From NCBI GenBank assembly GCA_019634615.1, contig JAHCAZ010000003.1, forward strand, positions 124,001-188,000: a stretch of 64,000 bases of DNA. Direction: 5' to 3'. Made by a program: the position numbers and the translations under genes. This DNA is from Opitutaceae bacterium. GTDB lineage: Bacteria; Verrucomicrobiota; Verrucomicrobiia; Opitutales; Opitutaceae. The stretch's first letter is position 1; each line of letters starts with the position of its first letter. The notes beneath the pieces were generated by a model. It had not been told where the DNA came from, searched no databases, and was given only the letters and a program-made list of their open reading frames with translations. Of the stretch, positions 1 through 64,000 are shown one piece after another.

Positions 1-45
1 TTACTTGCAATGGGCAAACCGCCGCGGTGTCGAGCCGGCGGTGGG

Positions 46-456
46 TCAGCGGCCCAGTTTGAGGATCGTCTCAAACTCGGCGCGCTGCAGCGGCATGACT
101 GACAGGCGGCTTTGGCGCAGGAGGGCGATGTCGGCGAGGGCAGGGGTGGCCTTGATGGCGGCGAGGGTGACGGGTTTCGACAAGGCTTCGCCACACTTGA
201 GCTCGACGGCGACCCAGCCGGGCTCGTCGGCGGTCTTGTCGGGGAAGGCGGCCTTCGTGACTTCCGCGATGCCGACCACGGCCTTGGTCGTCACGCTCTC
301 GTAGAAGAAAACCCGGTCCCCGGGGCGCATTGCGTTCAGGTGAATTCGGGCCTGGTAGTTCCGGACACCCGTCCAGGCGGTGCGGCGATCGCGGACGAGG
401 TCGGCCCACGCGTAGGCCTCGGGTTCAGACTTAACCAGCCAGTATTGCGTTGTCAT
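46..456 (-). CDS. EVE domain protein
   Basis: This 136-aa protein starts 'MTTQYWLVKSEPEAYAW' and continues with 'WTGVRNYQARIHL' and 'GDRVFFYES', which are hallmarks of the EVE family (PUA-like fold, relatives of human THYN1). EVE domains are thought to bind modified bases in nucleic acid; the ligand here is unknown. The length matches a stand-alone single-domain EVE protein. It is transcribed away from the small membrane-peptide gene and yacL, with only 26 bp between the divergent start codons. The family call is strong; the function is only known at family level. Confidence 0.9.
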   Translation of the reverse strand: MTTQYWLVKSEPEAYAWADLVRDRRTAWTGVRNYQARIHLNAMRPGDRVFFYESVTTKAVVGIAEVTKAAFPDKTADEPGWVAVELKCGEALSKPVTLAAIKATPALADIALLRQSRLSVMPLQRAEFETILKLGR

Positions 457-482
457 CAGGGGGAAGGTGCGGTGCAGTGCCG

Positions 483-605
483 ATGACTAAGATGAACGAA
501 ACCGAGGCTGAAAAGATTAAAGCCCGCCGTGCCATCCGCTTGATCTATTTCCTGACGGTCGTCTTCATCATCGTGCCGATCGCCCTCTATTTCTTCGTTC
601 GGTAG
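483..605 (+). CDS. Small single-pass membrane peptide (40 aa)
   Basis: The ATG at 483 opens a 40-aa frame with a charged N-terminus (MTKMNETEAEKIKARRAIR) followed by one hydrophobic helix of about 20 residues ending in FFVR. It stops 9 bp before the yacL start, so the two are probably co-transcribed. A second in-frame ATG at 492 is an alternative start. The family is not recognised. The clean amphipathic-to-hydrophobic layout and tight spacing to yacL support a real gene, but no function can be assigned. Confidence 0.6.
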   Translation: MTKMNETEAEKIKARRAIRLIYFLTVVFIIVPIALYFFVR

Positions 606-614
606 CCTGTTCTC

Positions 615-1622
615 ATGGATAAAACCCTGCCCGCCATTCGCCTGCTCTTCATGCTGCTCTGCATGTTGGGCGGCTGGCTGGTCTGCTACAGCGTCACGGA
701 TTGGGATGACCACCGCCTGCTCGCGAGCTTCATCGGCCTGTCGATCGGCGCGCTGGTGGTGCTCCTCGACATATTGCTCAAGGGTTTCTCGCTGCGGGGC
801 CTGTCCGCGGTGACCTTCGGCCTCGCGGTGGGGTCGCTGATTTCCTACCTCGTGGGCACCTCGCCGCTTTTCGACCGCGGCGACGAGCAGAACATCTTCA
901 TCGCGCGGCTCGCGCTCTTCCTCAGCTGCACCTACATCTGCGCGGTCATCGCGCTGCGCGGCAAGGACGAGTTCAACCTCGTCATCCCGTACGTGCGCTT
1001 CGTGCCGCACGAGGTGGACGTGCCGTTGGTGGTGGTCGACACGAGCGTGCTCATCGACGGTCGCATCGCCAAGGTCTGCGAGACCGGGTTCTTCAGCTCG
1101 GCGCTGGTGATCCCGAGCTTCGTGCTCAAGGAACTGCAGGCGGTCGCCGCGTCGTCGGACCCGATCAAGCAGGCCCGCGGCCGGCGCGGCATGGAAGTGC
1201 TCAACGAGCTGCGCCGCATCAAGCACCTCGACATCCGCACGCCCGAGAGCCAGGTGAGCCGGCGGCAGGACGTGGATGCAAAGCTCGTCTTCCTCGCGCA
1301 GTCCATGCGGGCGAAGCTGCTCACGACGGACTTCAATCTCACCAAGCTCGCCGAGTTCCAGGGCGTGCAATGCCTCAACCTGAACCAGCTGGCCAAGTCG
1401 CTGCGTCCTGAACTGGTGCTCGGCGAGCTGCTGACGCTCGAGCTGAGCCGCCCGGGCAAGGAAGACGGGCAGGCGGTCGGTTACCTCGACGACGGCTCCA
1501 TGGTCGTCGTCGTGGATGGCCGCAACCACCTCGGTCGCCGCGTCGAGGTCGAGGTCACCAGCGTGCTGCCCACCTCCGGCGGGAAGATGGTGTTTGCGCG
1601 GCTGACGAGTGGGGAAGGGTAG
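615..1622 (+). CDS. yacL: YacL-type membrane PIN-TRAM protein
   Basis: This 335-aa protein has roughly four N-terminal membrane segments (residues 1-125), then a PIN nuclease domain (about 138-255), then a C-terminal TRAM domain. The PIN domain opens with 'VVVDTSVLIDGRI', which supplies the first acidic metal ligand; further acidic positions lie in 'DVDAKLV' and 'LTTDFNL'. The TRAM part includes 'GKEDGQAVGYLDDGSMVVV'. The order matches Bacillus YacL-like proteins, inferred membrane-tethered RNases. This is not a toxin-antitoxin PIN: it has membrane helices and a TRAM domain and lacks an antitoxin partner. A 109-bp piece of the TRAM coding region is duplicated at 3481-3589. Confidence 0.88.
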   Translation: MDKTLPAIRLLFMLLCMLGGWLVCYSVTDWDDHRLLASFIGLSIGALVVLLDILLKGFSLRGLSAVTFGLAVGSLISYLVGTSPLFDRGDEQNIFIARLALFLSCTYICAVIALRGKDEFNLVIPYVRFVPHEVDVPLVVVDTSVLIDGRIAKVCETGFFSSALVIPSFVLKELQAVAASSDPIKQARGRRGMEVLNELRRIKHLDIRTPESQVSRRQDVDAKLVFLAQSMRAKLLTTDFNLTKLAEFQGVQCLNLNQLAKSLRPELVLGELLTLELSRPGKEDGQAVGYLDDGSMVVVVDGRNHLGRRVEVEVTSVLPTSGGKMVFARLTSGEG

Positions 1623-1750
1623 GGAGCGGCTGGATGGGGACGGGCTGGGTGCGGCGTTTGCCGGCTGGAGCATTTCCCTTGAAAGAGCCGAACTTGGTGT
1701 TGAGATGCGCCACCCTCGATGGAAAGAAACCCGATTTGCGCCTATTAACC

Positions 1751-3178
1751 ATGAAGAAACTCCTGTCCCACCTCGTCGCGATAGCGTTATTGGCTGTCAC
1801 CGCGCCCATGCTTCTCGCTGCCGATTCGCAGACCGAGGCCAAGGTCATCAAAATTACCGGCACCGACGCCCAAGTGCAGTTGGCCAACGGCGAGACCCGC
1901 GCACTGGTCGAGGGAGAGTCGCTGCCGCAGGGCGCCACCATTATCACTGGCGCGGGCACGGAAGTGTTCATCACGCCGATGGAAGGCACGGTCTCGACGG
2001 TGAAGCCAAATTCCTCCGTCAGCCTGGAGCAGCTTTCGGTGACCAAGGACGGGGAGACCGTCACGAAACAGACGGCATTGCTGAATCTCAATTCCGGCAA
2101 CCTGGTGTCGTCGCTGGACCCGACCAAGAAGGCCATCAACAACTACGGTGTCCGCACGCCCAAGGGCGTGGCCGCCGCCCACGGCACGGTGTTCACGGTG
2201 AACGTCAACGGCACCAACTACCGCGTCGTCACCGGTACGGGCACCGTCACCATTTCCGCTCCGGGCCTGCCCGATGTCACCATCGCGTCGGGCCAGGTTT
2301 CGGTTTCCACGTTTAATGGCGGTGCCGCCACGGCGGCCTCGTCCCTGCCGGCCGCCGAACAGCAGGCGGTGGCCGATGCCGTCACGGTGGCCGCCGCGGC
2401 GGTCGCGGTGGTCGCCAACAACCCCGCCGCGTTCAACGTTTCGCCGGCGGTCGCCGCCTCCGAGCTTTCCGCCGTGGTCGCGACCACGGTCGCGGCGGTC
2501 CCCGCCGCCACCTCCGCGGTGGTGCAGACCGCGGCGGCCAATGCGCCGGCCCAGGCCACGGCCGTGGTGCAGACGGCGATCCAGACCGCGGCGAATTCCG
2601 GGCAGAATGCCGGGCAGGTGGCGGCCCAGGTTTCCTCCGCGGCTGCGGCTGCGGCTCCGACCCAGGCGGCTCAGATTGCGGCCACCGCGACGAGGTCCGC
2701 TCCCGCGGCCGCGGCCCAGATTGCGGCTTCCACCGCCGCGGTCGCCCCGGCCCAGGCCGCCCAGATCGCGGCCCAGGTTTCTTCCACCGTGATGGCGCAG
2801 GACGGCGTTGGTGCTTCCAATAGGGTGGCGACGATGGCTTCCGTGGCGGCTTCCGTCGCCAAAGTTGTACCGGCCGAGGCGTCCAACATCGCCGTGGCGG
2901 TGGCGACCCAGGGCGTTGGCACCCAGTCCCGCAACACCACGATCACCGGTACCATTGCCGGAGCCGTGGCCAAGGCCAGCGGTGCCTCCACGGCCAGCGT
3001 GGTGAGCGCCGTGGCGGGAGCGACCGGTGGCAGCGTCAGCTCCCTGACGTTCTTTGCCAACAGCTCCACGGCAACCAATGCGGCCGGCACCGCCGGAGCG
3101 GTCACCACGCAGGCCCCGCCGACGACGACGCCGATCACGCCGGTTGACGTGAGCGTGGTCAGTCCTTCCGGTGGCTGA
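1751..3178 (+). CDS. Secreted FecR-domain protein with Ala/Val-rich tail
   Basis: The ATG at 1751 gives 475 aa with a clear signal peptide (MKKLLSHLVAIALLAV, cleavage near LLAAD). A longer frame opens at 1634 but lacks this logic. Residues about 25-150 form a FecR-like domain: 'GTDAQVQLANGETRALVEG', 'GATIITGAGTEVFI', 'IRTPKGVAAAHGT'-like 'VRTPKGVAAAHGTVFTV'. The remaining 300 residues are very rich in Ala and Val with near-repeats of 'APAQAAQIAA' (about residues 290-345), and end in a Thr/Pro-rich stretch. In most systems FecR signals to an ECF sigma factor, but no sigma gene or anti-sigma membrane helix is present, so this is more likely an envelope or structural protein. A strong terminator follows. 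Confidence 0.75.
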   Translation: MKKLLSHLVAIALLAVTAPMLLAADSQTEAKVIKITGTDAQVQLANGETRALVEGESLPQGATIITGAGTEVFITPMEGTVSTVKPNSSVSLEQLSVTKDGETVTKQTALLNLNSGNLVSSLDPTKKAINNYGVRTPKGVAAAHGTVFTVNVNGTNYRVVTGTGTVTISAPGLPDVTIASGQVSVSTFNGGAATAASSLPAAEQQAVADAVTVAAAAVAVVANNPAAFNVSPAVAASELSAVVATTVAAVPAATSAVVQTAAANAPAQATAVVQTAIQTAANSGQNAGQVAAQVSSAAAAAAPTQAAQIAATATRSAPAAAAQIAASTAAVAPAQAAQIAAQVSSTVMAQDGVGASNRVATMASVAASVAKVVPAEASNIAVAVATQGVGTQSRNTTITGTIAGAVAKASGASTASVVSAVAGATGGSVSSLTFFANSSTATNAAGTAGAVTTQAPPTTTPITPVDVSVVSPSGG

Positions 3179-3199
3179 TCCCGGCCCAGCTTAAACACA

Positions 3200-3229
3200 A
3201 AACGCACCGCCTCGGCGGTGCGTTTTTTT
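3200..3229 (+). terminator. Rho-independent terminator after the FecR gene
   Basis: A perfect stem (AAACGCACCGC paired with GCGGTGCGTTT, 4-base loop) runs straight into a seven-T tract, 21 bp after the FecR stop codon. Confidence 0.92.
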
Positions 3230-3239
3230 GCGCCCTTGG

Positions 3240-3480
3240 TGTGAGTCGTCAGGAGGTTGTCCCCCAGGTTCAGCCTGCTGATGGGCGGTATACGGTGCAG
3301 GGATCGGTGCGGTCGATGCCAGTTATAACGGTGGAGCCAGCGTTGGAGCTGGGCGGTGCGGTGGTCGGAGTGAGCGTACGGCTGGGCGTAGGCTCATTCG
3401 CGCAGCGACGTCTGGATAAAGCGCTCAGCTTTGCCGTCGGTTTTTGGCGTATAGGGTCGGGTGCGGATATGCCGGACGCC
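3240..3480 (-). pseudogene. C-terminal remnant of an IS481-type transposase
   Basis: Read on the minus strand, this segment encodes the end of an integrase-core transposase: 'GVRHIRTRPYTPKTDGKAER', 'FIQTSLRE', then an in-frame TGA at 3394-3396 where the family has Trp, then 'AYAQPYAHSDHRTAQLQRW' and 'HRPHRSLHRIPP'. The 'YTPKTDGKAERF' block includes the last catalytic Glu of the DDE triad, as in IS481 proteins. The N-terminal two-thirds, terminal inverted repeats and target duplication are absent. The 5' end is replaced abruptly by a piece of yacL sequence. It is a dead fragment. Confidence 0.85.
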
Positions 3481-3589
3481 CTCGAGCTGAGCCGCCCCGG
3501 CAAGGAAGACGGGCAGGCGGTCGGTTGCCTCGACGACGGCTCCATGGCCGTCGTCGTGGATGGCCGCAACCACCTCGGTCGCCGCGTCG
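3481..3589 (+). repeat. 109-bp partial duplication of the yacL TRAM region
   Basis: This stretch matches 1437-1545 in the same orientation with three mismatches by eye (in the CCCGGG, TTA/TTG and GTC/GCC positions). Both ends of the match are sharp: the left end abuts the transposase remnant and the right end runs into unrelated sequence. It has no start, stop or ribosome-binding site of its own and is a non-coding scar. Confidence 0.9.
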
Positions 3590-3639
3590 GAAGCGCCCAA
3601 GCTGCGGGGGCGCATGGCTTTAGGCGGATGGGGCGCGAA

Positions 3640-3667
3640 GCCCTCCTTCGCCAAGGCTACGGAGGGC
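3640..3667. repeat. Small palindromic element (GCCCTCC/GGAGGGC)
   Basis: A 7-bp stem encloses 'TTCGCCAAGGCTAC'. I have the impression, unverified, that related elements are scattered in planctomycete and verrucomicrobial genomes. It lies in the 516-bp gene-free stretch between the FecR gene and tRNA-Ala, which otherwise holds only the transposase remnant, the yacL copy and the tRNA-distal hairpin. Confidence 0.5.
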
Positions 3668-3696
3668 AATTTTCTTTCCGATTCGGAAAGAAAATT
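3668..3696 (-). terminator. Hairpin immediately downstream of tRNA-Ala
   Basis: A 13-bp perfect stem (AATTTTCTTTCCG with its complement, 3-base loop) begins at the last base of the tRNA CCA end. It is A/T-rich at its base and could terminate the tRNA transcript, although it lacks a separate T tract beyond the stem. Confidence 0.55.
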
Positions 3697-3771
3697 GGTG
3701 GAGCAGATCGGGATCAAACCGACGACCTCGTCGTTGCGAACGACGCGCTCTATCAACTGAGCTACTGCCCC
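3696..3771 (-). tRNA. tRNA-Ala (anticodon CGC)
   Basis: The minus strand folds as a full 76-nt tRNA including an encoded CCA. The acceptor stem is GGGGCAG with CTGCTCC, giving the G3:U70 pair that identifies alanine tRNAs, and the discriminator is A. The D arm contains 'AGCTCAGTTGATAGAGC'. The anticodon arm is CGTCG-TTCGCAA-CGACG, so the anticodon is CGC, reading GCG. The T arm contains 'GGTTTGATCCC' (a TTTGA rather than TTCGA loop start). Confidence 0.93.
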
Positions 3772-3953
3772 GAAAGGAACGGTGGTTTTGGGCAATCGGG
3801 ATGCGCGAGTAAACACCAATTTTTCGCCTTGGCGCCCGTCGGCCCGGTTAAATCGTCGTTACGGACGGATTTGGCGTCATATTTGCTTTAACCGCAGCCG
3901 TCGCCGGGCCAATTTGAAATCCGGCACATTGTCCGTAATTCACACTCATCGCC

Positions 3954-4331
3954 ATGACCAAGAAAACCAAGTCCTCCAAGGCGCTCACCCCGGCGACAAA
4001 ATCCACCAAACCGGCCGCCAAGGCCGCCAAGAAGCCCGCCGCCAAACCCGCGGTGAAGAAGACGGAGCCCAAGCCCATCGTCACCACCATCTCGGCCCAG
4101 ATCGATGTCGGATTCGGCAATGCCCTGTTCGTCCGCGGCGAAGGCCCCGGCCTGAGCTGGGAAAAAGGCGTGCCCATGAATTGCGTGGCCAGCAACCACT
4201 GGACCATCGCCGTGGCCGAATCGGCCCGCCCGGTCGTGTTCAAGTTCCTGCTGAACGACGAAACCTGGTGCGCCGGCGACGACCTGATCGTCGAACCCGG
4301 CGCCACCGTCGCCTACACGCCGGAATTCTAG
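3954..4331 (+). CDS. Lys/Ala-tailed protein with carbohydrate-binding-like domain
   Basis: The 125-aa product has two parts. Residues 1-43 are a histone-H1-like tail of Lys, Ala, Pro and Thr ('KPAAKAAKKPAAKPAVKK'). Residues about 46-125 look like a small beta-sandwich: 'VRGEGPGLSWEKGVPM', 'HWTIAVAESARPVVFKFLLN', 'ETWCAGDDLIVEPGATV'. The 'G.LSW..G..M....W......' pattern resembles starch-binding (CBM20/CBM48-like) modules, but the match is by eye only. There is no signal peptide, so it is probably cytoplasmic. The tail could bind nucleic acid or a polyanion, which is inference. Repeats follow it. Confidence 0.7.
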   Translation: MTKKTKSSKALTPATKSTKPAAKAAKKPAAKPAVKKTEPKPIVTTISAQIDVGFGNALFVRGEGPGLSWEKGVPMNCVASNHWTIAVAESARPVVFKFLLNDETWCAGDDLIVEPGATVAYTPEF

Positions 4332-4336
4332 CCGTA

Positions 4337-4511
4337 AGCGCCAACGGCGCGTCACCATAACAGCCTGGGGCATCGTCCCAGGAACCAGTTTTGAAGAATG
4401 GGAAGGGCTGAAGGCCCGCCCCATAGGTCGGGCTTTCAGCCCTCGCCCTCGCGGCGTGGCAAATACCTGGGGTTGCGCCCCAGGCTGTTATGGTGGCGCG
4501 CCGTTGGCGCT
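4337..4511. repeat. Long palindromic repeat, family A copy 1
   Basis: The outer arms (starting AGCGCCAACGGCGCG at 4337 and ending GCGCCGTTGGCGCT at 4511) are near-perfect inverted repeats. Each contains a nested 'CCTGGGG...CCCAGG' hairpin and 'CATAACAGCCTGG', and the centre has a further stem around 'GGGCTGAAGGCCCGCCCC'. It fills the space between two genes and touches the acyltransferase stop codon. A related copy lies at 5838-6020. Confidence 0.85.
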
Positions 4512-5280
4512 AGGAATTAACCGGGGCGAATTCCCCGTCGGGGTTCAATTCCATCAACCGGGCCTGGATTCGGGTGGTCGCGGCCTCGCGGTCGGCCAGG
4601 TCGGCGGCGGGCACGAGCTCGCACCGCATGCGCACGCGGGAGAACGGCTTGGGCAGGTAGAATTTGTCCCAGCTCTTCCGCAGGCGCCACGCCGACGCGA
4701 ACTCCGCGCCGATCAGGAGAATCGGCGTCTTGGTGCGGCGGGTGACGATCAGGGCGCCCGGTTTGACCTCGTAGATCGGCCCCTTGGGTCCGTCGGGGGT
4801 GATGCCCACGTCCTTGCCCTCGCGCAGGACCTCCACGAGGGCCGTCGCCGCCTCGCGGCCGAGCTTGTTGCTCGAGCCGCGCACGGTCTGCAGGCCGATC
4901 AGGGAGAAAAACGCGTCGAGCCAGGCGCCGTCCTTGCTGGCGCTGACGAGGGCGTACATCGGCCGGCCCCGGCGGTAGCGGCGGTAGATGAGCGCGGCGA
5001 GGAACAGGCGGTTGTGCCAGAGCACCATGGCGACCGGCTCGTCGCACTTGGTGAAGTTGGCGACGTCCTGCTCCGTCTCGTCGAGCCGCAGGCTCGCGAT
5101 CCACGCGCGCACGAGCATCGCGAACGGCCACATCACCAGCCGGCGCCAGCCGGAGATGTGCTGCACCTGGGATTGGGCGTCGGGACTGGATGGGGTCGCG
5201 TTCAGCACGGCGTTTGTCGCGCAATCGCCCGGCCGCGCCAAGACCGAATCGCACGGCGTTCCGATTGACGCGCGCCGCAT
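4510..5280 (-). CDS. DUF374-type lysophospholipid acyltransferase
   Basis: This is a 256-aa protein if the ATG at 5280 is used; a GTG at 5208 gives about 232 aa and may be the true start, because the first 24 residues look unlike the family. The body contains 'VLWHNRLFLAALIYRRYR', 'SASKDGAWLDAFF', 'VRGSSNKLGREAATAL' and the diagnostic 'GITPDGPKGP'. These define the DUF374 branch of LpxL/PlsC-like acyltransferases, which acylate lipid A or phospholipid precursors at the inner membrane. A hydrophobic stretch near 'LVMWPFAMLVRAW' could anchor it. It is divergent from the next gene. Confidence 0.8.
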   Translation of the reverse strand: MRRASIGTPCDSVLARPGDCATNAVLNATPSSPDAQSQVQHISGWRRLVMWPFAMLVRAWIASLRLDETEQDVANFTKCDEPVAMVLWHNRLFLAALIYRRYRRGRPMYALVSASKDGAWLDAFFSLIGLQTVRGSSNKLGREAATALVEVLREGKDVGITPDGPKGPIYEVKPGALIVTRRTKTPILLIGAEFASAWRLRKSWDKFYLPKPFSRVRMRCELVPAADLADREAATTRIQARLMELNPDGEFAPVNS

Positions 5281-5301
5281 TGCCCGGCACGAACGCGGGG
5301 C

Positions 5302-5859
5302 ATGTCCCGTCCGCTTCCGCCGTGTCCCCACCTGCCGACCCCGCGGCCGGGCCTCGATTGGCGGGCGCTGCACCGCTTCCGGGAGGAGGAGCGCGGGGCC
5401 GAGTTCTACTTCGCGTGCCTGGAGTACGGCCAGGTGCAATGGACGCGTGGCCTCGCGGCGCGGGCGCTCCTGTGCCTCGACCGCGCGCTGGGGGCGGATT
5501 TGCGCGGCGACGAGGCGGTGCTGCGTGACTGGCCGCTGCCCTACGCGGCGATGGCATGGTGCATCGCGCAGTGCCCGACCGACGTGTTCATCGGCAACCC
5601 GCGCGTGCATTTCCAGCACTATGCCGACCGCATGAACGAGCCCCGCAAGGACCAGCGCCGCTGGCGCGCCTGGGCCTGCTGGGCCCTCACGCGCGCGGTG
5701 CGCCCGGAGTTGCCCGGAGACCCCCGTCACCAGGTCGTGGAGCCGACGGTGGACGAGATCGACCGGCAGTTGCGGGCATACGGATTGCCTGGTGAGGCGG
5801 ATGGGTGGCGGCGGGTGCTGGAGGCGGCGAATTGTGCGGGCTTACAGCCCTTGGGTTGA
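5302..5859 (+). CDS. Conserved hypothetical protein (185 aa)
   Basis: The product is a Trp/Arg-rich, soluble-looking protein with no signal peptide. It contains 'FREEERGAEFYFACLEYGQ', 'PYAAMAWCIAQCPTDVFIG' and 'QRRWRAWACWALTRA'. I do not recognise the family. The last ten residues (NCAGLQPLG) are encoded by the start of a palindromic repeat, so the C-terminus appears to have been extended or replaced by repeat insertion. The start is the ATG at 5302, 21 bp from the divergent acyltransferase start at 5280. Confidence 0.65.
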   Translation: MSRPLPPCPHLPTPRPGLDWRALHRFREEERGAEFYFACLEYGQVQWTRGLAARALLCLDRALGADLRGDEAVLRDWPLPYAAMAWCIAQCPTDVFIGNPRVHFQHYADRMNEPRKDQRRWRAWACWALTRAVRPELPGDPRHQVVEPTVDEIDRQLRAYGLPGEADGWRRVLEAANCAGLQPLG

Positions 5860-6020
5860 GGGGGCTGCACATTTCCTTGGGCGTTGCCCAAGGCTGTGAT
5901 GGCGGCGCGCCGTTGGCGCTCTAGTTTCACCGGGCCGAAGGCCCAGCACCATAACAGCCTGGGGCAACGCCCCAGGATAATTTACCGCGCATCGCCCAAG
6001 GGCTGAAGGCCCGCCCCATC
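5838..6020. repeat. Long palindromic repeat, family A copy 2
   Basis: This is related to 4337-4511: it shares 'GGCGCGCCGTTGGCGCT', 'CCATAACAGCCTGGGG.A.CGCCCCAGG' and 'AAGGGCTGAAGGCCCGCCCCAT'. It supplies the last codons of the preceding gene and occupies the whole gap before the fusion-protein gene. Confidence 0.8.
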
Positions 6021-6039
6021 CCCGGTCGGCCGTTCCCTC

Positions 6040-8310
6040 TTAGAACTCGTCGTACGCGATCTGCTGCGGCGTGACGCCGAGACCGGCCAGCATTTTGGTG
6101 CAGGCCTTGATCATCATCGGCGGGCCGCAGAGGTAATATTCGACCGCCAGCGGATTCGGGTGGTCCTTCAGGTACTGCTCCAGCACGACCTCGTGAATCA
6201 TCCCGGTCGGACCGGTCCAATTGTCCTCCGGCAGCGGTGACGACAGCGCCAGCTCGAACCTGAAGTTGGCATGCTTCGCCGCCAGCCCGCGGAAATAGTC
6301 CTCGTAGAACAGTTCCTGCCGCGAACGCGCGCCGTACCAGTAGCTCACCTTGCGGGCCGTGTTATCCGTCTCGAAGAGATGCGAGAGGTGCGCGCGGAGC
6401 GGGGCCATGCCGGCGCCGCCGCCGATGTAGACCATTTCCTTTTGCGTCGGCTTGACGTGGAAATCGCCGAACGGACCGATGGCCGTGACCGTGTCGCCGG
6501 GCTTCAGGTTGAACATGTACGCCGAGCCCACGCCCGGCGGGCAGTCCTGGCCGGGCGGCGGGGTGGCGATGCGGACGTTGAACCGCAGCGCGCGCTCGGT
6601 CTGCTGGTTGCTTGCGAGCGAGTAATTGTTGCGGCGGCCGGCCTGGGGATTGCGCGCGACCAGGTCGAACACGTGCTGCCGCTCCCAGACCTCCGCGTAA
6701 GGCGCCGGGATGTCGAACTCGCGGAAACGGACGTTCTCATACGCGGGGATGTCGAACTGCAGGTAATCGCCCGGGGTGAACGCCACCGCCTCCGCGGGGT
6801 CGAGTGGCTCGAGCACGAGTTCCTTGATGAAGGTCGCGACATTGCGGTTGCTCACGACCCGGAGGCGATACGTGCGCTCGGGCCGTGCGCCGGCGCCGCC
6901 AGGGCGGGCGACGTTGAGGTGGATGCGGCCGTTGCGCTCCTCGATGGGGTAGGTGGCCAGCCCGCGGCAGATGGGGGAACGCGCGGGCGAGCCGTCCGCG
7001 AGGTGGAAGCGGCCGTTGTGCTTCGGACACTCGATGATGCCGTCCTTCACGAGTCCGCCGGAGAGGTGCGTATTGCCGTGGGTGCAGATGCCATCGGTGG
7101 CGAAGAGCCGGCCTTCACCGTCGCGGATGAGCGCGTAGGTCTTCTTGCCATGGTCGAACCGCAGCACGTCTTCGCGGCCCAGGTCCGCCGCGGCGCAGAT
7201 CTCGATCCAGCCCGCGGCGTCGGGCTGGGCGTCGCCGACCAGTCCGGCCGCGGCCACGCGCGGCTTGGGCGCGGGGAGCTGACGCTTCACGTAGTGCGCC
7301 GGGTCCTTTACCTGCCGGAGCACGTTGGGCACGATCTCCTTCCACGCCGCGAGGATGCTCGGGTACGGCACCGGCATGTCGTCCTTCACGATCGCGTGGA
7401 GCTTCGGCAGGTTGTGGTACGGCACCAGCGGGAACATGTGGTGCTCCACGTGGTAGTTCATGTTCCAGTAAAGATACCGGTGGATGAAGTTCATGTAGAC
7501 CGTCCGGCAGTTGAGCCGGTGGTCGAGCACGTTCTCGGCGAGGCCGGCGTGCTGGGTGTAGCCGTAGATCACCATGAGCCAGGACCCGAAGATATTGGTC
7601 AGGCCGATGTAGAGCAGCGGCAGGATGCTCTGCGTGGTGATCGCGAGGGCGATCACGCCGGCGTAGATCGCGACGTAGATGCGGGCGCGGAGGTAGATCT
7701 TCGGGAACTCACTCTCGGGGATGAAGGTCTTCTCGTCGGGCAGCATGCGGCCGGTCGCGTGGGTCAGGATCTTTTTGAAGTACACCGGGTACACGCCGAT
7801 GTTGAAGAACGAGAGGATCAGCGCGCGCACGTTCGGCGGGCGGGGGACGGCGATCTCGGGGTCGCGGCCGACGATGATCGTGTCGCTGTGGTGGCGCGTA
7901 TGGCTCCAGCGCCAGAGGGTGGACTCGCGCATGACCATGAACGACGCGATCTCGTAGAGGGCGTTGTTCATCCAGTCCGTGCGGAACGGCGTGCCGTGCT
8001 CCGACTCGTGCCAGCGGGAATCGGACGTCGAGGCGTAAAGGACCGCGTAAAGCGCGTAGGGCAGGGCGGCCCACCACGAAGGCCAGAGGACGTAGGTGGC
8101 GTAGCCCGAGCCGATGATCAGGCCGAACCAGATGAGCGTGTCGCGGATGGCCGGGCCATTGCGGCGCTCGAGAAGCTGGCGCATGGTCTCGCGGGACACG
8201 GGGCATTGGTACCAATCGGCCTCGGCGAGGCCCATCTCGACGGCGCGGCGCGCGTTGACGCCGACCAGGCTGTAATCGAGCGAATCAGTCTTCCGGGTAA
8301 GGCTGGGCAT
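6040..8310 (-). CDS. Desaturase / Rieske / NqrF-type reductase triple fusion
   Basis: The ATG at 8310 gives 756 aa; an upstream frame to 8379 looks non-coding. Residues 1-345 are a membrane fatty-acid-desaturase-type di-iron domain with His boxes HESEH (101-105), HTRHH (137-141) and HVEHH (287-291). Residues about 370-470 are a Rieske [2Fe-2S] domain with C-T-H (409-411) and C-P-K-H (428-431). Residues about 487-756 closely follow the FAD/NAD domain of NqrF: 'NYSLASNQ', 'VRIATPPPGQDCPPG', 'YIGGGAGMAPLRAH', 'ALSSPLPEDNWTGPTG', 'YYLCGPPMM'. The chain thus holds oxygenase, ferredoxin and NADH reductase in one polypeptide, analogous to the separate MocD/MocE/MocF proteins of rhizopine catabolism. 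The substrate is unknown. Confidence 0.88.
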   Translation of the reverse strand: MPSLTRKTDSLDYSLVGVNARRAVEMGLAEADWYQCPVSRETMRQLLERRNGPAIRDTLIWFGLIIGSGYATYVLWPSWWAALPYALYAVLYASTSDSRWHESEHGTPFRTDWMNNALYEIASFMVMRESTLWRWSHTRHHSDTIIVGRDPEIAVPRPPNVRALILSFFNIGVYPVYFKKILTHATGRMLPDEKTFIPESEFPKIYLRARIYVAIYAGVIALAITTQSILPLLYIGLTNIFGSWLMVIYGYTQHAGLAENVLDHRLNCRTVYMNFIHRYLYWNMNYHVEHHMFPLVPYHNLPKLHAIVKDDMPVPYPSILAAWKEIVPNVLRQVKDPAHYVKRQLPAPKPRVAAAGLVGDAQPDAAGWIEICAAADLGREDVLRFDHGKKTYALIRDGEGRLFATDGICTHGNTHLSGGLVKDGIIECPKHNGRFHLADGSPARSPICRGLATYPIEERNGRIHLNVARPGGAGARPERTYRLRVVSNRNVATFIKELVLEPLDPAEAVAFTPGDYLQFDIPAYENVRFREFDIPAPYAEVWERQHVFDLVARNPQAGRRNNYSLASNQQTERALRFNVRIATPPPGQDCPPGVGSAYMFNLKPGDTVTAIGPFGDFHVKPTQKEMVYIGGGAGMAPLRAHLSHLFETDNTARKVSYWYGARSRQELFYEDYFRGLAAKHANFRFELALSSPLPEDNWTGPTGMIHEVVLEQYLKDHPNPLAVEYYLCGPPMMIKACTKMLAGLGVTPQQIAYDEF

Positions 8311-8448
8311 GGGGGTGTGGGGGCTGCGGGGCGGGTCCCCGCGGGCGAGATGCTTCAGGCATTTCACGGCCGGGAACAAGCGCGGAGTGCGCTGGGATGC
8401 CGGGGGTGCATCCTAGCTGTAGACGGCCGGCGGGCTGGCGCGACCGCC

Positions 8449-9780
8449 CTACCGCTGCTCCGCCGTCTTCAAGCCCTTCACCTGCATCCAATCCCGCACC
8501 TGCACACCGGTCAGCGCCTGTGCCTTGAGGCCCTCGCGCACCAGCAGCCCGCTCGCGGCGCCGGCTGCGTAGCCCATGCCGAAGCACTGGGCCGTGACGC
8601 GGGCCGAGGCCAGCGCCTCGTGCTCGGCGCAGAGGCAGCGCCCGGCCGCGATCAGGTTGGGGCCGGCCTGCGGGACCAGGGTCTCGAAGGGAACATCGTA
8701 GGTCTGGTCCTCGAGGTAGACGATCTTCAGCGCCCCGGCCCCGTGGGCCTCGATCGGCCAGGCGCTGAAGGTCGCGGCGCCCGGGAACTTGGCCGCCTTG
8801 AGGACATCCTGGTTCTCGAGCCGCTTGAGCCCGACAATCGACCGCGTCTGGCGGATGCCGACCTGCGCGCCGGTCTCGACCATGTAGGAATCCGCAAACC
8901 CGGGCACGTTCTCGCGCAGAAAGGTCGCATAGGCCCGGGCCTGCGACCGGCCCTCGATCTCGGCAAAGGTGAGATCGGCGCTCTTGAGCCCCGAGGGCAC
9001 GGTGCCGTCCGGGAACGAAATGCGCGTCATGTTGCACAGCACCTCGCGGCCATTGGGCATCGGGAAGAGGTAGACGTGGTGACGTGGCAAGCGGTAGCGG
9101 CCGGCCTGATCGGCGGCGATGGCCAGCCGGTCGATCTCCCGCGGGTCGAGTTCCAGGAAACGCGGCATGTCCACGCCGCCGACCCGGAAGATCATGGTGG
9201 GCGTCTGCACGACGCCGTTGGCGCCGAAGGTCGTCTGCCCGCCCAGACGGTGGATGACCTCGGCGTCACCCGACGCGTCGATCACGCAGGTCGGCTGCAC
9301 CGCGACGGTGCCCTCCCGGCATTGCAGCACGAGCGTGCGCACGACACCGGCCTCGTCGGCGAAGGCGTCGAGAAACGCCGCATGGTAAAGCACCTGCACG
9401 CCCGCCGCCCGCAGCAGGGCGTCGGCGGTCTCTTTCCACACAAGGCTGTCGTGCGGCACGAGCTTGGTGCGGCCGAACTTCACCGCGGCGGCCGCGCCGC
9501 CCGCGCGCTGCAGCCGGTCGTGAAACTCGCCGGCAAAACCGAAGACGATCTGCTCGGGCCGGTCGCCGCTGCTGTGCAGGCCGCAGATGGTGCCGCTCAG
9601 GCCGGCAACCGTGGCCCCTCCGCAGAAGCCGTAGCGCTCGACCAGCAGCACCTTGAGCCCGATCCGGGCCGCCGCCATGGCCGCCGCCAATCCCGCCGCG
9701 CCGCCGCCAACGACACAGACCTCGGGCCGGGCGATGATCGGGACGTCACGGGCGGGCAGGCGGTAAACATCGGCATTCAT
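8449..9780 (-). CDS. FAD-dependent oxidoreductase (FAD_oxidored type)
   Basis: The 443-aa protein begins with a dinucleotide fold 'VCVVGGGAAGLAAAMAAARIG' and the family block 'VERYGFCGGATVAGL'. Later motifs include 'VIDASGDAEVIHRLGG' and the C-terminal FAD contact 'LIAAGRCLCAEHEALASARV'. This is the flavoprotein family found in carbohydrate and xenobiotic gene clusters of Verrucomicrobia, Planctomycetes and Bacteroidetes; few substrates are known. It follows the CoA-ligase gene by 25 bp and is probably the last gene of that operon. A 138-bp gap separates it from the triple-fusion gene. Confidence 0.85.
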   Translation of the reverse strand: MNADVYRLPARDVPIIARPEVCVVGGGAAGLAAAMAAARIGLKVLLVERYGFCGGATVAGLSGTICGLHSSGDRPEQIVFGFAGEFHDRLQRAGGAAAAVKFGRTKLVPHDSLVWKETADALLRAAGVQVLYHAAFLDAFADEAGVVRTLVLQCREGTVAVQPTCVIDASGDAEVIHRLGGQTTFGANGVVQTPTMIFRVGGVDMPRFLELDPREIDRLAIAADQAGRYRLPRHHVYLFPMPNGREVLCNMTRISFPDGTVPSGLKSADLTFAEIEGRSQARAYATFLRENVPGFADSYMVETGAQVGIRQTRSIVGLKRLENQDVLKAAKFPGAATFSAWPIEAHGAGALKIVYLEDQTYDVPFETLVPQAGPNLIAAGRCLCAEHEALASARVTAQCFGMGYAAGAASGLLVREGLKAQALTGVQVRDWMQVKGLKTAEQR

Positions 9781-9805
9781 GGGTGGTCCCTTTGGCCGCG
9801 GCCTT

Positions 9806-11338
9806 TCACGCGAACCAGGTCCGGATGATGGCCTTCTGGATCTTGCCCACCGAGGTGCGCGGCAGCGTCTCGACGAAGCGGACCTGCTCCGGGACCTTGA
9901 ACGCGCTGAGATGCGCGGCGCAGTGGCTTTGCACCGCCGCGGCGGCGAGCGTCTGGCCGGGCTTGACGACGATCACGGCGGCGACGGCCTCGTCCTTGAT
10001 CGGATCGGGCAGGCCAATCACGGCGACATCGGCGACGGCCGGAAGGAGGGCGATGACGCCCTCGATCTCCGACGACGAGATGTTCTCGCCGCCGCGCTTG
10101 ATCAGGTCCTTGCCGCGATCCACGAAATACACGAAGCCGTCGGCGTCGCCGCGCACCGTGTCACCGGAATAAAGCCAGACGCCGTCGGCGTGCTGCTGCA
10201 GGGTCCGGGCCGTCGCCTCGGGATTCTTGAGGTAGCCGGCCATGATCGTGCGCCCCGGGGTACCGCGGACAATCAACTGGCCGGGTTCGTCCACACCGAC
10301 CTCGCGGCCGGCCTCGTCGACGATCTTCACCTCGTAGCCAACCACCGGCCGGCCCATGGCGGCGAGGCGGCGGTCGCCGGTCAACGGGCTCATCAGCGGC
10401 AGTCCCGTCGTCTCGGTCATGCCCCAGAGCTGCTGGAGCGGCGCGCGGAAACGCCGATGCCACTCGTCGTACTGCACGGAGGTGAGGTTCTGGGCGAAGG
10501 TGACGTTGCGCAGGCGGTGCCTGGTCTGGTCGGGGTGCGGCGGCTGGCTCAGCAATATGCGCAGCGGGGCGCCGAAAAGCGCGGCCATCGTGCAGTCGTG
10601 CCGCACGGCCTGGCTGAAAAACCGGCGGCCGCTGAAGCGGGCCGTGATCGTGATCCGGCAGCCGGTGACGAGTGATGGCCACAGGGCGTGGCACTGGGCC
10701 GCGGCGTGGTAGAGCGGCAGGCTGATGAGGTGATGGTCGTCCTCGCGCAGGCCCGTGGCGCCGCGGAAGACCTCGGCGCCGTAGATGAGCGCCGTGTCGG
10801 TGAGCATCACGCCCTTGGGGCGCGACGTGGTGCCGGAGGTGTAGAGGAGCTGGACGACATGGCTGGCGGCGGGCGAGGCCAGCGGGGCGGTGGTCGGGTG
10901 GCGGGCGAGTTCGGATTCGTAAGCGGCGGTGGTGAGGACGCTCCGCGGCGCCGGCGCGGGCAGCCGCGCGATTGTCGGCGCGAGCTCGGCGGTGGTGATC
11001 ACCAGGCGGGCCTCGGAGTGGTCGAGCAGGTAGGCGATTTCCTCGGTGGACGCGTTGGGCGCGCTCGGCAACACGGTGGCTCCGAGGTATGAGGCGGCGA
11101 GGATGAGCTGCGGGTAGGCCGGGTGGTTGGCGAGGTGCAGGTTCACCACGTGGCCGGGACCGATGCCGTGGGCCTGGAGAAACCGGGCGGCCTGATGGAC
11201 GGCGCCGAGTCCCTCGGCAAACGACCAGCGGCGAATGCCGCCATCCTCCTCCTCGAAGGCGAGCCACGCGGCGTCGGGCTTGCGGGCGGCGTGATCGCGC
11301 AGGCAGGTGTAGAGGGTGCGTTGGCCGGCGATGTCCAT
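9806..11338 (-). CDS. AMP-forming acyl-CoA synthetase
   Basis: The ATG at 11338 ('MDIAGQRTLYTCLRDHAARK') gives 510 aa. It carries the P-loop-like 'LLYTSGTTSRPKGVML', the 'YGAEVFRG' region, 'WGMTETTG', 'YSGDTVRGDADGFVYFVDR' and 'ISSSEIEGV', with the C-terminal catalytic Lys in 'PRTSVGKIQKAII'. This is a class I adenylate-forming ligase of the CaiC/short-chain or aromatic acyl-CoA group. It sits 4 bp after an enoyl-CoA hydratase gene, so an acid is probably activated here and then hydrated. The specific acid is not predictable by eye. Confidence 0.88.
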   Translation of the reverse strand: MDIAGQRTLYTCLRDHAARKPDAAWLAFEEEDGGIRRWSFAEGLGAVHQAARFLQAHGIGPGHVVNLHLANHPAYPQLILAASYLGATVLPSAPNASTEEIAYLLDHSEARLVITTAELAPTIARLPAPAPRSVLTTAAYESELARHPTTAPLASPAASHVVQLLYTSGTTSRPKGVMLTDTALIYGAEVFRGATGLREDDHHLISLPLYHAAAQCHALWPSLVTGCRITITARFSGRRFFSQAVRHDCTMAALFGAPLRILLSQPPHPDQTRHRLRNVTFAQNLTSVQYDEWHRRFRAPLQQLWGMTETTGLPLMSPLTGDRRLAAMGRPVVGYEVKIVDEAGREVGVDEPGQLIVRGTPGRTIMAGYLKNPEATARTLQQHADGVWLYSGDTVRGDADGFVYFVDRGKDLIKRGGENISSSEIEGVIALLPAVADVAVIGLPDPIKDEAVAAVIVVKPGQTLAAAAVQSHCAAHLSAFKVPEQVRFVETLPRTSVGKIQKAIIRTWFA

Positions 11339-11342
11339 GCGG

Positions 11343-12110
11343 TCAGGCGTCCTTGGGCTGGCGCTGACTGAAGCGCGCGAGGGCGGCCCGGGCCTCGGGG
11401 CGGGCGACGCACGCGGCAAAGGCGGCGCCGGACTTGGCGTCCCACGCGGGGTCCATGAGCGGCGACATTTCGCGGCAGAGCGCCTTGGTGCGCCGCACGG
11501 CCTCGGGGGCGAGGGCGGCCAGGCTGGCGGCGAACGCGGTGCCGCGCGCGGTGAGCTCGGCGGCCGGCACGGCTTCGTTGACGAGGCGCAGGGTGGCGGC
11601 GCGCGCGCCGTGAACGCGCTCGCCCGTCAGCGTGAGCTGCAGGCCGGTGCTGTAGCCGACGACCTGAAGGAGCGGCCCGAGGGCCCAGGGCGGGGTCCAG
11701 CCGAGCGCCACTTCGGGCAAGCCGAGCGTGGCGTCGGCCGCGGCGATCCGGAAATCGTGGTAGAGCGCGAGGCCGAGTCCGCCGCCAAGCACGTAGCCGT
11801 GGAGCAGCGCGACGGTGGGCTGGGGCAGGGCGGCGAGTTTCTGGCCGGCGGCGGCGTGCCGGGCCTCGGCCTCGGCCATGGCGGCGGGGGTCATGCCGGC
11901 GAGTTCCTTGATGTCGCTGCCGGCGCAGAAGGCGCGGCCGCGGCCGCAGGTCACGACGACGCGAATGTCGGACCGCACGGCGATCGCCGACACGTGGGCG
12001 TCGAGCGCGGCGATGGTCGCGAGGTTGAGGGCGTTGAGCGCCTCGGGGCGGTCGAGCGTGAGCCAGGCGACGCCGGCGTCGACGCGGAGTTCAACGTTGC
12101 CGGGGTTCAT
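11343..12110 (-). CDS. Enoyl-CoA hydratase/isomerase
   Basis: The ATG at 12110 gives 255 aa of crotonase fold: 'LTLDRPEALNALNLATI', 'GRGRAFCAGSDIKELAGM' (oxyanion-hole region) and 'VALLHGYVLGGGLGLAL'. The usual second catalytic Glu position aligns with 'LGLPEVALGWTP', so one Glu is present. The start codon lies inside the thioesterase gene (20-bp overlap), indicating translational coupling. The role is probably hydration or isomerisation of the acyl-CoA made by the neighbouring ligase. Confidence 0.85.
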   Translation of the reverse strand: MNPGNVELRVDAGVAWLTLDRPEALNALNLATIAALDAHVSAIAVRSDIRVVVTCGRGRAFCAGSDIKELAGMTPAAMAEAEARHAAAGQKLAALPQPTVALLHGYVLGGGLGLALYHDFRIAAADATLGLPEVALGWTPPWALGPLLQVVGYSTGLQLTLTGERVHGARAATLRLVNEAVPAAELTARGTAFAASLAALAPEAVRRTKALCREMSPLMDPAWDAKSGAAFAACVARPEARAALARFSQRQPKDA

Positions 12111-12516
12111 GGCGTTCGCCGCGGGCCTTGGCCGCCACGCGCTCGAGGAACTTGGGCATCGAGCCGACGATGTACCGCTCGATGAATCCCGAGGCGATCT
12201 GCTCCTGCTCGTCGTGCGCCTCGACGTCGACCTGGATGCGCTTGCCGTCGATGGCGGCGACGCGCGCCGTCGCGCGGACGCGCATCCCGATGGGCGTGGC
12301 GGCGAGGTGGTTGACGACGACCTTGGTGCCGACCGTGCCTTGGCCCGCCTCGAGCGCGGGCAGGAGGCACTCGTGGGCGAGCACGTCGAGCCAGCCGACG
12401 AGGGCCGGCGTGGAGAAGACATCGACGCCGGGGTTGCCCATGCGGTGGGCGCTCCATTCGGGCGGCACGGTCAATTCGCGGGTGAGGGACAGGCCGAGTT
12501 CGAGTTTCGCGGGCAT
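12091..12516 (-). CDS. Hot-dog thioesterase (fluoroacetyl-CoA thioesterase-like)
   Basis: The 141-aa protein has the hot-dog pattern 'VFSTPALVGWLDVLAHECLL', 'GQGTVGTKVVVNHLAATPIGM' and 'ASGFIERYIV'. The Thr/Glu/His set typical of the FlK-like family is suggested by 'STP', 'E' in the central helix and 'NHLA'. Such enzymes hydrolyse short acyl-CoAs; fluoroacetate specificity is not implied. It heads the CoA sub-operon, 167 bp after the GH51 stop; that gap shows nothing I recognise beyond a possible 32-codon minus-strand frame at 12573-12671. Confidence 0.78.
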   Translation of the reverse strand: MPAKLELGLSLTRELTVPPEWSAHRMGNPGVDVFSTPALVGWLDVLAHECLLPALEAGQGTVGTKVVVNHLAATPIGMRVRATARVAAIDGKRIQVDVEAHDEQEQIASGFIERYIVGSMPKFLERVAAKARGERHEPRQR

Positions 12517-12683
12517 AGGGGAAGGGAGGGATTGCGGCAGTTTCGCGCCGGAAAGACGAGCCCCGAGGCGGTCACAATCCAGCCATCGATGTCCGGATTG
12601 GCCGGTGGATCGGGGCGGAAACAGCGGCGCCGGCTTCCTCTGCAGCGACCTCGCGCTCGATGGTCGTCATGGGCGGCGTTCGT

Positions 12684-14180
12684 TCAGGCGGCGGGAAACG
12701 TGACCGTCGCGACCGCGGCCGGCGGCAGGTCGGCGCGGAACGCGGCCCCGTCCCACGCGAAGCCCGTCCATGGCCGCGATGCCACCCGGTCGGGCGCGTC
12801 GGGCGTGTTGCACGCGGTGAGCTCCGGCGAGGTGAGGATCTCCGCGACGGGTGCCCGCAGCGCCGCGCCGCCTGCGAAGCTGAGATTGACGGCGGTGGCC
12901 TGATCCGGGTCGGTGTTGGTGAGGCTCACGCTGATGGAACGGTCGGCCGCCTGCGTGGCCACCGCGGAGAGCGAGGGATAGGGATAATCGCCGTGCGTGC
13001 GGCCAGGGGCGTCGCTGGTGACGGACAACCGCGTCGCATCGTGGTGCGGCGTGTAGAGCTTGAAGACATGCCAGGTCGGCGTGAGCACCAGGTCGCGGCC
13101 GAAGGTCAGGATCATCGCCTGCAGCACGTTGACCACCTGCGCGATGTTGGCCATGCGCACGCGCCCGGCGTGGGTGATGAAGGCGTTGAGGGTCAGGCCG
13201 GCGAGGACGGCGTCGCGGATCGTCTGCTGCTGGTAGAGCTCGTTCGGGCGGCTGCCGGGATCGGCGGTGTACCAGGAGCCCCATTCATCGACGATGAGGG
13301 CGATGCGGCCCTTGGGATCATGCTGGTCCATCTGGGCGGTGTGCTCGCGGAGTTTCGTGTCCATGTGCCAGCCGTGGCCCATGACGAGATTCCACCCCTC
13401 GCGGTCGAACTTCGTGGCATAGAACTCGGGCGGCAGGCCGCCGTTCATGTAGTAGTGCAGCGTGAGCCCGCTCATCACGTCGGGGAAGCAGCGGGGCGCG
13501 GCGCAGAGCCTGAGCAGGGTTTCGTTCCAGGCGAGGTCGTGACCGCAGGCGATCCGGAACAGCGCGGTCTTCTCGTAGCTGGGCAGGTAGGTGCTGTAGC
13601 GGCGAAACTCGTTGGCGTAGAAATCCGCCTCGAGATTGCCGCCGCAGCCGTAGCTCTCGTTGCCCACGCCCCAGTAGCGCACGCGGAAGGGCTCAGGATG
13701 GCCGTGGGCCGCGCGGAGGTCGGACAGCGGACGGCCGAGCGGGGCGTTGAGGTACTCGATCCAGTCGCGCATCTCCTGGACGGTGCCGCTGCCGAGGTTG
13801 CCGCAGATGACGGGTTCGCAGCCGAGCTGCCCGCAGAGGTCGAGGAACTCATGGGTGCCGAAGGCGTTCGACTCCGGGATATTCCAGACGTCGTTGTGCT
13901 GCTTCGGCCGCCGCTCCCGCGGGCCGATGCCGTCGCGCCAGTGGTAGGCGTCGGCGAAGCAGCCGCCGGGCCAGCGCAGGTTGGGCACCTTGATCGCGCG
14001 GAGGGCGGCGACGACGTCCTGGCGGATGCCGCGCACATTGGGGATCGGGGAGTCCTCGCCCACCCAGATGCCCTCGTAGATGCAGCGGCCGAGGTGCTCG
14101 GCGAACTGGCCGAAGAGGTGGCGGCTGACCTGGGGGCCGGGTTGGGCGGGATCGACGGTGAGGTGGACGGTGTGAGCCAT
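12684..14180 (-). CDS. GH51 alpha-L-arabinofuranosidase
   Basis: The 498-aa protein is full length for GH51. Early motifs are 'FGQFAEHLGRCIYEGIWVG' and 'PNLRWPGGCFADAYHW'. The acid/base Glu is E175 in 'YWGVGNESYGCGG' and the nucleophile is E299 in 'ALIVDEWGSW'. There is no signal peptide, so it is a cytoplasmic enzyme acting on imported oligosaccharides. It removes terminal alpha-L-arabinofuranosyl groups. It lies 12 bp after the GH2 gene stop, in the same operon. Confidence 0.93.
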   Translation of the reverse strand: MAHTVHLTVDPAQPGPQVSRHLFGQFAEHLGRCIYEGIWVGEDSPIPNVRGIRQDVVAALRAIKVPNLRWPGGCFADAYHWRDGIGPRERRPKQHNDVWNIPESNAFGTHEFLDLCGQLGCEPVICGNLGSGTVQEMRDWIEYLNAPLGRPLSDLRAAHGHPEPFRVRYWGVGNESYGCGGNLEADFYANEFRRYSTYLPSYEKTALFRIACGHDLAWNETLLRLCAAPRCFPDVMSGLTLHYYMNGGLPPEFYATKFDREGWNLVMGHGWHMDTKLREHTAQMDQHDPKGRIALIVDEWGSWYTADPGSRPNELYQQQTIRDAVLAGLTLNAFITHAGRVRMANIAQVVNVLQAMILTFGRDLVLTPTWHVFKLYTPHHDATRLSVTSDAPGRTHGDYPYPSLSAVATQAADRSISVSLTNTDPDQATAVNLSFAGGAALRAPVAEILTSPELTACNTPDAPDRVASRPWTGFAWDGAAFRADLPPAAVATVTFPAA

Positions 14181-14192
14181 GGCAATTCGGAT

Positions 14193-16145
14193 TCAGCGGC
14201 GCAGCCGCGCATAGCCGTCGCGCACGGCGGCGAGGGCGGGCTTGGGGGCGAAGGGGTAGGCGATGTAGGCGTCGGACATCTGGGGCCAGCTGTCGGCCAG
14301 GTTCCACAGGAAGATGCCCCAGCAATCCGGCTGGTGGCCGTAGAACTCAATCCAGAACTCCGTCGCCTCGGCCTGCAGCTGCTGGGTCATCCGGATGAGC
14401 TCGTCGAGGTCCTGCGGGTCCGGCCAGCCGCGGGCGCGGATGCTCTGCCACAGGGTCTCGTAGCGGCCGGTGCGGTCGCGCCGGTTGCAGTCGGCGCCGT
14501 GCATGAGGTACTCCTCGTGCCAGATCGGCCAGAGCCGGTCGCGGCTGACAAACGACTCGACGACCTCCCTCGAAGGCATGCCCAGGTGGCCGATCTCGGT
14601 GATCATCCGCGGCTGCAAGTCCGTGTAGAACGGGTCGCGGTACGATTTGCCGTGGGCCCAGAGGTGGCAGTCGCCCTGGAGATCGGAGTTGGCGTCCGTG
14701 ATCTCGGGCGAGTACGGCGAGGTCGGCACGTACGGCGAGCCGGGGGCATGGGTCTGCACGGCCTCGCGGAGGACGACCTGGCCGAGCGGGTTGTGCCGGT
14801 ATTCCGGCGCGAAGAGCCGCTTGGCGGCGGTGTCCTCGTTCTCGTTGTCGCCGAACCAGCCGCAGATGCACGGGTGGTGGCGCAGGCTGCGCACGATGTG
14901 GTCGGCCTCGCGACGCGCCTCCGCGAGGAACCCGGGGTCCTGCGGGTAGCAGGCGCAGGCGTACATGAAGTCGTGCAGCACGATCAGCCCGAGCTCGTCG
15001 CAGAGCGTGTAGAAATCCTCGTGCTCGTAGATGCCGCCGCCCCACACGCGGAGCGCGTTGATGTTGGCGGCCTTGGCGGCGTGCAGCAGCGCGGCGTAGC
15101 GGGCGCGGTCGACGCGGGCAAAGATCGCGTCGGCCGGCGTCCAGTTCATGCCCTTGAGGAACAGGTCGCGGCCGTTGACGCGCAGCTTGAACGAAACCGT
15201 GCCGTCGGCGCCCGGCTCCTGGATGAAGGCGCTGGTGCGCAGGCCGCAGCGACCGGACTGCCGGTCGAGGATCGCGCCGTCGCGACTGAGGGTCGCCGAC
15301 CAGTCGTACAAGGCCTGCGTCCCGTGGTCGTGGGGCCACCAGGCGTGGGGCGAGTCGATGCGAAAGCGCACGGTGGCGCGGCCGCCGGCGTCGTCGCACG
15401 GGATCGCGAGCGTGCGCGCCTGGCCGGCGACGACGAGGTCGCACGCGACGGTCCCCGGGGCGCCGGCGTTGCGTCGCACCTCGACGAGCGCCTCAACCTC
15501 CGCGGCGTCCGGGCCGAGCTCGAGGGTGCGCACCCACACGCGGTCGATCTCGACGGGCTCGGCGACGATCCACGAGACGGGCTTCCAGATGCCGATCGTG
15601 ACCAGGCGCGGCGAGATGTTCCAGCCGTGGCACGACTGGGCCTTGCGCACGTGCAGCCGGTTGAAGTTGCCCGAGCCGCGCACGGCGGCGTCCTGGAAAA
15701 ACTGCGGCGGGAAGGCGGGCGCGCCGAGGCAGACCTCGAGCCGGTTCGCCCCGGGCCGCACGTGCTCGGTGACATCGAGCCGCAGGGGCGTGAACATATT
15801 GGCGTGCCGCCCGACCTCGGTGCCGTTGAGGAAGACCGTGGCAAAGACATCGAGGCCCTCGAAGTGCAGGTGCAGCCGCTGGCCCGGCGCGAGGTCCGGC
15901 GGCGTCACGTCGGCGCGGTACCACCAGTCCCAGTCCTCCATCCAGCGGCAGTGGTCGGTGTTCCGGCCGAAGAACGGGTCGTCGATCTTCCCGGCGCGCA
16001 TCAAGTCGAGGTGCACGTCGCCCGGCACCTCGGCCGGCAACCAGCGCCGGTCGAGCGGCATCGCGGAGCAGCCGCGCGTCGGTCCGAGGCGCGGCTCGGC
16101 ATACATGACCTGCCAGTCGGCGCTCAGGGGGAGGATGTTTTTCAT
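14193..16145 (-). CDS. GH2 beta-mannosidase-type hydrolase (copy 1)
   Basis: The ATG at 16145 gives 650 aa. It is a GH2 protein of the beta-mannosidase branch: N-terminal sugar-binding fold 'VPGDVHLDLMRAGKIDDPFFG', 'DWDWWYRADV', 'KGMNWTPADAIFARV', 'ALRVWGGGIYEHEDFY'. The probable acid/base is E435 in 'WFGDNENE' and the nucleophile E517 in 'PRMITEIGH'. It is shorter than canonical mannosidases (about 800-850 aa) because the C-terminal beta domains are missing. There is no signal peptide. The start overlaps the stop of the URO-D-like gene by 4 bp. A paralogue is encoded at 35561-37519. Confidence 0.9.
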   Translation of the reverse strand: MKNILPLSADWQVMYAEPRLGPTRGCSAMPLDRRWLPAEVPGDVHLDLMRAGKIDDPFFGRNTDHCRWMEDWDWWYRADVTPPDLAPGQRLHLHFEGLDVFATVFLNGTEVGRHANMFTPLRLDVTEHVRPGANRLEVCLGAPAFPPQFFQDAAVRGSGNFNRLHVRKAQSCHGWNISPRLVTIGIWKPVSWIVAEPVEIDRVWVRTLELGPDAAEVEALVEVRRNAGAPGTVACDLVVAGQARTLAIPCDDAGGRATVRFRIDSPHAWWPHDHGTQALYDWSATLSRDGAILDRQSGRCGLRTSAFIQEPGADGTVSFKLRVNGRDLFLKGMNWTPADAIFARVDRARYAALLHAAKAANINALRVWGGGIYEHEDFYTLCDELGLIVLHDFMYACACYPQDPGFLAEARREADHIVRSLRHHPCICGWFGDNENEDTAAKRLFAPEYRHNPLGQVVLREAVQTHAPGSPYVPTSPYSPEITDANSDLQGDCHLWAHGKSYRDPFYTDLQPRMITEIGHLGMPSREVVESFVSRDRLWPIWHEEYLMHGADCNRRDRTGRYETLWQSIRARGWPDPQDLDELIRMTQQLQAEATEFWIEFYGHQPDCWGIFLWNLADSWPQMSDAYIAYPFAPKPALAAVRDGYARLRR

Positions 16146-17083
16146 GGGCGGGGGCGCGGACGGGCACAGAACTCGCGGAACACGTGCAGCATGTACTCGT
16201 AGTTGCGCAGCGGCATGCCGGGGAAGATGGTGTTCGACGTGCCAAAGATGTAGCCGCCGCCGGGGCTCGCGTTTTCCAGGCAGTACAGGGCGGAGCGGCG
16301 GATGGCCTCGTCGGGCCCCTCCTGCAGCAGGCTGCACTGGACGTTGCCCATGAGGGCCAGGCGCCCCTGGCAGCGGCGCTTCACCTCCGCGATGTCCATG
16401 CCGGCCATCGGGTCGACCGACTGGAAGCAGGCGGCGCCGAGGGCGAGAAAGTCGTCCAGGACCGGCAGGATGTTGCCGTCGGTGTGCACAAACGGGATCA
16501 TCCCGCGCCGCCGGATGTGCGCCATCTGCTCGGCGAGGTAGGGGAAGACGAACTCGCGGCAGTCCGCCGGCGCGATGAACGGGCCGGAGTTGTAGGCGAT
16601 GTCATTGACGACGTGGATGAAGTCCGCGCCGGCGTCGGCCATGCGGTCGATCGTGGCGCAGGCGGTGCGGCTGCGCTCGCGGGCGATCGCGTGGACGCGG
16701 TCCGGCCGCTCCTTGAGGTCGCAGGCGAACTCCTCCCAGTCCGGCACGCTCTCGATGGCCCAGACGCTCATGCCGACGACACCGCCGACGAGGATGCGCT
16801 CGCCAAAGGTCCGCTTCGCGGCCCGCACGCCGTCGGGATCGCTCCACGGCCAGTACACGAGGAGGGCATCCCATTGGAAGCGCTCGATGATGCGCTCGTA
16901 GATGTCCAGGCATTGCCTGATGGCCTCGGCCTTCCGCGGGGCGGTCATGTCCGCCCATTCCCGGCGGTCGGGAAAGCGCACGCCGAACGCCTCATGCTCG
17001 AGCTCGAACATCGTCTCGAAGTGCGGCGGCCGGTCCGGCTCCTCGAACCGGAGGGTCTTGAGCATGCGCTCCTTGCCGGTCAT
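16142..17083 (-). CDS. Uroporphyrinogen decarboxylase-like (URO-D superfamily) protein
   Basis: The 313-aa protein starts 'MTGKERMLKTLRFEEPDRPP', the standard opening of the URO-D/MtaA superfamily, and continues 'IRRRGMIPFVHTDGNILPVL', 'GAACFQSVDPMAGMDIAEVK' and 'RLALMGNVQC'. The heme-pathway enzyme is unlikely because of the sugar-cluster context. Corrinoid methyltransferases of this superfamily have an H-x-C zinc motif; here the position reads H-T-D, so methyl transfer is doubtful. Members of this subgroup are common in verrucomicrobial glycan clusters and lack a known reaction. Confidence 0.75.
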   Translation of the reverse strand: MTGKERMLKTLRFEEPDRPPHFETMFELEHEAFGVRFPDRREWADMTAPRKAEAIRQCLDIYERIIERFQWDALLVYWPWSDPDGVRAAKRTFGERILVGGVVGMSVWAIESVPDWEEFACDLKERPDRVHAIARERSRTACATIDRMADAGADFIHVVNDIAYNSGPFIAPADCREFVFPYLAEQMAHIRRRGMIPFVHTDGNILPVLDDFLALGAACFQSVDPMAGMDIAEVKRRCQGRLALMGNVQCSLLQEGPDEAIRRSALYCLENASPGGGYIFGTSNTIFPGMPLRNYEYMLHVFREFCARPRPRP

Positions 17084-17117
17084 GGCGCGGGTGACGGCAA
17101 ACGCGGGTGGCGCGGGC

Positions 17118-17963
17118 TCAGGCGAACTTCTCGAGCTTGGTCCAGTCGTAGTCCTCGCCGCAGGGGCCGCCCATGGCGGAGGAGCGGCGCTCGATGACCC
17201 GGCCGTTGAAGTCGTGCAGCGGGAAATACCAGCTCACGATCTCCTCGGCGGTGGACGGCATGTAGTGGGCGATGAAGCTGCGGCGCCACAGCGTCGGGTG
17301 GGTGTTGGGCTCGGAGCCGTGGATGACGCTGCCGTTGAAGAACAGGACGTCACCCGGGTCGAGGACCGCGGGCACGGGCTGGCGGCCGTCGGGCGGCGGG
17401 ACGTAGTTGTTGACGAAGCTGCGCTTGCCGTCGGCGGGCTGCGGGCACTGGATCGCGAGGTTGTGCGTGCCCGGGACGACATTCAGGCCGCCATTTTCCG
17501 GGATGGCGGGGTCGATGGCGGTCCAGGCGGCGATGCAGGTGCCGGGCTTCACCATGAGGTAGAAATTGTCCTGGTGCAGGGCCTGGCCGCGGCTGCCGGG
17601 CGGCTTGAAATAGACCATGGACTGGCAGGCGATCGGGTCCTCGTCCTCGAGGAGCGCGCGGACGATCGCGCCGATGCGCGGGTCGAGCATCATCTGCTTG
17701 CCGATCGGCTGGTGACGGTGGAGGTGCAGCATCCGCGGGTAGCGCTTGAGCGGATCCGGGTCGAGGGAGCCGTCGGGGTTGACCTTGGGTTCCCAGTACT
17801 CGGGGATGGGCTGGCCGGCGGCGGCGAGGTCGTCGATCACGCGCTTGATCGCGGCGATCTCGGCCTTGGTCCACAACTGGCGGACGATCAGGTAGCCCTC
17901 GGTGCGGTAGAACTCCCGTTGCTCCGGGGTGAGGGTGTAGGCGGGGGCGGTGTTCGCTTTCAT
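17118..17963 (-). CDS. Phytanoyl-CoA dioxygenase (PhyH) family Fe(II)/2OG oxygenase
   Basis: The 281-aa protein has the facial triad H130-x-D132 ('LHQDNFYL') and distal H215 ('VIHGSEPN'), with an Arg pair following ('LWRRSF') that would bind 2-oxoglutarate. 'DPGDVLFFNGSVIHGS' is diagnostic of PhyH. These non-heme iron enzymes hydroxylate or oxidatively demethylate small molecules. It lies 19 bp after an SDR gene and 34 bp before the URO-D-like gene. The substrate is not known; oxidative removal of a sugar substituent is one possibility. Confidence 0.87.
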   Translation of the reverse strand: MKANTAPAYTLTPEQREFYRTEGYLIVRQLWTKAEIAAIKRVIDDLAAAGQPIPEYWEPKVNPDGSLDPDPLKRYPRMLHLHRHQPIGKQMMLDPRIGAIVRALLEDEDPIACQSMVYFKPPGSRGQALHQDNFYLMVKPGTCIAAWTAIDPAIPENGGLNVVPGTHNLAIQCPQPADGKRSFVNNYVPPPDGRQPVPAVLDPGDVLFFNGSVIHGSEPNTHPTLWRRSFIAHYMPSTAEEIVSWYFPLHDFNGRVIERRSSAMGGPCGEDYDWTKLEKFA

Positions 17964-17982
17964 GGGGGGTGGGGGTTGGGAA

Positions 17983-18726
17983 TCAGATGGCGGTCATGGT
18001 GTTGCCGCCGCAGACGGGCAGGAAGACGCCGGTGATGTAGCCGGCGAGGTCGGAGGCGAGGAAGGCGACGGCGTTGGCGATGTCCTGTTCCTCGCCCCAA
18101 CGCTTGAGCGGGATGCCGTTCACGTACCAGTCGGGGCGGCCGGCGGCGGGGCGGTTCTCGCTGACCATCCAGCCGGGGGCGACCTGGTTGACGGTGATGC
18201 CGTGCTCGCCGACCTCGCGGGCGAGGACGCGCAGGACGCCGTCCATGCCGCGCTTGCCGGCGACGTAGGCCGACTGGTTGGCGGTGTTCTGCAGGGCGCA
18301 CTCCGTGTTGATGGCGATGAAGCGGCCGTGCCTGCGGGCCTTCATGTCGGGGATGAAGGCCTGCGCCATGAGCACGTTCTGCAGGACGCAGCTCTCGAAC
18401 TGCGAGCGGTAGTCGTCGGGCGACTGCTCGAGGACCTTGGTCCATTGGTATTGGATGACGGCGTTGGTGACGACGATGTCCGGGGCGCCGAGACGCGCCT
18501 TCACCGCATCGCGCAGGCGGTCGACGTCGGCCTTCACGGTGATGTCGGCCTGGAAGCTGGCGGAGCCCGGCAGCTCGCGCTCGAGCGCCGCGGCCCGGTC
18601 GGCCGCCTTGTGGTAATGGATGGCCACGCGGGCGCCGCAGCCGGCGAGCGTGCGGGCGATGACGCGGCCGAGTTCGCCGGTGGCGCCGGTGACGAGGGCG
18701 GTGCGGTTGCGGAGGTCGATGTTCAT
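17983..18726 (-). CDS. SDR-family oxidoreductase A
   Basis: The ATG at 18726 gives 247 aa: nucleotide motif 'TGATGELGRVIARTL', then 'DIVVTNAVIQYQWTKV' where the family NNAG is altered to T-N-A-V, a catalytic region 'AINTECALQN..NQSAYVAGKRG' with Tyr and Lys spaced YxxxK, and 'QVAPGWMVSENRP'. The usual catalytic Ser before Tyr appears replaced in 'NTECALQ', so activity may be altered. The start overlaps the stop of SDR B (ATGA). It probably acts as an NAD(P)-dependent sugar or polyol dehydrogenase. Confidence 0.85.
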   Translation of the reverse strand: MNIDLRNRTALVTGATGELGRVIARTLAGCGARVAIHYHKAADRAAALERELPGSASFQADITVKADVDRLRDAVKARLGAPDIVVTNAVIQYQWTKVLEQSPDDYRSQFESCVLQNVLMAQAFIPDMKARRHGRFIAINTECALQNTANQSAYVAGKRGMDGVLRVLAREVGEHGITVNQVAPGWMVSENRPAAGRPDWYVNGIPLKRWGEEQDIANAVAFLASDLAGYITGVFLPVCGGNTMTAI

Positions 18727-19478
18727 GCGCACACGGCCTGGTGGCCGCCGTCGACGATGAGGCCCACGCCGTTGATGTAGGCCGCCTGGGGCGAGCAGAG
18801 CAGGGCGACCGCGTTGCCGATGTCCTCCGGCGTGCCGATGCGGCCGACCGGGACGCGCGTCTTGATGAACGCGGCGGGCTCGGGCTTCTCCCAGTGGAAC
18901 CGGGTGAGATCGGTGAGGATCATGCCGGGCGCGACGCCGTTGCAGGTGATGCCCTTCGGGCCGAGGGCGATGGCGAAGCTCTTCATCAGCATGTGCAGCC
19001 CGGCCTTGGAGGCGGCGTAGTCGCCCTGCTGGGCGGAGGTGACGTTCACCGCGAGGGAGGTGATGAAGACGATGCGGCCGCCCTGGCCGCGCTTGATCAT
19101 CTCGGCGGCGACGAGCTGGGTGCAGTGGAACGCGCCGTTCAGGTTCACGTCCATGGTCTTTTTGAACATGGCCTCGCTCATCTCCATGATGTCGACGAAC
19201 GGGCAGATGCCGGCGTTGTTCACGAGGATGTCGATCTGGCCGAAGCGCTTCACCGCCTGGCGCACGACCGCGGCGACCTGGGTGCGCCGGGTGATGTCGC
19301 AGCCGACGCCGAGCGTCTTCACGCCGGTCTCGGCCGCGAGTTGCTTGGCGGAGGCGCGGGCCGCCTTGGCGTTCACGTCGGCGATGACGATGCTCGTGCC
19401 CTGGCGGGCGAGGCAGGTGGCGATGCCGTAGCCGATGCCGCGCGCGGCGCCGGTGATGAGAGCGACTCTTTTCTGCAT
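18723..19478 (-). CDS. SDR-family oxidoreductase B
   Basis: The ATG at 19478 ('MQKRVALITGAARGIGYGI') gives 251 aa of classical SDR: TGAARGIG cofactor loop, 'ILVNNAGICPF', Ser in 'FITSLAVNVTS', and 'YAASKAGLHML' with the YxxxK pair. 'GPKGITCNGVAPGMILTDLT' completes the family pattern. The active site is intact, unlike neighbouring SDR A, so the two may form a hetero-oligomer or act in sequence. A 64-bp gap separates it from the SGNH gene. Confidence 0.9.
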   Translation of the reverse strand: MQKRVALITGAARGIGYGIATCLARQGTSIVIADVNAKAARASAKQLAAETGVKTLGVGCDITRRTQVAAVVRQAVKRFGQIDILVNNAGICPFVDIMEMSEAMFKKTMDVNLNGAFHCTQLVAAEMIKRGQGGRIVFITSLAVNVTSAQQGDYAASKAGLHMLMKSFAIALGPKGITCNGVAPGMILTDLTRFHWEKPEPAAFIKTRVPVGRIGTPEDIGNAVALLCSPQAAYINGVGLIVDGGHQAVCA

Positions 19479-19542
19479 GATCGGGGCTGGGGTTGAGGAT
19501 GGGGAAACCGGCAGGCCGGGTGGGGCCCAACCGGGGGATAAT

Positions 19543-20529
19543 TCAGACAATGATGGCAGGATCGGGCAGGACGCGAGCCAGGTTGTCGGCGAGCAGGCGG
19601 AAGCCGGCGTCGGTGGGGTGGATGCCGTCCGTGAAAAGTTCGGGCCAGGCCGGCAGCAGGCTGAGGCCGTCGAGGAGGCGGAGCGACGGATCGGCGACGG
19701 CGGCCACGGCTTCGGCCGCGGCCACGCGGTACGCCTCGAGGCCCAGGCCCCGGTGCTTCGGTGCGTCCTCGCTGCTCCACAGCGGCGTGATCACGACGAT
19801 GGGCCGGCGGGCCGGCCCGCCGCGGCGCAGGGCGCGGATCATCCCGGCGAGCTGATCGCGCGTATCGGCCGGCGACCGCTGCTGGAAGTAGTCGTTGTAA
19901 CCGAGCAGGATCGTGACGAGGTCGGCCGGGATTGCGGCGAGCGCCTCGCCGTCAACCGCCTCGGCGAAGCGCCCGCCGATCCCGGCATTCAGGACGGACC
20001 AGCCGCGACGGGCCCCAACAAGGGCTGGGTAGGTACCAAGGAGCGACGAGGCCCGGAAGCCCTGCGTGATCGAATCGCCGCAGGCGAGCCAGCGCGGCCG
20101 CGCGGGCTCAGGCCCCGCCGGCACCACGCGGGCGCCGTCGTTCAGGGTGAAGCCGCCGCAATCGACCGACTCGGCATAGGGGAAATGAAAACGCAGCGCG
20201 CGGGGTCCGTCGGCTTTCGGCAGGGGGATGGCCCAGTCGTATGCCGCCGGGCCGCTGGCGGGAACGGCTCCCGTGGCCACCACGGCGCCCCCGCACGTGA
20301 GGACGACGGTGCCGTCGACTGCATCGCGGCGGGTGTGGCGGCCGTTGCGCCGGAGGTGCACGATCAGCGCGACCGCGTCGGTGACCAGCTCCAGCGTCGC
20401 GCCCGGGGCGTCGGCACTGAGTCCGCCGTCATCGGTCGTTGGCCGGTCGACGCGCAGCCAGCCGTCCGCGTTCGCGGAGCGCAGGGCGCCGCGCAGGACG
20501 AGACGCGGATCGGTCGCGGCGATTTTCAC
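19543..20529 (-). CDS. SGNH/GDSL hydrolase
   Basis: The 328-aa protein has an N-terminal beta-rich region (about 1-140) and a C-terminal SGNH domain. Block I is 'LACGDSITQG', block III is 'TILLGYNDYF', and block V is 'DGIHPTDAGF' with catalytic Asp and His. The two-domain shape resembles carbohydrate esterases of the CE2/CE3-like type that remove acetyl groups from glycans. There is no signal peptide, so it would act in the cytoplasm. Its start overlaps the DegT gene stop by 4 bp. Confidence 0.85.
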   Translation of the reverse strand: MKIAATDPRLVLRGALRSANADGWLRVDRPTTDDGGLSADAPGATLELVTDAVALIVHLRRNGRHTRRDAVDGTVVLTCGGAVVATGAVPASGPAAYDWAIPLPKADGPRALRFHFPYAESVDCGGFTLNDGARVVPAGPEPARPRWLACGDSITQGFRASSLLGTYPALVGARRGWSVLNAGIGGRFAEAVDGEALAAIPADLVTILLGYNDYFQQRSPADTRDQLAGMIRALRRGGPARRPIVVITPLWSSEDAPKHRGLGLEAYRVAAAEAVAAVADPSLRLLDGLSLLPAWPELFTDGIHPTDAGFRLLADNLARVLPDPAIIV

Positions 20530-22322
20530 CAGGAGACCTTGCGGTAGGCTTGGATGACACTTGCACCGATCCGGTCAACGTCGGTGTCGATGAACCGCGG
20601 GCCCATCGCCAGCGGGGTGTAGCGCTGGAGCCACTCCTGGGTCGCCGGGAAATCCGCCGGGGCGGGAGGCGCCGGGGGCCAGTCCGGGGTCTTGACGCCA
20701 TGGATGCACGAGCGGGAGCGGACGTAATCGGCCTCCAGCAGGTTCGTCATGCCCGACGAGGGGCCGACCTGGATGCCGTCCGCGAGGAGCATCGCGGTGG
20801 CGGCGGCGGCGCGGGCGCGCTCGCCCCAGTCGATGAACAGCGTGATCTGCGAGTCGCCGGCGGCGTCGCCGGTCGGGCGGAAGCCCAGCCGCGGGCACGC
20901 CCGGCCCAGGAGGGCCCGCAGGCGCTGCGTGTGGCGGCGACAGCGTCGGATGAGCCAGGGCAGGCGGGTGAGCTGGACGAGGGCCACGGTCGCGGTGATC
21001 TCGCTCATGCGGTACTGGTTGCCCGGGAAGGGGGCGGTGAGCGCCGTGCCCTGGGTCTGCTTGAGGAAGACCGGCCGGATGATGCCGAGATCGTGGTACC
21101 GCACGGCGCGCTCGAAGAGGACCTGGTCCTGGCAGAGCAGGGCGCCGCCCTCGCCGCTGGAGATGATCTTGTTGGCCTGGAAACTGAGGATGCCGATGTC
21201 GCCCAGCGTGCCCAGCGGCTGGCCCTCGTAGCGGGAGCCGAGGGCCTGCGCGCAGTCCTCGATGACGCGGAGGCCGTGGCGGCGGGCGGTCCGGAGGATG
21301 TCGCCGAGGCGGGCCGGTCCGCCCTGGTAATGCACGACGATCACGGCCTTCGTGCGCGGCGTGATGCGGCGGGCGAAGTCGGCGGGATCGAGGTTGAGCG
21401 TGGCGTCGATCTCGGCGAACACGGGCGTGAGGCCGAAGTGGAGGATCGCGTTGTAGCACGAGAACCAGCTGAACGCGGGCACGATCACCTCGTCGCCCGG
21501 CTGGGCGCCGAGGGCGGCGATCGCGCAGTTGAGCGCGGCGGAGCCGGATGAGACCGCGACGGCGAACGGCGCGCCGGAGCGCCGCCGCAGCAGGTTCTCG
21601 AGATCCTCCGAGCTGCGGGGGTGGTCGATGCCGTAGTGGCGGAAGAGGGTCTTGCGGCGGACCACCTGCCGGAGATTCAGCGTCTCCTTCACGCCCAGCC
21701 AGTCGGCGCCGAGCATCGTGCGGGGGAGGGCGGCCGGGTGACCGGCGCGCCGGTGCTGCACGGTGCGCCAGGTTTTTCGCAGCGCCGCCAGGCAATCCGC
21801 GCGGCTTTCGCCCCAGGCCCAGTGGAGGTTCCCGTGACAACCGGCCCAGCGCTCGAAGCAGTCCATCTCGTCAAGCACGGCGCCCTGCGCGTCGCGGGGA
21901 TTCAGCAGCAGGAAGTGCACGTCGGGCGGCGGCGGCTGCCGGCCGAAGACCTGGGCGCAGGCATCGGGCCGGGCGCCGGGCAGGACGAGGTCCTCGATGA
22001 CGACGAGGGCGACGCCCAGGCCGGCGAGGAAGGACTCCCAGCCGGCGGGCAGGAGGCTGCCGTGGAGGATCAGGAACCCGGGCGCGCCTTGGTGTTGCGC
22101 GGAGGAGTGGACCAGGCGACGCACGGCCCGGTCGCGGGTCCGGCTGGGGCCCGGGCTGGTCGGCGCGCTGGACCACAGGGCGGGGTGCTCGATCCGACGC
22201 GGGTAGACTGCCAGCCCGTTGACTTTTCGGTTCAGCGCGACGCGCTCGGCGTTCAGGTTGGTCGATTGGGATCGGGCCACGGTCGGTAAAGGCGAAAGAC
22301 GCAGGGGTTTGGCGGATTGCAC
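20526..22322 (-). CDS. DegT/DnrJ/EryC1 aminotransferase-fold protein with extra N-terminal domain
   Basis: The 598-aa protein is much longer than the usual 370-400 aa. Residues about 215-598 are a DegT-type PLP domain: 'VSSGSAALNCAIAALGAQPG', 'VIVPAFSWFSCYNAI', 'VIEDCAQALGSRYEG', and 'SFQANKIISSGEGG' with the PLP Lys at about 385. Residues 1-210 ('FLILHGSLLPAGWESFL', 'DVHFLLLNPRDAQGAVLDE') match no family I know. The catalytic Lys is kept, so sugar aminotransferase or dehydratase activity is plausible. It is the first gene of the long minus-strand operon, with operator-like sequence just upstream. The start could be later than the ATG at 22322. Confidence 0.82.
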   Translation of the reverse strand: MQSAKPLRLSPLPTVARSQSTNLNAERVALNRKVNGLAVYPRRIEHPALWSSAPTSPGPSRTRDRAVRRLVHSSAQHQGAPGFLILHGSLLPAGWESFLAGLGVALVVIEDLVLPGARPDACAQVFGRQPPPPDVHFLLLNPRDAQGAVLDEMDCFERWAGCHGNLHWAWGESRADCLAALRKTWRTVQHRRAGHPAALPRTMLGADWLGVKETLNLRQVVRRKTLFRHYGIDHPRSSEDLENLLRRRSGAPFAVAVSSGSAALNCAIAALGAQPGDEVIVPAFSWFSCYNAILHFGLTPVFAEIDATLNLDPADFARRITPRTKAVIVVHYQGGPARLGDILRTARRHGLRVIEDCAQALGSRYEGQPLGTLGDIGILSFQANKIISSGEGGALLCQDQVLFERAVRYHDLGIIRPVFLKQTQGTALTAPFPGNQYRMSEITATVALVQLTRLPWLIRRCRRHTQRLRALLGRACPRLGFRPTGDAAGDSQITLFIDWGERARAAAATAMLLADGIQVGPSSGMTNLLEADYVRSRSCIHGVKTPDWPPAPPAPADFPATQEWLQRYTPLAMGPRFIDTDVDRIGASVIQAYRKVSW

Positions 22323-22334
22323 GCGAAAATTGAA

Positions 22335-22363
22335 CAGATATTTTGAAATCTGAGTATATACAG
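22335..22363 (-). promoter_or_regulatory. Operator-like palindromes upstream of the DegT operon
   Basis: Two overlapping dyads lie in this A/T-rich island: CAGAT-N8-ATCTG at 22335-22352 and, read on the minus strand, CTGTATATACTCAG at 22350-22363. A TTGACT hexamer lies 3 bp before the second dyad (22372-22367, minus). The second dyad matches 11 of 14 bases of a site at 23672-23685 on the other side of the regulator gene. The link to the GntR/LacI protein is inferred from position. Confidence 0.45.
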
Positions 22364-22443
22364 AAAAGTCAAGATGTGTTTTACATCGACGCGAGCGACG
22401 AGGGTGCCCGTGGCGGGCGGACCGACCGGCGCGGCGGGCGCGT

Positions 22444-23574
22444 TCAGCGAATGGCGGGCAGCATCGTGCGGCCGAGGCGCAGCTGCGGGATCAGCGGCGT
22501 GGTCTTGGGGACCGCGGTGCCGTTGATCCGCTGGATGAGCTCGGCGACGATGCGCTCGCCCATCTGCTCGAGGGGCGGGGTGATCGAGGTGATGTCGCGC
22601 GACAGCGGGATGTTCAGCACGTTGTCGCCGTCGAGCACGTTCAGGAGAAAGGAGATCCGCTTGATGGGGTGGTCGGCGGCGGCGCGGCGCCACAGGCGGT
22701 CGATCGGGCCGAGGCCGAGGGAGTCGAGGATGATGTAGCCGGTGATCTCGGGGCGCTCGCGGACGAAGTGCTCGAAATTGTCCGTCACCGTGTCGAGCTG
22801 CAGGTCGGTCGACTCGGTGAAGATGAAGCAGGTGGACCGGTCGATCTTGATGCCCATGCGGCTGCCGACCTCGACCAGGCAGGCGAACTTGCTCGAGTAG
22901 TACTCGTCCTCGAGGACGTGCAGGACCATGCCGATCGTCCGGTGGCCGAGCGCCTGGAAGGCGGTGATGATCTGGACGGCGAAGAGCCAGTTGTCCTCGC
23001 GGATCATGAAGCTGCGGCGGCCGGGCCACTGGCGCATCGTGGTGGCGACCGGCGCGCCGCCGGCGGAGATGCGCTCGAGGATCGCCTCCTCGCCCTGGCT
23101 GTAGTGGAGCCACACGAGGCCGTCGGCCTTTTCGCCGTTGATTCGCTCGATGTCGTCCGGGTGGTGCCGCATGCGCGCGTCGGGCGGCTGCCGCCGCTGG
23201 ATGATCGCGACGCTCGCGTAGTTCTGGGCGGCGGCGTTGACGATGCCGGAAATGATGCGGCCGGTGAACCAGGGCTCCGTCGGCGCGGAGAACACCGGGG
23301 TGATCACGGCCAGCCGGATGGCCCGGTTCGCCGCCTGGCGCGCACCGAGCGCCGTGACGAAGTAACCGCTGCGCGGCGAGCGCTCGAGCAGGCCCTCGTC
23401 GACCAGGATGTTGAGGGCCGACCGGACGGTCGGCAGCGATCGCCCGGTCTTGGTGATCAGGTTGCGGATCGAGGGGAAGCGGTCCCCCGCGCGGTACTCG
23501 TGGGCAAACAGTTCCTGCCGCAATTCCTCGGCAAGGCTGCGATAACGCAGGGAAGGGGCGGCGGATTCGTCCAT
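22444..23574 (-). CDS. GntR-type regulator with LacI-like sensor domain
   Basis: The 376-aa protein has an N-terminal winged helix (residues about 8-75: 'AEELRQELFAHEYRAGDRFP', 'LPTVRSALNILVDEGLLERS', 'GYFV') followed by a periplasmic-binding-protein-like sensor ('IRLAVITPVFSAPTEPWFTG', 'ADGLVWLHYSQGEEAIL', 'ALGHRTIGMVLHVLED', 'ITGYIILDSLG'). This GntR-plus-LacI architecture is that of AraR-like sugar regulators, so a mono- or disaccharide effector is likely. It sits between the DegT operon and the divergent TonB receptor and probably controls both. Confidence 0.9.
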   Translation of the reverse strand: MDESAAPSLRYRSLAEELRQELFAHEYRAGDRFPSIRNLITKTGRSLPTVRSALNILVDEGLLERSPRSGYFVTALGARQAANRAIRLAVITPVFSAPTEPWFTGRIISGIVNAAAQNYASVAIIQRRQPPDARMRHHPDDIERINGEKADGLVWLHYSQGEEAILERISAGGAPVATTMRQWPGRRSFMIREDNWLFAVQIITAFQALGHRTIGMVLHVLEDEYYSSKFACLVEVGSRMGIKIDRSTCFIFTESTDLQLDTVTDNFEHFVRERPEITGYIILDSLGLGPIDRLWRRAAADHPIKRISFLLNVLDGDNVLNIPLSRDITSITPPLEQMGERIVAELIQRINGTAVPKTTPLIPQLRLGRTMLPAIR

Positions 23575-23671
23575 GGGCGATGCTCTCCGGCCCAGTTTCC
23601 AGCAAACGGACCGGAACGCCAGAAAGTAAATGGTCTGGCTGAAGTCGAAGAAAAAACAATTGACTAACTAA

Positions 23672-23685
23672 CTGTATGTAAACAG
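23672..23685 (+). promoter_or_regulatory. Operator-like palindrome upstream of the TonB receptor
   Basis: CTGTATGTAAACAG has perfect CTGT/ACAG arms and is preceded by TTGACT 6 bp upstream. It lies in the 223-bp divergent region between the regulator and the TonB receptor gene and resembles the site at 22350-22363. No convincing sigma-70 promoter was identified around it. Confidence 0.45.
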
Positions 23686-23797
23686 ACGGATCAGCATTCG
23701 ATTTCTCCCCCCGAGAAAAGCATCCGGCGCGAACCCCTTCGTCCGGAGGCGAACTCCGGGGGCGGATCGTGAAAATTCAACCACCACCACTACCCCT

Positions 23798-25981
23798 ATG
23801 CAGCCCATGCAAATCGTCAGTCGCTCCCGATTCAGTCGGCTCGCTCTCACAGCCTCGCTGCTGTTTGGTTCGCTCTCAGCCCAGACCACCCAGACGGCCA
23901 CGACGCCGGATCCGTCCGCGGCCGACGCCGAGGAGGAGACCGTCAAGCTCTCGCCCTTCGAGGTCACCTCGGAGCGCGCGCGCGGCTACATCTCGCCCAA
24001 CTCGGTTGGCGCCACCAAGATCAAGACCCCGCTCGAGGACATCCCCTCCGCGGTGATCGTGCTCTCGCGCAACCTGATCGACGACATCGCGCCGTTCAAG
24101 CCGATGGACGTCCTGAAGTACGCGAGCGGTGTGACCGAAAGCTTCGACACCTCGGACCGCTACGTCCTGCGCGGCCAGCCCAGCGGCAACTTCTACCGCG
24201 ACGGCTTCACGACCCGGTTCATCCGCTCCGACTTCAATGATGTCGAGCAGGTCGAGGTGCTCAAGGGCGTGCAGGGCGTGCTCTACGGCAGCGTCGGTCT
24301 CGCCGGCGTGATCAACCTTGTCTCGAAGACCCCGACGTTCCAGCGCGAGGGCAGCGTCAATGTCCAGGTCGGCAACGGCGACCTGATCGCCGGCTCGCTC
24401 GACTACACGGACAAGCTCTCGGACCAATCCGCCTACCGCGCCGTGTTGAGCGCCCAGAATGACCAGCAGATCACGTTCGACGACCTCCACAACGAGCGCT
24501 TTTCCGCCTTCGGCAGCGTGACCCACCGGTTCAGCAAGACCGTGAGCTTCACCGGTCTCGTCGAGTATGTCTACGTCGACGAGTCCCTGCTCGGCGGCAC
24601 CTGGTTCGACCCGGCCACCGGCCAGCCCGCCCAGGGCGGCAAATACGTCAACCGCAACAGCTCCATCGCCGCCGACTCGTACTTCACCGACGAGACGATC
24701 CGCTTCAACGGCAAGCTCGACATGGAAATCTCGCCCGATTGGAACGCGCGCCTGAACCTCAGCCACTACGACCAGGAGTTCATCCGCAACCAGTCGGACT
24801 CGCGCTTCTCCCCGCTCGCCGCCAACGGCGATCTCACCCGCTTGGACGCGCGCTACCTGACCGAGGGCAAGTTCAGCGACGTCGCGCTCGACATCACCGG
24901 CGAGTTCACCCTCGGCGGACTCAAGAACCGCCTGGTGTTCGGCGCGGCCGCGCACCGCTTCAACAATGACGACACGATCTGGGTGTGGAATACCTTCAAC
25001 ACCAACATCAGCATCCCGGAGAACACGCTGCCCAGGTTCGGCGCGCGCGCCCCTTACTGGTTCACGCAGGTCGCCACCCTCAAGACCTACAACTACGGCG
25101 CGTACTTCCTGAACACGACCAACTTCCTCGATGACAAGCTGCTCCTCGTCTACGGCGCGCGCTACGCGACGTCGGACCAAGGCGGCGGCCTCGTCAACCT
25201 CGGCGCATTCGGCGACACCACGCCCGTCGCGCCCGGCGAGCGCGAGACGGTCCCGGACAAGAACATCACCCGCAACACGAACTCGAAGACGCTCTACCGC
25301 GTCGGTCTCGTGTCCAAGCCCTGGAAGGGTGTCTCGCTCTACGCCAGCTACAACGACACCTACTATCCGTCCAACCGCATCGCGCAGGACCGCAACGGCG
25401 ACCTGAAGCCGTTCCCGCCGGAGACGGGCTACGTGACCGAGGTCGGCTTCAAGGGCGAGTTCGCCGATGGCCAGGTGGTACTCAACGCCAACTATTATTG
25501 GAATCGCCGCGGGCCGTTCATCTACTTCGACGCCGCCGCGAACCTCTTCAAGGAGGCTCCCGCCACCCCGATCAATGGCTTCGAGTTCGATCTCAACGCC
25601 TACCTCAACAAGAGCTGGAGCGTCATCCTCACCTATGCCAACACGAAGACCGAGGGTGTCGCCTCCTACGCGGTGCCGCGGTATTCGTGGAGCGCGTGGA
25701 CGAAGTATGACTTCTCCGCGGGGGGGAAGACCGGGCTTTCGGTGGGCCTGGGTGTCGATTACATGACGGACCGCACCCTCTTCATCTCACCCCTGCGCGG
25801 CGATGCCCGCACGCTGCTGGCCGCGATGGTGACCTACCGGGTCAGTGACCGCTGGTCGTTCGCCCTCAACGGCAGCAACCTGACCGACGAGTTCTTCGTC
25901 ATGTACGACACGGGTGGTTACGATGCCGTCGTGCCGGGCGAGCCGCGGCGCATCAAGCTGTCCACCACCTACAAGTTCTGA
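23798..25981 (+). CDS. TonB-dependent outer-membrane receptor
   Basis: The 727-aa protein has a signal peptide (to about residue 28, LFGSLSAQ), then an acidic linker and a probable TonB box 'ETVKLSPFEVTSERARGY', a plug domain ('IPSAVIVLSRNLIDDI', 'YVLRGQPSGNFYRDGF', 'VEVLKGVQGVLYG', 'AGVINLVSKTP') and a beta-barrel ending in 'RRIKLSTTYKF'. It is the size of a siderophore or sugar receptor, not of a 1000-aa SusC. With a divergent sugar-type regulator and a glycosidase operon next door, import of an oligosaccharide is likely. An alternative start is the ATG at 23807. It is followed by a strong terminator. Confidence 0.93.
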   Translation: MQPMQIVSRSRFSRLALTASLLFGSLSAQTTQTATTPDPSAADAEEETVKLSPFEVTSERARGYISPNSVGATKIKTPLEDIPSAVIVLSRNLIDDIAPFKPMDVLKYASGVTESFDTSDRYVLRGQPSGNFYRDGFTTRFIRSDFNDVEQVEVLKGVQGVLYGSVGLAGVINLVSKTPTFQREGSVNVQVGNGDLIAGSLDYTDKLSDQSAYRAVLSAQNDQQITFDDLHNERFSAFGSVTHRFSKTVSFTGLVEYVYVDESLLGGTWFDPATGQPAQGGKYVNRNSSIAADSYFTDETIRFNGKLDMEISPDWNARLNLSHYDQEFIRNQSDSRFSPLAANGDLTRLDARYLTEGKFSDVALDITGEFTLGGLKNRLVFGAAAHRFNNDDTIWVWNTFNTNISIPENTLPRFGARAPYWFTQVATLKTYNYGAYFLNTTNFLDDKLLLVYGARYATSDQGGGLVNLGAFGDTTPVAPGERETVPDKNITRNTNSKTLYRVGLVSKPWKGVSLYASYNDTYYPSNRIAQDRNGDLKPFPPETGYVTEVGFKGEFADGQVVLNANYYWNRRGPFIYFDAAANLFKEAPATPINGFEFDLNAYLNKSWSVILTYANTKTEGVASYAVPRYSWSAWTKYDFSAGGKTGLSVGLGVDYMTDRTLFISPLRGDARTLLAAMVTYRVSDRWSFALNGSNLTDEFFVMYDTGGYDAVVPGEPRRIKLSTTYKF

Positions 25982-25992
25982 TTTCTTATCGG

Positions 25993-26032
25993 GACGCCGG
26001 AGGCTGCCGCTCCAGCCTCCGGCGTCTTTTTT
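25993..26032 (+). terminator. Rho-independent terminator after the TonB receptor
   Basis: A perfect 13-bp stem (GACGCCGGAGGCT with its complement, 8-base loop) is followed by six T residues. The next gene's probable start codon lies only 4-7 bases beyond the T tract. Confidence 0.92.
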
Positions 26033-26036
26033 GCGA

Positions 26037-29000
26037 TTGTTGAAATCCATCCTGCGGTGCCTCCTCTCGCTGGCCGCCGCCCTGGCCGGCCTCTTCTTCG
26101 CCGCCGGGCTGCTGGGCGGCCTTTTTGTCTGGCTGCGGCCCGCCCCGGGCCCGCCGCCGCCCGCGGCCCCGGCGCCGGTCACCGCCGCCGCGCCTGACCT
26201 GTCCTGGCGCGAGGCGCCGCTGCTGGCGCCGCTCGTCGCGGCCGGCCGGCTGCCCCCCGCCGCCGACCGCACCGGGCCGAATCCCCTCGTGCTCCCGGGC
26301 CGCGGCGCCTACGGCGGCACCTGGTTCCGCGCCTCCGACTCGATCGGCCAGGCGCTCTTCGACCTCTCGTTCCGGCTCGCCGGCGCCACCCTCGTTTGCT
26401 GGTCGCCCGACGGTCGCGGGGTGGTCCCGGCCCTCGCGGAATCCTGGTCCCACGACGACTCGTTTCGCCGCTGGGAATTCACGTTGCGGCGCGGCGTGCG
26501 CTGGAGCGACGGCCAGCCGCTCACCACGCGCGACGTGGACTACATGTACCGCCACGAGATCCTGCCGGAGCATGTCGCGGTGCCCGGCGGCCTGGCTTTC
26601 CGCGGCGGCATCGGCCGCCTCACCGTCATCGACGAGCGGCGCTTCGCCGTCGCGTTCGACGAACCCAATCCGCTGATGCTCGAGCGCCTGGCCAGCGACT
26701 ACGAGGGACTGGCCCAACCCGCCCATTACCTCGCGCGTTTCCATCCGGACCTCGGTGATCCCGCCTTCATCGCCGCCGAGACGCGCCGCCGCGGTCTCGG
26801 CAGCCCGCGCCAGCTCTACGCCCAGGTCCGCGAGCTGGGCAACCCGGCCCACCCGCGCCTCTGGCCGTGGATCATCCTCGAGCAACCCGAGCAATCCCCG
26901 GTCAAGGCCGTGCGGAATCCCTACTATTGGGCCGTGGACGAGGTCGGCCGCCAATTGCCGTACCTCGACCAGGTCGTGATCGACATCCGCGCCCCGCGCA
27001 TGATCGCCCTCGCGGCCGCGCACGGCCAGCTCACCTTTCAGGAGCAGTTCCTGGAGCTGCGCGACTACAGCTACCTGCGCACGATGGAGGCGCGCGGCCT
27101 CTGCCGCGTCCACGGCTGGGAATCATCGTTCGGGGCGCGCTGGACGATTTATCCGAACCTCAACCGCCGCGTCACCGCCGAGGATCCCGCTTCGCCCGCG
27201 AAGGCGCGCCTGCTCGCCGACGCCCGTTTCCGCCGCGCCCTCTCGCTCGCGCTCGACCGCACCGAGCTCATCCGCGTCAACAACCTCGGCTTCGGCGAGC
27301 CCGGCCAGATCTCGCCGCCGGCCGACTCGCCCTACTTCGACCCGCGGTTGCGGAACGCCGCGATCGCGCATGATCCCGCCGAGGCCCGGCGCCTCCTCGA
27401 CGCCCTCGGCCTCACGGAGCGCGATGCCGAGGGCTTCCGCACGTTCCCGGACGGCACGCGCATGGCCTGGTACCTCGACTGGAACGAGCTCGGCGGCCTG
27501 CCCCCCGCGATGCTCGCCGAGCAGCTGCGCGCGGTCGGGCTTCGCTTCGTCCTGCGGCAGCGCTCCACCGCGCTGTTCGAGACGGAGCGGGCGGGCGGCC
27601 TCCAGGATTTCATCGGCGGCGCCAGCTACCCGGACATCGATCCCGCGGTGTTCCCGATGGCGTACCTCCCGACGAGCCCCAACTGCTACTTCGCCTACCA
27701 TTACGGGCTCTGGTTCGCGACCGGCGGACTCTGGGGCGGCCGCACCCGCGAGGTCGGGATCGAACCGGCGCCCGGCACGCCGGTCCGGCGGGCTTTGGAA
27801 CTTCACGACCTGATGACGCGGACGCCGGACGCCGCGCAACGGCAGGCGATCTTCCGCGAGATCGCGGGGATCGCCGCCGAGGAACTGTGGTCCATCGCCG
27901 TCCTCCCGCAGCCGCCTGCGCTCGTCGTGACGGCGCCCAACCTGCGCAACGTGCCGGCGGTCGCGATGCAGGGCTTCTGGCAGGCCACGCCGGCCAATGC
28001 CGGGGCGGAGGCCTTCTGGCTGGAGGGCGCGACGACCGATGCGAGCCTGGCTGCCTGGGTCGAGACGGAATGGAGCCGCCGGGAGCAGGATGCGGGTCCG
28101 CGGCCGGCGACCCCGTCCGGCCGCTGGCCATGGGGCACGATCCTCGGCGGAGGCCTCCTCCTCGGCCTGGCGGCGGGCGCCTGGCGCAGCGCCTACGTCG
28201 CGCGCCGCCTCGCGATCATGCTGCCGTCGCTCGTGATCGTGTCGCTGGCGGTCTTCACGATCGTGCAATGGCCGCCGGGCAGCTTCGTCGAGGCCAAGCA
28301 GCTCCAGCTCGCGGCGGTGGGCCGCGACTACGCGGAGGCGGAGATCCGCCTGCTGCGCGAGCAGTTCCACCTCGATGATCCGGCCTGGAAGCAATACCTG
28401 CGCTGGAGCGGGCTGCACTGGTTCACCTCGTTCCGCGCCGAGGACCGCGGCCTGCTGCAGGGCGAGCTCGGCCGCTCGATGGAGAATGGCCGGCCCATCG
28501 CGGACATCCTCGGCGAACGCCTGCTCATCACGTTCATCCTCGCCTTCGCCACGCTCGTCTTCACCTGGGCGCTGGCGGTGCCGCTCGGGCTGTTCTCCGC
28601 GGCGCGGGCGGGCGGGTGGGGGGACCGCGTCATCGGTCTGGTCGGGTTCCTCGCGGTGAGCATTCCCGGTTTTCTGCTCGCGCTCCTGCTGCTGTTCCTC
28701 GGCAACCGCCTGTTCGGCACGGTGTCGGTCGGCCTGTTTTCCCCCGAGTACGCGGCCCGGCCCGGCTGGAGCGCCGGCAAGGTGGCCGACCTGCTGAAGA
28801 ACATCTGGCTGCCGCTCGCCGTGCTCGGCCTGGGCGGCACCGCGGGCATGATCCGGCTCCTCCGCACCAATGTGCTGGAGGAACTGCGGCGCCCGTTCGT
28901 CTTTGCCGCGCGCGCCCGCGGGATGCGGCCCGTGCCGCTGCTGGTGAAATACCCGCTGCGGGTCGCGCTCAATCCCTTCGCCTCCGGCATCGGCGCCGTC

Positions 29001-29216
29001 TTCCCGTACCTCGTGTCGGGTGAGGTGATCGTCGCGACGCTCCTCAGCCTGCCGACGATCGGTCCGGTGCTCCTGACCGCCCTGCTGTCGCAGGACATCT
29101 ACCTCGCCGCCTCGATCATCATGCTGCTCACCCTGCTGGCCATGGCCGGCACGCTAGTGAGCGACCTGCTGCTCGTCTGGCTCGATCCGCGCATCCGCCT
29201 GGGAGGGCGCGGCTGA
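26037..29216 (+). CDS. Fused oligopeptide-type ABC binding protein and permease (OppA-OppB-like)
   Basis: With a TTG start at 26037 (or 26040) the protein is 1059 aa; the only ATGs in frame lie inside the receptor gene. Residues about 3-30 form an N-terminal membrane helix. Residues about 50-650 are an SBP family 5 domain ('GRGAYGGTWFRASDSIGQAL', 'ESWSHDDSFRRWEFTLRRGV', 'DVDYMYRHEILP'). A second helix at about 695-715 returns to the cytoplasm, and residues about 720-1059 are a DppB/OppB-type permease with the EAA-like loop 'PFVFAARARGMRPVPLL'. The topology is self-consistent: the binding domain stays tethered in the periplasm at both ends. The SBP is related to those taking oligosaccharides or peptides. 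Confidence 0.88.
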   Translation: MLKSILRCLLSLAAALAGLFFAAGLLGGLFVWLRPAPGPPPPAAPAPVTAAAPDLSWREAPLLAPLVAAGRLPPAADRTGPNPLVLPGRGAYGGTWFRASDSIGQALFDLSFRLAGATLVCWSPDGRGVVPALAESWSHDDSFRRWEFTLRRGVRWSDGQPLTTRDVDYMYRHEILPEHVAVPGGLAFRGGIGRLTVIDERRFAVAFDEPNPLMLERLASDYEGLAQPAHYLARFHPDLGDPAFIAAETRRRGLGSPRQLYAQVRELGNPAHPRLWPWIILEQPEQSPVKAVRNPYYWAVDEVGRQLPYLDQVVIDIRAPRMIALAAAHGQLTFQEQFLELRDYSYLRTMEARGLCRVHGWESSFGARWTIYPNLNRRVTAEDPASPAKARLLADARFRRALSLALDRTELIRVNNLGFGEPGQISPPADSPYFDPRLRNAAIAHDPAEARRLLDALGLTERDAEGFRTFPDGTRMAWYLDWNELGGLPPAMLAEQLRAVGLRFVLRQRSTALFETERAGGLQDFIGGASYPDIDPAVFPMAYLPTSPNCYFAYHYGLWFATGGLWGGRTREVGIEPAPGTPVRRALELHDLMTRTPDAAQRQAIFREIAGIAAEELWSIAVLPQPPALVVTAPNLRNVPAVAMQGFWQATPANAGAEAFWLEGATTDASLAAWVETEWSRREQDAGPRPATPSGRWPWGTILGGGLLLGLAAGAWRSAYVARRLAIMLPSLVIVSLAVFTIVQWPPGSFVEAKQLQLAAVGRDYAEAEIRLLREQFHLDDPAWKQYLRWSGLHWFTSFRAEDRGLLQGELGRSMENGRPIADILGERLLITFILAFATLVFTWALAVPLGLFSAARAGGWGDRVIGLVGFLAVSIPGFLLALLLLFLGNRLFGTVSVGLFSPEYAARPGWSAGKVADLLKNIWLPLAVLGLGGTAGMIRLLRTNVLEELRRPFVFAARARGMRPVPLLVKYPLRVALNPFASGIGAVFPYLVSGEVIVATLLSLPTIGPVLLTALLSQDIYLAASIIMLLTLLAMAGTLVSDLLLVWLDPRIRLGGRG

Positions 29217-29217
29217 C

Positions 29218-30297
29218 ATGGCCGCTCCCGTCAACGGCGAGGGTCTCTGGTCGCGGCTCCGGCGCGGGCGCCTCGCGATGGCCTGCCTCTGGCTGCTGGC
29301 GGCGCTCGGCGTGACCGGCGCCGGCGCCGAGTTCTTCGCCCCGCACGCGCCCGACTGGCACAACCGCGACTTCCTCCACGCCCCGCCGCAGCCGCTGCGG
29401 TTTTCCTGGGCGGATGGATTGCACGTACAGGCGCTCCGGCCGGAGATGGATGCCGTGACGCGGCGCTGGCATTACCGGCCCGATCCGGATCGCCGCGTGG
29501 CGATCGGGCTGTTCGTCGCCGGCGAGCCCTACCGGTTGATGGGCCTGATCCCGCTCGAGCATCGCTTCTGGGGCCTCGGCGGCGGGGCCAGACCCGGGGA
29601 CACGTTCTTTCTGCTCGGCGCCGACGCGCAGGGGCGCGACGTGTTCAGCCGCCTGGTCCACGGCACGCGCATCAGCCTCGGCCTGGGCCTCGGCTCGGTG
29701 GCCGTCATGATGGCGATCGGTGTGTTCATCGGCAGTGTCTCCGGCTATTGCGGCGGCTGGATCGACGGCGTCGTGCAGCGCGGCATCGAGATCATCAATT
29801 CGTTCCCGCACCTCCCGCTGTTCCTCGGTCTCTCGGCCGCGCTGCCCCGCGACTGGTCCATCCTGAAGACCTACGTCGCCATCAGCGTCATCCTCACGCT
29901 GCTGGGCTGGACCGGCATCGCCCGCGTGGTGCGCGGCAAGGTCCTGTCGCTGCGCGAGGAGGAATATGTGCTCGCGGCGCGGCTCCTCGGCGCCGGGCAT
30001 GGACGCATCCTCTGGCAGCATGTCCTGCCGGGCTTCTACGGCCACCTCGCCATGAGCGCCACGCTCTCGGTCCCGGTCATCATCCTCGGCGAGACCGCCC
30101 TCAGCTTCCTCGGCCTGGGCCTGCGCGATCCCGTCGCCAGCTGGGGCGTGATGATCCAGGACTGCGTCAGCTTTGAGACCATGGAAAACTACCCGTGGCT
30201 TTTTGCCCCCGTTCTGCTCATCGTCCTCACCGTGACCGCCTGCAATTTCCTCGGCGAAGGCCTGCGCGAGGCGGTCGACCCCCAATCCCTGCCATGA
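29218..30297 (+). CDS. OppC/DppC-like ABC permease
   Basis: The 359-aa protein begins 1 bp after the fusion gene stop. It has an N-terminal helix, a periplasmic insert (about residues 45-130) and a DppC-type permease core: 'FLLGADAQGRDVFSRLVHGT', 'REEEYVLAARLLGAGHGRI' (EAA loop), 'ETALSFLGLGLRDPVASWG'. The large insert resembles YejE-type permeases. It should pair with the permease half of the preceding fusion. No gene for the two ATPases is present in the window. Its stop overlaps the next start (ATGA). Confidence 0.93.
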   Translation: MAAPVNGEGLWSRLRRGRLAMACLWLLAALGVTGAGAEFFAPHAPDWHNRDFLHAPPQPLRFSWADGLHVQALRPEMDAVTRRWHYRPDPDRRVAIGLFVAGEPYRLMGLIPLEHRFWGLGGGARPGDTFFLLGADAQGRDVFSRLVHGTRISLGLGLGSVAVMMAIGVFIGSVSGYCGGWIDGVVQRGIEIINSFPHLPLFLGLSAALPRDWSILKTYVAISVILTLLGWTGIARVVRGKVLSLREEEYVLAARLLGAGHGRILWQHVLPGFYGHLAMSATLSVPVIILGETALSFLGLGLRDPVASWGVMIQDCVSFETMENYPWLFAPVLLIVLTVTACNFLGEGLREAVDPQSLP

Positions 30298-32354
30298 TCC
30301 GCGACGTTTCCGTTTCCGACCCCTGGTACCTGCCGCCCGCGCCCGTCGCCGACCTGCGGTGCATGCTGCGCCGACACATCGCGGCCCGGGCGCTGCGACA
30401 GCTGGAAACGGCGGCGCAGCAGCGGAAGCGCCTGCGCACGCCTGACCAATGGCGCGCCTACGCCGCGGGGATTCGCCGCCGCCTGGCCGCCTCTCTCGCC
30501 GCGCCGTCGCCGCAACTGGGCGCCAAGGGGCGCGTGCAGGTGCGCTCGCGGCGCGAGATGAACGGTTTCAGTCTCGAGCACGTCTGGGTCGAATCCCTGC
30601 CCGGCTGCTGGATGAATGTGACGGTGTGGAAGCCCGACCCCGCCCGCTTCGCGCCGCCCTGGCCGGCCGTGGTCACCCCGGTCGGGCACAACGGCAAGTA
30701 CAACCCCAGCGAGCAGCACCCGCCGCAGGTCTTCGCGGCCAATGGTTATCTCACCGTTTCCTTCGATCCCCCGGGCTTCGGCGAGAAGGCCGCGGGCAAC
30801 AATCATTTCGAGGACGGCGTGCGCGGCTACATGACGGGCCAGAATCCGCTCGCGTTTTTCATCGCCGATGCGCTGCGCGCCGTGGACTACGTGCTGGCGC
30901 GGCCCGACGTGGATGGGCGCGGCGGCGTCGGCATGACCGGGGTCTCGGGCGGCGGCTTCACCTCGGTCATCTGCGCCGTGCTCGACCCGCGCATCACCGC
31001 GGTGGGCCCGTCCTGTTTCGGCCTGCCCGACGAGGCGCATCCGATCCGGAACGGTTATGCGGCCTGCCCGGAGACGCTCTGGTTCAACCGCTTTGGCCAC
31101 GGGCTCGGCCTGGTGGACCTGCTCATCGGCGCGCGCTTCACGCCCATGCTGCTCATGGCCGGAAGCCGCGACACCGTGCTCACGGCTCCGCGGCTGCGCG
31201 AACTCGCCTCCGCCGCCCGGCCAGCCTACGTCGGCGTGGGTCGCGCGCCGGCGCTCGCGCTGCTGGTCGACGACTGCGGCCACGAGTACACCGCCGCCCA
31301 GGCGCGCGCGTTCGTCGCGTGGATGCGCCGCTGGCAGAACAACGGCCGTGATCGGTGCCTGCCCGTGCGAATGCCCCGCCGGCTCGTGTTGCTGCCGGAG
31401 GCGGACCTCCGTTCGCACCCTCCCGCCGGGCTGACTATGGCGCGGGCCGCCGCCGCTTGGGTGCAGGCCCGACGGCCTTCGACCGATGCGGCTCGCGTGC
31501 GGCGCGGGTTGGCGGGCCTGATCCCGGGCTGGTCCGCCGATCGGCGCCGGGGTTTGCGCGCGGTGGCGGCGCCGGGTTCGAAGGCGACGCTTTGGGTGCA
31601 CACGCTGCAGGAGCTCAGCCTGCGCGATGGACCTGGCTGGGAACTGCCGGCGACGGCGTTGTGCCCGCCGCGGCCGGAAGGCGGCGTGCTGGTGTTCTTC
31701 GACGAACGCGGACGCTGGGCCGCCTTGCACCAATGGGGCTGGCTCAATCGCGCCGCCGGCGTCTTCAGCCGCGGCGACCGGCCGCGTGCCGTGCTCACCG
31801 TGGACCTGCCCGGCTGGGGCGACACGCGTCCGCTGCCCGGGCCGTTCGACGTCGTGGGGTGGGGCGGGGTGGATCGCTGGACCGGTTACATGAGCGCGGC
31901 GACGGGCGAATCGGTGATGGCCCTGCGCCTGCGCGACGCGGTGCGGACGATCGACTGGGTGCAACGCACCTGGCGCGTGCCGGCGCAGCGGATCACGGTC
32001 GGCGGCTTCGGCCTCGGCGCCACGATCGCCGGGTTGGCTGCGGGCCTGCACGGCGGCATAGGCGGTGCCCTGCTGGTCGAGCCGCTGGCGGAATTCGCCG
32101 ACCTCGCCCGGGCCGCGCGGCCGACGCGACCGCACGACGCCTACTTCCCGGGGATCCTGGCGGTCGCCGATCTGCCGGAGGTTCTCGCGCTGCAACGGGC
32201 CCCGGTGCTCGTACTCGGTCCGCGCGACGCTGCCGGTGCCCTCCTCGGGGCGAAAGCCCGGCGGACCTTCCGCGGCCGCCGCGTGCAGGTGCTCCCCGGT
32301 GCGTTTGATGCCAAGGCCGAGACAGCAGCCCTCGCGTGGCTGCGCACCCATTGA
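30294..32354 (+). CDS. Tandem alpha/beta hydrolase, second domain lacking its nucleophile
   Basis: The ATG at 30294 overlaps the permease stop and gives 686 aa. The first half is an acetyl-xylan-esterase-like alpha/beta hydrolase with nucleophile S218 in 'GMTGVSGGGFTS' and His about 330 in 'DDCGHEY'. The second half (about 400-686) repeats the fold, but the nucleophile elbow reads 'VGGFGLGATIAG', so the Ser position (about 573) is Gly. The first domain probably removes acyl groups from imported oligosaccharides; the second may be structural or ligand-binding. There is no signal peptide. Confidence 0.82.
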   Translation: MIRDVSVSDPWYLPPAPVADLRCMLRRHIAARALRQLETAAQQRKRLRTPDQWRAYAAGIRRRLAASLAAPSPQLGAKGRVQVRSRREMNGFSLEHVWVESLPGCWMNVTVWKPDPARFAPPWPAVVTPVGHNGKYNPSEQHPPQVFAANGYLTVSFDPPGFGEKAAGNNHFEDGVRGYMTGQNPLAFFIADALRAVDYVLARPDVDGRGGVGMTGVSGGGFTSVICAVLDPRITAVGPSCFGLPDEAHPIRNGYAACPETLWFNRFGHGLGLVDLLIGARFTPMLLMAGSRDTVLTAPRLRELASAARPAYVGVGRAPALALLVDDCGHEYTAAQARAFVAWMRRWQNNGRDRCLPVRMPRRLVLLPEADLRSHPPAGLTMARAAAAWVQARRPSTDAARVRRGLAGLIPGWSADRRRGLRAVAAPGSKATLWVHTLQELSLRDGPGWELPATALCPPRPEGGVLVFFDERGRWAALHQWGWLNRAAGVFSRGDRPRAVLTVDLPGWGDTRPLPGPFDVVGWGGVDRWTGYMSAATGESVMALRLRDAVRTIDWVQRTWRVPAQRITVGGFGLGATIAGLAAGLHGGIGGALLVEPLAEFADLARAARPTRPHDAYFPGILAVADLPEVLALQRAPVLVLGPRDAAGALLGAKARRTFRGRRVQVLPGAFDAKAETAALAWLRTH

Positions 32355-32396
32355 GATTCCTCCGTTCCCGGTTTCCTGGATTCCTTCTTCATCCCC

Positions 32397-33155
32397 ATGC
32401 CCCCGCTCAAACTCATCGCCTGCGACCCGATCGTCGGCCTGCCGCGCAAGCCCTACCCGTGGCTGCGGCCGGACGTGCCCGACCTGCTCGGCGAACTCGC
32501 CCGCCTGCAGATTTCCACGGCCATCGTGCGGCACCGCCAGTGCCTCGAAAACTTCGCCCACTGGGGCAACGCCGTGCTCGCGCGCGAGACCGCGGCGCAC
32601 GCCAACCTGATCCCGGCCGTGAGCCTCACCCCCGACGGCGCGCCGGACGCCCATGATTTCGACGCCGCCTTCCGCGACGCGCTTGGCCGCGGCGCCCGCG
32701 TGGGCTGGATCAGCCCGAAGGAGCACATGTTCTCCCCGCGCCCCTGGTGCTCAGGGCGGCTCTACGCCGCCTGTGCTGCGGCGCGCCTGCCGCTGCTGCT
32801 CGACTACCGCCAGCTCACGCTCGACGAGGTCGACGAGATCATGACGGCCCATCCGGATCTGCGCCTCATCCTCGTGCAGGTGCCGCGCCTCGGCCGGCAT
32901 CGCGCGTTGTATGCGCTCTTGGAGCGTCACCCCTCGCTGCACCTCTGCCTGAGCAGCGCCTACTCGGTGCACGAGGGCCTCAACGACCTCGTGCGGAAAT
33001 TCGGCCACACGCGCTTTGTGTGGGGCAGCAATTACCCCGAGGCCGAGGGTGGCGCGTCGGTCACGCTGCTGATGTACGCCGACATCCCCGACGCCGCCCG
33101 GGCGGCGATCGCCCACGGCAACATCGAACGCCTGCTCGCGGAGGTGAAATCATGA
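32397..33155 (+). CDS. Degenerate amidohydrolase-2 homologue
   Basis: The 252-aa protein has the TIM-barrel layout of the amidohydrolase-2 (COG2159) family, ending 'RFVWGSNYPEAEGG'. All metal ligands seem lost: no HxH after strand 1 ('KLIACDPIVGLPRKPY'), D in place of the strand-5 His ('LLLDYRQL'), Q at the strand-6 position ('LILVQVPRL'), and N212 for the strand-8 Asp (GSN instead of GSD). It overlaps the next, intact family member by 4 bp, suggesting a non-catalytic partner subunit. Confidence 0.78.
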   Translation: MPPLKLIACDPIVGLPRKPYPWLRPDVPDLLGELARLQISTAIVRHRQCLENFAHWGNAVLARETAAHANLIPAVSLTPDGAPDAHDFDAAFRDALGRGARVGWISPKEHMFSPRPWCSGRLYAACAAARLPLLLDYRQLTLDEVDEIMTAHPDLRLILVQVPRLGRHRALYALLERHPSLHLCLSSAYSVHEGLNDLVRKFGHTRFVWGSNYPEAEGGASVTLLMYADIPDAARAAIAHGNIERLLAEVKS

Positions 33156-33955
33156 ACGCACCCGACCATTTCCAGATCGCCGGCCGCCTCGGCCAGCCCA
33201 TCCGTGGCGAAGTCCTCATCGACACCCACGGCCACCTCGGACACGGCCCCGACTTTCCCATCGTGCGGCCCACGGCTGCGGCGCTCGTCGCGAACATGGA
33301 CCGGCTCGGCATCCAGTTCACCTGCATCAGCTCGATCCCGGCCATCTTCGGCGATGCCGAGTACGGCAATGCGCTCGTGGCCGACGCGATCGCGGCCTTT
33401 CCCGACCGGTTCTTCGGCTACCTCGTGCTCGACGTCGGTTATCCCGAGAAGGTCGCCGCGCAGCTTGCCCGCGGCCTCGCCGCCGGGTTCCGGGGCCTGA
33501 AAGTCTGGTCCTACGGCGCGCGACCCGGGCTCCCCTACAACCATCCGAACTACGAGCCGGTGTTCGCCTTCGCCCAGCAGCATGCCCTGCCGGTGCTCGC
33601 GCACGTCTTCGGTCCCGAGCTCGACGAACTCGAAGGCTACATCAAGCGCTACCCGCGCATCCGCTGGCTGCTCGCGCACATCGGTTCGGCCGAGCTCGAG
33701 AAATACATGCGCTTCGCCCGCGAGTACCCGACCGTCTGGGTCGAGCTGTGCCTGTCGAGTTGCCCGCGCGGGCTGGTCGAGCATCTCGTGGCCGCGGGGC
33801 TCGAGGACAAGGTCGTGTGGGGCAGCGATGCCGTCTTCCTCGACCAGGCGTCCCAGCTCGGCCGGGTGCTTTTCGCGCAGATCCCTGTCGCGACCAAACG
33901 AAAGATCCTCGGCCTCAATGCCCGGCGCGCACTCGGGGTGGAGGCGGGCCGGTGA
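33152..33955 (+). CDS. Amidohydrolase-2 family metal-dependent hydrolase
   Basis: The 267-aa protein keeps the metal site: H26-x-H28 in 'VLIDTHGHLGHG', His in 'VLAHVFGPE', His in 'LLAHIGSAE', and Asp in 'VVWGSDAVFLD'. The COG2159 family includes decarboxylases, lactonases and hydrolases of small cyclic acids. Its ATG overlaps the stop of the degenerate homologue, and its stop overlaps the GTG of the next gene, so three genes are translationally coupled. A lactonase or decarboxylase role in sugar-acid breakdown is plausible. Confidence 0.87.
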   Translation: MNAPDHFQIAGRLGQPIRGEVLIDTHGHLGHGPDFPIVRPTAAALVANMDRLGIQFTCISSIPAIFGDAEYGNALVADAIAAFPDRFFGYLVLDVGYPEKVAAQLARGLAAGFRGLKVWSYGARPGLPYNHPNYEPVFAFAQQHALPVLAHVFGPELDELEGYIKRYPRIRWLLAHIGSAELEKYMRFAREYPTVWVELCLSSCPRGLVEHLVAAGLEDKVVWGSDAVFLDQASQLGRVLFAQIPVATKRKILGLNARRALGVEAGR

Positions 33956-35394
33956 GCACCTTTTCCGCCGAAACCTCCGCCGGCCGGATGCTGCGCTACC
34001 TGCGCACCTGGCAGGCGCCCGACGGGGCCCTGCATGGCGTGCACACGCATCCGGTGTGGCGCCTGCATCCCGCGGTCGTCGAGGACCACTACACGGGGTA
34101 CTCGGCCTGGGGCGCACCGGGTTTGCTCGGACTGGCCGATCTCGCCGCGCGCACCCGCTTGCCCGCTGTCGAGGCGATGGGCCGCGACTGGGTGCGGTTC
34201 GTCCTCGGGACCTTCCTGCCCGGAGACCGCTGGGACAACTGTGGGGCGGAACTCGGTCGACGCTTCAACGCCGCGGCCGTGGATAATTTCCTCCAGGACC
34301 TCAGTCTCGCCTACTACGCCCGCGTCGCCGGTCATACGCTCACGCCGGCGGAGCGGTCGCAGATCGGGGACTGCGTGCGCCGCAACCTCGAGAGCTACCT
34401 GCGCGAGGCCGGCCAGCCCGAGAAAGACGGGCACCTGCTCGTCGGCACCGTCAACCAGGACTGCGCCGGCCTGTGGGCCATGGCCGAGTGGATGGAAACC
34501 TACGGGGCCGACCCGCACTGGCGCGACCTGCTGGTGCGTGGCCTCCGGGCGCACTTGCGCGAGCATCTCGTCACCGGCCTGCCCGACGCCGAGAGTGGCG
34601 GATTCCTCCGCGCGACGTCGCTGCCCGATTACATCGAGCCCGCTGAATACTACGGCGTGATTTTGCCGGCCTACGTGCACGGCTGGAAGCTCACCGGCGA
34701 CCGCGCCTTCCTCGAGGCGGCGGCGACGATGGCCCGGCATGTCATGCGCAACGCCTGGCGCGATGATCGCGGATGCCTGCGCCTGCACCGCACCTGTGAC
34801 CGCGTGAAGGGTCAGTGGCGCGTCAGCCAGGCGCCGATGCTCGTGGCCGGCGGCGGCTTGTTCCTGCGGGTCCTGCGCGAGCTGGCGACGCTCACGCCGC
34901 TGCCCGAGGCGGAGGCATTCCTCGCCGGCATGGATGCGACGGTCGCCCATTACCAGAACGAGTACGGCTTCATCGTCGCGGCCACCGAGTGGCACGACGA
35001 CTACGACCTCATCTGCGGCACCGTCTGGGAGGCGCACGATCTCGCCTACCTCGGCTCGCGGGTGGCGGACGCCAGCGCCTTTGCCGCGGCGTTCAACGCC
35101 CCGGCGCCCGACCTCGGCATCGTGATCGGCTGGCACGACCTCTGGGTCGAGAGCGCCCGCCAATGGGCGCTCGTGCGACCGTGGTCGTACGGCTTCGGCT
35201 ATGCCGGCGAAAAACACGGCCTCGAGGCGGCGGTCTCGGCTCCGGCCTGGTGCAACCCCAAGCGCCCGGAGATCCCGTTCCTCCCGGCCGTCAAGGTCCG
35301 CATGGTCGGCAACGAGATCGTCATCCACGCCCCCGATTACCCGCGGGTGGCGGTGACCTCGATCTACGGCAAAAAGTGGCTCCGCGAAGCGTGA
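33952..35394 (+). CDS. Helical-barrel (alpha/alpha)-type protein, possible glycoside hydrolase
   Basis: A GTG start at 33952 overlaps the preceding stop (GTGA) and gives 480 aa. The sequence alternates helices with aromatic and acidic loops ('HYTGYSAWGAPGLLGLADLA', 'LVGTVNQDCAGLWAMAEWM', 'YIEPAEYYGVILPAYVHGW', 'ATEWHDDYDLICGTVWEAHD'), like six-hairpin glycosidases and unsaturated-uronyl hydrolases. I cannot assign a GH family. There is no signal peptide. It is the last gene of the operon, followed by an inverted repeat. Confidence 0.68.
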   Translation: MSTFSAETSAGRMLRYLRTWQAPDGALHGVHTHPVWRLHPAVVEDHYTGYSAWGAPGLLGLADLAARTRLPAVEAMGRDWVRFVLGTFLPGDRWDNCGAELGRRFNAAAVDNFLQDLSLAYYARVAGHTLTPAERSQIGDCVRRNLESYLREAGQPEKDGHLLVGTVNQDCAGLWAMAEWMETYGADPHWRDLLVRGLRAHLREHLVTGLPDAESGGFLRATSLPDYIEPAEYYGVILPAYVHGWKLTGDRAFLEAAATMARHVMRNAWRDDRGCLRLHRTCDRVKGQWRVSQAPMLVAGGGLFLRVLRELATLTPLPEAEAFLAGMDATVAHYQNEYGFIVAATEWHDDYDLICGTVWEAHDLAYLGSRVADASAFAAAFNAPAPDLGIVIGWHDLWVESARQWALVRPWSYGFGYAGEKHGLEAAVSAPAWCNPKRPEIPFLPAVKVRMVGNEIVIHAPDYPRVAVTSIYGKKWLREA

Positions 35395-35400
35395 ATAGGA

Positions 35401-35539
35401 TGAACCGCGAAGGACGCGAAGGAACGCGAAGCGATTCCAGACCGTTTCTCATGACAGTCTTCCCGGCCGCGCAACGATTGCATCAGGCCGGGCAACCGTT
35501 GTTTTAGTCTTCGCGCCCCTTCGCGTCCTTCGCGGTTCA
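35401..35539. repeat. Inverted repeat, family C copy 1
   Basis: Perfect 22-bp arms (TGAACCGCGAAGGACGCGAAGG at 35401-35422, complement at 35518-35539) flank a 95-bp centre. A related, less perfect copy is at 53496-53586. It fills the gap between the hydrolase operon and the second GH2 gene and may act as a transcription barrier. Confidence 0.88.
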
Positions 35540-35560
35540 AAATCCCCGCCCCCTTTACCC

Positions 35561-37519
35561 ATGAAACAATCCCTGCCCCTGAATGCCTCGTGGAAACTCA
35601 TGCCGACCGAGCCCAACCTTGGGCTGACGGCCGGCTGCTCGGCCCTGCCGTTCGACCAGCGCTGGATCGACGCGCAGGTGCCCGGGGACGTACATCTCGA
35701 CTGCCAGCGCGCCGGCCTGATCGGCGATCCGTTCGTGGGGATGAACCACGACCAGATCCGTTGGATGGAGGAGTGGGACTGGTGGTATCGCACCGACCTC
35801 ACGCCGCCCACGCCCGGGCCCGGCCAACGCCTGCACCTGCTGTTTGAGGGCCTCGACTGTTTCGCCACCGTGCAGCTCAACGGCAAGGTCGTCGGGAAGA
35901 ACCAGAACATGTTCACGCCGCTGCGCGTGGACGTCACCGACCACGTGCAGCCCGGCGCCAACCGTCTCGAGGTCTGTCTCGGTGCCCCCGTCTATCCGCC
36001 GGACCGCCCCGCCCGCAGCCCCGAGGTGCGCGGCTACGGCAACGCCCTCCGCCTGCAGGTGCGCAAGGCCCAGTCCTGCTACGGCTGGAACATCGCGCCG
36101 CGCCTCGTCACCATCGGCATCTGGAAGCCCGTGTCGTGGCTGCTGGTGGATGAGGTGGAGATCGCCGATGTGTTCGTGAGCACGATCGCGCTGCGTCCCG
36201 ACGGCAGCGCTGAACTGGAAGCCCTCGTCGAGCTGCGCCACAACCACGGCGCGCCCGGTCCGGTCGAGGTCGAGCTCACTGTCGCGGGTCAGGCCCGCCA
36301 GCTTGCCCTCGCCAGCGATCCGGCGGGCACGCGGCACGTCGAACGCTTCGTCGTGCCCCAGGCGAAGCTCTGGTGGCCGCACAATCACGGCGCGCAACCC
36401 TTGTACGAATGCTCGGCCGTGCTCCGCCGCGGCGGCCGCGAGCTCGACCGGCGCACCCGCAAGTTCGGCATCCGCACCGTGGACCTCATCCAAAAGCCGG
36501 ACGACGACGGCGGCATCTCGTTCGTCATCGCGGTCAACGGGAAGAAAATCTTCCTCAAGGGCATGAACTGGACGCCGGCCGACGCGATCTTCGCCCGCGT
36601 GGACGCCGCCCGCTATGACCTGCTGCTCAAGGCCGCCAAGGACACCCACATCAACGCCATGCGCGTCTGGGGCGGCGGCGTCTACGAGCAGGATCACTTC
36701 TACGCCCGCTGCGACGAACTCGGCATCGTCATCACCCACGACTTCATGTTCGCCTGCGGCTGCTACCCGCAGGATCCCGCCTTCCTCGACGAGGCGCGGC
36801 GCGAGGCCGAGTTCCAGGTGCGGCGCCTGCGGCACTATGCGTGCATCGTGGCCTGGTTCGGCGACAATGAGAACGACGTCCTCGCCGACAACAGCTTCAA
36901 CTATCCGACCTACCGGCACAACCGCCTGAGCAAGGAAGTCCTCCGCGATGTCGTGAAGGCTCACGCGCCGCTCACCCCGTACGTGCCGACCTCGCCGTAC
37001 TCACCGCTGACCTACGACCAGAACGCCCCGATGGAGGGCGACTGCCACATCTGGGGTCACGGTTTCTCGTACAAGTCGGACTTCTATGTGAAGCAGAAGC
37101 CGCGCATGGTGACCGAGATCGGCTATCTGAGCTTCCCCGACCGCAAGGTCATCGAGTCTTGGGTGTCGAAGGACAAGCTCTGGCCCGTCTGGCACGAGGA
37201 ATATCTCACGCACGGCGCCGACTGCATCCGCCTCGACCGGCAGGCGCGCTACCGCCTCAACTGGGACAACATCCGCGAGCGCGGCTGGCCGGAGCCGAAG
37301 GACCTCGACGAGGTCATCCGCATGACCCAGCAGGTCCAGGGCGAGGCCTCGCAGTTCTGGGTGGAGTTCTACGGCAACCAGCCGAACTGCTGGGGCATCT
37401 TCCTCTGGAACCTCGCCGACAGCTGGCCGCAGATGTCCGACGCGTACATCGCGTACCCATTCGCCCCCAAGGCCAGCCTCGACTACGTGAAAAAGGCCTA
37501 CGCGGCGCTGAAGCGCTGA
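35561..37519 (+). CDS. GH2 beta-mannosidase-type hydrolase (copy 2)
   Basis: The 652-aa protein is co-linear with the product of 14193-16145: 'VPGDVHLDCQRAGLIGDPFVG', 'EWDWWYRTDL', 'KGMNWTPADAIFARV', 'AMRVWGGGVYEQDHFY', acid/base Glu in 'WFGDNENDV', nucleophile Glu in 'PRMVTEIGYL'. It has no signal peptide and lacks the C-terminal domains of canonical mannosidases. Its 3' end overlaps the convergent DUF6259-like gene by 22 bp. Confidence 0.9.
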   Translation: MKQSLPLNASWKLMPTEPNLGLTAGCSALPFDQRWIDAQVPGDVHLDCQRAGLIGDPFVGMNHDQIRWMEEWDWWYRTDLTPPTPGPGQRLHLLFEGLDCFATVQLNGKVVGKNQNMFTPLRVDVTDHVQPGANRLEVCLGAPVYPPDRPARSPEVRGYGNALRLQVRKAQSCYGWNIAPRLVTIGIWKPVSWLLVDEVEIADVFVSTIALRPDGSAELEALVELRHNHGAPGPVEVELTVAGQARQLALASDPAGTRHVERFVVPQAKLWWPHNHGAQPLYECSAVLRRGGRELDRRTRKFGIRTVDLIQKPDDDGGISFVIAVNGKKIFLKGMNWTPADAIFARVDAARYDLLLKAAKDTHINAMRVWGGGVYEQDHFYARCDELGIVITHDFMFACGCYPQDPAFLDEARREAEFQVRRLRHYACIVAWFGDNENDVLADNSFNYPTYRHNRLSKEVLRDVVKAHAPLTPYVPTSPYSPLTYDQNAPMEGDCHIWGHGFSYKSDFYVKQKPRMVTEIGYLSFPDRKVIESWVSKDKLWPVWHEEYLTHGADCIRLDRQARYRLNWDNIRERGWPEPKDLDEVIRMTQQVQGEASQFWVEFYGNQPNCWGIFLWNLADSWPQMSDAYIAYPFAPKASLDYVKKAYAALKR

Positions 37520-39615
37520 TCGGTGAAGACGAGCACGATGCACTCGTCTGGCGGCACCTCCACCGCACCCGGCAGGGTGCACACCGCGCCCGCCGGGTCG
37601 CCGGCCGCGATCCGGTGAAGCCGGGCCGAGGCACTGCCGCCATTCCTTAGGGCGACCTCCACCCGCAGGCTCTCCGGCGCAAAATGATTCAGGATCAGCG
37701 CATAGCTGCCCGGCGTCCTGCGGCTCGCGTGCAGCGTGTAAAGCACGCGGTCGTCGCCGGTGACGACAAGGTCATGGTGATCCACGATCCGGCTGTCCCA
37801 CATCACGTCCCGCAGCCGTCGCCGCAGCGCGAGCGCGGCCTTGACGAAGGGAATCATCGCCGGCGCGTCGGTCGCGCAGCCGTGCAGGTTCTTCGCCTCG
37901 AGGTTGACGATGAGGCCGAGGCGGAGCGCGTTGGTCACGAGGCGAAAGTCGCTGTGGCCCGTGATGCAGGCCGTCTGCCGCAGTTCCGGGAAGGTCACGA
38001 GGGTCGTCTGCGGTCGGTCGGTGTACCAGTGCCGCGAGTAGGTGGCCGAGACGTAGGGCACGAGGCGGTCCCAGTAGGTCTCGCCGGCGATGCGGTACGC
38101 GGGGTCCACGCGCTGCGCGGCGGCGAGGTGCTCGGCGACGCAGCGGATCATGGGGTCGGTGACGTTGAGGTCGGGCGCCTGCGCCAGGTCGGGGTTGAAG
38201 TCGACGCCCATGCCGCAATGCAGCTTGTCGATCTGCGTGCCGGCGGCGCCGGCGCGGACGACGTTCATGAGCTGGTCCTGGACGATGGCGTTGAACCGGG
38301 GATGGGCCACGTTGGCGTTCGTCATGAGGTGACGCATCGGCAGGACGTGGCCGCCGATGTAGCAGTAGTCCCAGCCGAACGGGGACATGATCCCGCCGTG
38401 GTAATCGCGCACGGTGTAGGCGTGCAGTTCGCGGCGGTACCAGTCGGTGTTGACGTGGACCTGGACAAGATTGGTGAACAGCAGCACGCGCACGCCGAGG
38501 CGTTGACACTCCGCGACGGCTGCGCGCAGTTCCTCCGGCGTGCCAAGGCGGGGATCGGGCTCGTACTGGGGGTAGTTGCGGTCGAGGCCGCCGCAGTTCC
38601 AGCCGTCCACCTGGATCACGTCGATGCCGGCGGACAGCGCGGCCCGGGCGAGTTGCGGCAGGTCGCGGAAGCGGTAGCCGATGGTCCCGTCCGGGAACTG
38701 GATGATTGTGCTCTGCCACGCGTCCGCCGCGTCGAGCCAGTCGCCGGTCCGGTCGATCTTGAAATGGCGGTCATACCAGCGCCGGTAGAGGCGCGCCGCC
38801 TCGTACCAGATGCCGTCATGGAACCGCACCGCGACGGGGGCCGAGGTGTAGTCGGCGCCGGTGGCGACGAACGGGAACGTGACCCAGCCCAGGGCGAGGC
38901 CGATCGGCTCGGACTCGTGCCGCGGGTCGGGCCACTCCCAGTGCGTGCCGCCCCAGTTGACCGTCGGGCGGAGCTGCAGCACCCACGAGCCGAGCCGCGG
39001 CTCCGGGTCCTCGGGGCTGAAGTACACGCCGTGCCGGCGCGTGCGGTGGTAGAGATCCAACCAGGGCATCGAGAGCAGCGTGGGGTAGGGCAGCAGCTCG
39101 AGCGGGTCCGACGTGCCGAGGTAAGCATGGTTGAACTCGCGGTAAAAGCGGCGCTCCTCGCCGGTGCCCGTGATGCGCCCTGCGCCGCTCACGCGGTGGA
39201 AGATCCAGTCGTCGCGCTCGGCGGCGTTGGCCAGTCCGCCCAGCATCGGCGTGAACACCTCGGCCACCGGGTACGGCGAGCGGTTGGCCACGCTGCTGCG
39301 GAAAAGGACGCCGTCCGGCTCGAGCGTGAGCGTCAGCGTGAAACGGATGGGAAATATGCCGTGGGCCGACGTGAGGTTTTCCCAGGTGAGCTCGAGACGA
39401 TCCGGGCCGCGCGTGACGGCGGCAAGGGCCTGCTCGGAGCCGCGGATGTAGTGACCCTCCCAGTCGGGGAGGGGGACGCGGATGCGGAAGTTCTCGGCCA
39501 GGCGGGGTTCGCCGACCAGGTGGATGCCGCGGCGGCGGTCGTTGAGCTGGACGATGCGGCCGTGGACCGGTTCGATTTCGATGTGGACGGTTTCGTTGGC
39601 GAGGACGTGATTCAT
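37498..39615 (-). CDS. DUF6259-like glycoside hydrolase
   Basis: The 705-aa protein has an N-terminal beta-sandwich (about 1-270), a central barrel and a C-terminal beta domain. The barrel has 'GIDVIQVDGWNCGGLDRNYP', 'RVLLFTNLVQVHVNTDWYR', 'GAAGTQIDKLHCGMGVDFNP' and 'RIAGETYWDRLVPYV'. The layout resembles alpha-galactosidase-clan (GH-D) proteins and the DUF6259 group, in which Asp residues after the barrel strands act as catalysts; D in 'QIDKLHC' is a candidate. The product has no signal peptide. It is divergent from the AraC regulator gene, 58 bp away. Confidence 0.72.
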   Translation of the reverse strand: MNHVLANETVHIEIEPVHGRIVQLNDRRRGIHLVGEPRLAENFRIRVPLPDWEGHYIRGSEQALAAVTRGPDRLELTWENLTSAHGIFPIRFTLTLTLEPDGVLFRSSVANRSPYPVAEVFTPMLGGLANAAERDDWIFHRVSGAGRITGTGEERRFYREFNHAYLGTSDPLELLPYPTLLSMPWLDLYHRTRRHGVYFSPEDPEPRLGSWVLQLRPTVNWGGTHWEWPDPRHESEPIGLALGWVTFPFVATGADYTSAPVAVRFHDGIWYEAARLYRRWYDRHFKIDRTGDWLDAADAWQSTIIQFPDGTIGYRFRDLPQLARAALSAGIDVIQVDGWNCGGLDRNYPQYEPDPRLGTPEELRAAVAECQRLGVRVLLFTNLVQVHVNTDWYRRELHAYTVRDYHGGIMSPFGWDYCYIGGHVLPMRHLMTNANVAHPRFNAIVQDQLMNVVRAGAAGTQIDKLHCGMGVDFNPDLAQAPDLNVTDPMIRCVAEHLAAAQRVDPAYRIAGETYWDRLVPYVSATYSRHWYTDRPQTTLVTFPELRQTACITGHSDFRLVTNALRLGLIVNLEAKNLHGCATDAPAMIPFVKAALALRRRLRDVMWDSRIVDHHDLVVTGDDRVLYTLHASRRTPGSYALILNHFAPESLRVEVALRNGGSASARLHRIAAGDPAGAVCTLPGAVEVPPDECIVLVFTDQRFSAA

Positions 39616-39673
39616 GGGGGTAGGGGAAGCGCGGGAGTTCGCCTGATGTTAGGCGTGGCGCGGGGGTTTGCCC

Positions 39674-40465
39674 ATGGATAATCCGAACAAACGGTTGGAC
39701 ATCCCCGACGTGGCGGAGCCCAGGCCGAACTTCGTTTCCATCGGCCGCTTCGACGGGCCGCAGCGCACCTGCCGCCGGCACCAGCACGTGACCTGGGAGA
39801 TCGTGCTCTACACGGCTGGCACGGGCACGGCCTACATCGGCGACCGGCCGGTGCGGTTCGAGCCGGGCGTCGTCATTTGCATGCCGCCGCACGTGCCCCA
39901 TGCGGAGGTGTCACGCGGCGGCTACGGCAATTTCCACACCCACGTCCGCTCGCTGCCCTGGCGGACGGATGCCTTTCCGGTCGTACCCGCGCGCGACGGC
40001 CAGGCGCTCCGGCAGCTCACGGAGCTCCTGCACCAGGAGTATGCGCTGCGCCGGCCCGGCTGGGAGCGAGTGACCGAGGCCCTGCTCGAGGCGCAGCTGG
40101 CCTACCTTGAGCGCCACTGGCCGGAGTCGGCCCCGGACCCGGCCGCCGACCTGCGGCGTCGCATCGAGGCGCAGTCGGCGCTGCCGGGCTTTGATGTCGC
40201 CGCGCTCCTCGGGCAGGGTGAGGTCTGTGCCGGACACCTCATCCGCCTGTTCCGCCAGCGTTATGGCTGCACGCCGCGCGCCTTTGACCGACGCCTGCGC
40301 CTGCGCCGGGCGCAGCGGCTCCTCGCCGCGGGCTACCCGGTCAAGGTCGCCGCCGCCGAGCTCGGCTTCGCCGATTCAGCCTACTTCTCGCGCTGGTTCC
40401 GCGCCGGGACGGGCATGGCGCCAAGCGACTGGCGCGCCGCATCACCACGCCGCTCCGGCGCGTGA
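39674..40465 (+). CDS. AraC-family transcriptional regulator with cupin-like sensor
   Basis: The ATG at 39674 gives 263 aa. The N-terminal half has a cupin-like arm ('HQHVTWEIVLYTAGTGTAYI', 'FEPGVVICMPPHVPHAEVS'). The C-terminal half has two helix-turn-helices ending in the AraC signature 'VKVAAAELGFADSAYFSRWF' and 'GMAPSDWR'. It is divergent from the DUF6259-like gene (58 bp) and convergent with the GH78 gene (3 bp apart), so it probably controls the former and perhaps its neighbours in response to a sugar. Confidence 0.9.
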   Translation: MDNPNKRLDIPDVAEPRPNFVSIGRFDGPQRTCRRHQHVTWEIVLYTAGTGTAYIGDRPVRFEPGVVICMPPHVPHAEVSRGGYGNFHTHVRSLPWRTDAFPVVPARDGQALRQLTELLHQEYALRRPGWERVTEALLEAQLAYLERHWPESAPDPAADLRRRIEAQSALPGFDVAALLGQGEVCAGHLIRLFRQRYGCTPRAFDRRLRLRRAQRLLAAGYPVKVAAAELGFADSAYFSRWFRAGTGMAPSDWRAASPRRSGA

Positions 40466-40468
40466 CGG

Positions 40469-43000
40469 CTACACCTTGCGCAGGTGCAGCTCGACTGTCT
40501 GACCGGCCGGTAGCTGATACCGACGCAGGCCGGCCGGCGCGCGCTCGGCCGCGAGCGGCAGGTTCACACGCTCGCCGCGCGGGAGGACGAGCTCGGCGTT
40601 GGCGCCGGCCGGAATCTCCAGCGTGATCCGCCGGTCGCCCCGCAGGCCGCGTGAGGCGAAGCGGATGGGGCCGTGGATCGTGTGCGCGGTCAGCGCGAGC
40701 TCGGCGATGTCGGCCGGTTGCGGGCGGATCTCGATCCGGCCGCAGCCGGGCGTCAGCGGCCAGATGCCGGCCAGGCTTTGGATCGCGATGTAGAGCGGCA
40801 CCACCGGGCAGTGGCTCCACTGCTGGTTGGAATCATGCCGCGCCTCCCAGTCCTCCTGCAGCGTGTTGTTCTCGATGACCGATCCCATCGTCGCCCAGCG
40901 GCGGCGCAGGTCCTGTGCAATCACGTCGGTGCGCCCGCCCTGCGCCAGGGCCCAGAGGCGCCAGCCCGCGTTGGCCGGGTAAGAGAGTCCCATCTCGGGC
41001 GGGACCTCGACGAGCATCTGCAAAGCGGCCCGCGTGCGCCCGCCGGGGCACTGGCCGAACAGCACTGCGGTCGCAAGCGAACGATCGCAGCAGCGCACCT
41101 CGCCGTCCTCGGCCAGCCACGGCCGGTTGTTCACGAAGACCTGACGCTCCGGGTCCCAGAAACGCGCCACCGCCGCCCGCCGCAACCGCCGCCCGAAGGC
41201 GCGACCGCGCGCGGCCCGATCCGTCTCGCCCATGGCCTCGCACAGCGGGGCGAACGCGTGCTCCAGCATGGCGGCGGCGTAGAGGTTGAAGGCGCACTGC
41301 TTGTGGCGCTGCTGCCGGTACGCGATGTGGTCGATCCAGACCGAGGGGATGCCAAGGTTGTCGACGGCGAGCAAACCGTGGTCGTCGACAATCGTGGCCA
41401 GATAGTCGATGAAGCGCACCAGCCGCGGGAACGGCTCGCGGATCGCCGCGAGGTCGCCCGTGTACAGGTAGTGATACCAGCAGTCGAAGTTGAAGCCGAC
41501 GCCATGGTCGAGGATCGGACCCCAGCCGGTGAGGTCGAGTTGGCGCTCGACGAGCCGCGCGAGCCGGTCGAAACCGGGCCAGCAATCGAGGAAGAAGCCG
41601 TCCTTCGTCATGCCCTGGCTGTACGTCGCGAGGAACCGGGCGGGCAGACGCTGCTCGCCGAACGCCAGATGGATGGCGTGCAATTGGTGGCTGCAGTCGC
41701 CGCTGTACTGCTGGCGCTCGCGCGCCATGCCGTCGACGAAGGCCTCCTGCGCGCAGTTGTGCAGGGTGTTGATGGTGGCGTCCATCAGGCGCTGCAGCGC
41801 CGGCTCGCCGATCCGCACCTCGGCCTGATGCGGCCAGGGGAAGACCCGGCGGCGCACACCGATGCGGCCGACCCGCACGCGGCCGGCGGCACCGTGCACA
41901 TGGAGCTGCAGCCAGCGCAGGCTCTCGAAGTCGAAGGTCTCGAATCGGTTCACTCCCGGCCGGCAGGTGAAACGTGACCACGCATCGAAGTGCGTGTTCA
42001 GCACCGGCGGGCCGTCGGGTCGGTGCGCCTCGTGCACGAGGAGTTCAATGACCGTGCCCGCCGGCGCCTCGATCGTGAAGCCCGGCCAGCCGACGACCTG
42101 CTCGGCGAGCTCGAAGGTCAGCAGGACGCCGCGGTCCGACGTGAGGTCGAACTCCCAGGCGGCTGCGCCGTCCCAGGTCACCGCCTGCGCGACCGGACCG
42201 GCGGATTCCACGGTGCGGTAGGCCGCGGGGGCGCGGCATTCGAAGTACTCGCGGACCGGCCGCAGCCATTCGAGCCGGCGCTGGTCGTTGAGGCGGGCGA
42301 TCGGCACGAACGCGTCGTCTTTCAGCATCGGGATGCTGCGGGCGCGCAACCGCGCGTCCGCCGGACCGCCGGCAGCCAGATCCATCTGGTACTCGACATA
42401 CGAGGTGTTGAGCGCCGGCAGGTTGGGCGAACCGCCAAGCGGCATCGCCGGCAGCCAGTCGGGGCCGGTCGCGAACGCGGCCTCGTTCCAGCCGTACGGG
42501 TAGAGGTTCGCGTCGAACTCCTCCTGCAGCGAACGCAGGTACCAGCGTTTGTAGTGCCCGGGCGCCCAGGCGCGGCAGAGGTGCGCGAGCCACGAGGAAT
42601 CGGAGGCAACGGTCCGGGTCGGGCCCGAGGCCTCCTCGATTTCGAGACGGAAGAGGAAGCCGGGTTTGCCGATGGGCCAGGTGCCGTCGCCGTGGCCGTA
42701 ATAGAGCACGGTTACGGCGATGACGTTCAGCCCCGGTTGCAGATGCGCGGTGAGGTCCACCGGGTCGGCCTCGGGCCAGCGGGGATCGGCCGGGGCGGGG
42801 CCCCATTGGATGCGGTGGCCGTTGACCTCGAGGCGATAGCGGCTGTCGGCCGCGATCCAGCCCGTCGCGCGTCGCAGCGGCGCGGTGATCTCCACCGTGC
42901 GGCGGAAGAGAACGAACGTATTCGGCAGGCAGCGTTCGCTCGGATACCAGATCCACTGGGCCGGACTCAGGTCCGGCAAGGCGGCGGTTGGGCTGGGCAT
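40469..43000 (-). CDS. GH78 alpha-L-rhamnosidase-like protein
   Basis: The 843-aa protein has N-terminal beta domains ('SPAQWIWYPSERCLPNTFVL', 'VTVLYYGHGDGTW'), an (alpha/alpha)6 barrel and a C-terminal beta domain. The barrel entry 'VDGMARERQQYSGDCSH' corresponds to the GH78 'RE..QW.GD' block with its acidic catalytic residue, and 'NTLQEDWEARHDSNQQWSHCP' matches the later E/H region. There is no signal peptide. It would remove L-rhamnose from imported glycans or glycosides; family-level specificity varies, so the sugar is inferred. Confidence 0.82.
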   Translation of the reverse strand: MPSPTAALPDLSPAQWIWYPSERCLPNTFVLFRRTVEITAPLRRATGWIAADSRYRLEVNGHRIQWGPAPADPRWPEADPVDLTAHLQPGLNVIAVTVLYYGHGDGTWPIGKPGFLFRLEIEEASGPTRTVASDSSWLAHLCRAWAPGHYKRWYLRSLQEEFDANLYPYGWNEAAFATGPDWLPAMPLGGSPNLPALNTSYVEYQMDLAAGGPADARLRARSIPMLKDDAFVPIARLNDQRRLEWLRPVREYFECRAPAAYRTVESAGPVAQAVTWDGAAAWEFDLTSDRGVLLTFELAEQVVGWPGFTIEAPAGTVIELLVHEAHRPDGPPVLNTHFDAWSRFTCRPGVNRFETFDFESLRWLQLHVHGAAGRVRVGRIGVRRRVFPWPHQAEVRIGEPALQRLMDATINTLHNCAQEAFVDGMARERQQYSGDCSHQLHAIHLAFGEQRLPARFLATYSQGMTKDGFFLDCWPGFDRLARLVERQLDLTGWGPILDHGVGFNFDCWYHYLYTGDLAAIREPFPRLVRFIDYLATIVDDHGLLAVDNLGIPSVWIDHIAYRQQRHKQCAFNLYAAAMLEHAFAPLCEAMGETDRAARGRAFGRRLRRAAVARFWDPERQVFVNNRPWLAEDGEVRCCDRSLATAVLFGQCPGGRTRAALQMLVEVPPEMGLSYPANAGWRLWALAQGGRTDVIAQDLRRRWATMGSVIENNTLQEDWEARHDSNQQWSHCPVVPLYIAIQSLAGIWPLTPGCGRIEIRPQPADIAELALTAHTIHGPIRFASRGLRGDRRITLEIPAGANAELVLPRGERVNLPLAAERAPAGLRRYQLPAGQTVELHLRKV

Positions 43001-43050
43001 GGGAAAGGGATAGATTCGCCGCGACGCCCGGCGGCAGCAACGGAGTTTTT

Positions 43051-43132
43051 GGGTAGCGCCCGGCCTCTGGACGGGCGGCTCGGCAACCGCATGCGGACGA
43101 TGCTCCGCCCGTCCAGAGGCCGGGCGCTACCC
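43051..43132. repeat. GGGTAGCGCC hairpin repeat, copy 1
   Basis: Perfect 28-bp arms (GGGTAGCGCCCGGCCTCTGG... at the left, complement at 43105-43132) enclose a 26-bp loop. Its right arm supplies the stop codon (TAG, minus strand, 43129-43127) of the kinase-phosphatase fusion gene. Related copies are at 47061-47140 and 59985-60066. Confidence 0.92.
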
Positions 43133-45049
43133 AAGGCCCAGGGCCTTGAGCAACTGCCGGTACTGCGAGAAATCCGGCACCACGAGATGCGCCCCGGCGC
43201 GGATCACGCGGGTGCGCTTTTCCGGGGCGAGGCCGAAGCGCTGGACCTCGTTGCTCGCGAGGCCGACGGTCACGCCGCCGCGCTTGCGCGTCTCGCGGAT
43301 CTCCACCGGGCCGTCGCCAAACGTGACGATGCGCGCCGCGTTGGCCGGGCCGAGTTCGCCGAGGATGCGGTCGAGCACCATGCGCTTGGCATCGTGGGTC
43401 ATGTCGGAGCTGGCTCCATAGATGCGGCCCTCGAACAGCTCGGCATAGCCCAGCGCCTGTGCCTCGCGGATGACGTCTCCTTCGTCGGTGCCGCTGGCGA
43501 GGTAGAGCTTCAGGCCGGCGCGGTGCAGGGCCTGGAGGAACGGCACGGCATTCTTCAGCGTGTAGTCGGTGACGTCGCGCTCGCCGCGCGAGAGGCGCGC
43601 GAGGCGATCCTCGACCAGCGCCATGAGGGCGTCGTTGTAGATGCGCTTGTAGCCGTGGGCATCGAGCACGCGGTCGGCCGGGACGTGGCCCGCCTCGCGC
43701 ACCATCTGCGCGAGCCCGTGCATCTGCTGCAGCGTCTGGATGCCGGTGGTCTTGTCGATGAACTCACGGACCTGCCCGACGACGCGCTCGAAGACGTCGC
43801 GTCCAGCCTGCCGCCAGTCGGGGCCGAGGATCGCCTCGATCATGACCGGCTCCATGACCTTCTCCCAACCCTGGCGCAGGGTGGAGATGGTGCCGTCGTG
43901 GTCGAAGATGGCGTACTTGAGGCTGAGGTCCGCCGGCAGCGGCTCGGCGATCTCGATCTCGGTGCCGGGCACGAACCGGGCGCGGCGCGGATCGGCGGCG
44001 AGTTCAGGTTGGTAGACGTAGTCGGGGGACAGGCCGATCGCGAGGACCTCGTCCGGCGACGCCGTGCCGGTCTGGTGCAGCTTCTGGACGGTGACGCCCG
44101 CGACAAAATTGCCGAAGGTCGCGGCCTCGACCGAGGTGCCACCCGCCGCGAGAGTGGCGGCGATGCCGGCCACCATGCTGTCGCCGGCACCGACGGAATC
44201 CGTCTTCTTCAGCAGATGCAGGCCGGGGATTTCCTGGACGCCGGCGGCCTCGGCCACGAGGCACCCGTGGGCGCCGCGGGTGACGAAGACGGGACGCTGC
44301 CAGCGCCGGAAGAGCTGCTGGGCGGCGGCGACGACGTGGTCGCGCGGGATGGCGGTGCGCGGCTCGGCGCGGCCGCCGGCGAGGCGGACCGCCTCGAGGT
44401 CGTTCAGCTTGTGCAGCGCAGCCGGGTACGCTTCGGCGAGATGGCGGCAATCGACGAGGGCGATCACGCGCGGGTGCCGGGCGAGCAGGGCGTTGAGGCC
44501 GGCCTGAAACTCCGGCGTGTGCAGGCCGCGCTCGAACTGCTGGTTGATGACGAGGGCATCGAGCTCGGGCAGGGCCCGCTCGAGGGCGGCAAGGACCGCG
44601 GCGCAGGTCGCGGAGGCGAGGCGGTTGAAGCACCCGAAGTCGAGGCGGTTAAGTTCGGCCTGGCGGTGGATCGGCTTGAGATAGGAGTGCGTCTGCCAGT
44701 CCTGCGGTTGCGTGATGATGCCGGTCGCGTCGGCGCCGGCCTCGCGCAGCAGGCGCTGGAGTTCGGTGCCCTGGGGGTCGGGGCCGATCACGCCGAACGC
44801 GTGAAGGCGGGTGACGCCGAGCGCGCGCAGGTTGGCGAGCACGTTGCCGGCGCCGCCGAGCGAGTGGCGCTGCTCGCGCACGGGATGGGTCGGCAGCCCC
44901 GTCTCGAGCGAGGCCTCGGAGGCATCGGCGTCGATCTGGTGATAGACATCGACGCAAAAGTCGCCGACCACGCCGATGCGGGCGCGGGTGATGGATTGCA
45001 GGAGGGAGGGGAGACGGGTCGGGCCCACGGGAGTCCTTTGCCCGAGCAA
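43127..45049 (-). CDS. PfkB-type sugar kinase fused to a HAD phosphatase
   Basis: The 640-aa protein has a ribokinase/PfkB domain (about 20-350) with 'RIGVVGDFCVDVYHQID', 'LGGAGNVLANLRALG' and the catalytic 'TDSVGAGDSMVAG' (base D290). The kinase resembles RfaE/HldE-like heptose kinases more than fructokinases. A HAD domain (about 378-640) follows, with nucleophile motif 'IFDHDGTIST' (D383, D385), 'LYLASGTDEGDVI' and 'IVTFGDGPVEI'. Kinase and phosphatase in one chain suggest sequential or opposing action on a sugar phosphate. The last residues lie in a repeat that provides the stop. Confidence 0.87.
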   Translation of the reverse strand: MLGQRTPVGPTRLPSLLQSITRARIGVVGDFCVDVYHQIDADASEASLETGLPTHPVREQRHSLGGAGNVLANLRALGVTRLHAFGVIGPDPQGTELQRLLREAGADATGIITQPQDWQTHSYLKPIHRQAELNRLDFGCFNRLASATCAAVLAALERALPELDALVINQQFERGLHTPEFQAGLNALLARHPRVIALVDCRHLAEAYPAALHKLNDLEAVRLAGGRAEPRTAIPRDHVVAAAQQLFRRWQRPVFVTRGAHGCLVAEAAGVQEIPGLHLLKKTDSVGAGDSMVAGIAATLAAGGTSVEAATFGNFVAGVTVQKLHQTGTASPDEVLAIGLSPDYVYQPELAADPRRARFVPGTEIEIAEPLPADLSLKYAIFDHDGTISTLRQGWEKVMEPVMIEAILGPDWRQAGRDVFERVVGQVREFIDKTTGIQTLQQMHGLAQMVREAGHVPADRVLDAHGYKRIYNDALMALVEDRLARLSRGERDVTDYTLKNAVPFLQALHRAGLKLYLASGTDEGDVIREAQALGYAELFEGRIYGASSDMTHDAKRMVLDRILGELGPANAARIVTFGDGPVEIRETRKRGGVTVGLASNEVQRFGLAPEKRTRVIRAGAHLVVPDFSQYRQLLKALGLG

Positions 45050-45110
45050 GCTCGCCCGGACCCGGCGAGGCTAATGCAAAGCCGGACCGCAGGGCAAAAC
45101 CTGTAATGAC

Positions 45111-45116
45111 ATTATA
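45111..45116 (-). promoter_or_regulatory. Possible -10 element of the kinase-phosphatase gene
   Basis: The minus strand reads a perfect TATAAT 62 bp before the ATG at 45049, in an A/T-rich island within GC-rich DNA. No TTGACA-like -35 hexamer is visible at 16-18 bp, so this is only a candidate. Confidence 0.3.
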
Positions 45117-45140
45117 TCTGAGTGGGACCGGCCTAGGCCC

Positions 45141-45252
45141 GTAGCCACGAGCGTGAGCGAGTGGACGCCTGGCATAGCCTGTGGCTACGAGCGTGAGCGA
45201 GTGGAGGATTGCAGATTTGGCATTACGGCCACTCGCTCATGCTCGTAGCTAC
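45141..45252. repeat. GTAGCTACGAGCGTGAGCGAGTGG repeat cluster
   Basis: Two direct copies of a 24-bp unit (45141-45164 and 45181-45204) face one inverted copy (45229-45252). A hairpin of the same unit is at 47874-47946. The inverted copy provides the stop codon of the DUF4838 gene (TAG, minus strand, at 45251-45249). Confidence 0.9.
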
Positions 45253-47054
45253 ACTGGCGAAGGCCGGCCCTGCGGCCAGGGATTGTCGAACGGGATCCAG
45301 CCGCCTGGATAGCGCGCGAAGTGGGTCAGGTGGATGCCCTGACGGAAGTAGTGCATCGTGCGGGCAAGGGGGATGTGCTCAGAGAGTTGCGTGATCCCCG
45401 CGGCGATGGCGTCGGCCTCGAAGGCGTCGAGCAGGTGCGCGCGATCGGGCGCGTCGAGCGGCAGGGCGGCAAGCTGCGCGAACCGGATGGGCAGGCGGGC
45501 GCGCTTGATGCGGGTGAGGGTGGCCGCGTCCTCCGCGAGGCGTTCGGCCTTGTCGAAGCACGCGGCGGCGGTCTGGAGCAGCTCGGGCGTCAGGTAGGCG
45601 GCGTCGGGGCGATCGTAGATGCTCGCGTGCAGGTTGTTCTCCGCCACGAGGCGTTGCAGGACTTGGACGTAGTGGAGCAACGCGGCGCCGCCGCGGCCGT
45701 AGACGCCGTGGAGATATTCGGCGATGAGCGCATCGGCATCCTGCGCCGGGTCCCAGAGCAGGCGGGCGAGCACCCAGGCGCGCAGGCCGGCGAACTCGCC
45801 GCCGCCGCCGGGCGGATTCGCGCCCTGCTCGAAGACGCCCTTCACGCCGTTGCGGGCGAAGAAGCGCACGTTGGCAGCGAGGACGCCGAGGTTGGGGAAG
45901 GGCTGCACGTAGTTGGCGAAGTTCGTCACGTAATCCCACACGTAGAGGCGGTCGCAGATGCGGCCCCAGGCGATGAGGTCCTCCGGCAGCGTAGCGCCGG
46001 TGCCGCGCTGGTGCTTGAGGAGCATCTTCTCGCCGCAGGCCTCGAGGGGATGGGAAAAGCAGCACTCGATCGTGCAGAGGCGCACGATGACATTGGGCCG
46101 CGGGCGGACGCAGCGCGGCGCCTTGCGCGTGTACTGGTAGGCGAGGGTGTCGATCGCGACGTGCGGGTAATCGGGCTCGATGGCCTCGGCGACGCGGTTG
46201 ACGAAGCGGATCAGGCTGCCGCTGAAGTTACCCTCTTCGGCGTCGACGGCGCGGCACGCGGCGCATTGGCAGGGATTGAACCAGTCGTTCTGCGAGACTG
46301 AGACGATGCTGACTTCCGGGTGGGCGGTCAGCCACTCGCGGACGCGTGCGATCGCGAGGGCGAGCACATCGGGGTGCGACAGGCAGAGCTGCGTCTCGTG
46401 GCGCACGCGGACGCCATTCACCTCGGAAAAGTACTCCGGGTGGGTGTCGAAGTATTTCTCGACCGGCACGAGTTCGTTGAAGGAGTGGACGAACGGCACC
46501 GCGTACCGCACGCCGCCGCCGTGGTGCGGGGCAAACTCGGGGAAGTGGCCGTTGCACTTGTTGCGCGCGGCCCAGTCGGGATCCATGGCCTCGAACGCGT
46601 AGGCCTCGCGGTATTCGAAGGCGGGCGCGCGGCGCTCGTCGATCGGATCGAGCGCGATGTGGTCGCGCCGCGGGATGTGCGTGACGCCGGGCGTGTACCA
46701 GCGGCAGCCGAGGTGGCGCTCGAGGAAGTCGTACACCGCGTAAAGCGTCCCACGGCGGCCTTCGCCGGCGAGGAGCAGGTGATCGGCGCCGGTGCGGATG
46801 ATGAAGCCTTCGGCGCCGGGAGCGGTGCGCAGATGCTCGGCCGCCGGCGACCAGCGGTGGCTCGCGCCGACCCAGATCTCGTGGGGTTGCCGCGGGGAGG
46901 CATCGGTCGCGATGGGCAACTCGGCGCCACCGATCAGGCGCAGATGGGTCTGCAGTTCGGTTGCGGCGTGTCGCTCCACGGGCGTGGCGTCGGCGCCGAC
47001 GATGATGCGCCAGGCGGAGGTTCCGGCGGCGGCGAGGGTCAATGGGGAAGGCAT
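45249..47054 (-). CDS. DUF4838-type glycoside-hydrolase-like protein
   Basis: The ATG at 47054 gives 601 aa; a longer frame would be read from repeat DNA. The N-terminus ('ERHAATELQTHLRLIGGAEL', 'PHEIWVGASHRWS', 'GTLYAVYDFLERHLGCRWYTP') is the alpha-glucuronidase/GH20-like small domain found before DUF4838. The DUF4838 barrel follows: 'VSIVSVSQNDWFNPCQCAAC', 'NVIVRLCTIECCFSHPL', 'VKGVFEQGANPPGGG'. The family is usually secreted but no signal peptide is evident here. It may act on uronosyl or similar linkages, which is family-level inference. Confidence 0.82.
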   Translation of the reverse strand: MPSPLTLAAAGTSAWRIIVGADATPVERHAATELQTHLRLIGGAELPIATDASPRQPHEIWVGASHRWSPAAEHLRTAPGAEGFIIRTGADHLLLAGEGRRGTLYAVYDFLERHLGCRWYTPGVTHIPRRDHIALDPIDERRAPAFEYREAYAFEAMDPDWAARNKCNGHFPEFAPHHGGGVRYAVPFVHSFNELVPVEKYFDTHPEYFSEVNGVRVRHETQLCLSHPDVLALAIARVREWLTAHPEVSIVSVSQNDWFNPCQCAACRAVDAEEGNFSGSLIRFVNRVAEAIEPDYPHVAIDTLAYQYTRKAPRCVRPRPNVIVRLCTIECCFSHPLEACGEKMLLKHQRGTGATLPEDLIAWGRICDRLYVWDYVTNFANYVQPFPNLGVLAANVRFFARNGVKGVFEQGANPPGGGGEFAGLRAWVLARLLWDPAQDADALIAEYLHGVYGRGGAALLHYVQVLQRLVAENNLHASIYDRPDAAYLTPELLQTAAACFDKAERLAEDAATLTRIKRARLPIRFAQLAALPLDAPDRAHLLDAFEADAIAAGITQLSEHIPLARTMHYFRQGIHLTHFARYPGGWIPFDNPWPQGRPSPV

Positions 47055-47060
47055 GGGTCT

Positions 47061-47140
47061 TGGGTAGCGCCCGGCCTCCGGACGGGCGTTTCGGCGTGCG
47101 CAAGCCAAACGCGGCCCGTCCGGAGGCCGGGCCCTACCCA
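47061..47140. repeat. GGGTAGCGCC hairpin repeat, copy 2
   Basis: The arms TGGGTAGCGCCCGGCCTCCG and the inverse 'CGGAGGCCGGGCCCTACCCA' are imperfect at one step (CGCCC against GGGCCC). It lies immediately upstream of the DUF4838 start. Confidence 0.9.
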
Positions 47141-47292
47141 CTGAGAGTCCTTTTCACATTTTATAACTCAACCCGATTCGCGACCCGTTGCGCCGTTGAC
47201 CTTCGCCGGGCGGCCACCATGCTGGCGGGCACCCGAAGCCGGTCCACCCCTGACCTGCGCTTCACCACACCCACCCCCGAAAGGAAAATCCC

Positions 47293-47841
47293 ATGACCGC
47301 GCTCTGGTTGCCGATCCTGTTGTCCGCCGTGTTCGTCTTCGTGCTGAGTGGCATCTTCCACATGGCACTGCCCTGGCATAAGAATGATTTCAAAAAGCTG
47401 CCCGACGAGGAAGGCATCCGCACGGCGCTGAAGCCGTATTCGATTCCGCCCGGCGACTACATGGTGCCGATGTGCGACGGCGGTAACTACAACTCCCCGG
47501 AGTACAAAAAGAAGCTGGAGGAGGGCCCGGTGCAGGTCCTGACGGTCCTGCCGAACGCGTGCACGTCGATGGGGCCGACCTTTGTGCAGTGGTTCGTCTT
47601 CCTGCTCGTGGTCAGCTTTTTCACCGCCTACGTGACGCTGCACGCCGTGCCGGCCAACGCCCATTACCTCGCGGTGTTCCGCATCGCGGGCGCCGTGGCG
47701 TTCCTCGCCTACGCCGGCGCGCAGTGGCCGCAGTCGATCTGGATGCGCCGGAGCTGGTGCACGACCGTGAAGTGCACGATTGATGGTCTGGCCTACGGCC
47801 TCGTGACCGCGGGCACCTTTGCCTGGCTCTGGCCGCGGTAG
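47293..47841 (+). CDS. Integral membrane protein of unknown function (182 aa)
   Basis: The ATG at 47293 follows an AGGA-containing leader ('AAAGGAAAATCCC'). The product has four predicted membrane helices: residues about 4-24, 97-117, 126-146 and 160-180. The soluble loop at 28-90 is conserved-looking ('MALPWHKNDFKKLPDEEGI', 'YSIPPGDYMVPMC'). I recognise no named family. A Met/His/Cys-containing loop could bind metal, but this is not supported by a known motif. It stands alone between repeats. Confidence 0.75.
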   Translation: MTALWLPILLSAVFVFVLSGIFHMALPWHKNDFKKLPDEEGIRTALKPYSIPPGDYMVPMCDGGNYNSPEYKKKLEEGPVQVLTVLPNACTSMGPTFVQWFVFLLVVSFFTAYVTLHAVPANAHYLAVFRIAGAVAFLAYAGAQWPQSIWMRRSWCTTVKCTIDGLAYGLVTAGTFAWLWPR

Positions 47842-47873
47842 CGCGGAGCGCGCGACGAGGCCGGGGTCGCCCG

Positions 47874-47946
47874 GTAGCTACGAGCGTGAGCGAGTGGCCG
47901 CTTGGCGAACGCCGCGTGCACGCCACTCGCTCACGCTCGTAGCCAC
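47874..47946. repeat. GTAGCTACGAGCGTGAGCGAGTGG hairpin
   Basis: A 24-bp left arm at 47874-47897 and its complement at 47923-47946 (one mismatch) enclose 25 bp. It is the same unit as in the cluster at 45141-45252. Confidence 0.9.
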
Positions 47947-48035
47947 GATTCCGCGTCTCCGCTCTTTCGCGTTTCCGCGATTAGCCGGTTCAGGATTTTT
48001 ACTGCTTGGCGCCCAACGAGGCCTAGACTCGTTCC

Positions 48036-48728
48036 GTGAACGTGTCTTTGCCTTGGTGGGCCCGCCGGGTGGTGGGTTCCGTGCTCGGGGTGTTGCTGGC
48101 GCTGTCACTGGCCGCGTCGGCCCAGGCCTCGGGGCCGCGCTGGTTGATGGTCCCGCTGGCGCGTTACTTCGGCGTACCGCCGGAAGCCGAGCTGGCAAAA
48201 TGCCGCGAGGCGTTCCGTCGCTATCAGGCACAGCCGACGGAGATACCGGCGGAACTGTGGCCCGTTCTGCGGCTGGCCTCCGACGATTCCGGCCGCCACC
48301 GCGAATGGAGTGCGGACCTCGCGCGGAGTTTCGCCGCCCGCCTCGAAACCGTGGGCGCCACCGGGCTGCGACTCCATGTGCTCGCCGAGGCGCCAGCCGT
48401 CCCCTCGGCAAAGATGGGCCGTAACCAACTGAGCTACCTGTGGCAGCGCGGAAGCCAGTACGCCGCGGTCGTGCGCGAGCAAAAACCATCCACGAACTTT
48501 GTCTGGATCGTCGAGGTCTGGGCCTCGCAGGGCAAGGTGTCGGCGCTGCAGATATTCCTTCTCTCGGCCGATGGCCAGATCGCCTACCTCCGCGCCTACA
48601 ACTCGCACCAGTTCGGCAAGAACCTGCCGCTGGCAGGCGAGGCCTGGGTGGACTTCCTCATCACCCGCCTGCGTCAGGACCTCGTCCGCCCACCCGAGGA
48701 AATCTTTCCGCGTGACGGGGTGGGCTGA
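48036..48728 (+). CDS. Secreted hypothetical protein (230 aa)
   Basis: A GTG start at 48036 gives a signal peptide (about residues 1-31, 'VLGVLLALSLAASAQA'). The mature part contains 'EAFRRYQAQPTEIPAEL', 'NQLSYLWQRGSQYAAVVREQ', 'NFVWIVEVWASQGKVSALQI' and 'AGEAWVDFLITRLRQDLV'. No family is recognised and no catalytic pattern is visible. It is convergent with the glycyl-radical-enzyme gene, 23 bp apart. Confidence 0.65.
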   Translation: MNVSLPWWARRVVGSVLGVLLALSLAASAQASGPRWLMVPLARYFGVPPEAELAKCREAFRRYQAQPTEIPAELWPVLRLASDDSGRHREWSADLARSFAARLETVGATGLRLHVLAEAPAVPSAKMGRNQLSYLWQRGSQYAAVVREQKPSTNFVWIVEVWASQGKVSALQIFLLSADGQIAYLRAYNSHQFGKNLPLAGEAWVDFLITRLRQDLVRPPEEIFPRDGVG

Positions 48729-48751
48729 GCGAAACGGACGCCGTCAGGCCG

Positions 48752-50986
48752 TCATTCCTGCGCGACGACCCGGTCGACGATGGCCTGGCGCATCTCGGGT
48801 GAGAGGCTCGCGAAGTAGGCGCTGAAGCCGGTCACGCGGACGACAAGGTCCGGGTGCGCGCTCGGGTCGCGGTGGGCCTCGAGGAGCATTTTCTTGTCGA
48901 GGATGTTCATGTTGATCTGCGTGCCGCCCAGCGCGAAGTGGCCGCGGACGAGGGCCACGACCTGCTCGATGCCCTCGCCTGACCGGGACAGGCCGGGGTC
49001 GAGCTCGATCTGCATCGGGGCGGTGTTGCCGTAGCCCGGTTGAACCGCCGCCACGGCCAGCGCCAGGGCGGTCGGGGCGGCGTCGCGGCGGAAACCGGGG
49101 TCGGGATTCGGCCCGTGGGAGATCGAGCCCCGCGCGTGCCGTCCGTTGGGCGTCGCGCCGACGTCCTTGCCCATCGTGATGGTCGCGGCCCAGGAGAAGA
49201 TCCCGGGGATCAGGTTGTAGCCGTGGGGGGTCGGTTTCTCCTTCACGATCGCGGTGAAGGACCGCGCCACCTTGACGCCGAAGTGGTCCGCCCGGGAACC
49301 GCCGCTGCCGAAGCGCGGCACACCCTTCATCAACAGGCGGGCCTGCTCACCCTCCAGTCCGGCCCAGCTCGTTTCGAGCCAGTGGTTGAGCTCGGCCCAG
49401 GTGAGCTGCCCCTCGCGCTCGACCCGTTGCTCGACGGCCGCAAACGAGTCCGCGACGGTCGCAAGCCCGGCCGCGTCGACGCAGAGGTTGTAGAACTCGA
49501 CGCCGCCGTGCGACGCGTCGCGGCCGCGCTCGATCGGACCGTGGCAAAGCAGGTCGAGATGCAGCTCGGGGAAGACCTCGTACATGTGGTCGAGGTGAAA
49601 ATCGAGGCTGCGGCCGACCGTCTCGACGCTGCAGCGCAAGTGCTGCTCGTAGCGGCGCCAGAGCTCGTCCACGCTCGGGGTGGCGGCCGGGTCGGACATC
49701 AGGTCCTTGAAGGCGACCTCGAACACGGCGGCCAGGTTGACCTTCACGCAGTCGTTGACCGTGTATTCGCGCCCGGGCAGCGCGCACCAGTGGCAGCCCG
49801 AATACGCGCGGAGGCGGCCCAGCTCGATGGGGTAGCCGTTGCGCGCGAAGCCGGCGCTCGTGTTGTCCACGCCGAGGAATTTCGGGGTGCCGGTCCGGTC
49901 GGTGAAGAGGATCTCGACCCCGCGCCGGAGGAGCTGCGGGTCGGTGTTTCGGCCGACGCTCACGCCCACGTTCACCGGGATCCGGATGCGGTGCGCGGCC
50001 TCCAGGACGAGGTGCGAGAGCGCGTTGGTCAGGTCGTGGCCGTCGGCGTCGGGCCCGCCGATCTGGGTATAACTCGTGTCACGGAGGAAATAACACGCGA
50101 GATGGAAGATCGCCTCCTCGCCCGACAGCGTGCCGTTGGCGCGGTCGCGCTCGAAGAACGGATACAGGAACTGGTCGATCCGGCCGAGCGCGCCGGCCAT
50201 GTTGTACACCTTGCCGGCCAATTGGTAGTAAAGGGTCCACTGGCAGGCTTCACGGAAGGTCTGCGGGGGCGCGGCGACCAGCCGATCGGAGATGGCGGCG
50301 ATCTCCTCGAGGTTCTGGCGTAGTTCGGGATCAGGCTCGCGTGCGGCCATTTCCCGGGCGGCGGTCGCGTGGCGGCCGATCCAGGCCTGCGTCGCGAGGA
50401 CGAAGTGCTCGAGTCCGTCGTAAAGCGACTGCGCCTCGTCGTCGCGGTTGACGGTGCGGTAGTGGCGAATCCGCGCCAGGATCCCGCCCCATCCCTGCCT
50501 GAGCCCGATCGTCTGGTCCTGGCAGAAGTGCTGGATGGCCCCGACGCCGTGGTGCAGTTTGTATTTCTGCTGCAGCGCGTGGAGGTGGGAGTAGTCGAAC
50601 TCCGGTCGCCACGCGGGCTGCCGGTAGGCGGTGAAATGCGACATGTAGCCGCCCGCCAGCGAGCTCGCCGCGTCGACGCACGCCGGGTGCAGGTCGAGCA
50701 GCGCGCGGAAGTTCTCGCCGCACGCTCGGGCGCCGAAGATGCCGCCGCTCGGGTGATCGCTCTTCACGACGAAATCCTTGAAGAGCGCATCGAAGGCCAT
50801 CACGCCCGAGGCGTTCACGCCGCGGACCATTTTCCGGGCGGCGGCGGGCGGCAGCCGGATCGGCAGGTCGTCCATGTCGGACGCGCCCAACTCGCGCACT
50901 TTCTCCTGCGTCAACCGCAGCTTGGTCGCGCGCAGTCGTTCGATGCGTTCGGCATAGGTCAGGGGCGAGACGGTGGCAGTGGTCAT
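48752..50986 (-). CDS. Glycyl radical enzyme of unassigned class
   Basis: The 744-aa protein has the PFL/GRE fold: 'GALGRIDQFLYPFFERD', 'TQIGGPDADGHDLTNALSHL', 'MGKDVGATPNGRHARGSISHG' and the C-terminal radical loop 'VVRVTGFSAYFASL' with radical G720. The thiyl-loop reads 'AYSGCHWCALPGREY' (C398, C401). Dehydratase and lyase GREs have GCxE, and PFL has adjacent Cys-Cys, so neither pattern fits. The enzyme is therefore not PFL, CutC, glycerol/diol dehydratase or hydroxyproline dehydratase by active-site logic. Its activase gene lies 13 bp upstream. It implies an anaerobic or micro-oxic catabolic step. Confidence 0.92.
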   Translation of the reverse strand: MTTATVSPLTYAERIERLRATKLRLTQEKVRELGASDMDDLPIRLPPAAARKMVRGVNASGVMAFDALFKDFVVKSDHPSGGIFGARACGENFRALLDLHPACVDAASSLAGGYMSHFTAYRQPAWRPEFDYSHLHALQQKYKLHHGVGAIQHFCQDQTIGLRQGWGGILARIRHYRTVNRDDEAQSLYDGLEHFVLATQAWIGRHATAAREMAAREPDPELRQNLEEIAAISDRLVAAPPQTFREACQWTLYYQLAGKVYNMAGALGRIDQFLYPFFERDRANGTLSGEEAIFHLACYFLRDTSYTQIGGPDADGHDLTNALSHLVLEAAHRIRIPVNVGVSVGRNTDPQLLRRGVEILFTDRTGTPKFLGVDNTSAGFARNGYPIELGRLRAYSGCHWCALPGREYTVNDCVKVNLAAVFEVAFKDLMSDPAATPSVDELWRRYEQHLRCSVETVGRSLDFHLDHMYEVFPELHLDLLCHGPIERGRDASHGGVEFYNLCVDAAGLATVADSFAAVEQRVEREGQLTWAELNHWLETSWAGLEGEQARLLMKGVPRFGSGGSRADHFGVKVARSFTAIVKEKPTPHGYNLIPGIFSWAATITMGKDVGATPNGRHARGSISHGPNPDPGFRRDAAPTALALAVAAVQPGYGNTAPMQIELDPGLSRSGEGIEQVVALVRGHFALGGTQINMNILDKKMLLEAHRDPSAHPDLVVRVTGFSAYFASLSPEMRQAIVDRVVAQE

Positions 50987-50999
50987 GCGTTGCGGGCGG

Positions 51000-51983
51000 T
51001 TAAGGTTGCCGGCCGTCGCCGCGGTTCACGGTGGCGATGCCCTGTTGCCGCGCGACCTCGGCCAAGGCGGCCATGGTGGCGGGCGAGGGCGGCTCGATCG
51101 CCGCGGCGGGGTAGGCCTGTCCCAGACTGGCGTACTTGCCGGCGGCGAGCCGGTGAAAAGGCATGATCTCGTAGGTGATCGCGGCGTCCGCGGCGGTCCG
51201 CGCCTGCCGCTGGTCGCGGAGCTGGCGGACAAAGGCGGCGATCGCGCCGATGTCGGCCGGCGTGTCGTTGACCGTGGGCACGACGGGCGTCCGGAAGACG
51301 AGGGGAACGTGCGTGGCGGCGAGGCGGCGCGCGTTGGCGAGGATGCGCTCGTTCGTCTGGCGCGTCGCGGCCCGGTGCTTCGCGGAGTCGATGACCTTGA
51401 GGTCCATCATGAACTGGTCGGTGTGCGGCACCAGCGCCCGCAGCGCGGTCCACGACACCGCCCCGCAGGTCTCCACCGCGGTGTGCAGGCCTTGGGCCTG
51501 GCATGCGCGCAGCACTTCGCGGGCGAACCCATGATTCAGCGCCGGTTCGCCGCCGGAAAGCGTGACGCCGCCGCCGGACAGCTCGTAGAACGGCCGGTCG
51601 GGCAGGATCTCGGCCATGACCTCCGCGACGGACATGCGGCGGCCCTCGGTCTCGAGCGCGCGGGCGTTGCAGACCGTCACGCATGCGGCGGCGAAATCGC
51701 AGCGCGCCCGGTCGAAGGTGTGCACGCCGTCGACGAGCGCGTGGGCGTGCTGCGGACACGCGGCGACGCACTGGCCGCAGGCGATGCACCGGTCGGGATA
51801 ATAGCGCACCTCGGGAGTGGCGTGCTGGCCCTCGGGGTTGTGGCACCAGAAGCAGCGCAGCGTGCAGCCCTTCAGGAAAACCGTGGTGCGGATCCCCGGG
51901 CCGTCGTGCAGCGAGAACCGCTGGACGTTGAAGACGACGCCGGACGGCGTGGTCTTGGGGGTGGGCTGCCTCGCGGGGCGCAT
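51000..51983 (-). CDS. Glycyl radical enzyme activase (radical SAM)
   Basis: The 327-aa protein has the radical-SAM CxxxCxxC at C40, C44 and C47 ('GCTLRCFWCHNPEG'). The inserted ferredoxin domain has one complete cluster (C66, C69, C72, C76 in 'CIACGQCVAACP'). The second reads 'CDFAAACVTVC' (C95, C101, C105), lacking the usual second Cys. 'LSGGGVTLSGGEPALNHGFA' is the SAM-binding GGEP region. It would install the glycyl radical on the enzyme encoded 13 bp downstream. It heads the two-gene operon. Confidence 0.93.
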   Translation of the reverse strand: MRPARQPTPKTTPSGVVFNVQRFSLHDGPGIRTTVFLKGCTLRCFWCHNPEGQHATPEVRYYPDRCIACGQCVAACPQHAHALVDGVHTFDRARCDFAAACVTVCNARALETEGRRMSVAEVMAEILPDRPFYELSGGGVTLSGGEPALNHGFAREVLRACQAQGLHTAVETCGAVSWTALRALVPHTDQFMMDLKVIDSAKHRAATRQTNERILANARRLAATHVPLVFRTPVVPTVNDTPADIGAIAAFVRQLRDQRQARTAADAAITYEIMPFHRLAAGKYASLGQAYPAAAIEPPSPATMAALAEVARQQGIATVNRGDGRQP

Positions 51984-52176
51984 GGGGCGGGAGGGCTGAT
52001 TGTTCAGGACGGCTGGCGCCGTCGGACGACGAGGTTAGTTGGATTTGCGCGAGAGTTTAAGCGGAATCCGATCCGCGGCGGAAAACCGTGAGAGCAAGAT
52101 CTGAGCAGCAATCCGGTTTGCGGGCCGGTGGGGCGCGCCGCAGAATCAAGCTCCCGGCGCGCTGCGCTGGCGCCCG

Positions 52177-53478
52177 ATGCTCTCGGCGATCCGTACCCTC
52201 CTGTTCTGGCTGACCACGCTCGTACTGGTCGCGACGGGATTCTGGTGGGCCAGCCGGCGCTGCGAGCCGGCGGCCCCGCCGGGGCGGACGGTGATCACGT
52301 GGATGGGTTACGTCTCGCCGTTGCGGGACCTGTATGAGGCGGAGGTCGCGGAGTTCGAGCGGCTGCATCCGGACATCGCGGTGAACCTCATCCTGACGCC
52401 GCCCAATGAGTATCACATGAAGTTCAAGACGCTCACGGCCTGCGGTCAGTGCCCGGACCTGTTTTTCTCGGGTGACGTCTGGATGACCTACCTGCAGCCG
52501 TTCATGGCCGACCTCAGCCCGCTGGTTGAGCGCGATGCCGCCGAGATCGGACTCGATGACTATTATCCGGAGATCCGGTCGGCGATGCGGCACGAGGGCC
52601 GCTATCGGGTGCTACCCGAGTCGATGAACATCTCGCTGTGCTACTTCAATCGGCGCCTGTTCCGGGAGGCGGGCGTGGCCGAGCCGACCGAGGACTGGAC
52701 CTGGGACGATGTCATCCGCGCCGGGCAGAAGCTGACGCGCCCGGCCGGGGGCGGGGCGCCGGCGGTCTGGGGTTGCTCGCGACTGGAGAGCTGGTGGGGC
52801 GAGTGGCTGATCTACGTGCGGCAGGCGGGCGGCACGGTGTTCACGCCCGATGGGCGGCGCTGCCTGCTCGATTCGGCGGCGGCGATCGCGGGCCTGCGTT
52901 TCTTCCAGGAGAAGTCCTCGCGGTACGGCATCAGCGCGCCGGCGGGTTTTGAGCCGCCCAACAGCTTCGTCAACGAGCGGGTGGCGATGAACATCGGCGG
53001 GCACCTCGACTTCTGGCTCAACTACAACGTCGTGCCCGAGCTGGATTGGGACGTGCAACTCCTGCCGGCGGGTCCAGTGACCCGGGCGGGCGGCGAGATC
53101 GCGATCGGCGGTTACTCGTTGAACAAGAGATCCCGGCATCCCGAGGCAGCCTGGGCGCTCATGAAGTTCCTCACGCGGCCGGCGAAGATGGCGGCCATCA
53201 CGGCGCGGGGCGGCGTGTCCGTGCGCCGCTCGGTGGCCGAGGTCCAGCTTAGCGATCCCGCTCGGACCGATCGGCCGCGCAACCTGGCCGCCGTTTACCG
53301 GCAGTTGGAGTTCGCCCGGCCGATCCCGCGCCACCCGCACTACATCGAGATCATGCTCCAGCTCGTGCAGCCCGAGGTGGACCGCATGGTGTCGGGCGTG
53401 CAGACCCCGGAGGAAACCGGCCGGCGCGCCGCCGCGGCCGTCAATGCTTTCCTCGACATCTTCTATAACGAGTCCTGA
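52177..53478 (+). CDS. ABC extracellular solute-binding protein (family 1, sugar type)
   Basis: The 433-aa protein has an N-terminal hydrophobic helix ('TLLFWLTTLVLVATGFWWAS') and then a family 1 binding-protein body: 'VITWMGYVSPLRDLYEAEVA', 'DLFFSGDVWMTYLQPFMADL', 'YRVLPESMNISLCYFNRRLF', 'GGYSLNKRSRHPEAAWALMK'. A Cys follows the helix ('SRRCEP'), but the preceding residues do not make a good lipobox, so it may be anchored by the helix. No permease or ATPase gene is nearby. Sugar-type specificity is inferred from the family. Confidence 0.88.
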   Translation: MLSAIRTLLFWLTTLVLVATGFWWASRRCEPAAPPGRTVITWMGYVSPLRDLYEAEVAEFERLHPDIAVNLILTPPNEYHMKFKTLTACGQCPDLFFSGDVWMTYLQPFMADLSPLVERDAAEIGLDDYYPEIRSAMRHEGRYRVLPESMNISLCYFNRRLFREAGVAEPTEDWTWDDVIRAGQKLTRPAGGGAPAVWGCSRLESWWGEWLIYVRQAGGTVFTPDGRRCLLDSAAAIAGLRFFQEKSSRYGISAPAGFEPPNSFVNERVAMNIGGHLDFWLNYNVVPELDWDVQLLPAGPVTRAGGEIAIGGYSLNKRSRHPEAAWALMKFLTRPAKMAAITARGGVSVRRSVAEVQLSDPARTDRPRNLAAVYRQLEFARPIPRHPHYIEIMLQLVQPEVDRMVSGVQTPEETGRRAAAAVNAFLDIFYNES

Positions 53479-53495
53479 TGAACTGGGAACAGGCG

Positions 53496-53586
53496 GTTGA
53501 ACCGCGAAGAGCGCGAAGGGGCGCGAAAAGATAACAAACCCGCGATGAGGATTGGATCTTCGCGAGTCTTCGCGTCCTTCGCGGTT
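53496..53586. repeat. Inverted repeat, family C copy 2
   Basis: Left arm 'GTTGAACCGCGAAGAGCGCG' and right arm 'CGCGTCCTTCGCGGTT' are an imperfect palindrome related to 35401-35539. A further half-copy ('TTTGCGGTCCTTGCGATC') follows at about 53638. Confidence 0.8.
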
Positions 53587-53685
53587 TTCCCCTGAATTGT
53601 TCCAGATGACTGCGCCGGGACCGGTCGAGGATTGGCTTTGCGGTCCTTGCGATCTTTGCGGTTAATCCAAACCAAAGGCCGAAAC

Positions 53686-54867
53686 ATGAAGCGCGTCCGC
53701 ATTGGAATTGTCGGTGCCGGGTTTGCCGCCCGCTACCACGTCGCCTGCCTGCGCCGGGTCTATGGCGCGCAGGTCGAGATCGCCGGGGTGACCTCCGCCC
53801 GGGCGGAAAGCCGCGAGGCCTTTGGCCGGGCGCACGGGTTGCGGGTCTTCGAGCACGCGGAAGCCATGCTTGGGCACGTGGACGTGCTCGACATCTGCTC
53901 GCCGCCCGCGGCGCATGAGGCGGCCATGTTGGCGGCCGCCGCGGCGGGGAAGGGGATCATCTGCGAGAAGCCGCTGACCGGGTATTTCGGGCCGGCGGGC
54001 GCCGACGAGACCTATCGCGGCGATCGAGACTCGAAGCAGACCATGCTGGCGGAGACGATGGCCCGGCTCGCGCGCATCGCCGACGCCGTGCGGCGGTCCG
54101 GGGCGTTTTTCGGCTATGCGGAAAACTTCGTCTACGCGCCCAGCGTGCAGAAAGAGCGCGAGATCATCACCAAGACCGGCGCGCAGATCCTGCGCATGGC
54201 CGGCGAGGAGTCGCACAACGGGTCCGCGTCGCCGACCTACGGCATCTGGCGACAGGCCGGCGGCGGGTCGCTGATCGGCAAGGGCTGTCATCCGCTCGGC
54301 GGCATGTTGTACTTGAAGCGCGTCGAGGGCCTCGCGCGCCATGGCCGACCGATCCGGCCGACCAGCGTGAGCGCGCGCACGCATCAGCTCACGCGGCTGC
54401 CGGCGTACCGCGATGCCGGGTTCATCCGCACCGATTACCACGACGTCGAGGACTACGGGTTCATGCACGTCGTGTTCGAGGACGGCACCGTGGCCGATGT
54501 CCTGGCCGGCGAGGTGACCCTCGGCGGGATCTACGACTACATCGAGGTCTGCGCCAACAACCACCGCACGCGGTGCAATATCAGCCCGGTCGGCGTGGTG
54601 GACACCTACAACCCGCGCGGGCGGCAATACGAGGACATCTACCTCGTCGAGAAGGCCAGCACGCAGGAGGGCTGGTCGCACGCGGCGGCCGATGAGAATT
54701 TCACGATGGGTTACCAGGGCGAGATCGAGGACTTCGTGACCTGTGCGGCCCGCGGCGAGCAGCCGCAATCGGATCTCGACCTCGCGCTCGACACGACGGC
54801 GACGATTTACGCGGCGTATCTCTCAGATGAGAATCGCGGCGCCGAGGTCGCGGTGCCGCGGGTGTGA
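53686..54867 (+). CDS. Gfo/Idh/MocA oxidoreductase 1
   Basis: The ATG at 53686 gives 393 aa: Rossmann start 'RIGIVGAGFAARYHVACLRR', 'VLDICSPPAAHEAAMLAAA', and the family 'CEKPLTGYFG' with the conserved Lys. An insert after that motif ('ADETYRGDRDSKQTMLAETM') is longer than in typical members. The C-terminal domain has 'IGKGCHPLGGMLYLKRVEG'. NAD(P)-dependent oxidation of a sugar, inositol or sugar acid is the family role. It starts the catabolic run after the binding-protein gene. Confidence 0.88.
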   Translation: MKRVRIGIVGAGFAARYHVACLRRVYGAQVEIAGVTSARAESREAFGRAHGLRVFEHAEAMLGHVDVLDICSPPAAHEAAMLAAAAAGKGIICEKPLTGYFGPAGADETYRGDRDSKQTMLAETMARLARIADAVRRSGAFFGYAENFVYAPSVQKEREIITKTGAQILRMAGEESHNGSASPTYGIWRQAGGGSLIGKGCHPLGGMLYLKRVEGLARHGRPIRPTSVSARTHQLTRLPAYRDAGFIRTDYHDVEDYGFMHVVFEDGTVADVLAGEVTLGGIYDYIEVCANNHRTRCNISPVGVVDTYNPRGRQYEDIYLVEKASTQEGWSHAAADENFTMGYQGEIEDFVTCAARGEQPQSDLDLALDTTATIYAAYLSDENRGAEVAVPRV

Positions 54868-54936
54868 GGGTGGGCGAAAAGGAGGGCGTGGTCTTTGACC
54901 CGCCCTGGGTGCGCTCAACCGCGGAGATACGTCAAA

Positions 54937-54957
54937 GGGCAGGTCAAAGACCTGCCC
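54937..54957. repeat. Small palindrome (GGGCAGGTC-AAA-GACCTGCCC)
   Basis: A perfect 9-bp stem with a 3-base loop. A related half ('GTCTTTGACCCGCCC') is at 54891-54905. It lies in the 228-bp gap between the first two Gfo/Idh genes; nothing else is recognised there. Confidence 0.75.
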
Positions 54958-55095
54958 TACTTGGGGTGGCACATCGATCCAGCTCATTAGTTATGCAAAC
55001 GTTCGAGCGCAACTAGGCTGCTAATTTCTTATCGCTATTGGCAGTTTGCGCTCGAGGGAGGATAACCGGAAAGGCGCGAAGCCTTTTGTGTGACA

Positions 55096-56175
55096 ATGAC
55101 AACGGCGACCTCCTCCCATCCTCTGAAAGTGGCCATCGTCGGTCTCGGCCACCTGCATCCCCGCTCCTATATGGCGCTGTTCGCCCAGCTGCCCGACGTG
55201 CGGGTGGTGGCGGTGGTCGAAGCCAACCCCAGCTTGCGGGAGGCGTTTGCGAAGGAGTTCGCCGTCCATGGTTACGCCGACCTCGACGCGATGCTGAAGC
55301 GGGAGAAACCCGACATCGCTGCGATCTTTCTGCCCCACATCGACTGCCCGGCCGCCGCGATCAAGTGTGCGCGCCACGGGGTGCACCTGATGGTGGAGAA
55401 ACCGATGGCCGTGAGCGCCGCCGCCGCGCAGTCCATCGTGAAGGCCGCGCATGCCGCGAAGGTGAAGATGACCACGGGCTACTGCTGGCGGCTGCACCCG
55501 GTGGCCCGCGAGATCCGGCGGTTGGTGGCGGAAGGGATCATCGGTGACGTGATCGGCGCCGAGGGCCGGTGCGCCGCCGGGCGGTTGACGCGGTACCTCG
55601 ATGGCCATTCGCCGTGGATGCTTGAAAAGGCGAAGTCCGGCGGCGGCCCCATCTACAATCTCGGGGTGCACTGGATCGATCTCTTCCGCTGGATCCTCCA
55701 GGACGAGGTCGCCGAGGTGTCGGGGCAGAACGTGAAGATCAACCAGCGCTACGACATCGAGGACAATTCCTTCGCCCACCTGCGGTTCAAGCGCGGCACG
55801 ATGCTCGCGCTCGATATCAGCTACACCGTGCCCGACAGCTACCCCTGCGGCCGCGAGCTCTACATCGGGCTGCGCGGCACGCGCGGCGTGCTCTCCTGGT
55901 CGCCGGCCTACGAGGGGCAGAGGGACGTGCTGCACATCTGCAGCGACGACCCGGCGCTGAGCGGCTCCCCGCTGCGCAGCGAGGATTTCAACCTCGAGGC
56001 GGTGAAGGGCTACTCCGGCTACATGGGCCGTGAGTACGTCCGCGCGTTTGCCGAGGCCATCCGCCACGGCGGCGAACCCCCCATCACGGGCGAGGACGGC
56101 GTCGCGGCCCTGCGCGTGGTCGAGGCCGTGTACGAAGCCGCCGCCGAGAAACGCTGGGTCGCGGTCAAACGCTGA
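55096..56175 (+). CDS. Gfo/Idh/MocA oxidoreductase 2
   Basis: The ATG at 55096 gives 359 aa; a GTG 6 bp upstream is possible. Motifs are 'KVAIVGLGHLHPRSYMALFA', 'AAIFLPHIDCPAAAIKCAR', 'VEKPMAVSAAAAQSI', and the C-terminal 'GGGPIYNLGVHWIDLFRWIL' with the catalytic His of the family. It is a typical short member of the inositol/scyllo-inositol or sugar-dehydrogenase group. It is co-directional with the rest of the run, with repeats on both sides. Confidence 0.9.
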   Translation: MTTATSSHPLKVAIVGLGHLHPRSYMALFAQLPDVRVVAVVEANPSLREAFAKEFAVHGYADLDAMLKREKPDIAAIFLPHIDCPAAAIKCARHGVHLMVEKPMAVSAAAAQSIVKAAHAAKVKMTTGYCWRLHPVAREIRRLVAEGIIGDVIGAEGRCAAGRLTRYLDGHSPWMLEKAKSGGGPIYNLGVHWIDLFRWILQDEVAEVSGQNVKINQRYDIEDNSFAHLRFKRGTMLALDISYTVPDSYPCGRELYIGLRGTRGVLSWSPAYEGQRDVLHICSDDPALSGSPLRSEDFNLEAVKGYSGYMGREYVRAFAEAIRHGGEPPITGEDGVAALRVVEAVYEAAAEKRWVAVKR

Positions 56176-56218
56176 GGATTCACCCATGCCCGCCACACCT
56201 GGAATGCCTGCCTTTGTA

Positions 56219-56317
56219 GCCGGGGTCGCTGACCCCGGCGTAGGGGCGCACCTTGTGTGCGCCCTTGGGCTTCATCCGCGAATGCCGCGTGAGGGCGCAC
56301 ACGAGGTGCGCCCCTAC
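56219..56317. repeat. Nested hairpins (GCCGGGGTC and GTAGGGGCGCAC units)
   Basis: GCCGGGGTC-GCT-GACCCCGGC at 56219-56239 is followed by an inverted pair GTAGGGGCGCACC (56240-56252) with its complement ending at 56317. It fills the gap before the hydroxyacid-dehydrogenase gene and stops 9 bp before its ATG, so it may affect that leader. Confidence 0.85.
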
Positions 56318-56325
56318 ATCAATCT

Positions 56326-57321
56326 ATGAAGCTGGTCGTCACCGACTACATCGAGGAAAACCTGGACTGGGAAGCCGAGCAGTGCCGCAAGGCCGGCATC
56401 GAGTTCGCCGCCTACCAGTTGAAGTTCAAGCCCGAGGCCGAGGTACTCGCGAAGGTGGCCGATGCCGACGTCATCGTCGTCAACATGGTCAAGTTCGACG
56501 CCTCCCTCGTTTCGAAACTGACCAAGTGCAAGGTGCTCATCCGGCACGGCATCGGCTATGACAACGTCGACGTGGACGCCTGCACCCGGCGCGGGATCGT
56601 CTTCGCCTACCAGCCCGACTACTGCAAGGAGGACGTCGCCGAGCACGCCATCGCCCTGATCTTCGCCTGTGCGCGCAAGGTCGTGGCCAGCCGCCGCACG
56701 CTCGATCGCTCGAGCGCCGCCGGTCAGTGGGACTTCGGCGGCCTGTTCCCGATCCACCGCATGCACGGCAAGACGCTCGGCATCGTCGGCGTCGGCCGCA
56801 TCGGCAGCCGCGTCCACCGCAAGCTGCAGCATTTCGGGCTCAAGATCATCGGGACCGACCCCTATCTCAGCGAGAAGCGCAAGGCCGAGTTCAAGGACCT
56901 GCAATGGGTCGACAAGGAGACGCTGTTCCGGACCTCCGACTACATCACGATCCACACGCCGCTGAATCCCGAAACCCGCCACCTCGTCAACGCCGAGGCC
57001 CTCGCGTGGATGAAGCCCACGGCCTACCTCGTGAACACCTCGCGCGGTCCGATGGTGGACGCCGTCGCGCTCGCGCAGGCCTGCGCCGAAAAGCGCATCG
57101 CCGGCGCCGCGATCGACGTGTTTGACGTCGAGCCGCCGCCCACCGACCACCCGCTGTTCGGCCTCGATAACGTGATCCTCACGCCGCACATCGGCTGGGC
57201 CTCCGCGGAGGCCGGCTGGGAGATCCGCGAGAGCATCATGAACGACGTCCTCGCCCACCAGGCGGGTCGTCCGCCCCGCTGCATCGTGAACAAGGAAGTG
57301 CTGAAAGGAGCCGCCTCATGA
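56326..57321 (+). CDS. D-2-hydroxyacid dehydrogenase (CtBP/SerA-like)
   Basis: The 331-aa protein shows 'CKVLIRHGIGYDNVDVDAC', cofactor loop 'LGIVGVGRIGSRVHRKL', 'VNTSRGPMVD' (catalytic Arg), 'DVFDVEPPP' (Glu) and 'ILTPHIGWAS' (His). The triad is intact. The subgroup is the C-terminal-binding-protein-like branch, which oxidises or reduces 2-hydroxyacids. Its stop overlaps the aminotransferase start (ATGA), so the two probably work in sequence, for example converting a hydroxyacid to an oxo acid for transamination. Confidence 0.9.
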   Translation: MKLVVTDYIEENLDWEAEQCRKAGIEFAAYQLKFKPEAEVLAKVADADVIVVNMVKFDASLVSKLTKCKVLIRHGIGYDNVDVDACTRRGIVFAYQPDYCKEDVAEHAIALIFACARKVVASRRTLDRSSAAGQWDFGGLFPIHRMHGKTLGIVGVGRIGSRVHRKLQHFGLKIIGTDPYLSEKRKAEFKDLQWVDKETLFRTSDYITIHTPLNPETRHLVNAEALAWMKPTAYLVNTSRGPMVDAVALAQACAEKRIAGAAIDVFDVEPPPTDHPLFGLDNVILTPHIGWASAEAGWEIRESIMNDVLAHQAGRPPRCIVNKEVLKGAAS

Positions 57322-58640
57322 GCGTCACCCACGTCAAAGGCCCGCTGCCCGGCCCGAAGGGGCAACTGCTGCTGGAGAAATGGCACAAGTACGAAGCCGA
57401 TGTCACCGGCTACCAGGCCCCGGTGGTCTGGGACCACGCGCGGGGCTGCGTCGTCACCGATGTGGACGGCAACACCTACCTCGACTGGACCTGCGGCGTG
57501 CTCGTCACGAGCGTCGGCCACTGCCACCCGCACCTCGTCGCCGCGGCGCAGAAGGCGACCGCCCGCCTGCTCAACAACTACGAGTGCGCCAACGTCGAGC
57601 GCATCGCCGCCGCCGAGCGCCTGGTGAAGGCGTTGCCGCCGCACCTCGACAAGTGCTTCTTCCTCTCGACCGGCAGCGACGCCACCGAGGCGGCCGCCCG
57701 CCTGCTCAAACGCCGCGCCGGCAAGTTCGAGCTCCTCACCTTCGAGGGTGGCTTCCACGGGCGCACGTTCCACGCGGCGTCCATGGGCGGCATGGCCGGG
57801 CCGAAGCGCGGCTACGGGCCCACAGTCCCGGGCATCATTCGCGCGCCGTTCCCGAATCCCTACCGCGATCCCTACGGCTGGTGCAGCGACGGGCCGGAGT
57901 TCAAAAAGTACTTCGCGCACCTCGATGCCGTCGTCCTCGCCAACTCGACCGGCAGCCTCGCCGGCGTGATGGTCGAGCCCTACCAGGGCGCGGGCGGCTT
58001 CATCTTCCCGCCCACCGGCTGGCTCAAGAAACTGGAGGAGTGGATCCGCGCCCGCGGCCTGCTCTTCGCGCTCGACGAGGTGCAGTCCTCGTATGGCCGC
58101 ACCGGCAAGATGTGGGCCATGGAGCACGAGGGCGTGAAGCCCGACATCGTCGCCATCGGCAAGGCCATCGGCTGCGGCGTGCCCGTCTCGGCCATCGCCG
58201 CCACGTCCGAGGTGTTCTCCTGCCTCGGCAAGGGGGAACTCTCCAGCACGCTCGGCGGCAACCCCGTCTCCAGCGCCGCCGTCTGCGCGGTGCTCGACAT
58301 CTACGAGCGCGAACCGCTGGTGGAGAACTCCGCCAAGCTCGGCGCCTACATGAAGGCGCGCCTGCAGGAGATGGCCGCCACGTGTCCGTACCTCGGCGAC
58401 GTCCGCGGCCAGGGCCTCGTCATGGGCCTCGAGCTGGTGAAGGACAAAGCGACCAAGGAACCCGCCCCGGAACTCATCAAGCCGCTCATCAACGACTGCG
58501 CCAACCACGGGCTGCTCATCGGCTCCGTCGGCGTGTACGGCAACGTGGTCCGCGTGGCGCCGCCGCTCGTGATGACCCCGGCCGAGGCCGACGAAAGCCT
58601 CGGCATCATGGCCGGCGCGTTGTCCCGCCTGAAACTGTAA
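57318..58640 (+). CDS. Class III PLP-dependent aminotransferase
   Basis: The 440-aa protein has 'DVDGNTYLDWTCGVLVTSVG', 'FFLSTGSDATEAAARLLKRR', 'LLTFEGGFHGRTFHA', 'LFALDEVQSSYGRTGKMWAM' and the PLP Lys in 'IVAIGKAIGCGVPVSA'. This is the GABA/ornithine-like omega-aminotransferase family (also 2,2-dialkylglycine decarboxylase). Overlap with the hydroxyacid dehydrogenase gene implies a shared pathway. The amine substrate is not predictable. Confidence 0.92.
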   Translation: MSVTHVKGPLPGPKGQLLLEKWHKYEADVTGYQAPVVWDHARGCVVTDVDGNTYLDWTCGVLVTSVGHCHPHLVAAAQKATARLLNNYECANVERIAAAERLVKALPPHLDKCFFLSTGSDATEAAARLLKRRAGKFELLTFEGGFHGRTFHAASMGGMAGPKRGYGPTVPGIIRAPFPNPYRDPYGWCSDGPEFKKYFAHLDAVVLANSTGSLAGVMVEPYQGAGGFIFPPTGWLKKLEEWIRARGLLFALDEVQSSYGRTGKMWAMEHEGVKPDIVAIGKAIGCGVPVSAIAATSEVFSCLGKGELSSTLGGNPVSSAAVCAVLDIYEREPLVENSAKLGAYMKARLQEMAATCPYLGDVRGQGLVMGLELVKDKATKEPAPELIKPLINDCANHGLLIGSVGVYGNVVRVAPPLVMTPAEADESLGIMAGALSRLKL

Positions 58641-58701
58641 GGCTCCCGCCACCCGGCGGATGCGGGCTGCCGCCCGCGTTTACCCACCAATCCATCCCCC
58701 G

Positions 58702-59943
58702 ATGAAAGACTCCATCCCACAAGCCGTGGATAAACTGCTGCCCGACGCGCAGCGTTTCCTCGCCGATCTCATCCGCATTCCTTCTCTGCCCGGGCAAGAG
58801 CACGAGGTGATGCTCTTCTGCGAGCGCGAGTTCGCCAAGCTGGGTGTGGAGGTCGAGCGCATCCCGTTGTCCGACGCGCTGATCCAGGACCCCGATTACT
58901 CGACGCCGGTCCCGGGCATCACCTACGACGGCCGCTTCAACCTGCGCATCGTGCGGCGCGGCACGGGTGGGGGACGCAAGCTGATCATCAACGCGCACAC
59001 CGACGTCGTGCCGCCCTCCGAGGGCATGGCCGATCCCTTCAATCCCCGCCTCGAAAACGGCATCATCTACGGCCGTGGCGCCTGTGACGACAAGGGGCAG
59101 GTGGCGCTGTTCTATCTCACCCTCAAGGTGCTCGACGCCATCGGCGCCAAGCTGCCGGGCGACCTCGTGGGTCACCTCGTCGTGGAGGAGGAGAACGGCG
59201 GCAACGGCTCGCTCGCGATGGCCCGCACGGGCGAAAAGGCCGACGGCTGCATCGTCCTCGAGGCGTCCGACGGCAAGCTCTTCACCTCGATCCGCGGCGC
59301 CGTGTGGTTCCGCCTCGTGCTGCACGGCAAGGCCGGGCACAGCGGTCAGGCCGGGCAGACGCGCAGCGCGTTGCTGATGGCGCGCGACGCGATCGCGATC
59401 CTCGAGGCCTATCACGCCGAGTTGCTCGCCGCCTCGTGGGGTTACCCGCTCTTCGATCCGTACCCGAACCCGATGCCGATCACCTTCGGCAAGCTCGAGG
59501 CCGGCAACTGGCCCGCCGCGGCGCCGAGCAAGGCGGTCCTGGAGGGCGTGCTGGGCCTGCTGCCCAACCGCACCAAGGAGCAGGTCTGCGCCGAGATGCA
59601 GGAGGCGCTGGCGCACGGCGGCGACGAGGTGTTCACCCGCAACTTCGAGCTGAGCTTCATGTACCGCCACGACTGCAGCGTCGTCGATCCCGACCACGCC
59701 TTCCCGCAGGCCATCCTCGCCGGCGCCAAGCAGGCCGGCGTGCCGCTGGTCGTCAGCGGCATGACCGCCTCGTGCGACGCGTGGTTCTACAACAACCAGC
59801 TGGCCATCCCGACCGTCGTCTACGGCGCCGGCACGCTCAAGGTGGCGCACTCGAAGGAGGAGCAGCTCGCCCTCAAGGACCTCGCCAACGCCGGCTGCGT
59901 GCTCGCCACGTTCGTCCGCGATTACTGCGGGAAGAAGGCCTGA
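58702..59943 (+). CDS. M20-family metallohydrolase
   Basis: The ATG at 58702 gives 413 aa of M20 (ArgE/DapE/CPG2) type: 'LIINAHTDVVPPSEG' (metal His and Asp), 'YGRGACDDKGQVALFYLT' (bridging Asp), 'LVVEEENGGNGSLAM' (catalytic Glu-Glu), 'VLHGKAGHSGQAG' (dimer-face His) and a late 'TLKVAHSKEEQLAL' metal His. There is no signal peptide. It probably hydrolyses an N-acyl or amide bond in the compound handled by this cluster. It follows the aminotransferase by 61 bp. Confidence 0.9.
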   Translation: MKDSIPQAVDKLLPDAQRFLADLIRIPSLPGQEHEVMLFCEREFAKLGVEVERIPLSDALIQDPDYSTPVPGITYDGRFNLRIVRRGTGGGRKLIINAHTDVVPPSEGMADPFNPRLENGIIYGRGACDDKGQVALFYLTLKVLDAIGAKLPGDLVGHLVVEEENGGNGSLAMARTGEKADGCIVLEASDGKLFTSIRGAVWFRLVLHGKAGHSGQAGQTRSALLMARDAIAILEAYHAELLAASWGYPLFDPYPNPMPITFGKLEAGNWPAAAPSKAVLEGVLGLLPNRTKEQVCAEMQEALAHGGDEVFTRNFELSFMYRHDCSVVDPDHAFPQAILAGAKQAGVPLVVSGMTASCDAWFYNNQLAIPTVVYGAGTLKVAHSKEEQLALKDLANAGCVLATFVRDYCGKKA

Positions 59944-59984
59944 ACCCGGAAATGGATTATGTGGAAAGCTGGAAAGCAGGAATT

Positions 59985-60066
59985 TTGGGTAGCGCCCGGC
60001 CTCCGGACGGGCGGTTGGATGTGCGCACGCCAAGCGCGGCCCGTCCGGAGGCCGGGCCCTACCCAA
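59985..60066. repeat. GGGTAGCGCC hairpin repeat, copy 3
   Basis: Left arm TTGGGTAGCGCCCGGCCTCC and right arm ending in GGAGGCCGGGCCCTACCCAA match the copy at 47061-47140 almost base for base. It lies between the M20 and alcohol-dehydrogenase genes. Confidence 0.92.
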
Positions 60067-60123
60067 GAAGATCCCTGCTCCCGCCTTCTGCCTTTTTTCC
60101 AGCCTTCCTGATTTCCACATCCC

Positions 60124-61155
60124 ATGAAAGCCCTCGTCAAAACCCAGAAAGGCAAAGGATTCCTCGAACTGCGCGACGTGCCCGAGCCCCAGGTCAAGGC
60201 GGGCGAGGTCAAGATCGAGATCGCCGCGTGCGGCATCTGCGGGACCGACGTGCATGTGAAGCACGACGAGTTTCCCTACTGGCCGCCGGTGACGCTCGGC
60301 CATGAGTTCGCCGGGACGGTGGTCGAGGTCGGGCCCAACTGCCGGTCAGCCAAGGTCGGCGAGCGCGTCGTCGCCGAGCCGCACAATCTCTCCTGTGGCG
60401 TCTGCTACCTCTGCCGCACGGGCAACACGCACATCTGCGCGGCCAAGCGTTCGCCGGGGTGGGGCGTCGATGGCGGCATGGCGAAGTTCATCTGCTACCC
60501 GGAGAAGCTCCTCCACCGCATGCCCGACGGCATGACCTTCGACCAGGCCGCCGTGGTCGAGCCGACGGCCAACGCCGTCACCGACGTGATCGAGCGCGCG
60601 CGCATCACCGCGGGCGATTTCGCCGTCGTCATCGGCCCCGGCCCGATCGGCCTGCTGGCCGCGATGGTGGCGCGGGCCGCCGGGGCGAGGGAAGTGGTCG
60701 TGATCGGCACGCCCGCCGACGCGGCCCTGCGGCTCAAGAAGGCCAAGGAGCTGGGCTTCACCACGGTCAACCTCGGCGAGGCCAATCCCGTCGACGTCGT
60801 CATGGGCCTGACCGGCGGCATCGGCGCCGACCTCGTGATCGAGTGCAGCGGCTCACCCAAGGCGATCCCCGGCACGATCGACCTCGTCCGCAAGCTCGGG
60901 AAGATCTGCGTGATCGGCCTGACCGGCAACCGCCCGGTCGAGGTGCCCTGGGACAAGTTCAGCTTCAAGGTCGTCGAGGTGATCTTCAACCTCTCCACCA
61001 GCTACACGTCCTGGGACCGCACCATCGCCCTGATTCACAAGGGCCTCGTCCCCGCCGAGAAGATCATCACCCACCGCCTCCCGCTCGCGCAGTGGGAGGA
61101 AGCCTTCACCGCTGTCGAAAACCTCACCGCGCTGAAGGCGCTGCTGATCCCGTGA
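60124..61155 (+). CDS. Zinc-dependent medium-chain alcohol dehydrogenase
   Basis: The 343-aa protein has the catalytic Zn set 'ACGICGTDVH' and 'TLGHEFAGTVVEVG', the structural-Zn lobe 'CGVCYLCRTGNTHIC', 'VEPTANAVTDVIE' and NAD loop 'VVIGPGPIGLLAAMVA'. The subgroup is sorbitol/threonine dehydrogenase-like, oxidising secondary alcohols of polyols or amino alcohols. It is 15 bp upstream of a Gfo/Idh gene, so two consecutive oxidations are plausible. Confidence 0.92.
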   Translation: MKALVKTQKGKGFLELRDVPEPQVKAGEVKIEIAACGICGTDVHVKHDEFPYWPPVTLGHEFAGTVVEVGPNCRSAKVGERVVAEPHNLSCGVCYLCRTGNTHICAAKRSPGWGVDGGMAKFICYPEKLLHRMPDGMTFDQAAVVEPTANAVTDVIERARITAGDFAVVIGPGPIGLLAAMVARAAGAREVVVIGTPADAALRLKKAKELGFTTVNLGEANPVDVVMGLTGGIGADLVIECSGSPKAIPGTIDLVRKLGKICVIGLTGNRPVEVPWDKFSFKVVEVIFNLSTSYTSWDRTIALIHKGLVPAEKIITHRLPLAQWEEAFTAVENLTALKALLIP

Positions 61156-61170
61156 AACCCCCTCACTCCC

Positions 61171-62247
61171 ATGGCTAAAACAATCGGATTCGGCCTTCTC
61201 GGCGCCGGGCTCATCGCTCCCTTCCATGCGAAGGCCGTGCGCGACACCCAGGGCGGCAAGCTCGTCGCCGTGTGCGACCTGGCGCGGGAACGCGCCGACA
61301 AGCTGGGCGCGGATTTCGGCGTCAAGGTCTACTACCAGCTCGACGATATGCTGCGCGACCCGGAGATCGACGTCGTCAACGTCGCCCTGCCGAACCACCT
61401 GCACCACGTGTCGGTCCTCAAGTGCGCGGCGGCCGGCAAGCATGTGCTGACCGAGAAGCCGCCGGCGATGAGCCTGCGGGAGACTGACGAGATGATCGCC
61501 GCCTGCCGGCAGGCCGGGGTTAAGTTCGGATGCACGGTGCAGTGCCGCGTCCGCAAGTCCATCCAGGCGATGAAAAAGGCCGTGGACAGCGGCCGTTTTG
61601 GCAAGCTGCTGCACGCCGATGCCATCATGAAGTGGTACCGCTCCACCGAGTATTACCACAGCGATGCGTGGCGCATGTCGCGCAAGTCGGGCGCCGGCGT
61701 GACGGTGCAGCAGGCGTTTCACTACATCGACCTCCTGCAATACCTCGTGGGCCCGGCGCGGCAGGTGCAGGCCCGCATGACCAATCTCGCGCACCCGGGA
61801 ATCGCGCTCGAGGACACGCTCATGGCATTCGTCGACTTCGGCTGCGGCGCACAGGGCGTGGTTGAGGCCTCGACGGCCTTGTGGCCGGGCACCGACGTGC
61901 GCATCGAGATCAACGGCGAGAACGGCACCGCCATCATGGCCGGCGAGAAAATGCTGACCTGGAAATTGCGCGACGAGCGCCCGGAGGACGCCGAGATCCG
62001 CGCCTACGGCAGCGCCTCGTCCGCCACCGGCGCCCGCGGCGCCGCCGACCTGGGCCACGCCGACCACACCGTCGTCATCCAGGACATGGTGGATGCCATC
62101 AACCAGAACCGCGAGGTCATCATCCCCGTCGCCTCGGTGCGTCCCACCCTTGAGATCGTCCTAGCCATGTACCGCTCCGCCGCGCTGGCCCAGCCCGTGA
62201 CCCTGCCGGTGCAGGACGACGAGAGCATCTGGGCTTGGAAGGCTTGA
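61171..62247 (+). CDS. Gfo/Idh/MocA oxidoreductase 3
   Basis: The 358-aa protein opens 'TIGFGLLGAGLIAPFHAKAV', then 'DVVNVALPNHLHHVSVLKCA', 'LTEKPPAMSLRETDEMI', and 'SGAGVTVQQAFHYIDLLQYL' with the catalytic His. It is distinct in sequence from the two other Gfo/Idh proteins of this run, so the three probably act on different intermediates. The gene is followed by the transporter after 129 bp. Confidence 0.9.
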   Translation: MAKTIGFGLLGAGLIAPFHAKAVRDTQGGKLVAVCDLARERADKLGADFGVKVYYQLDDMLRDPEIDVVNVALPNHLHHVSVLKCAAAGKHVLTEKPPAMSLRETDEMIAACRQAGVKFGCTVQCRVRKSIQAMKKAVDSGRFGKLLHADAIMKWYRSTEYYHSDAWRMSRKSGAGVTVQQAFHYIDLLQYLVGPARQVQARMTNLAHPGIALEDTLMAFVDFGCGAQGVVEASTALWPGTDVRIEINGENGTAIMAGEKMLTWKLRDERPEDAEIRAYGSASSATGARGAADLGHADHTVVIQDMVDAINQNREVIIPVASVRPTLEIVLAMYRSAALAQPVTLPVQDDESIWAWKA

Positions 62248-62376
62248 GGGCGGTTTCCCGCATCATCCACGGCCAGCGCGCTGGTCGGGCGATCCGGAGG
62301 TATGCAAATCTGCCTTGGCTGAGGCCCGGGTTCCTGTGTTCCTGATTGCGGCACAGCATAATACCCCACACCCCCG

Positions 62377-63579
62377 ATGCCACCGCGCCACGTCCACCCC
62401 TGGTTGTTCATGATTCTCATCATCCCGTATGGCGTGGCTTCCGGCTACGTCACGGTGGCGCTGGAATATCAGTTCAAGGAGGCCGGCGTCTCGGTCGTGC
62501 AGCTCGCCAGTCTCGCCGCCCTGACCGTCCTGCCGCACACGTGGAAATTCTTCTGGGCTCCGGTCGTGGATGCCACGCTCGACCCCAAGCGCTGGTATCT
62601 CATCTCCGGGTTTCTCACCGCCATCGGCATCGGCGCCCTCGGGTTTTTTCCGCCCACCAAGGCCGGCCTCGCCATCCTCTCCATCGTCGTCTTCACCAGC
62701 AGCCTGGCCACCACCGTGCTCGGCATGGCGGTCGAAAGCCTCATGGCCCACTGCACGCCCGATGAACTCAAGGGCCGGGCCGGCGGCTGGTTCCAGGCCG
62801 GCAACCTTGGCGGCGGCGGCATCGGTGGCGGCGTCGGCCTCGTGCTCGCCCGCAGCCTGCCCTCGGCCTGGATGGCCAGCGTGTTGGTCGGCGGACTCTG
62901 CCTCGTCTGCTCGCTCGCGCTGACCGGACTGCCCGCGCAGAACCGGCCGCACGGCCAGGCCAACATATTCGCCGGGGTGCTGGCGTCCCTGCGCGAGATC
63001 TGGGACGTCGCGAAGCAACGCTCCGGGCTCACGGCGCTGATCCTTTGCTTCCTGCCCATCGGCGCCGGGGCCGCGGGCAGCCTCTGGTCCGCCCTCGCCT
63101 CGGAGTGGCACGCTTCAGCCGAGACCGTGGCGCTGGTCACCGGCCTGCTCGGCGGCATCGTCTCCGCGGCGGGCTGCATTGCCGGTGGTTTCGTCTGCGA
63201 CCGCTACAATCGCAAGGCCGCCTACGTCTGGTTCGGCATCCTGCAGGCCGCCGCCGCGATCGCCATGGCCGTCATGCCGCGCTCCGAGTCGATGTTCGTG
63301 CTCTGGACCCTCTTCTACGCCTTCACCACCGGACTCACCTTCGCCGGCTTCACGGCGTTTGTCCTCGAGGCCATCGGCAAGGGTGCGGCGGCGACCAAGT
63401 ACAACGCCTTCGCCTCCCTCTCCAACATGCCGATCTACTACATGACCATCGTCAACGGGCACACCCACGACTGGTGGAACTCCCGCGGCATGCTTTTCGC
63501 CGAGGCGACCCTCTGCGTCGCCGGCGCCGTCGTCTTCGTCCTCATCGCCCGCCAGTTGCTGCCGCGTAGGGCGGCATAA
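62377..63579 (+). CDS. MFS transporter
   Basis: The 400-aa protein has about twelve hydrophobic segments, beginning 'WLFMILIIPYGVASGYVTVA'. The loop after helix 2 ('WKFFWAPVVDATLDPKRWYL') and the glycine-rich helix 'AGNLGGGGIGGGVGLVLARS' resemble the AmpG/PAT-like MFS branch that imports muropeptides or acetyl-CoA. The gene ends the catabolic run, suggesting uptake of its substrate. The substrate is unassigned. Confidence 0.88.
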   Translation: MPPRHVHPWLFMILIIPYGVASGYVTVALEYQFKEAGVSVVQLASLAALTVLPHTWKFFWAPVVDATLDPKRWYLISGFLTAIGIGALGFFPPTKAGLAILSIVVFTSSLATTVLGMAVESLMAHCTPDELKGRAGGWFQAGNLGGGGIGGGVGLVLARSLPSAWMASVLVGGLCLVCSLALTGLPAQNRPHGQANIFAGVLASLREIWDVAKQRSGLTALILCFLPIGAGAAGSLWSALASEWHASAETVALVTGLLGGIVSAAGCIAGGFVCDRYNRKAAYVWFGILQAAAAIAMAVMPRSESMFVLWTLFYAFTTGLTFAGFTAFVLEAIGKGAAATKYNAFASLSNMPIYYMTIVNGHTHDWWNSRGMLFAEATLCVAGAVVFVLIARQLLPRRAA

Positions 63580-63626
63580 AGACAAAGACGCTGCCCGGAG
63601 CGGGTCGGCGTCCCTCTGGGTCTGCT

Positions 63627-64000
63627 TCAACTGATCAGCATCAGCCGCACCTCGCCGGGCCGCGTTGCCGGGGCGCGGTGGATGCACGGCGGCACGGGAT
63701 TGCCGGGGTAGGCCAGGGCGATGCGCCAGAGATTGAAGTGCCCGAACGAAAACGGCCCGGCGCCCGGTGCCGCGGCGTAGTGCAGATCGTAACTGTGGTC
63801 CGCCAGGAATTCATGGAAGCCGTCGTCGTCCGCGCCGCCGTAGAGTTGCAGCAGCTTTGCGCGCGTGGCCGGATCGTCGACGCGCCGCGTGGCCTCCTCG
63901 TTGCGCAAGCCTTCGCTCGGCCGGCCGAAATAGGTGCACAGGTAGGTGTCGGCCGGCACCGGTGCGCGATCGGCGTGCCAGGAGAACACGTCCGTCGCGA
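63627..64000 (-). CDS. Partial hypothetical protein, cut by the window edge
   Basis: The reading frame stops at 63627 and stays open to the window end (124 codons visible), so the start lies outside. An internal GTG at 63989 is less likely as start. The visible part includes 'ADTYLCTYFGRPSEGLRNEE', 'LLQLYGGADDDGFHEFLADH' and the end 'IHRAPATRPGEVRLMLIS'. The T-Y ... I-H-R-x-P ... R-L-x-L pattern is vaguely like DUF1826 proteins, a weak resemblance by eye. It is convergent with the MFS gene. Confidence 0.5.
   Translation of the reverse strand, partial: ATDVFSWHADRAPVPADTYLCTYFGRPSEGLRNEEATRRVDDPATRAKLLQLYGGADDDGFHEFLADHSYDLHYAAAPGAGPFSFGHFNLWRIALAYPGNPVPPCIHRAPATRPGEVRLMLIS

Follow-up and report, generated by a model that had tools for sequence, protein, structure and literature searches.

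A branch of glycyl radical enzymes with tryptophan at the position of the catalytic Cys-loop glutamate

The 64 000-nucleotide stretch of an Opitutaceae genome analysed here (the window) encodes a glycyl radical enzyme (GRE) that we regard, with moderate confidence, as a functional representative of a deep-branching, uncharacterised group of these enzymes with a GC(H/N/Q)W Cys loop; its substrate would be a cyclic sugar or cyclitol and its reaction most likely a radical C–O cleavage. The branch is widespread. Judged from sequence, such oxygen-sensitive enzymes probably catalyse chemistry that nobody has assayed so far, most likely on sugar-like compounds. The Trp-loop GRE is a concrete target for new enzyme activity in anaerobic bacteria.

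The window encodes a glycyl radical enzyme and its activase

The GRE gene, an open reading frame from ATG to stop on the minus strand (48752..50986), codes for a protein of 744 aa, which we assigned to the Trp-loop (GCxW) family from its domain matches, alignment and trees. It matches PF02901 (PFL-like, E value 2e-80) and PF01228 (glycine radical, 9.1e-13). The translated radical loop reads RVTGFSAYF, in which alignment and translation identify G720 (48827..48829; this and all codons below on the minus strand) as the predicted glycyl-radical residue. On the same strand, 13 bp upstream of the GRE, lies a radical-SAM GRE activase of 327 aa (51000..51983) with a CX3CX2C motif, a ferredoxin-like insert and ferredoxin-type cysteines, which scored 331.6 bits against TIGR02494 (cut-off 174); it is probably the cognate partner of the GRE and co-transcribed with it. 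PFL-like and Gly_radical domains, an RVxG motif, a thiyl Cys and an adjoining radical-SAM activase are all present, and the initial annotation, which had called the protein a bona fide GRE with an adjacent activase, is borne out by the three model matches and the RVTGFSAYF motif. The protein missed the cut-off of every NCBIfam GRE model (best score 246.8 bits versus 678.2), including the equivalog models for HypD, CutC and HpsG/HpfG; the best equivalog score was 205.8 bits, with a cut-off of 1000. It is the sole PF02901 protein found in the genome of the window. Scans around the GRE/activase operon yielded no Rfam families, promoters or terminators.

Tryptophan occupies the position of the catalytic glutamate

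The Cys loop translates as GCHWCALPGREYTVND and reads G-C398-H-W400-C401 (C398, 49793..49795; W400, 49787..49789; C401, 49784..49786). C398, the predicted thiyl-radical Cys, aligns without gap with the GCxE Cys of glycerol dehydratase (Cys433), PflD and HpfG at equal Cys-to-Pro-Gly spacing, and P404-G405 falls on the Pro-Gly/Asn pair of the same three enzymes. Our family set comprises 56 aligned members drawn from Verrucomicrobiota, Clostridia and one or more additional phyla, with a lowest identity of 39% to the window protein. C398 is the only Cys of the window protein that is invariant among them. Since it lies on the GCxE Cys without gap and no other Cys is invariant, W400 takes the Glu position (Glu435 of glycerol dehydratase). 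The earlier proposal that Trp stands in place of the catalytic Glu was thus confirmed by a gapless alignment with W400 in 56/56 members; among the other GREs listed from the alignment, none carries Trp at this position. We also considered an alternative thiyl Cys or a hidden CXE motif. The only C-x-E of the protein, C89-G-E, lies outside the Cys loop and is not conserved, so that no hidden GCxE places the thiyl Cys elsewhere.

Besides C398 and W400, R393, P404, G405, E407, D412, H153 and G720 are invariant in 56/56 members; residue 399 is His, Asn or Gln, and the alignment contains 73 nearly invariant positions. The second Cys of the loop, which the initial annotation had stressed, is not supported as a catalytic hallmark and turned out to be lineage-specific: residue 401 is Cys in 13/56 members and Met in 32/56, in contrast to the invariant W400, E407 and D412. 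E407 (49766..49768) is located in a PGxE(Y/F) segment and is a candidate substitute acid/base, and D412 (49751..49753) and H153 (50528..50530) correspond to Asp447 and His164 of glycerol dehydratase. We take the substrate-site residues of that enzyme to be His164, His281, Ser282, Tyr339, Asp447 and Tyr640; at the other positions of this set, His281 is replaced by Gly, Ser282 and the segment around Tyr339 align with gaps and Tyr640 corresponds to F597. An AlphaFold model of the GRE, built with 5 sequences as input, had a pLDDT of 52.6, with values below 50 in the Cys and Gly loops, too low for reading the pocket. Going by the gapless alignment only, W400 would face the substrate.

Phylogeny and distribution of the Trp-loop family

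In a tree with other GREs, pyruvate formate-lyases (PFLs) and three reference enzymes, the Trp sequences formed one clade, apart from the GCxE GREs and from the PFLs. Support was 100/100 for the core and 96/92 for the core together with a GCQW sister branch; an earlier tree, built from the core alone, gave 100 by SH-aLRT. The window GRE combines the GC(H/N/Q)W loop, the PGxE(Y/F) segment and D412 with a place in this single clade and does not cluster within a characterised GRE family. A reaction class outside the characterised members, as proposed in the initial annotation, appears a reasonable inference. A named GCxW group was not found in the open-access literature.

The sister branch consists of two Verrucomicrobiota sequences, L141 and L142, which show GCQWYC and KVTG and keep H153, D157, W400, E407 and D412. 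Both genes (L141:8982-11303, minus strand; L142:8109-10367, plus strand) adjoin an activase, and their radical motif reads KVTGYSAHF, with K for R. A further GRE from Verrucomicrobiota (L041:1081-3228, minus strand) represents yet another uncharacterised type: its Cys loop, NSCMGLVMPG, lacks both CXE and Trp. A Clostridia GRE (L077) reads VRVWDWSCY, with Asp for the radical Gly; this is most likely a sequence error, because 14 relatives have Gly and the GAC codon, situated at the end of a contig, differs from GGC by one base.

In a phylum-level sample of 388 Verrucomicrobiota genomes, about 21 had strong homologues; the figures were 28 of 391 for the class of a Clostridia MAG and 7 of 82 for the phylum to which locus L048 belongs. 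Locus L047 comes from a MAG labelled Bacteroidetes; among 296 genomes sampled from its phylum, that MAG alone was positive. The family share amounts to ∼5–7% of the sampled Verrucomicrobiota and Clostridia species. Within Opitutaceae the gene was found in the genus of the window only, in two of the five genomes of that genus searched, and relatives 61–75% identical to the window GRE occur in other phyla; taken together, this distribution suggests horizontal transfer. The base composition is not foreign; the GC content of the GRE/activase operon equals that of its flanks. Comparison with a same-genus copy yielded a dN of 0.14 and a dS of 1.0 (dN/dS about 0.14), showing that the gene is under purifying selection.

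Operon context of the family

Of the 56 family GREs, 46 have an activase nearby, in most cases as the immediate neighbour; several contigs end early. Gfo/Idh/MocA proteins occur near 30/56 and xylose-isomerase-like TIM barrels near 11, and sugar ABC transporters recur. Same-strand Gfo/Idh/MocA genes within 2.5 kb were present for 21/56 family GREs versus 0/27 other GREs (Fisher 8e-5, with shared ancestry ignored), where the controls were from Verrucomicrobiota only and two of them were the GCQW sister sequences. A recurrent gene order in Clostridia is TIM-Gfo-Gfo-activase-GRE, with overlapping genes. For three of the neighbouring Gfo/Idh/MocA proteins, whose loci represent two phyla and three clades, DgpA was the best or nearly equal best solved structure (E values of 2e-48, 2.8e-39 and 1.8e-50), with DgpA1 (9m3d) alongside, whereas a control Gfo/Idh/MocA protein from elsewhere in the window matched glucose-fructose oxidoreductase best. 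DgpA and DgpA1 are C-glycoside 3-oxidases. Enzymes of this type perform a regiospecific oxidation of C- and O-glycosides that yields 3-oxo products (PMC11239390). Among the further partners are proteins similar to hydroxypyruvate isomerase, ketose 3-epimerases and phosphomannose isomerase.

In the clade closest to the window GRE we found activase-GRE-URO-D-sugar ABC transporter operons, and the URO-D family neighbours in this clade carry an HxC...C motif. Three of these proteins (L047:12381-13481, L048:12453-13616 and L109:7863-8960) are encoded directly downstream of the GRE, and their motif is zinc methyltransferase-like; a close solved relative was not found for the one tested (L109). In six loci, including L064:11591-12379, L117:8132-8905, L118:7975-8757 and L059:10842-11597, a protein of ∼255 aa directly follows the GRE; of three tested, two had no Pfam match and one was weakly cupin-like. 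As gene contexts vary among clades, the substrates may differ between them.

The window itself contains the two-gene core of activase and GRE only, without DgpA-like, URO-D or sugar ABC transporter partners. Upstream of the core lies a divergent solute-binding protein (at 52177), downstream a DUF4838/GH67N protein and others. We considered the solute-binding protein as the transporter component of the operon; it is just 24–26% identical to those beside homologous GREs and probably unrelated, and the genome has many permeases of similar kind. At 43127..45049 (minus strand), the window also encodes a fusion of a PfkB-type carbohydrate kinase with a HAD-type hydrolase domain. In L047, a homologue of this protein is located behind the ABC transporter genes downstream of the GRE. 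The glycan setting claimed in the initial annotation is better supported by the operons of the homologues, with their DgpA-like proteins, xylose-isomerase-like TIM barrels and sugar ABC transporters, than by the window's own neighbours, which are suggestive.

Proposed reaction and alternatives

The CXE Glu normally deprotonates a hydroxyl of the substrate. As this residue is replaced by an invariant Trp, a cyclic sugar-like or cyclitol-like substrate, which would stack on W400, appears most likely. The fixation of Trp at this place within the clade points to another active-site solution, and the operon partners direct the search for a substrate towards oxidised sugars, cyclitols or anhydrosugars. 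By homology, the activase would generate the radical on G720, from where it would pass to C398 as a thiyl radical and on to the substrate. Proton transfer could be carried out by H153, D412 or E407; alternatively, no base would be needed if the neighbouring DgpA-like oxidoreductases had already made the substrate carbonyl. The outcome would most likely be a radical-triggered C–O cleavage, by elimination or ring opening (or else a C–C cleavage), in anaerobic sugar or glycoside catabolism.

The protein could instead be an ordinary eliminase of the diol or polyol dehydratase type that performs the known 1,2-elimination on a new substrate, with the base moved to E407, D412 or H153. We consider this possible but less probable. 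The invariance of E407, the match of H153 and D412 to His164 and Asp447 of glycerol dehydratase and the top-scoring solved relatives (eliminases such as HpfG, PflD and glycerol dehydratase) are in line with it. However, the CXE Glu is essential both in IslA, where E470Q is inactive (PMC8473560), and in HypD (Glu436; PMC7077986), H281, S282 and the Y339 segment are unmatched and the family stands as a separate clade.

A sugar-directed reaction also has a more specific version, to which we assign a rather low probability: Trp-loop GREs may act on 3-oxo-sugars or 3-oxo-glycosides supplied by adjacent DgpA-like oxidases. Hydrogen abstraction beside the keto group would yield a stabilised radical, which would expel the aglycone or open the ring without a Glu base; anaerobes would thereby cleave glycosides by a radical route.

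A GRE that forms or breaks C–C bonds, of the PFL or X-succinate synthase kind, is improbable. PFLs with their Cys-Cys-x-Ser also do without the Glu, and CXE has been described for eliminases only, but in 56/56 members Gly and not Cys precedes C398, the clade is separate from the PFLs, the fumarate Arg at Cys+15 is replaced by Thr, Cys, Ile, Val or Leu, and accessory subunit genes are absent among the neighbours identified. Finally, the Trp-loop proteins might be degenerate paralogues without catalytic function, having lost a residue that characterised eliminases cannot do without. This is hardly credible given that the activase and both radical residues (the thiyl Cys and the glycyl-radical Gly) are retained across phyla, with the low dN/dS and the nearly invariant positions reported above.

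Comparison with known glycyl radical enzymes

The GRE eliminases (glycerol/propanediol dehydratase, CutC, HypD, IslA, HpsG/HpfG and PflD/YbiW) have the domain family, the radical Gly motif, the position of the thiyl Cys and the ferredoxin-type activase in common with the Trp-loop GRE, which also has the equivalents of H164 and D447 of glycerol dehydratase (H153 and D412). They carry the CXE motif in the Cys loop (PMC8473560, PMC7077986), whereas the Trp-loop family has Trp in all members, no matches to H281, S282 and Y339 and a clade of its own. The arylacetate decarboxylases HPAD and IAD share GRE domains, Cys and Gly loops and activase type. However, they keep a Glu (Glu1) beside the thiyl Cys (PMC6181972), where the Trp-loop GRE has Trp, and the window GRE scores far below the decarboxylase model cut-offs.

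PFL shares the GRE domains, and the CXE Glu is missing in both, but in the same alignment PFL shows Cys-Cys-x-Ser and the Trp-loop family Gly-Cys-x-Trp. The X-succinate synthases BSS and MASS likewise share the GRE domains and stand outside the eliminases for which CXE is described. Their fumarate-binding Arg at Cys+15 (Arg508 in BSS, Arg492 in MASS; PMC12358834) has no counterpart in the Trp-loop family, where position 413 is T, C, I, V or L. The aminoacyl radical enzymes, in which Ala, Ser or Thr replaces the radical Gly (PMC11528403), are likewise uncharacterised GRE relatives found via a residue substitution; they change the radical Gly, whereas the Trp-loop family keeps this Gly in 56/56 members and changes the Glu of the Cys loop.
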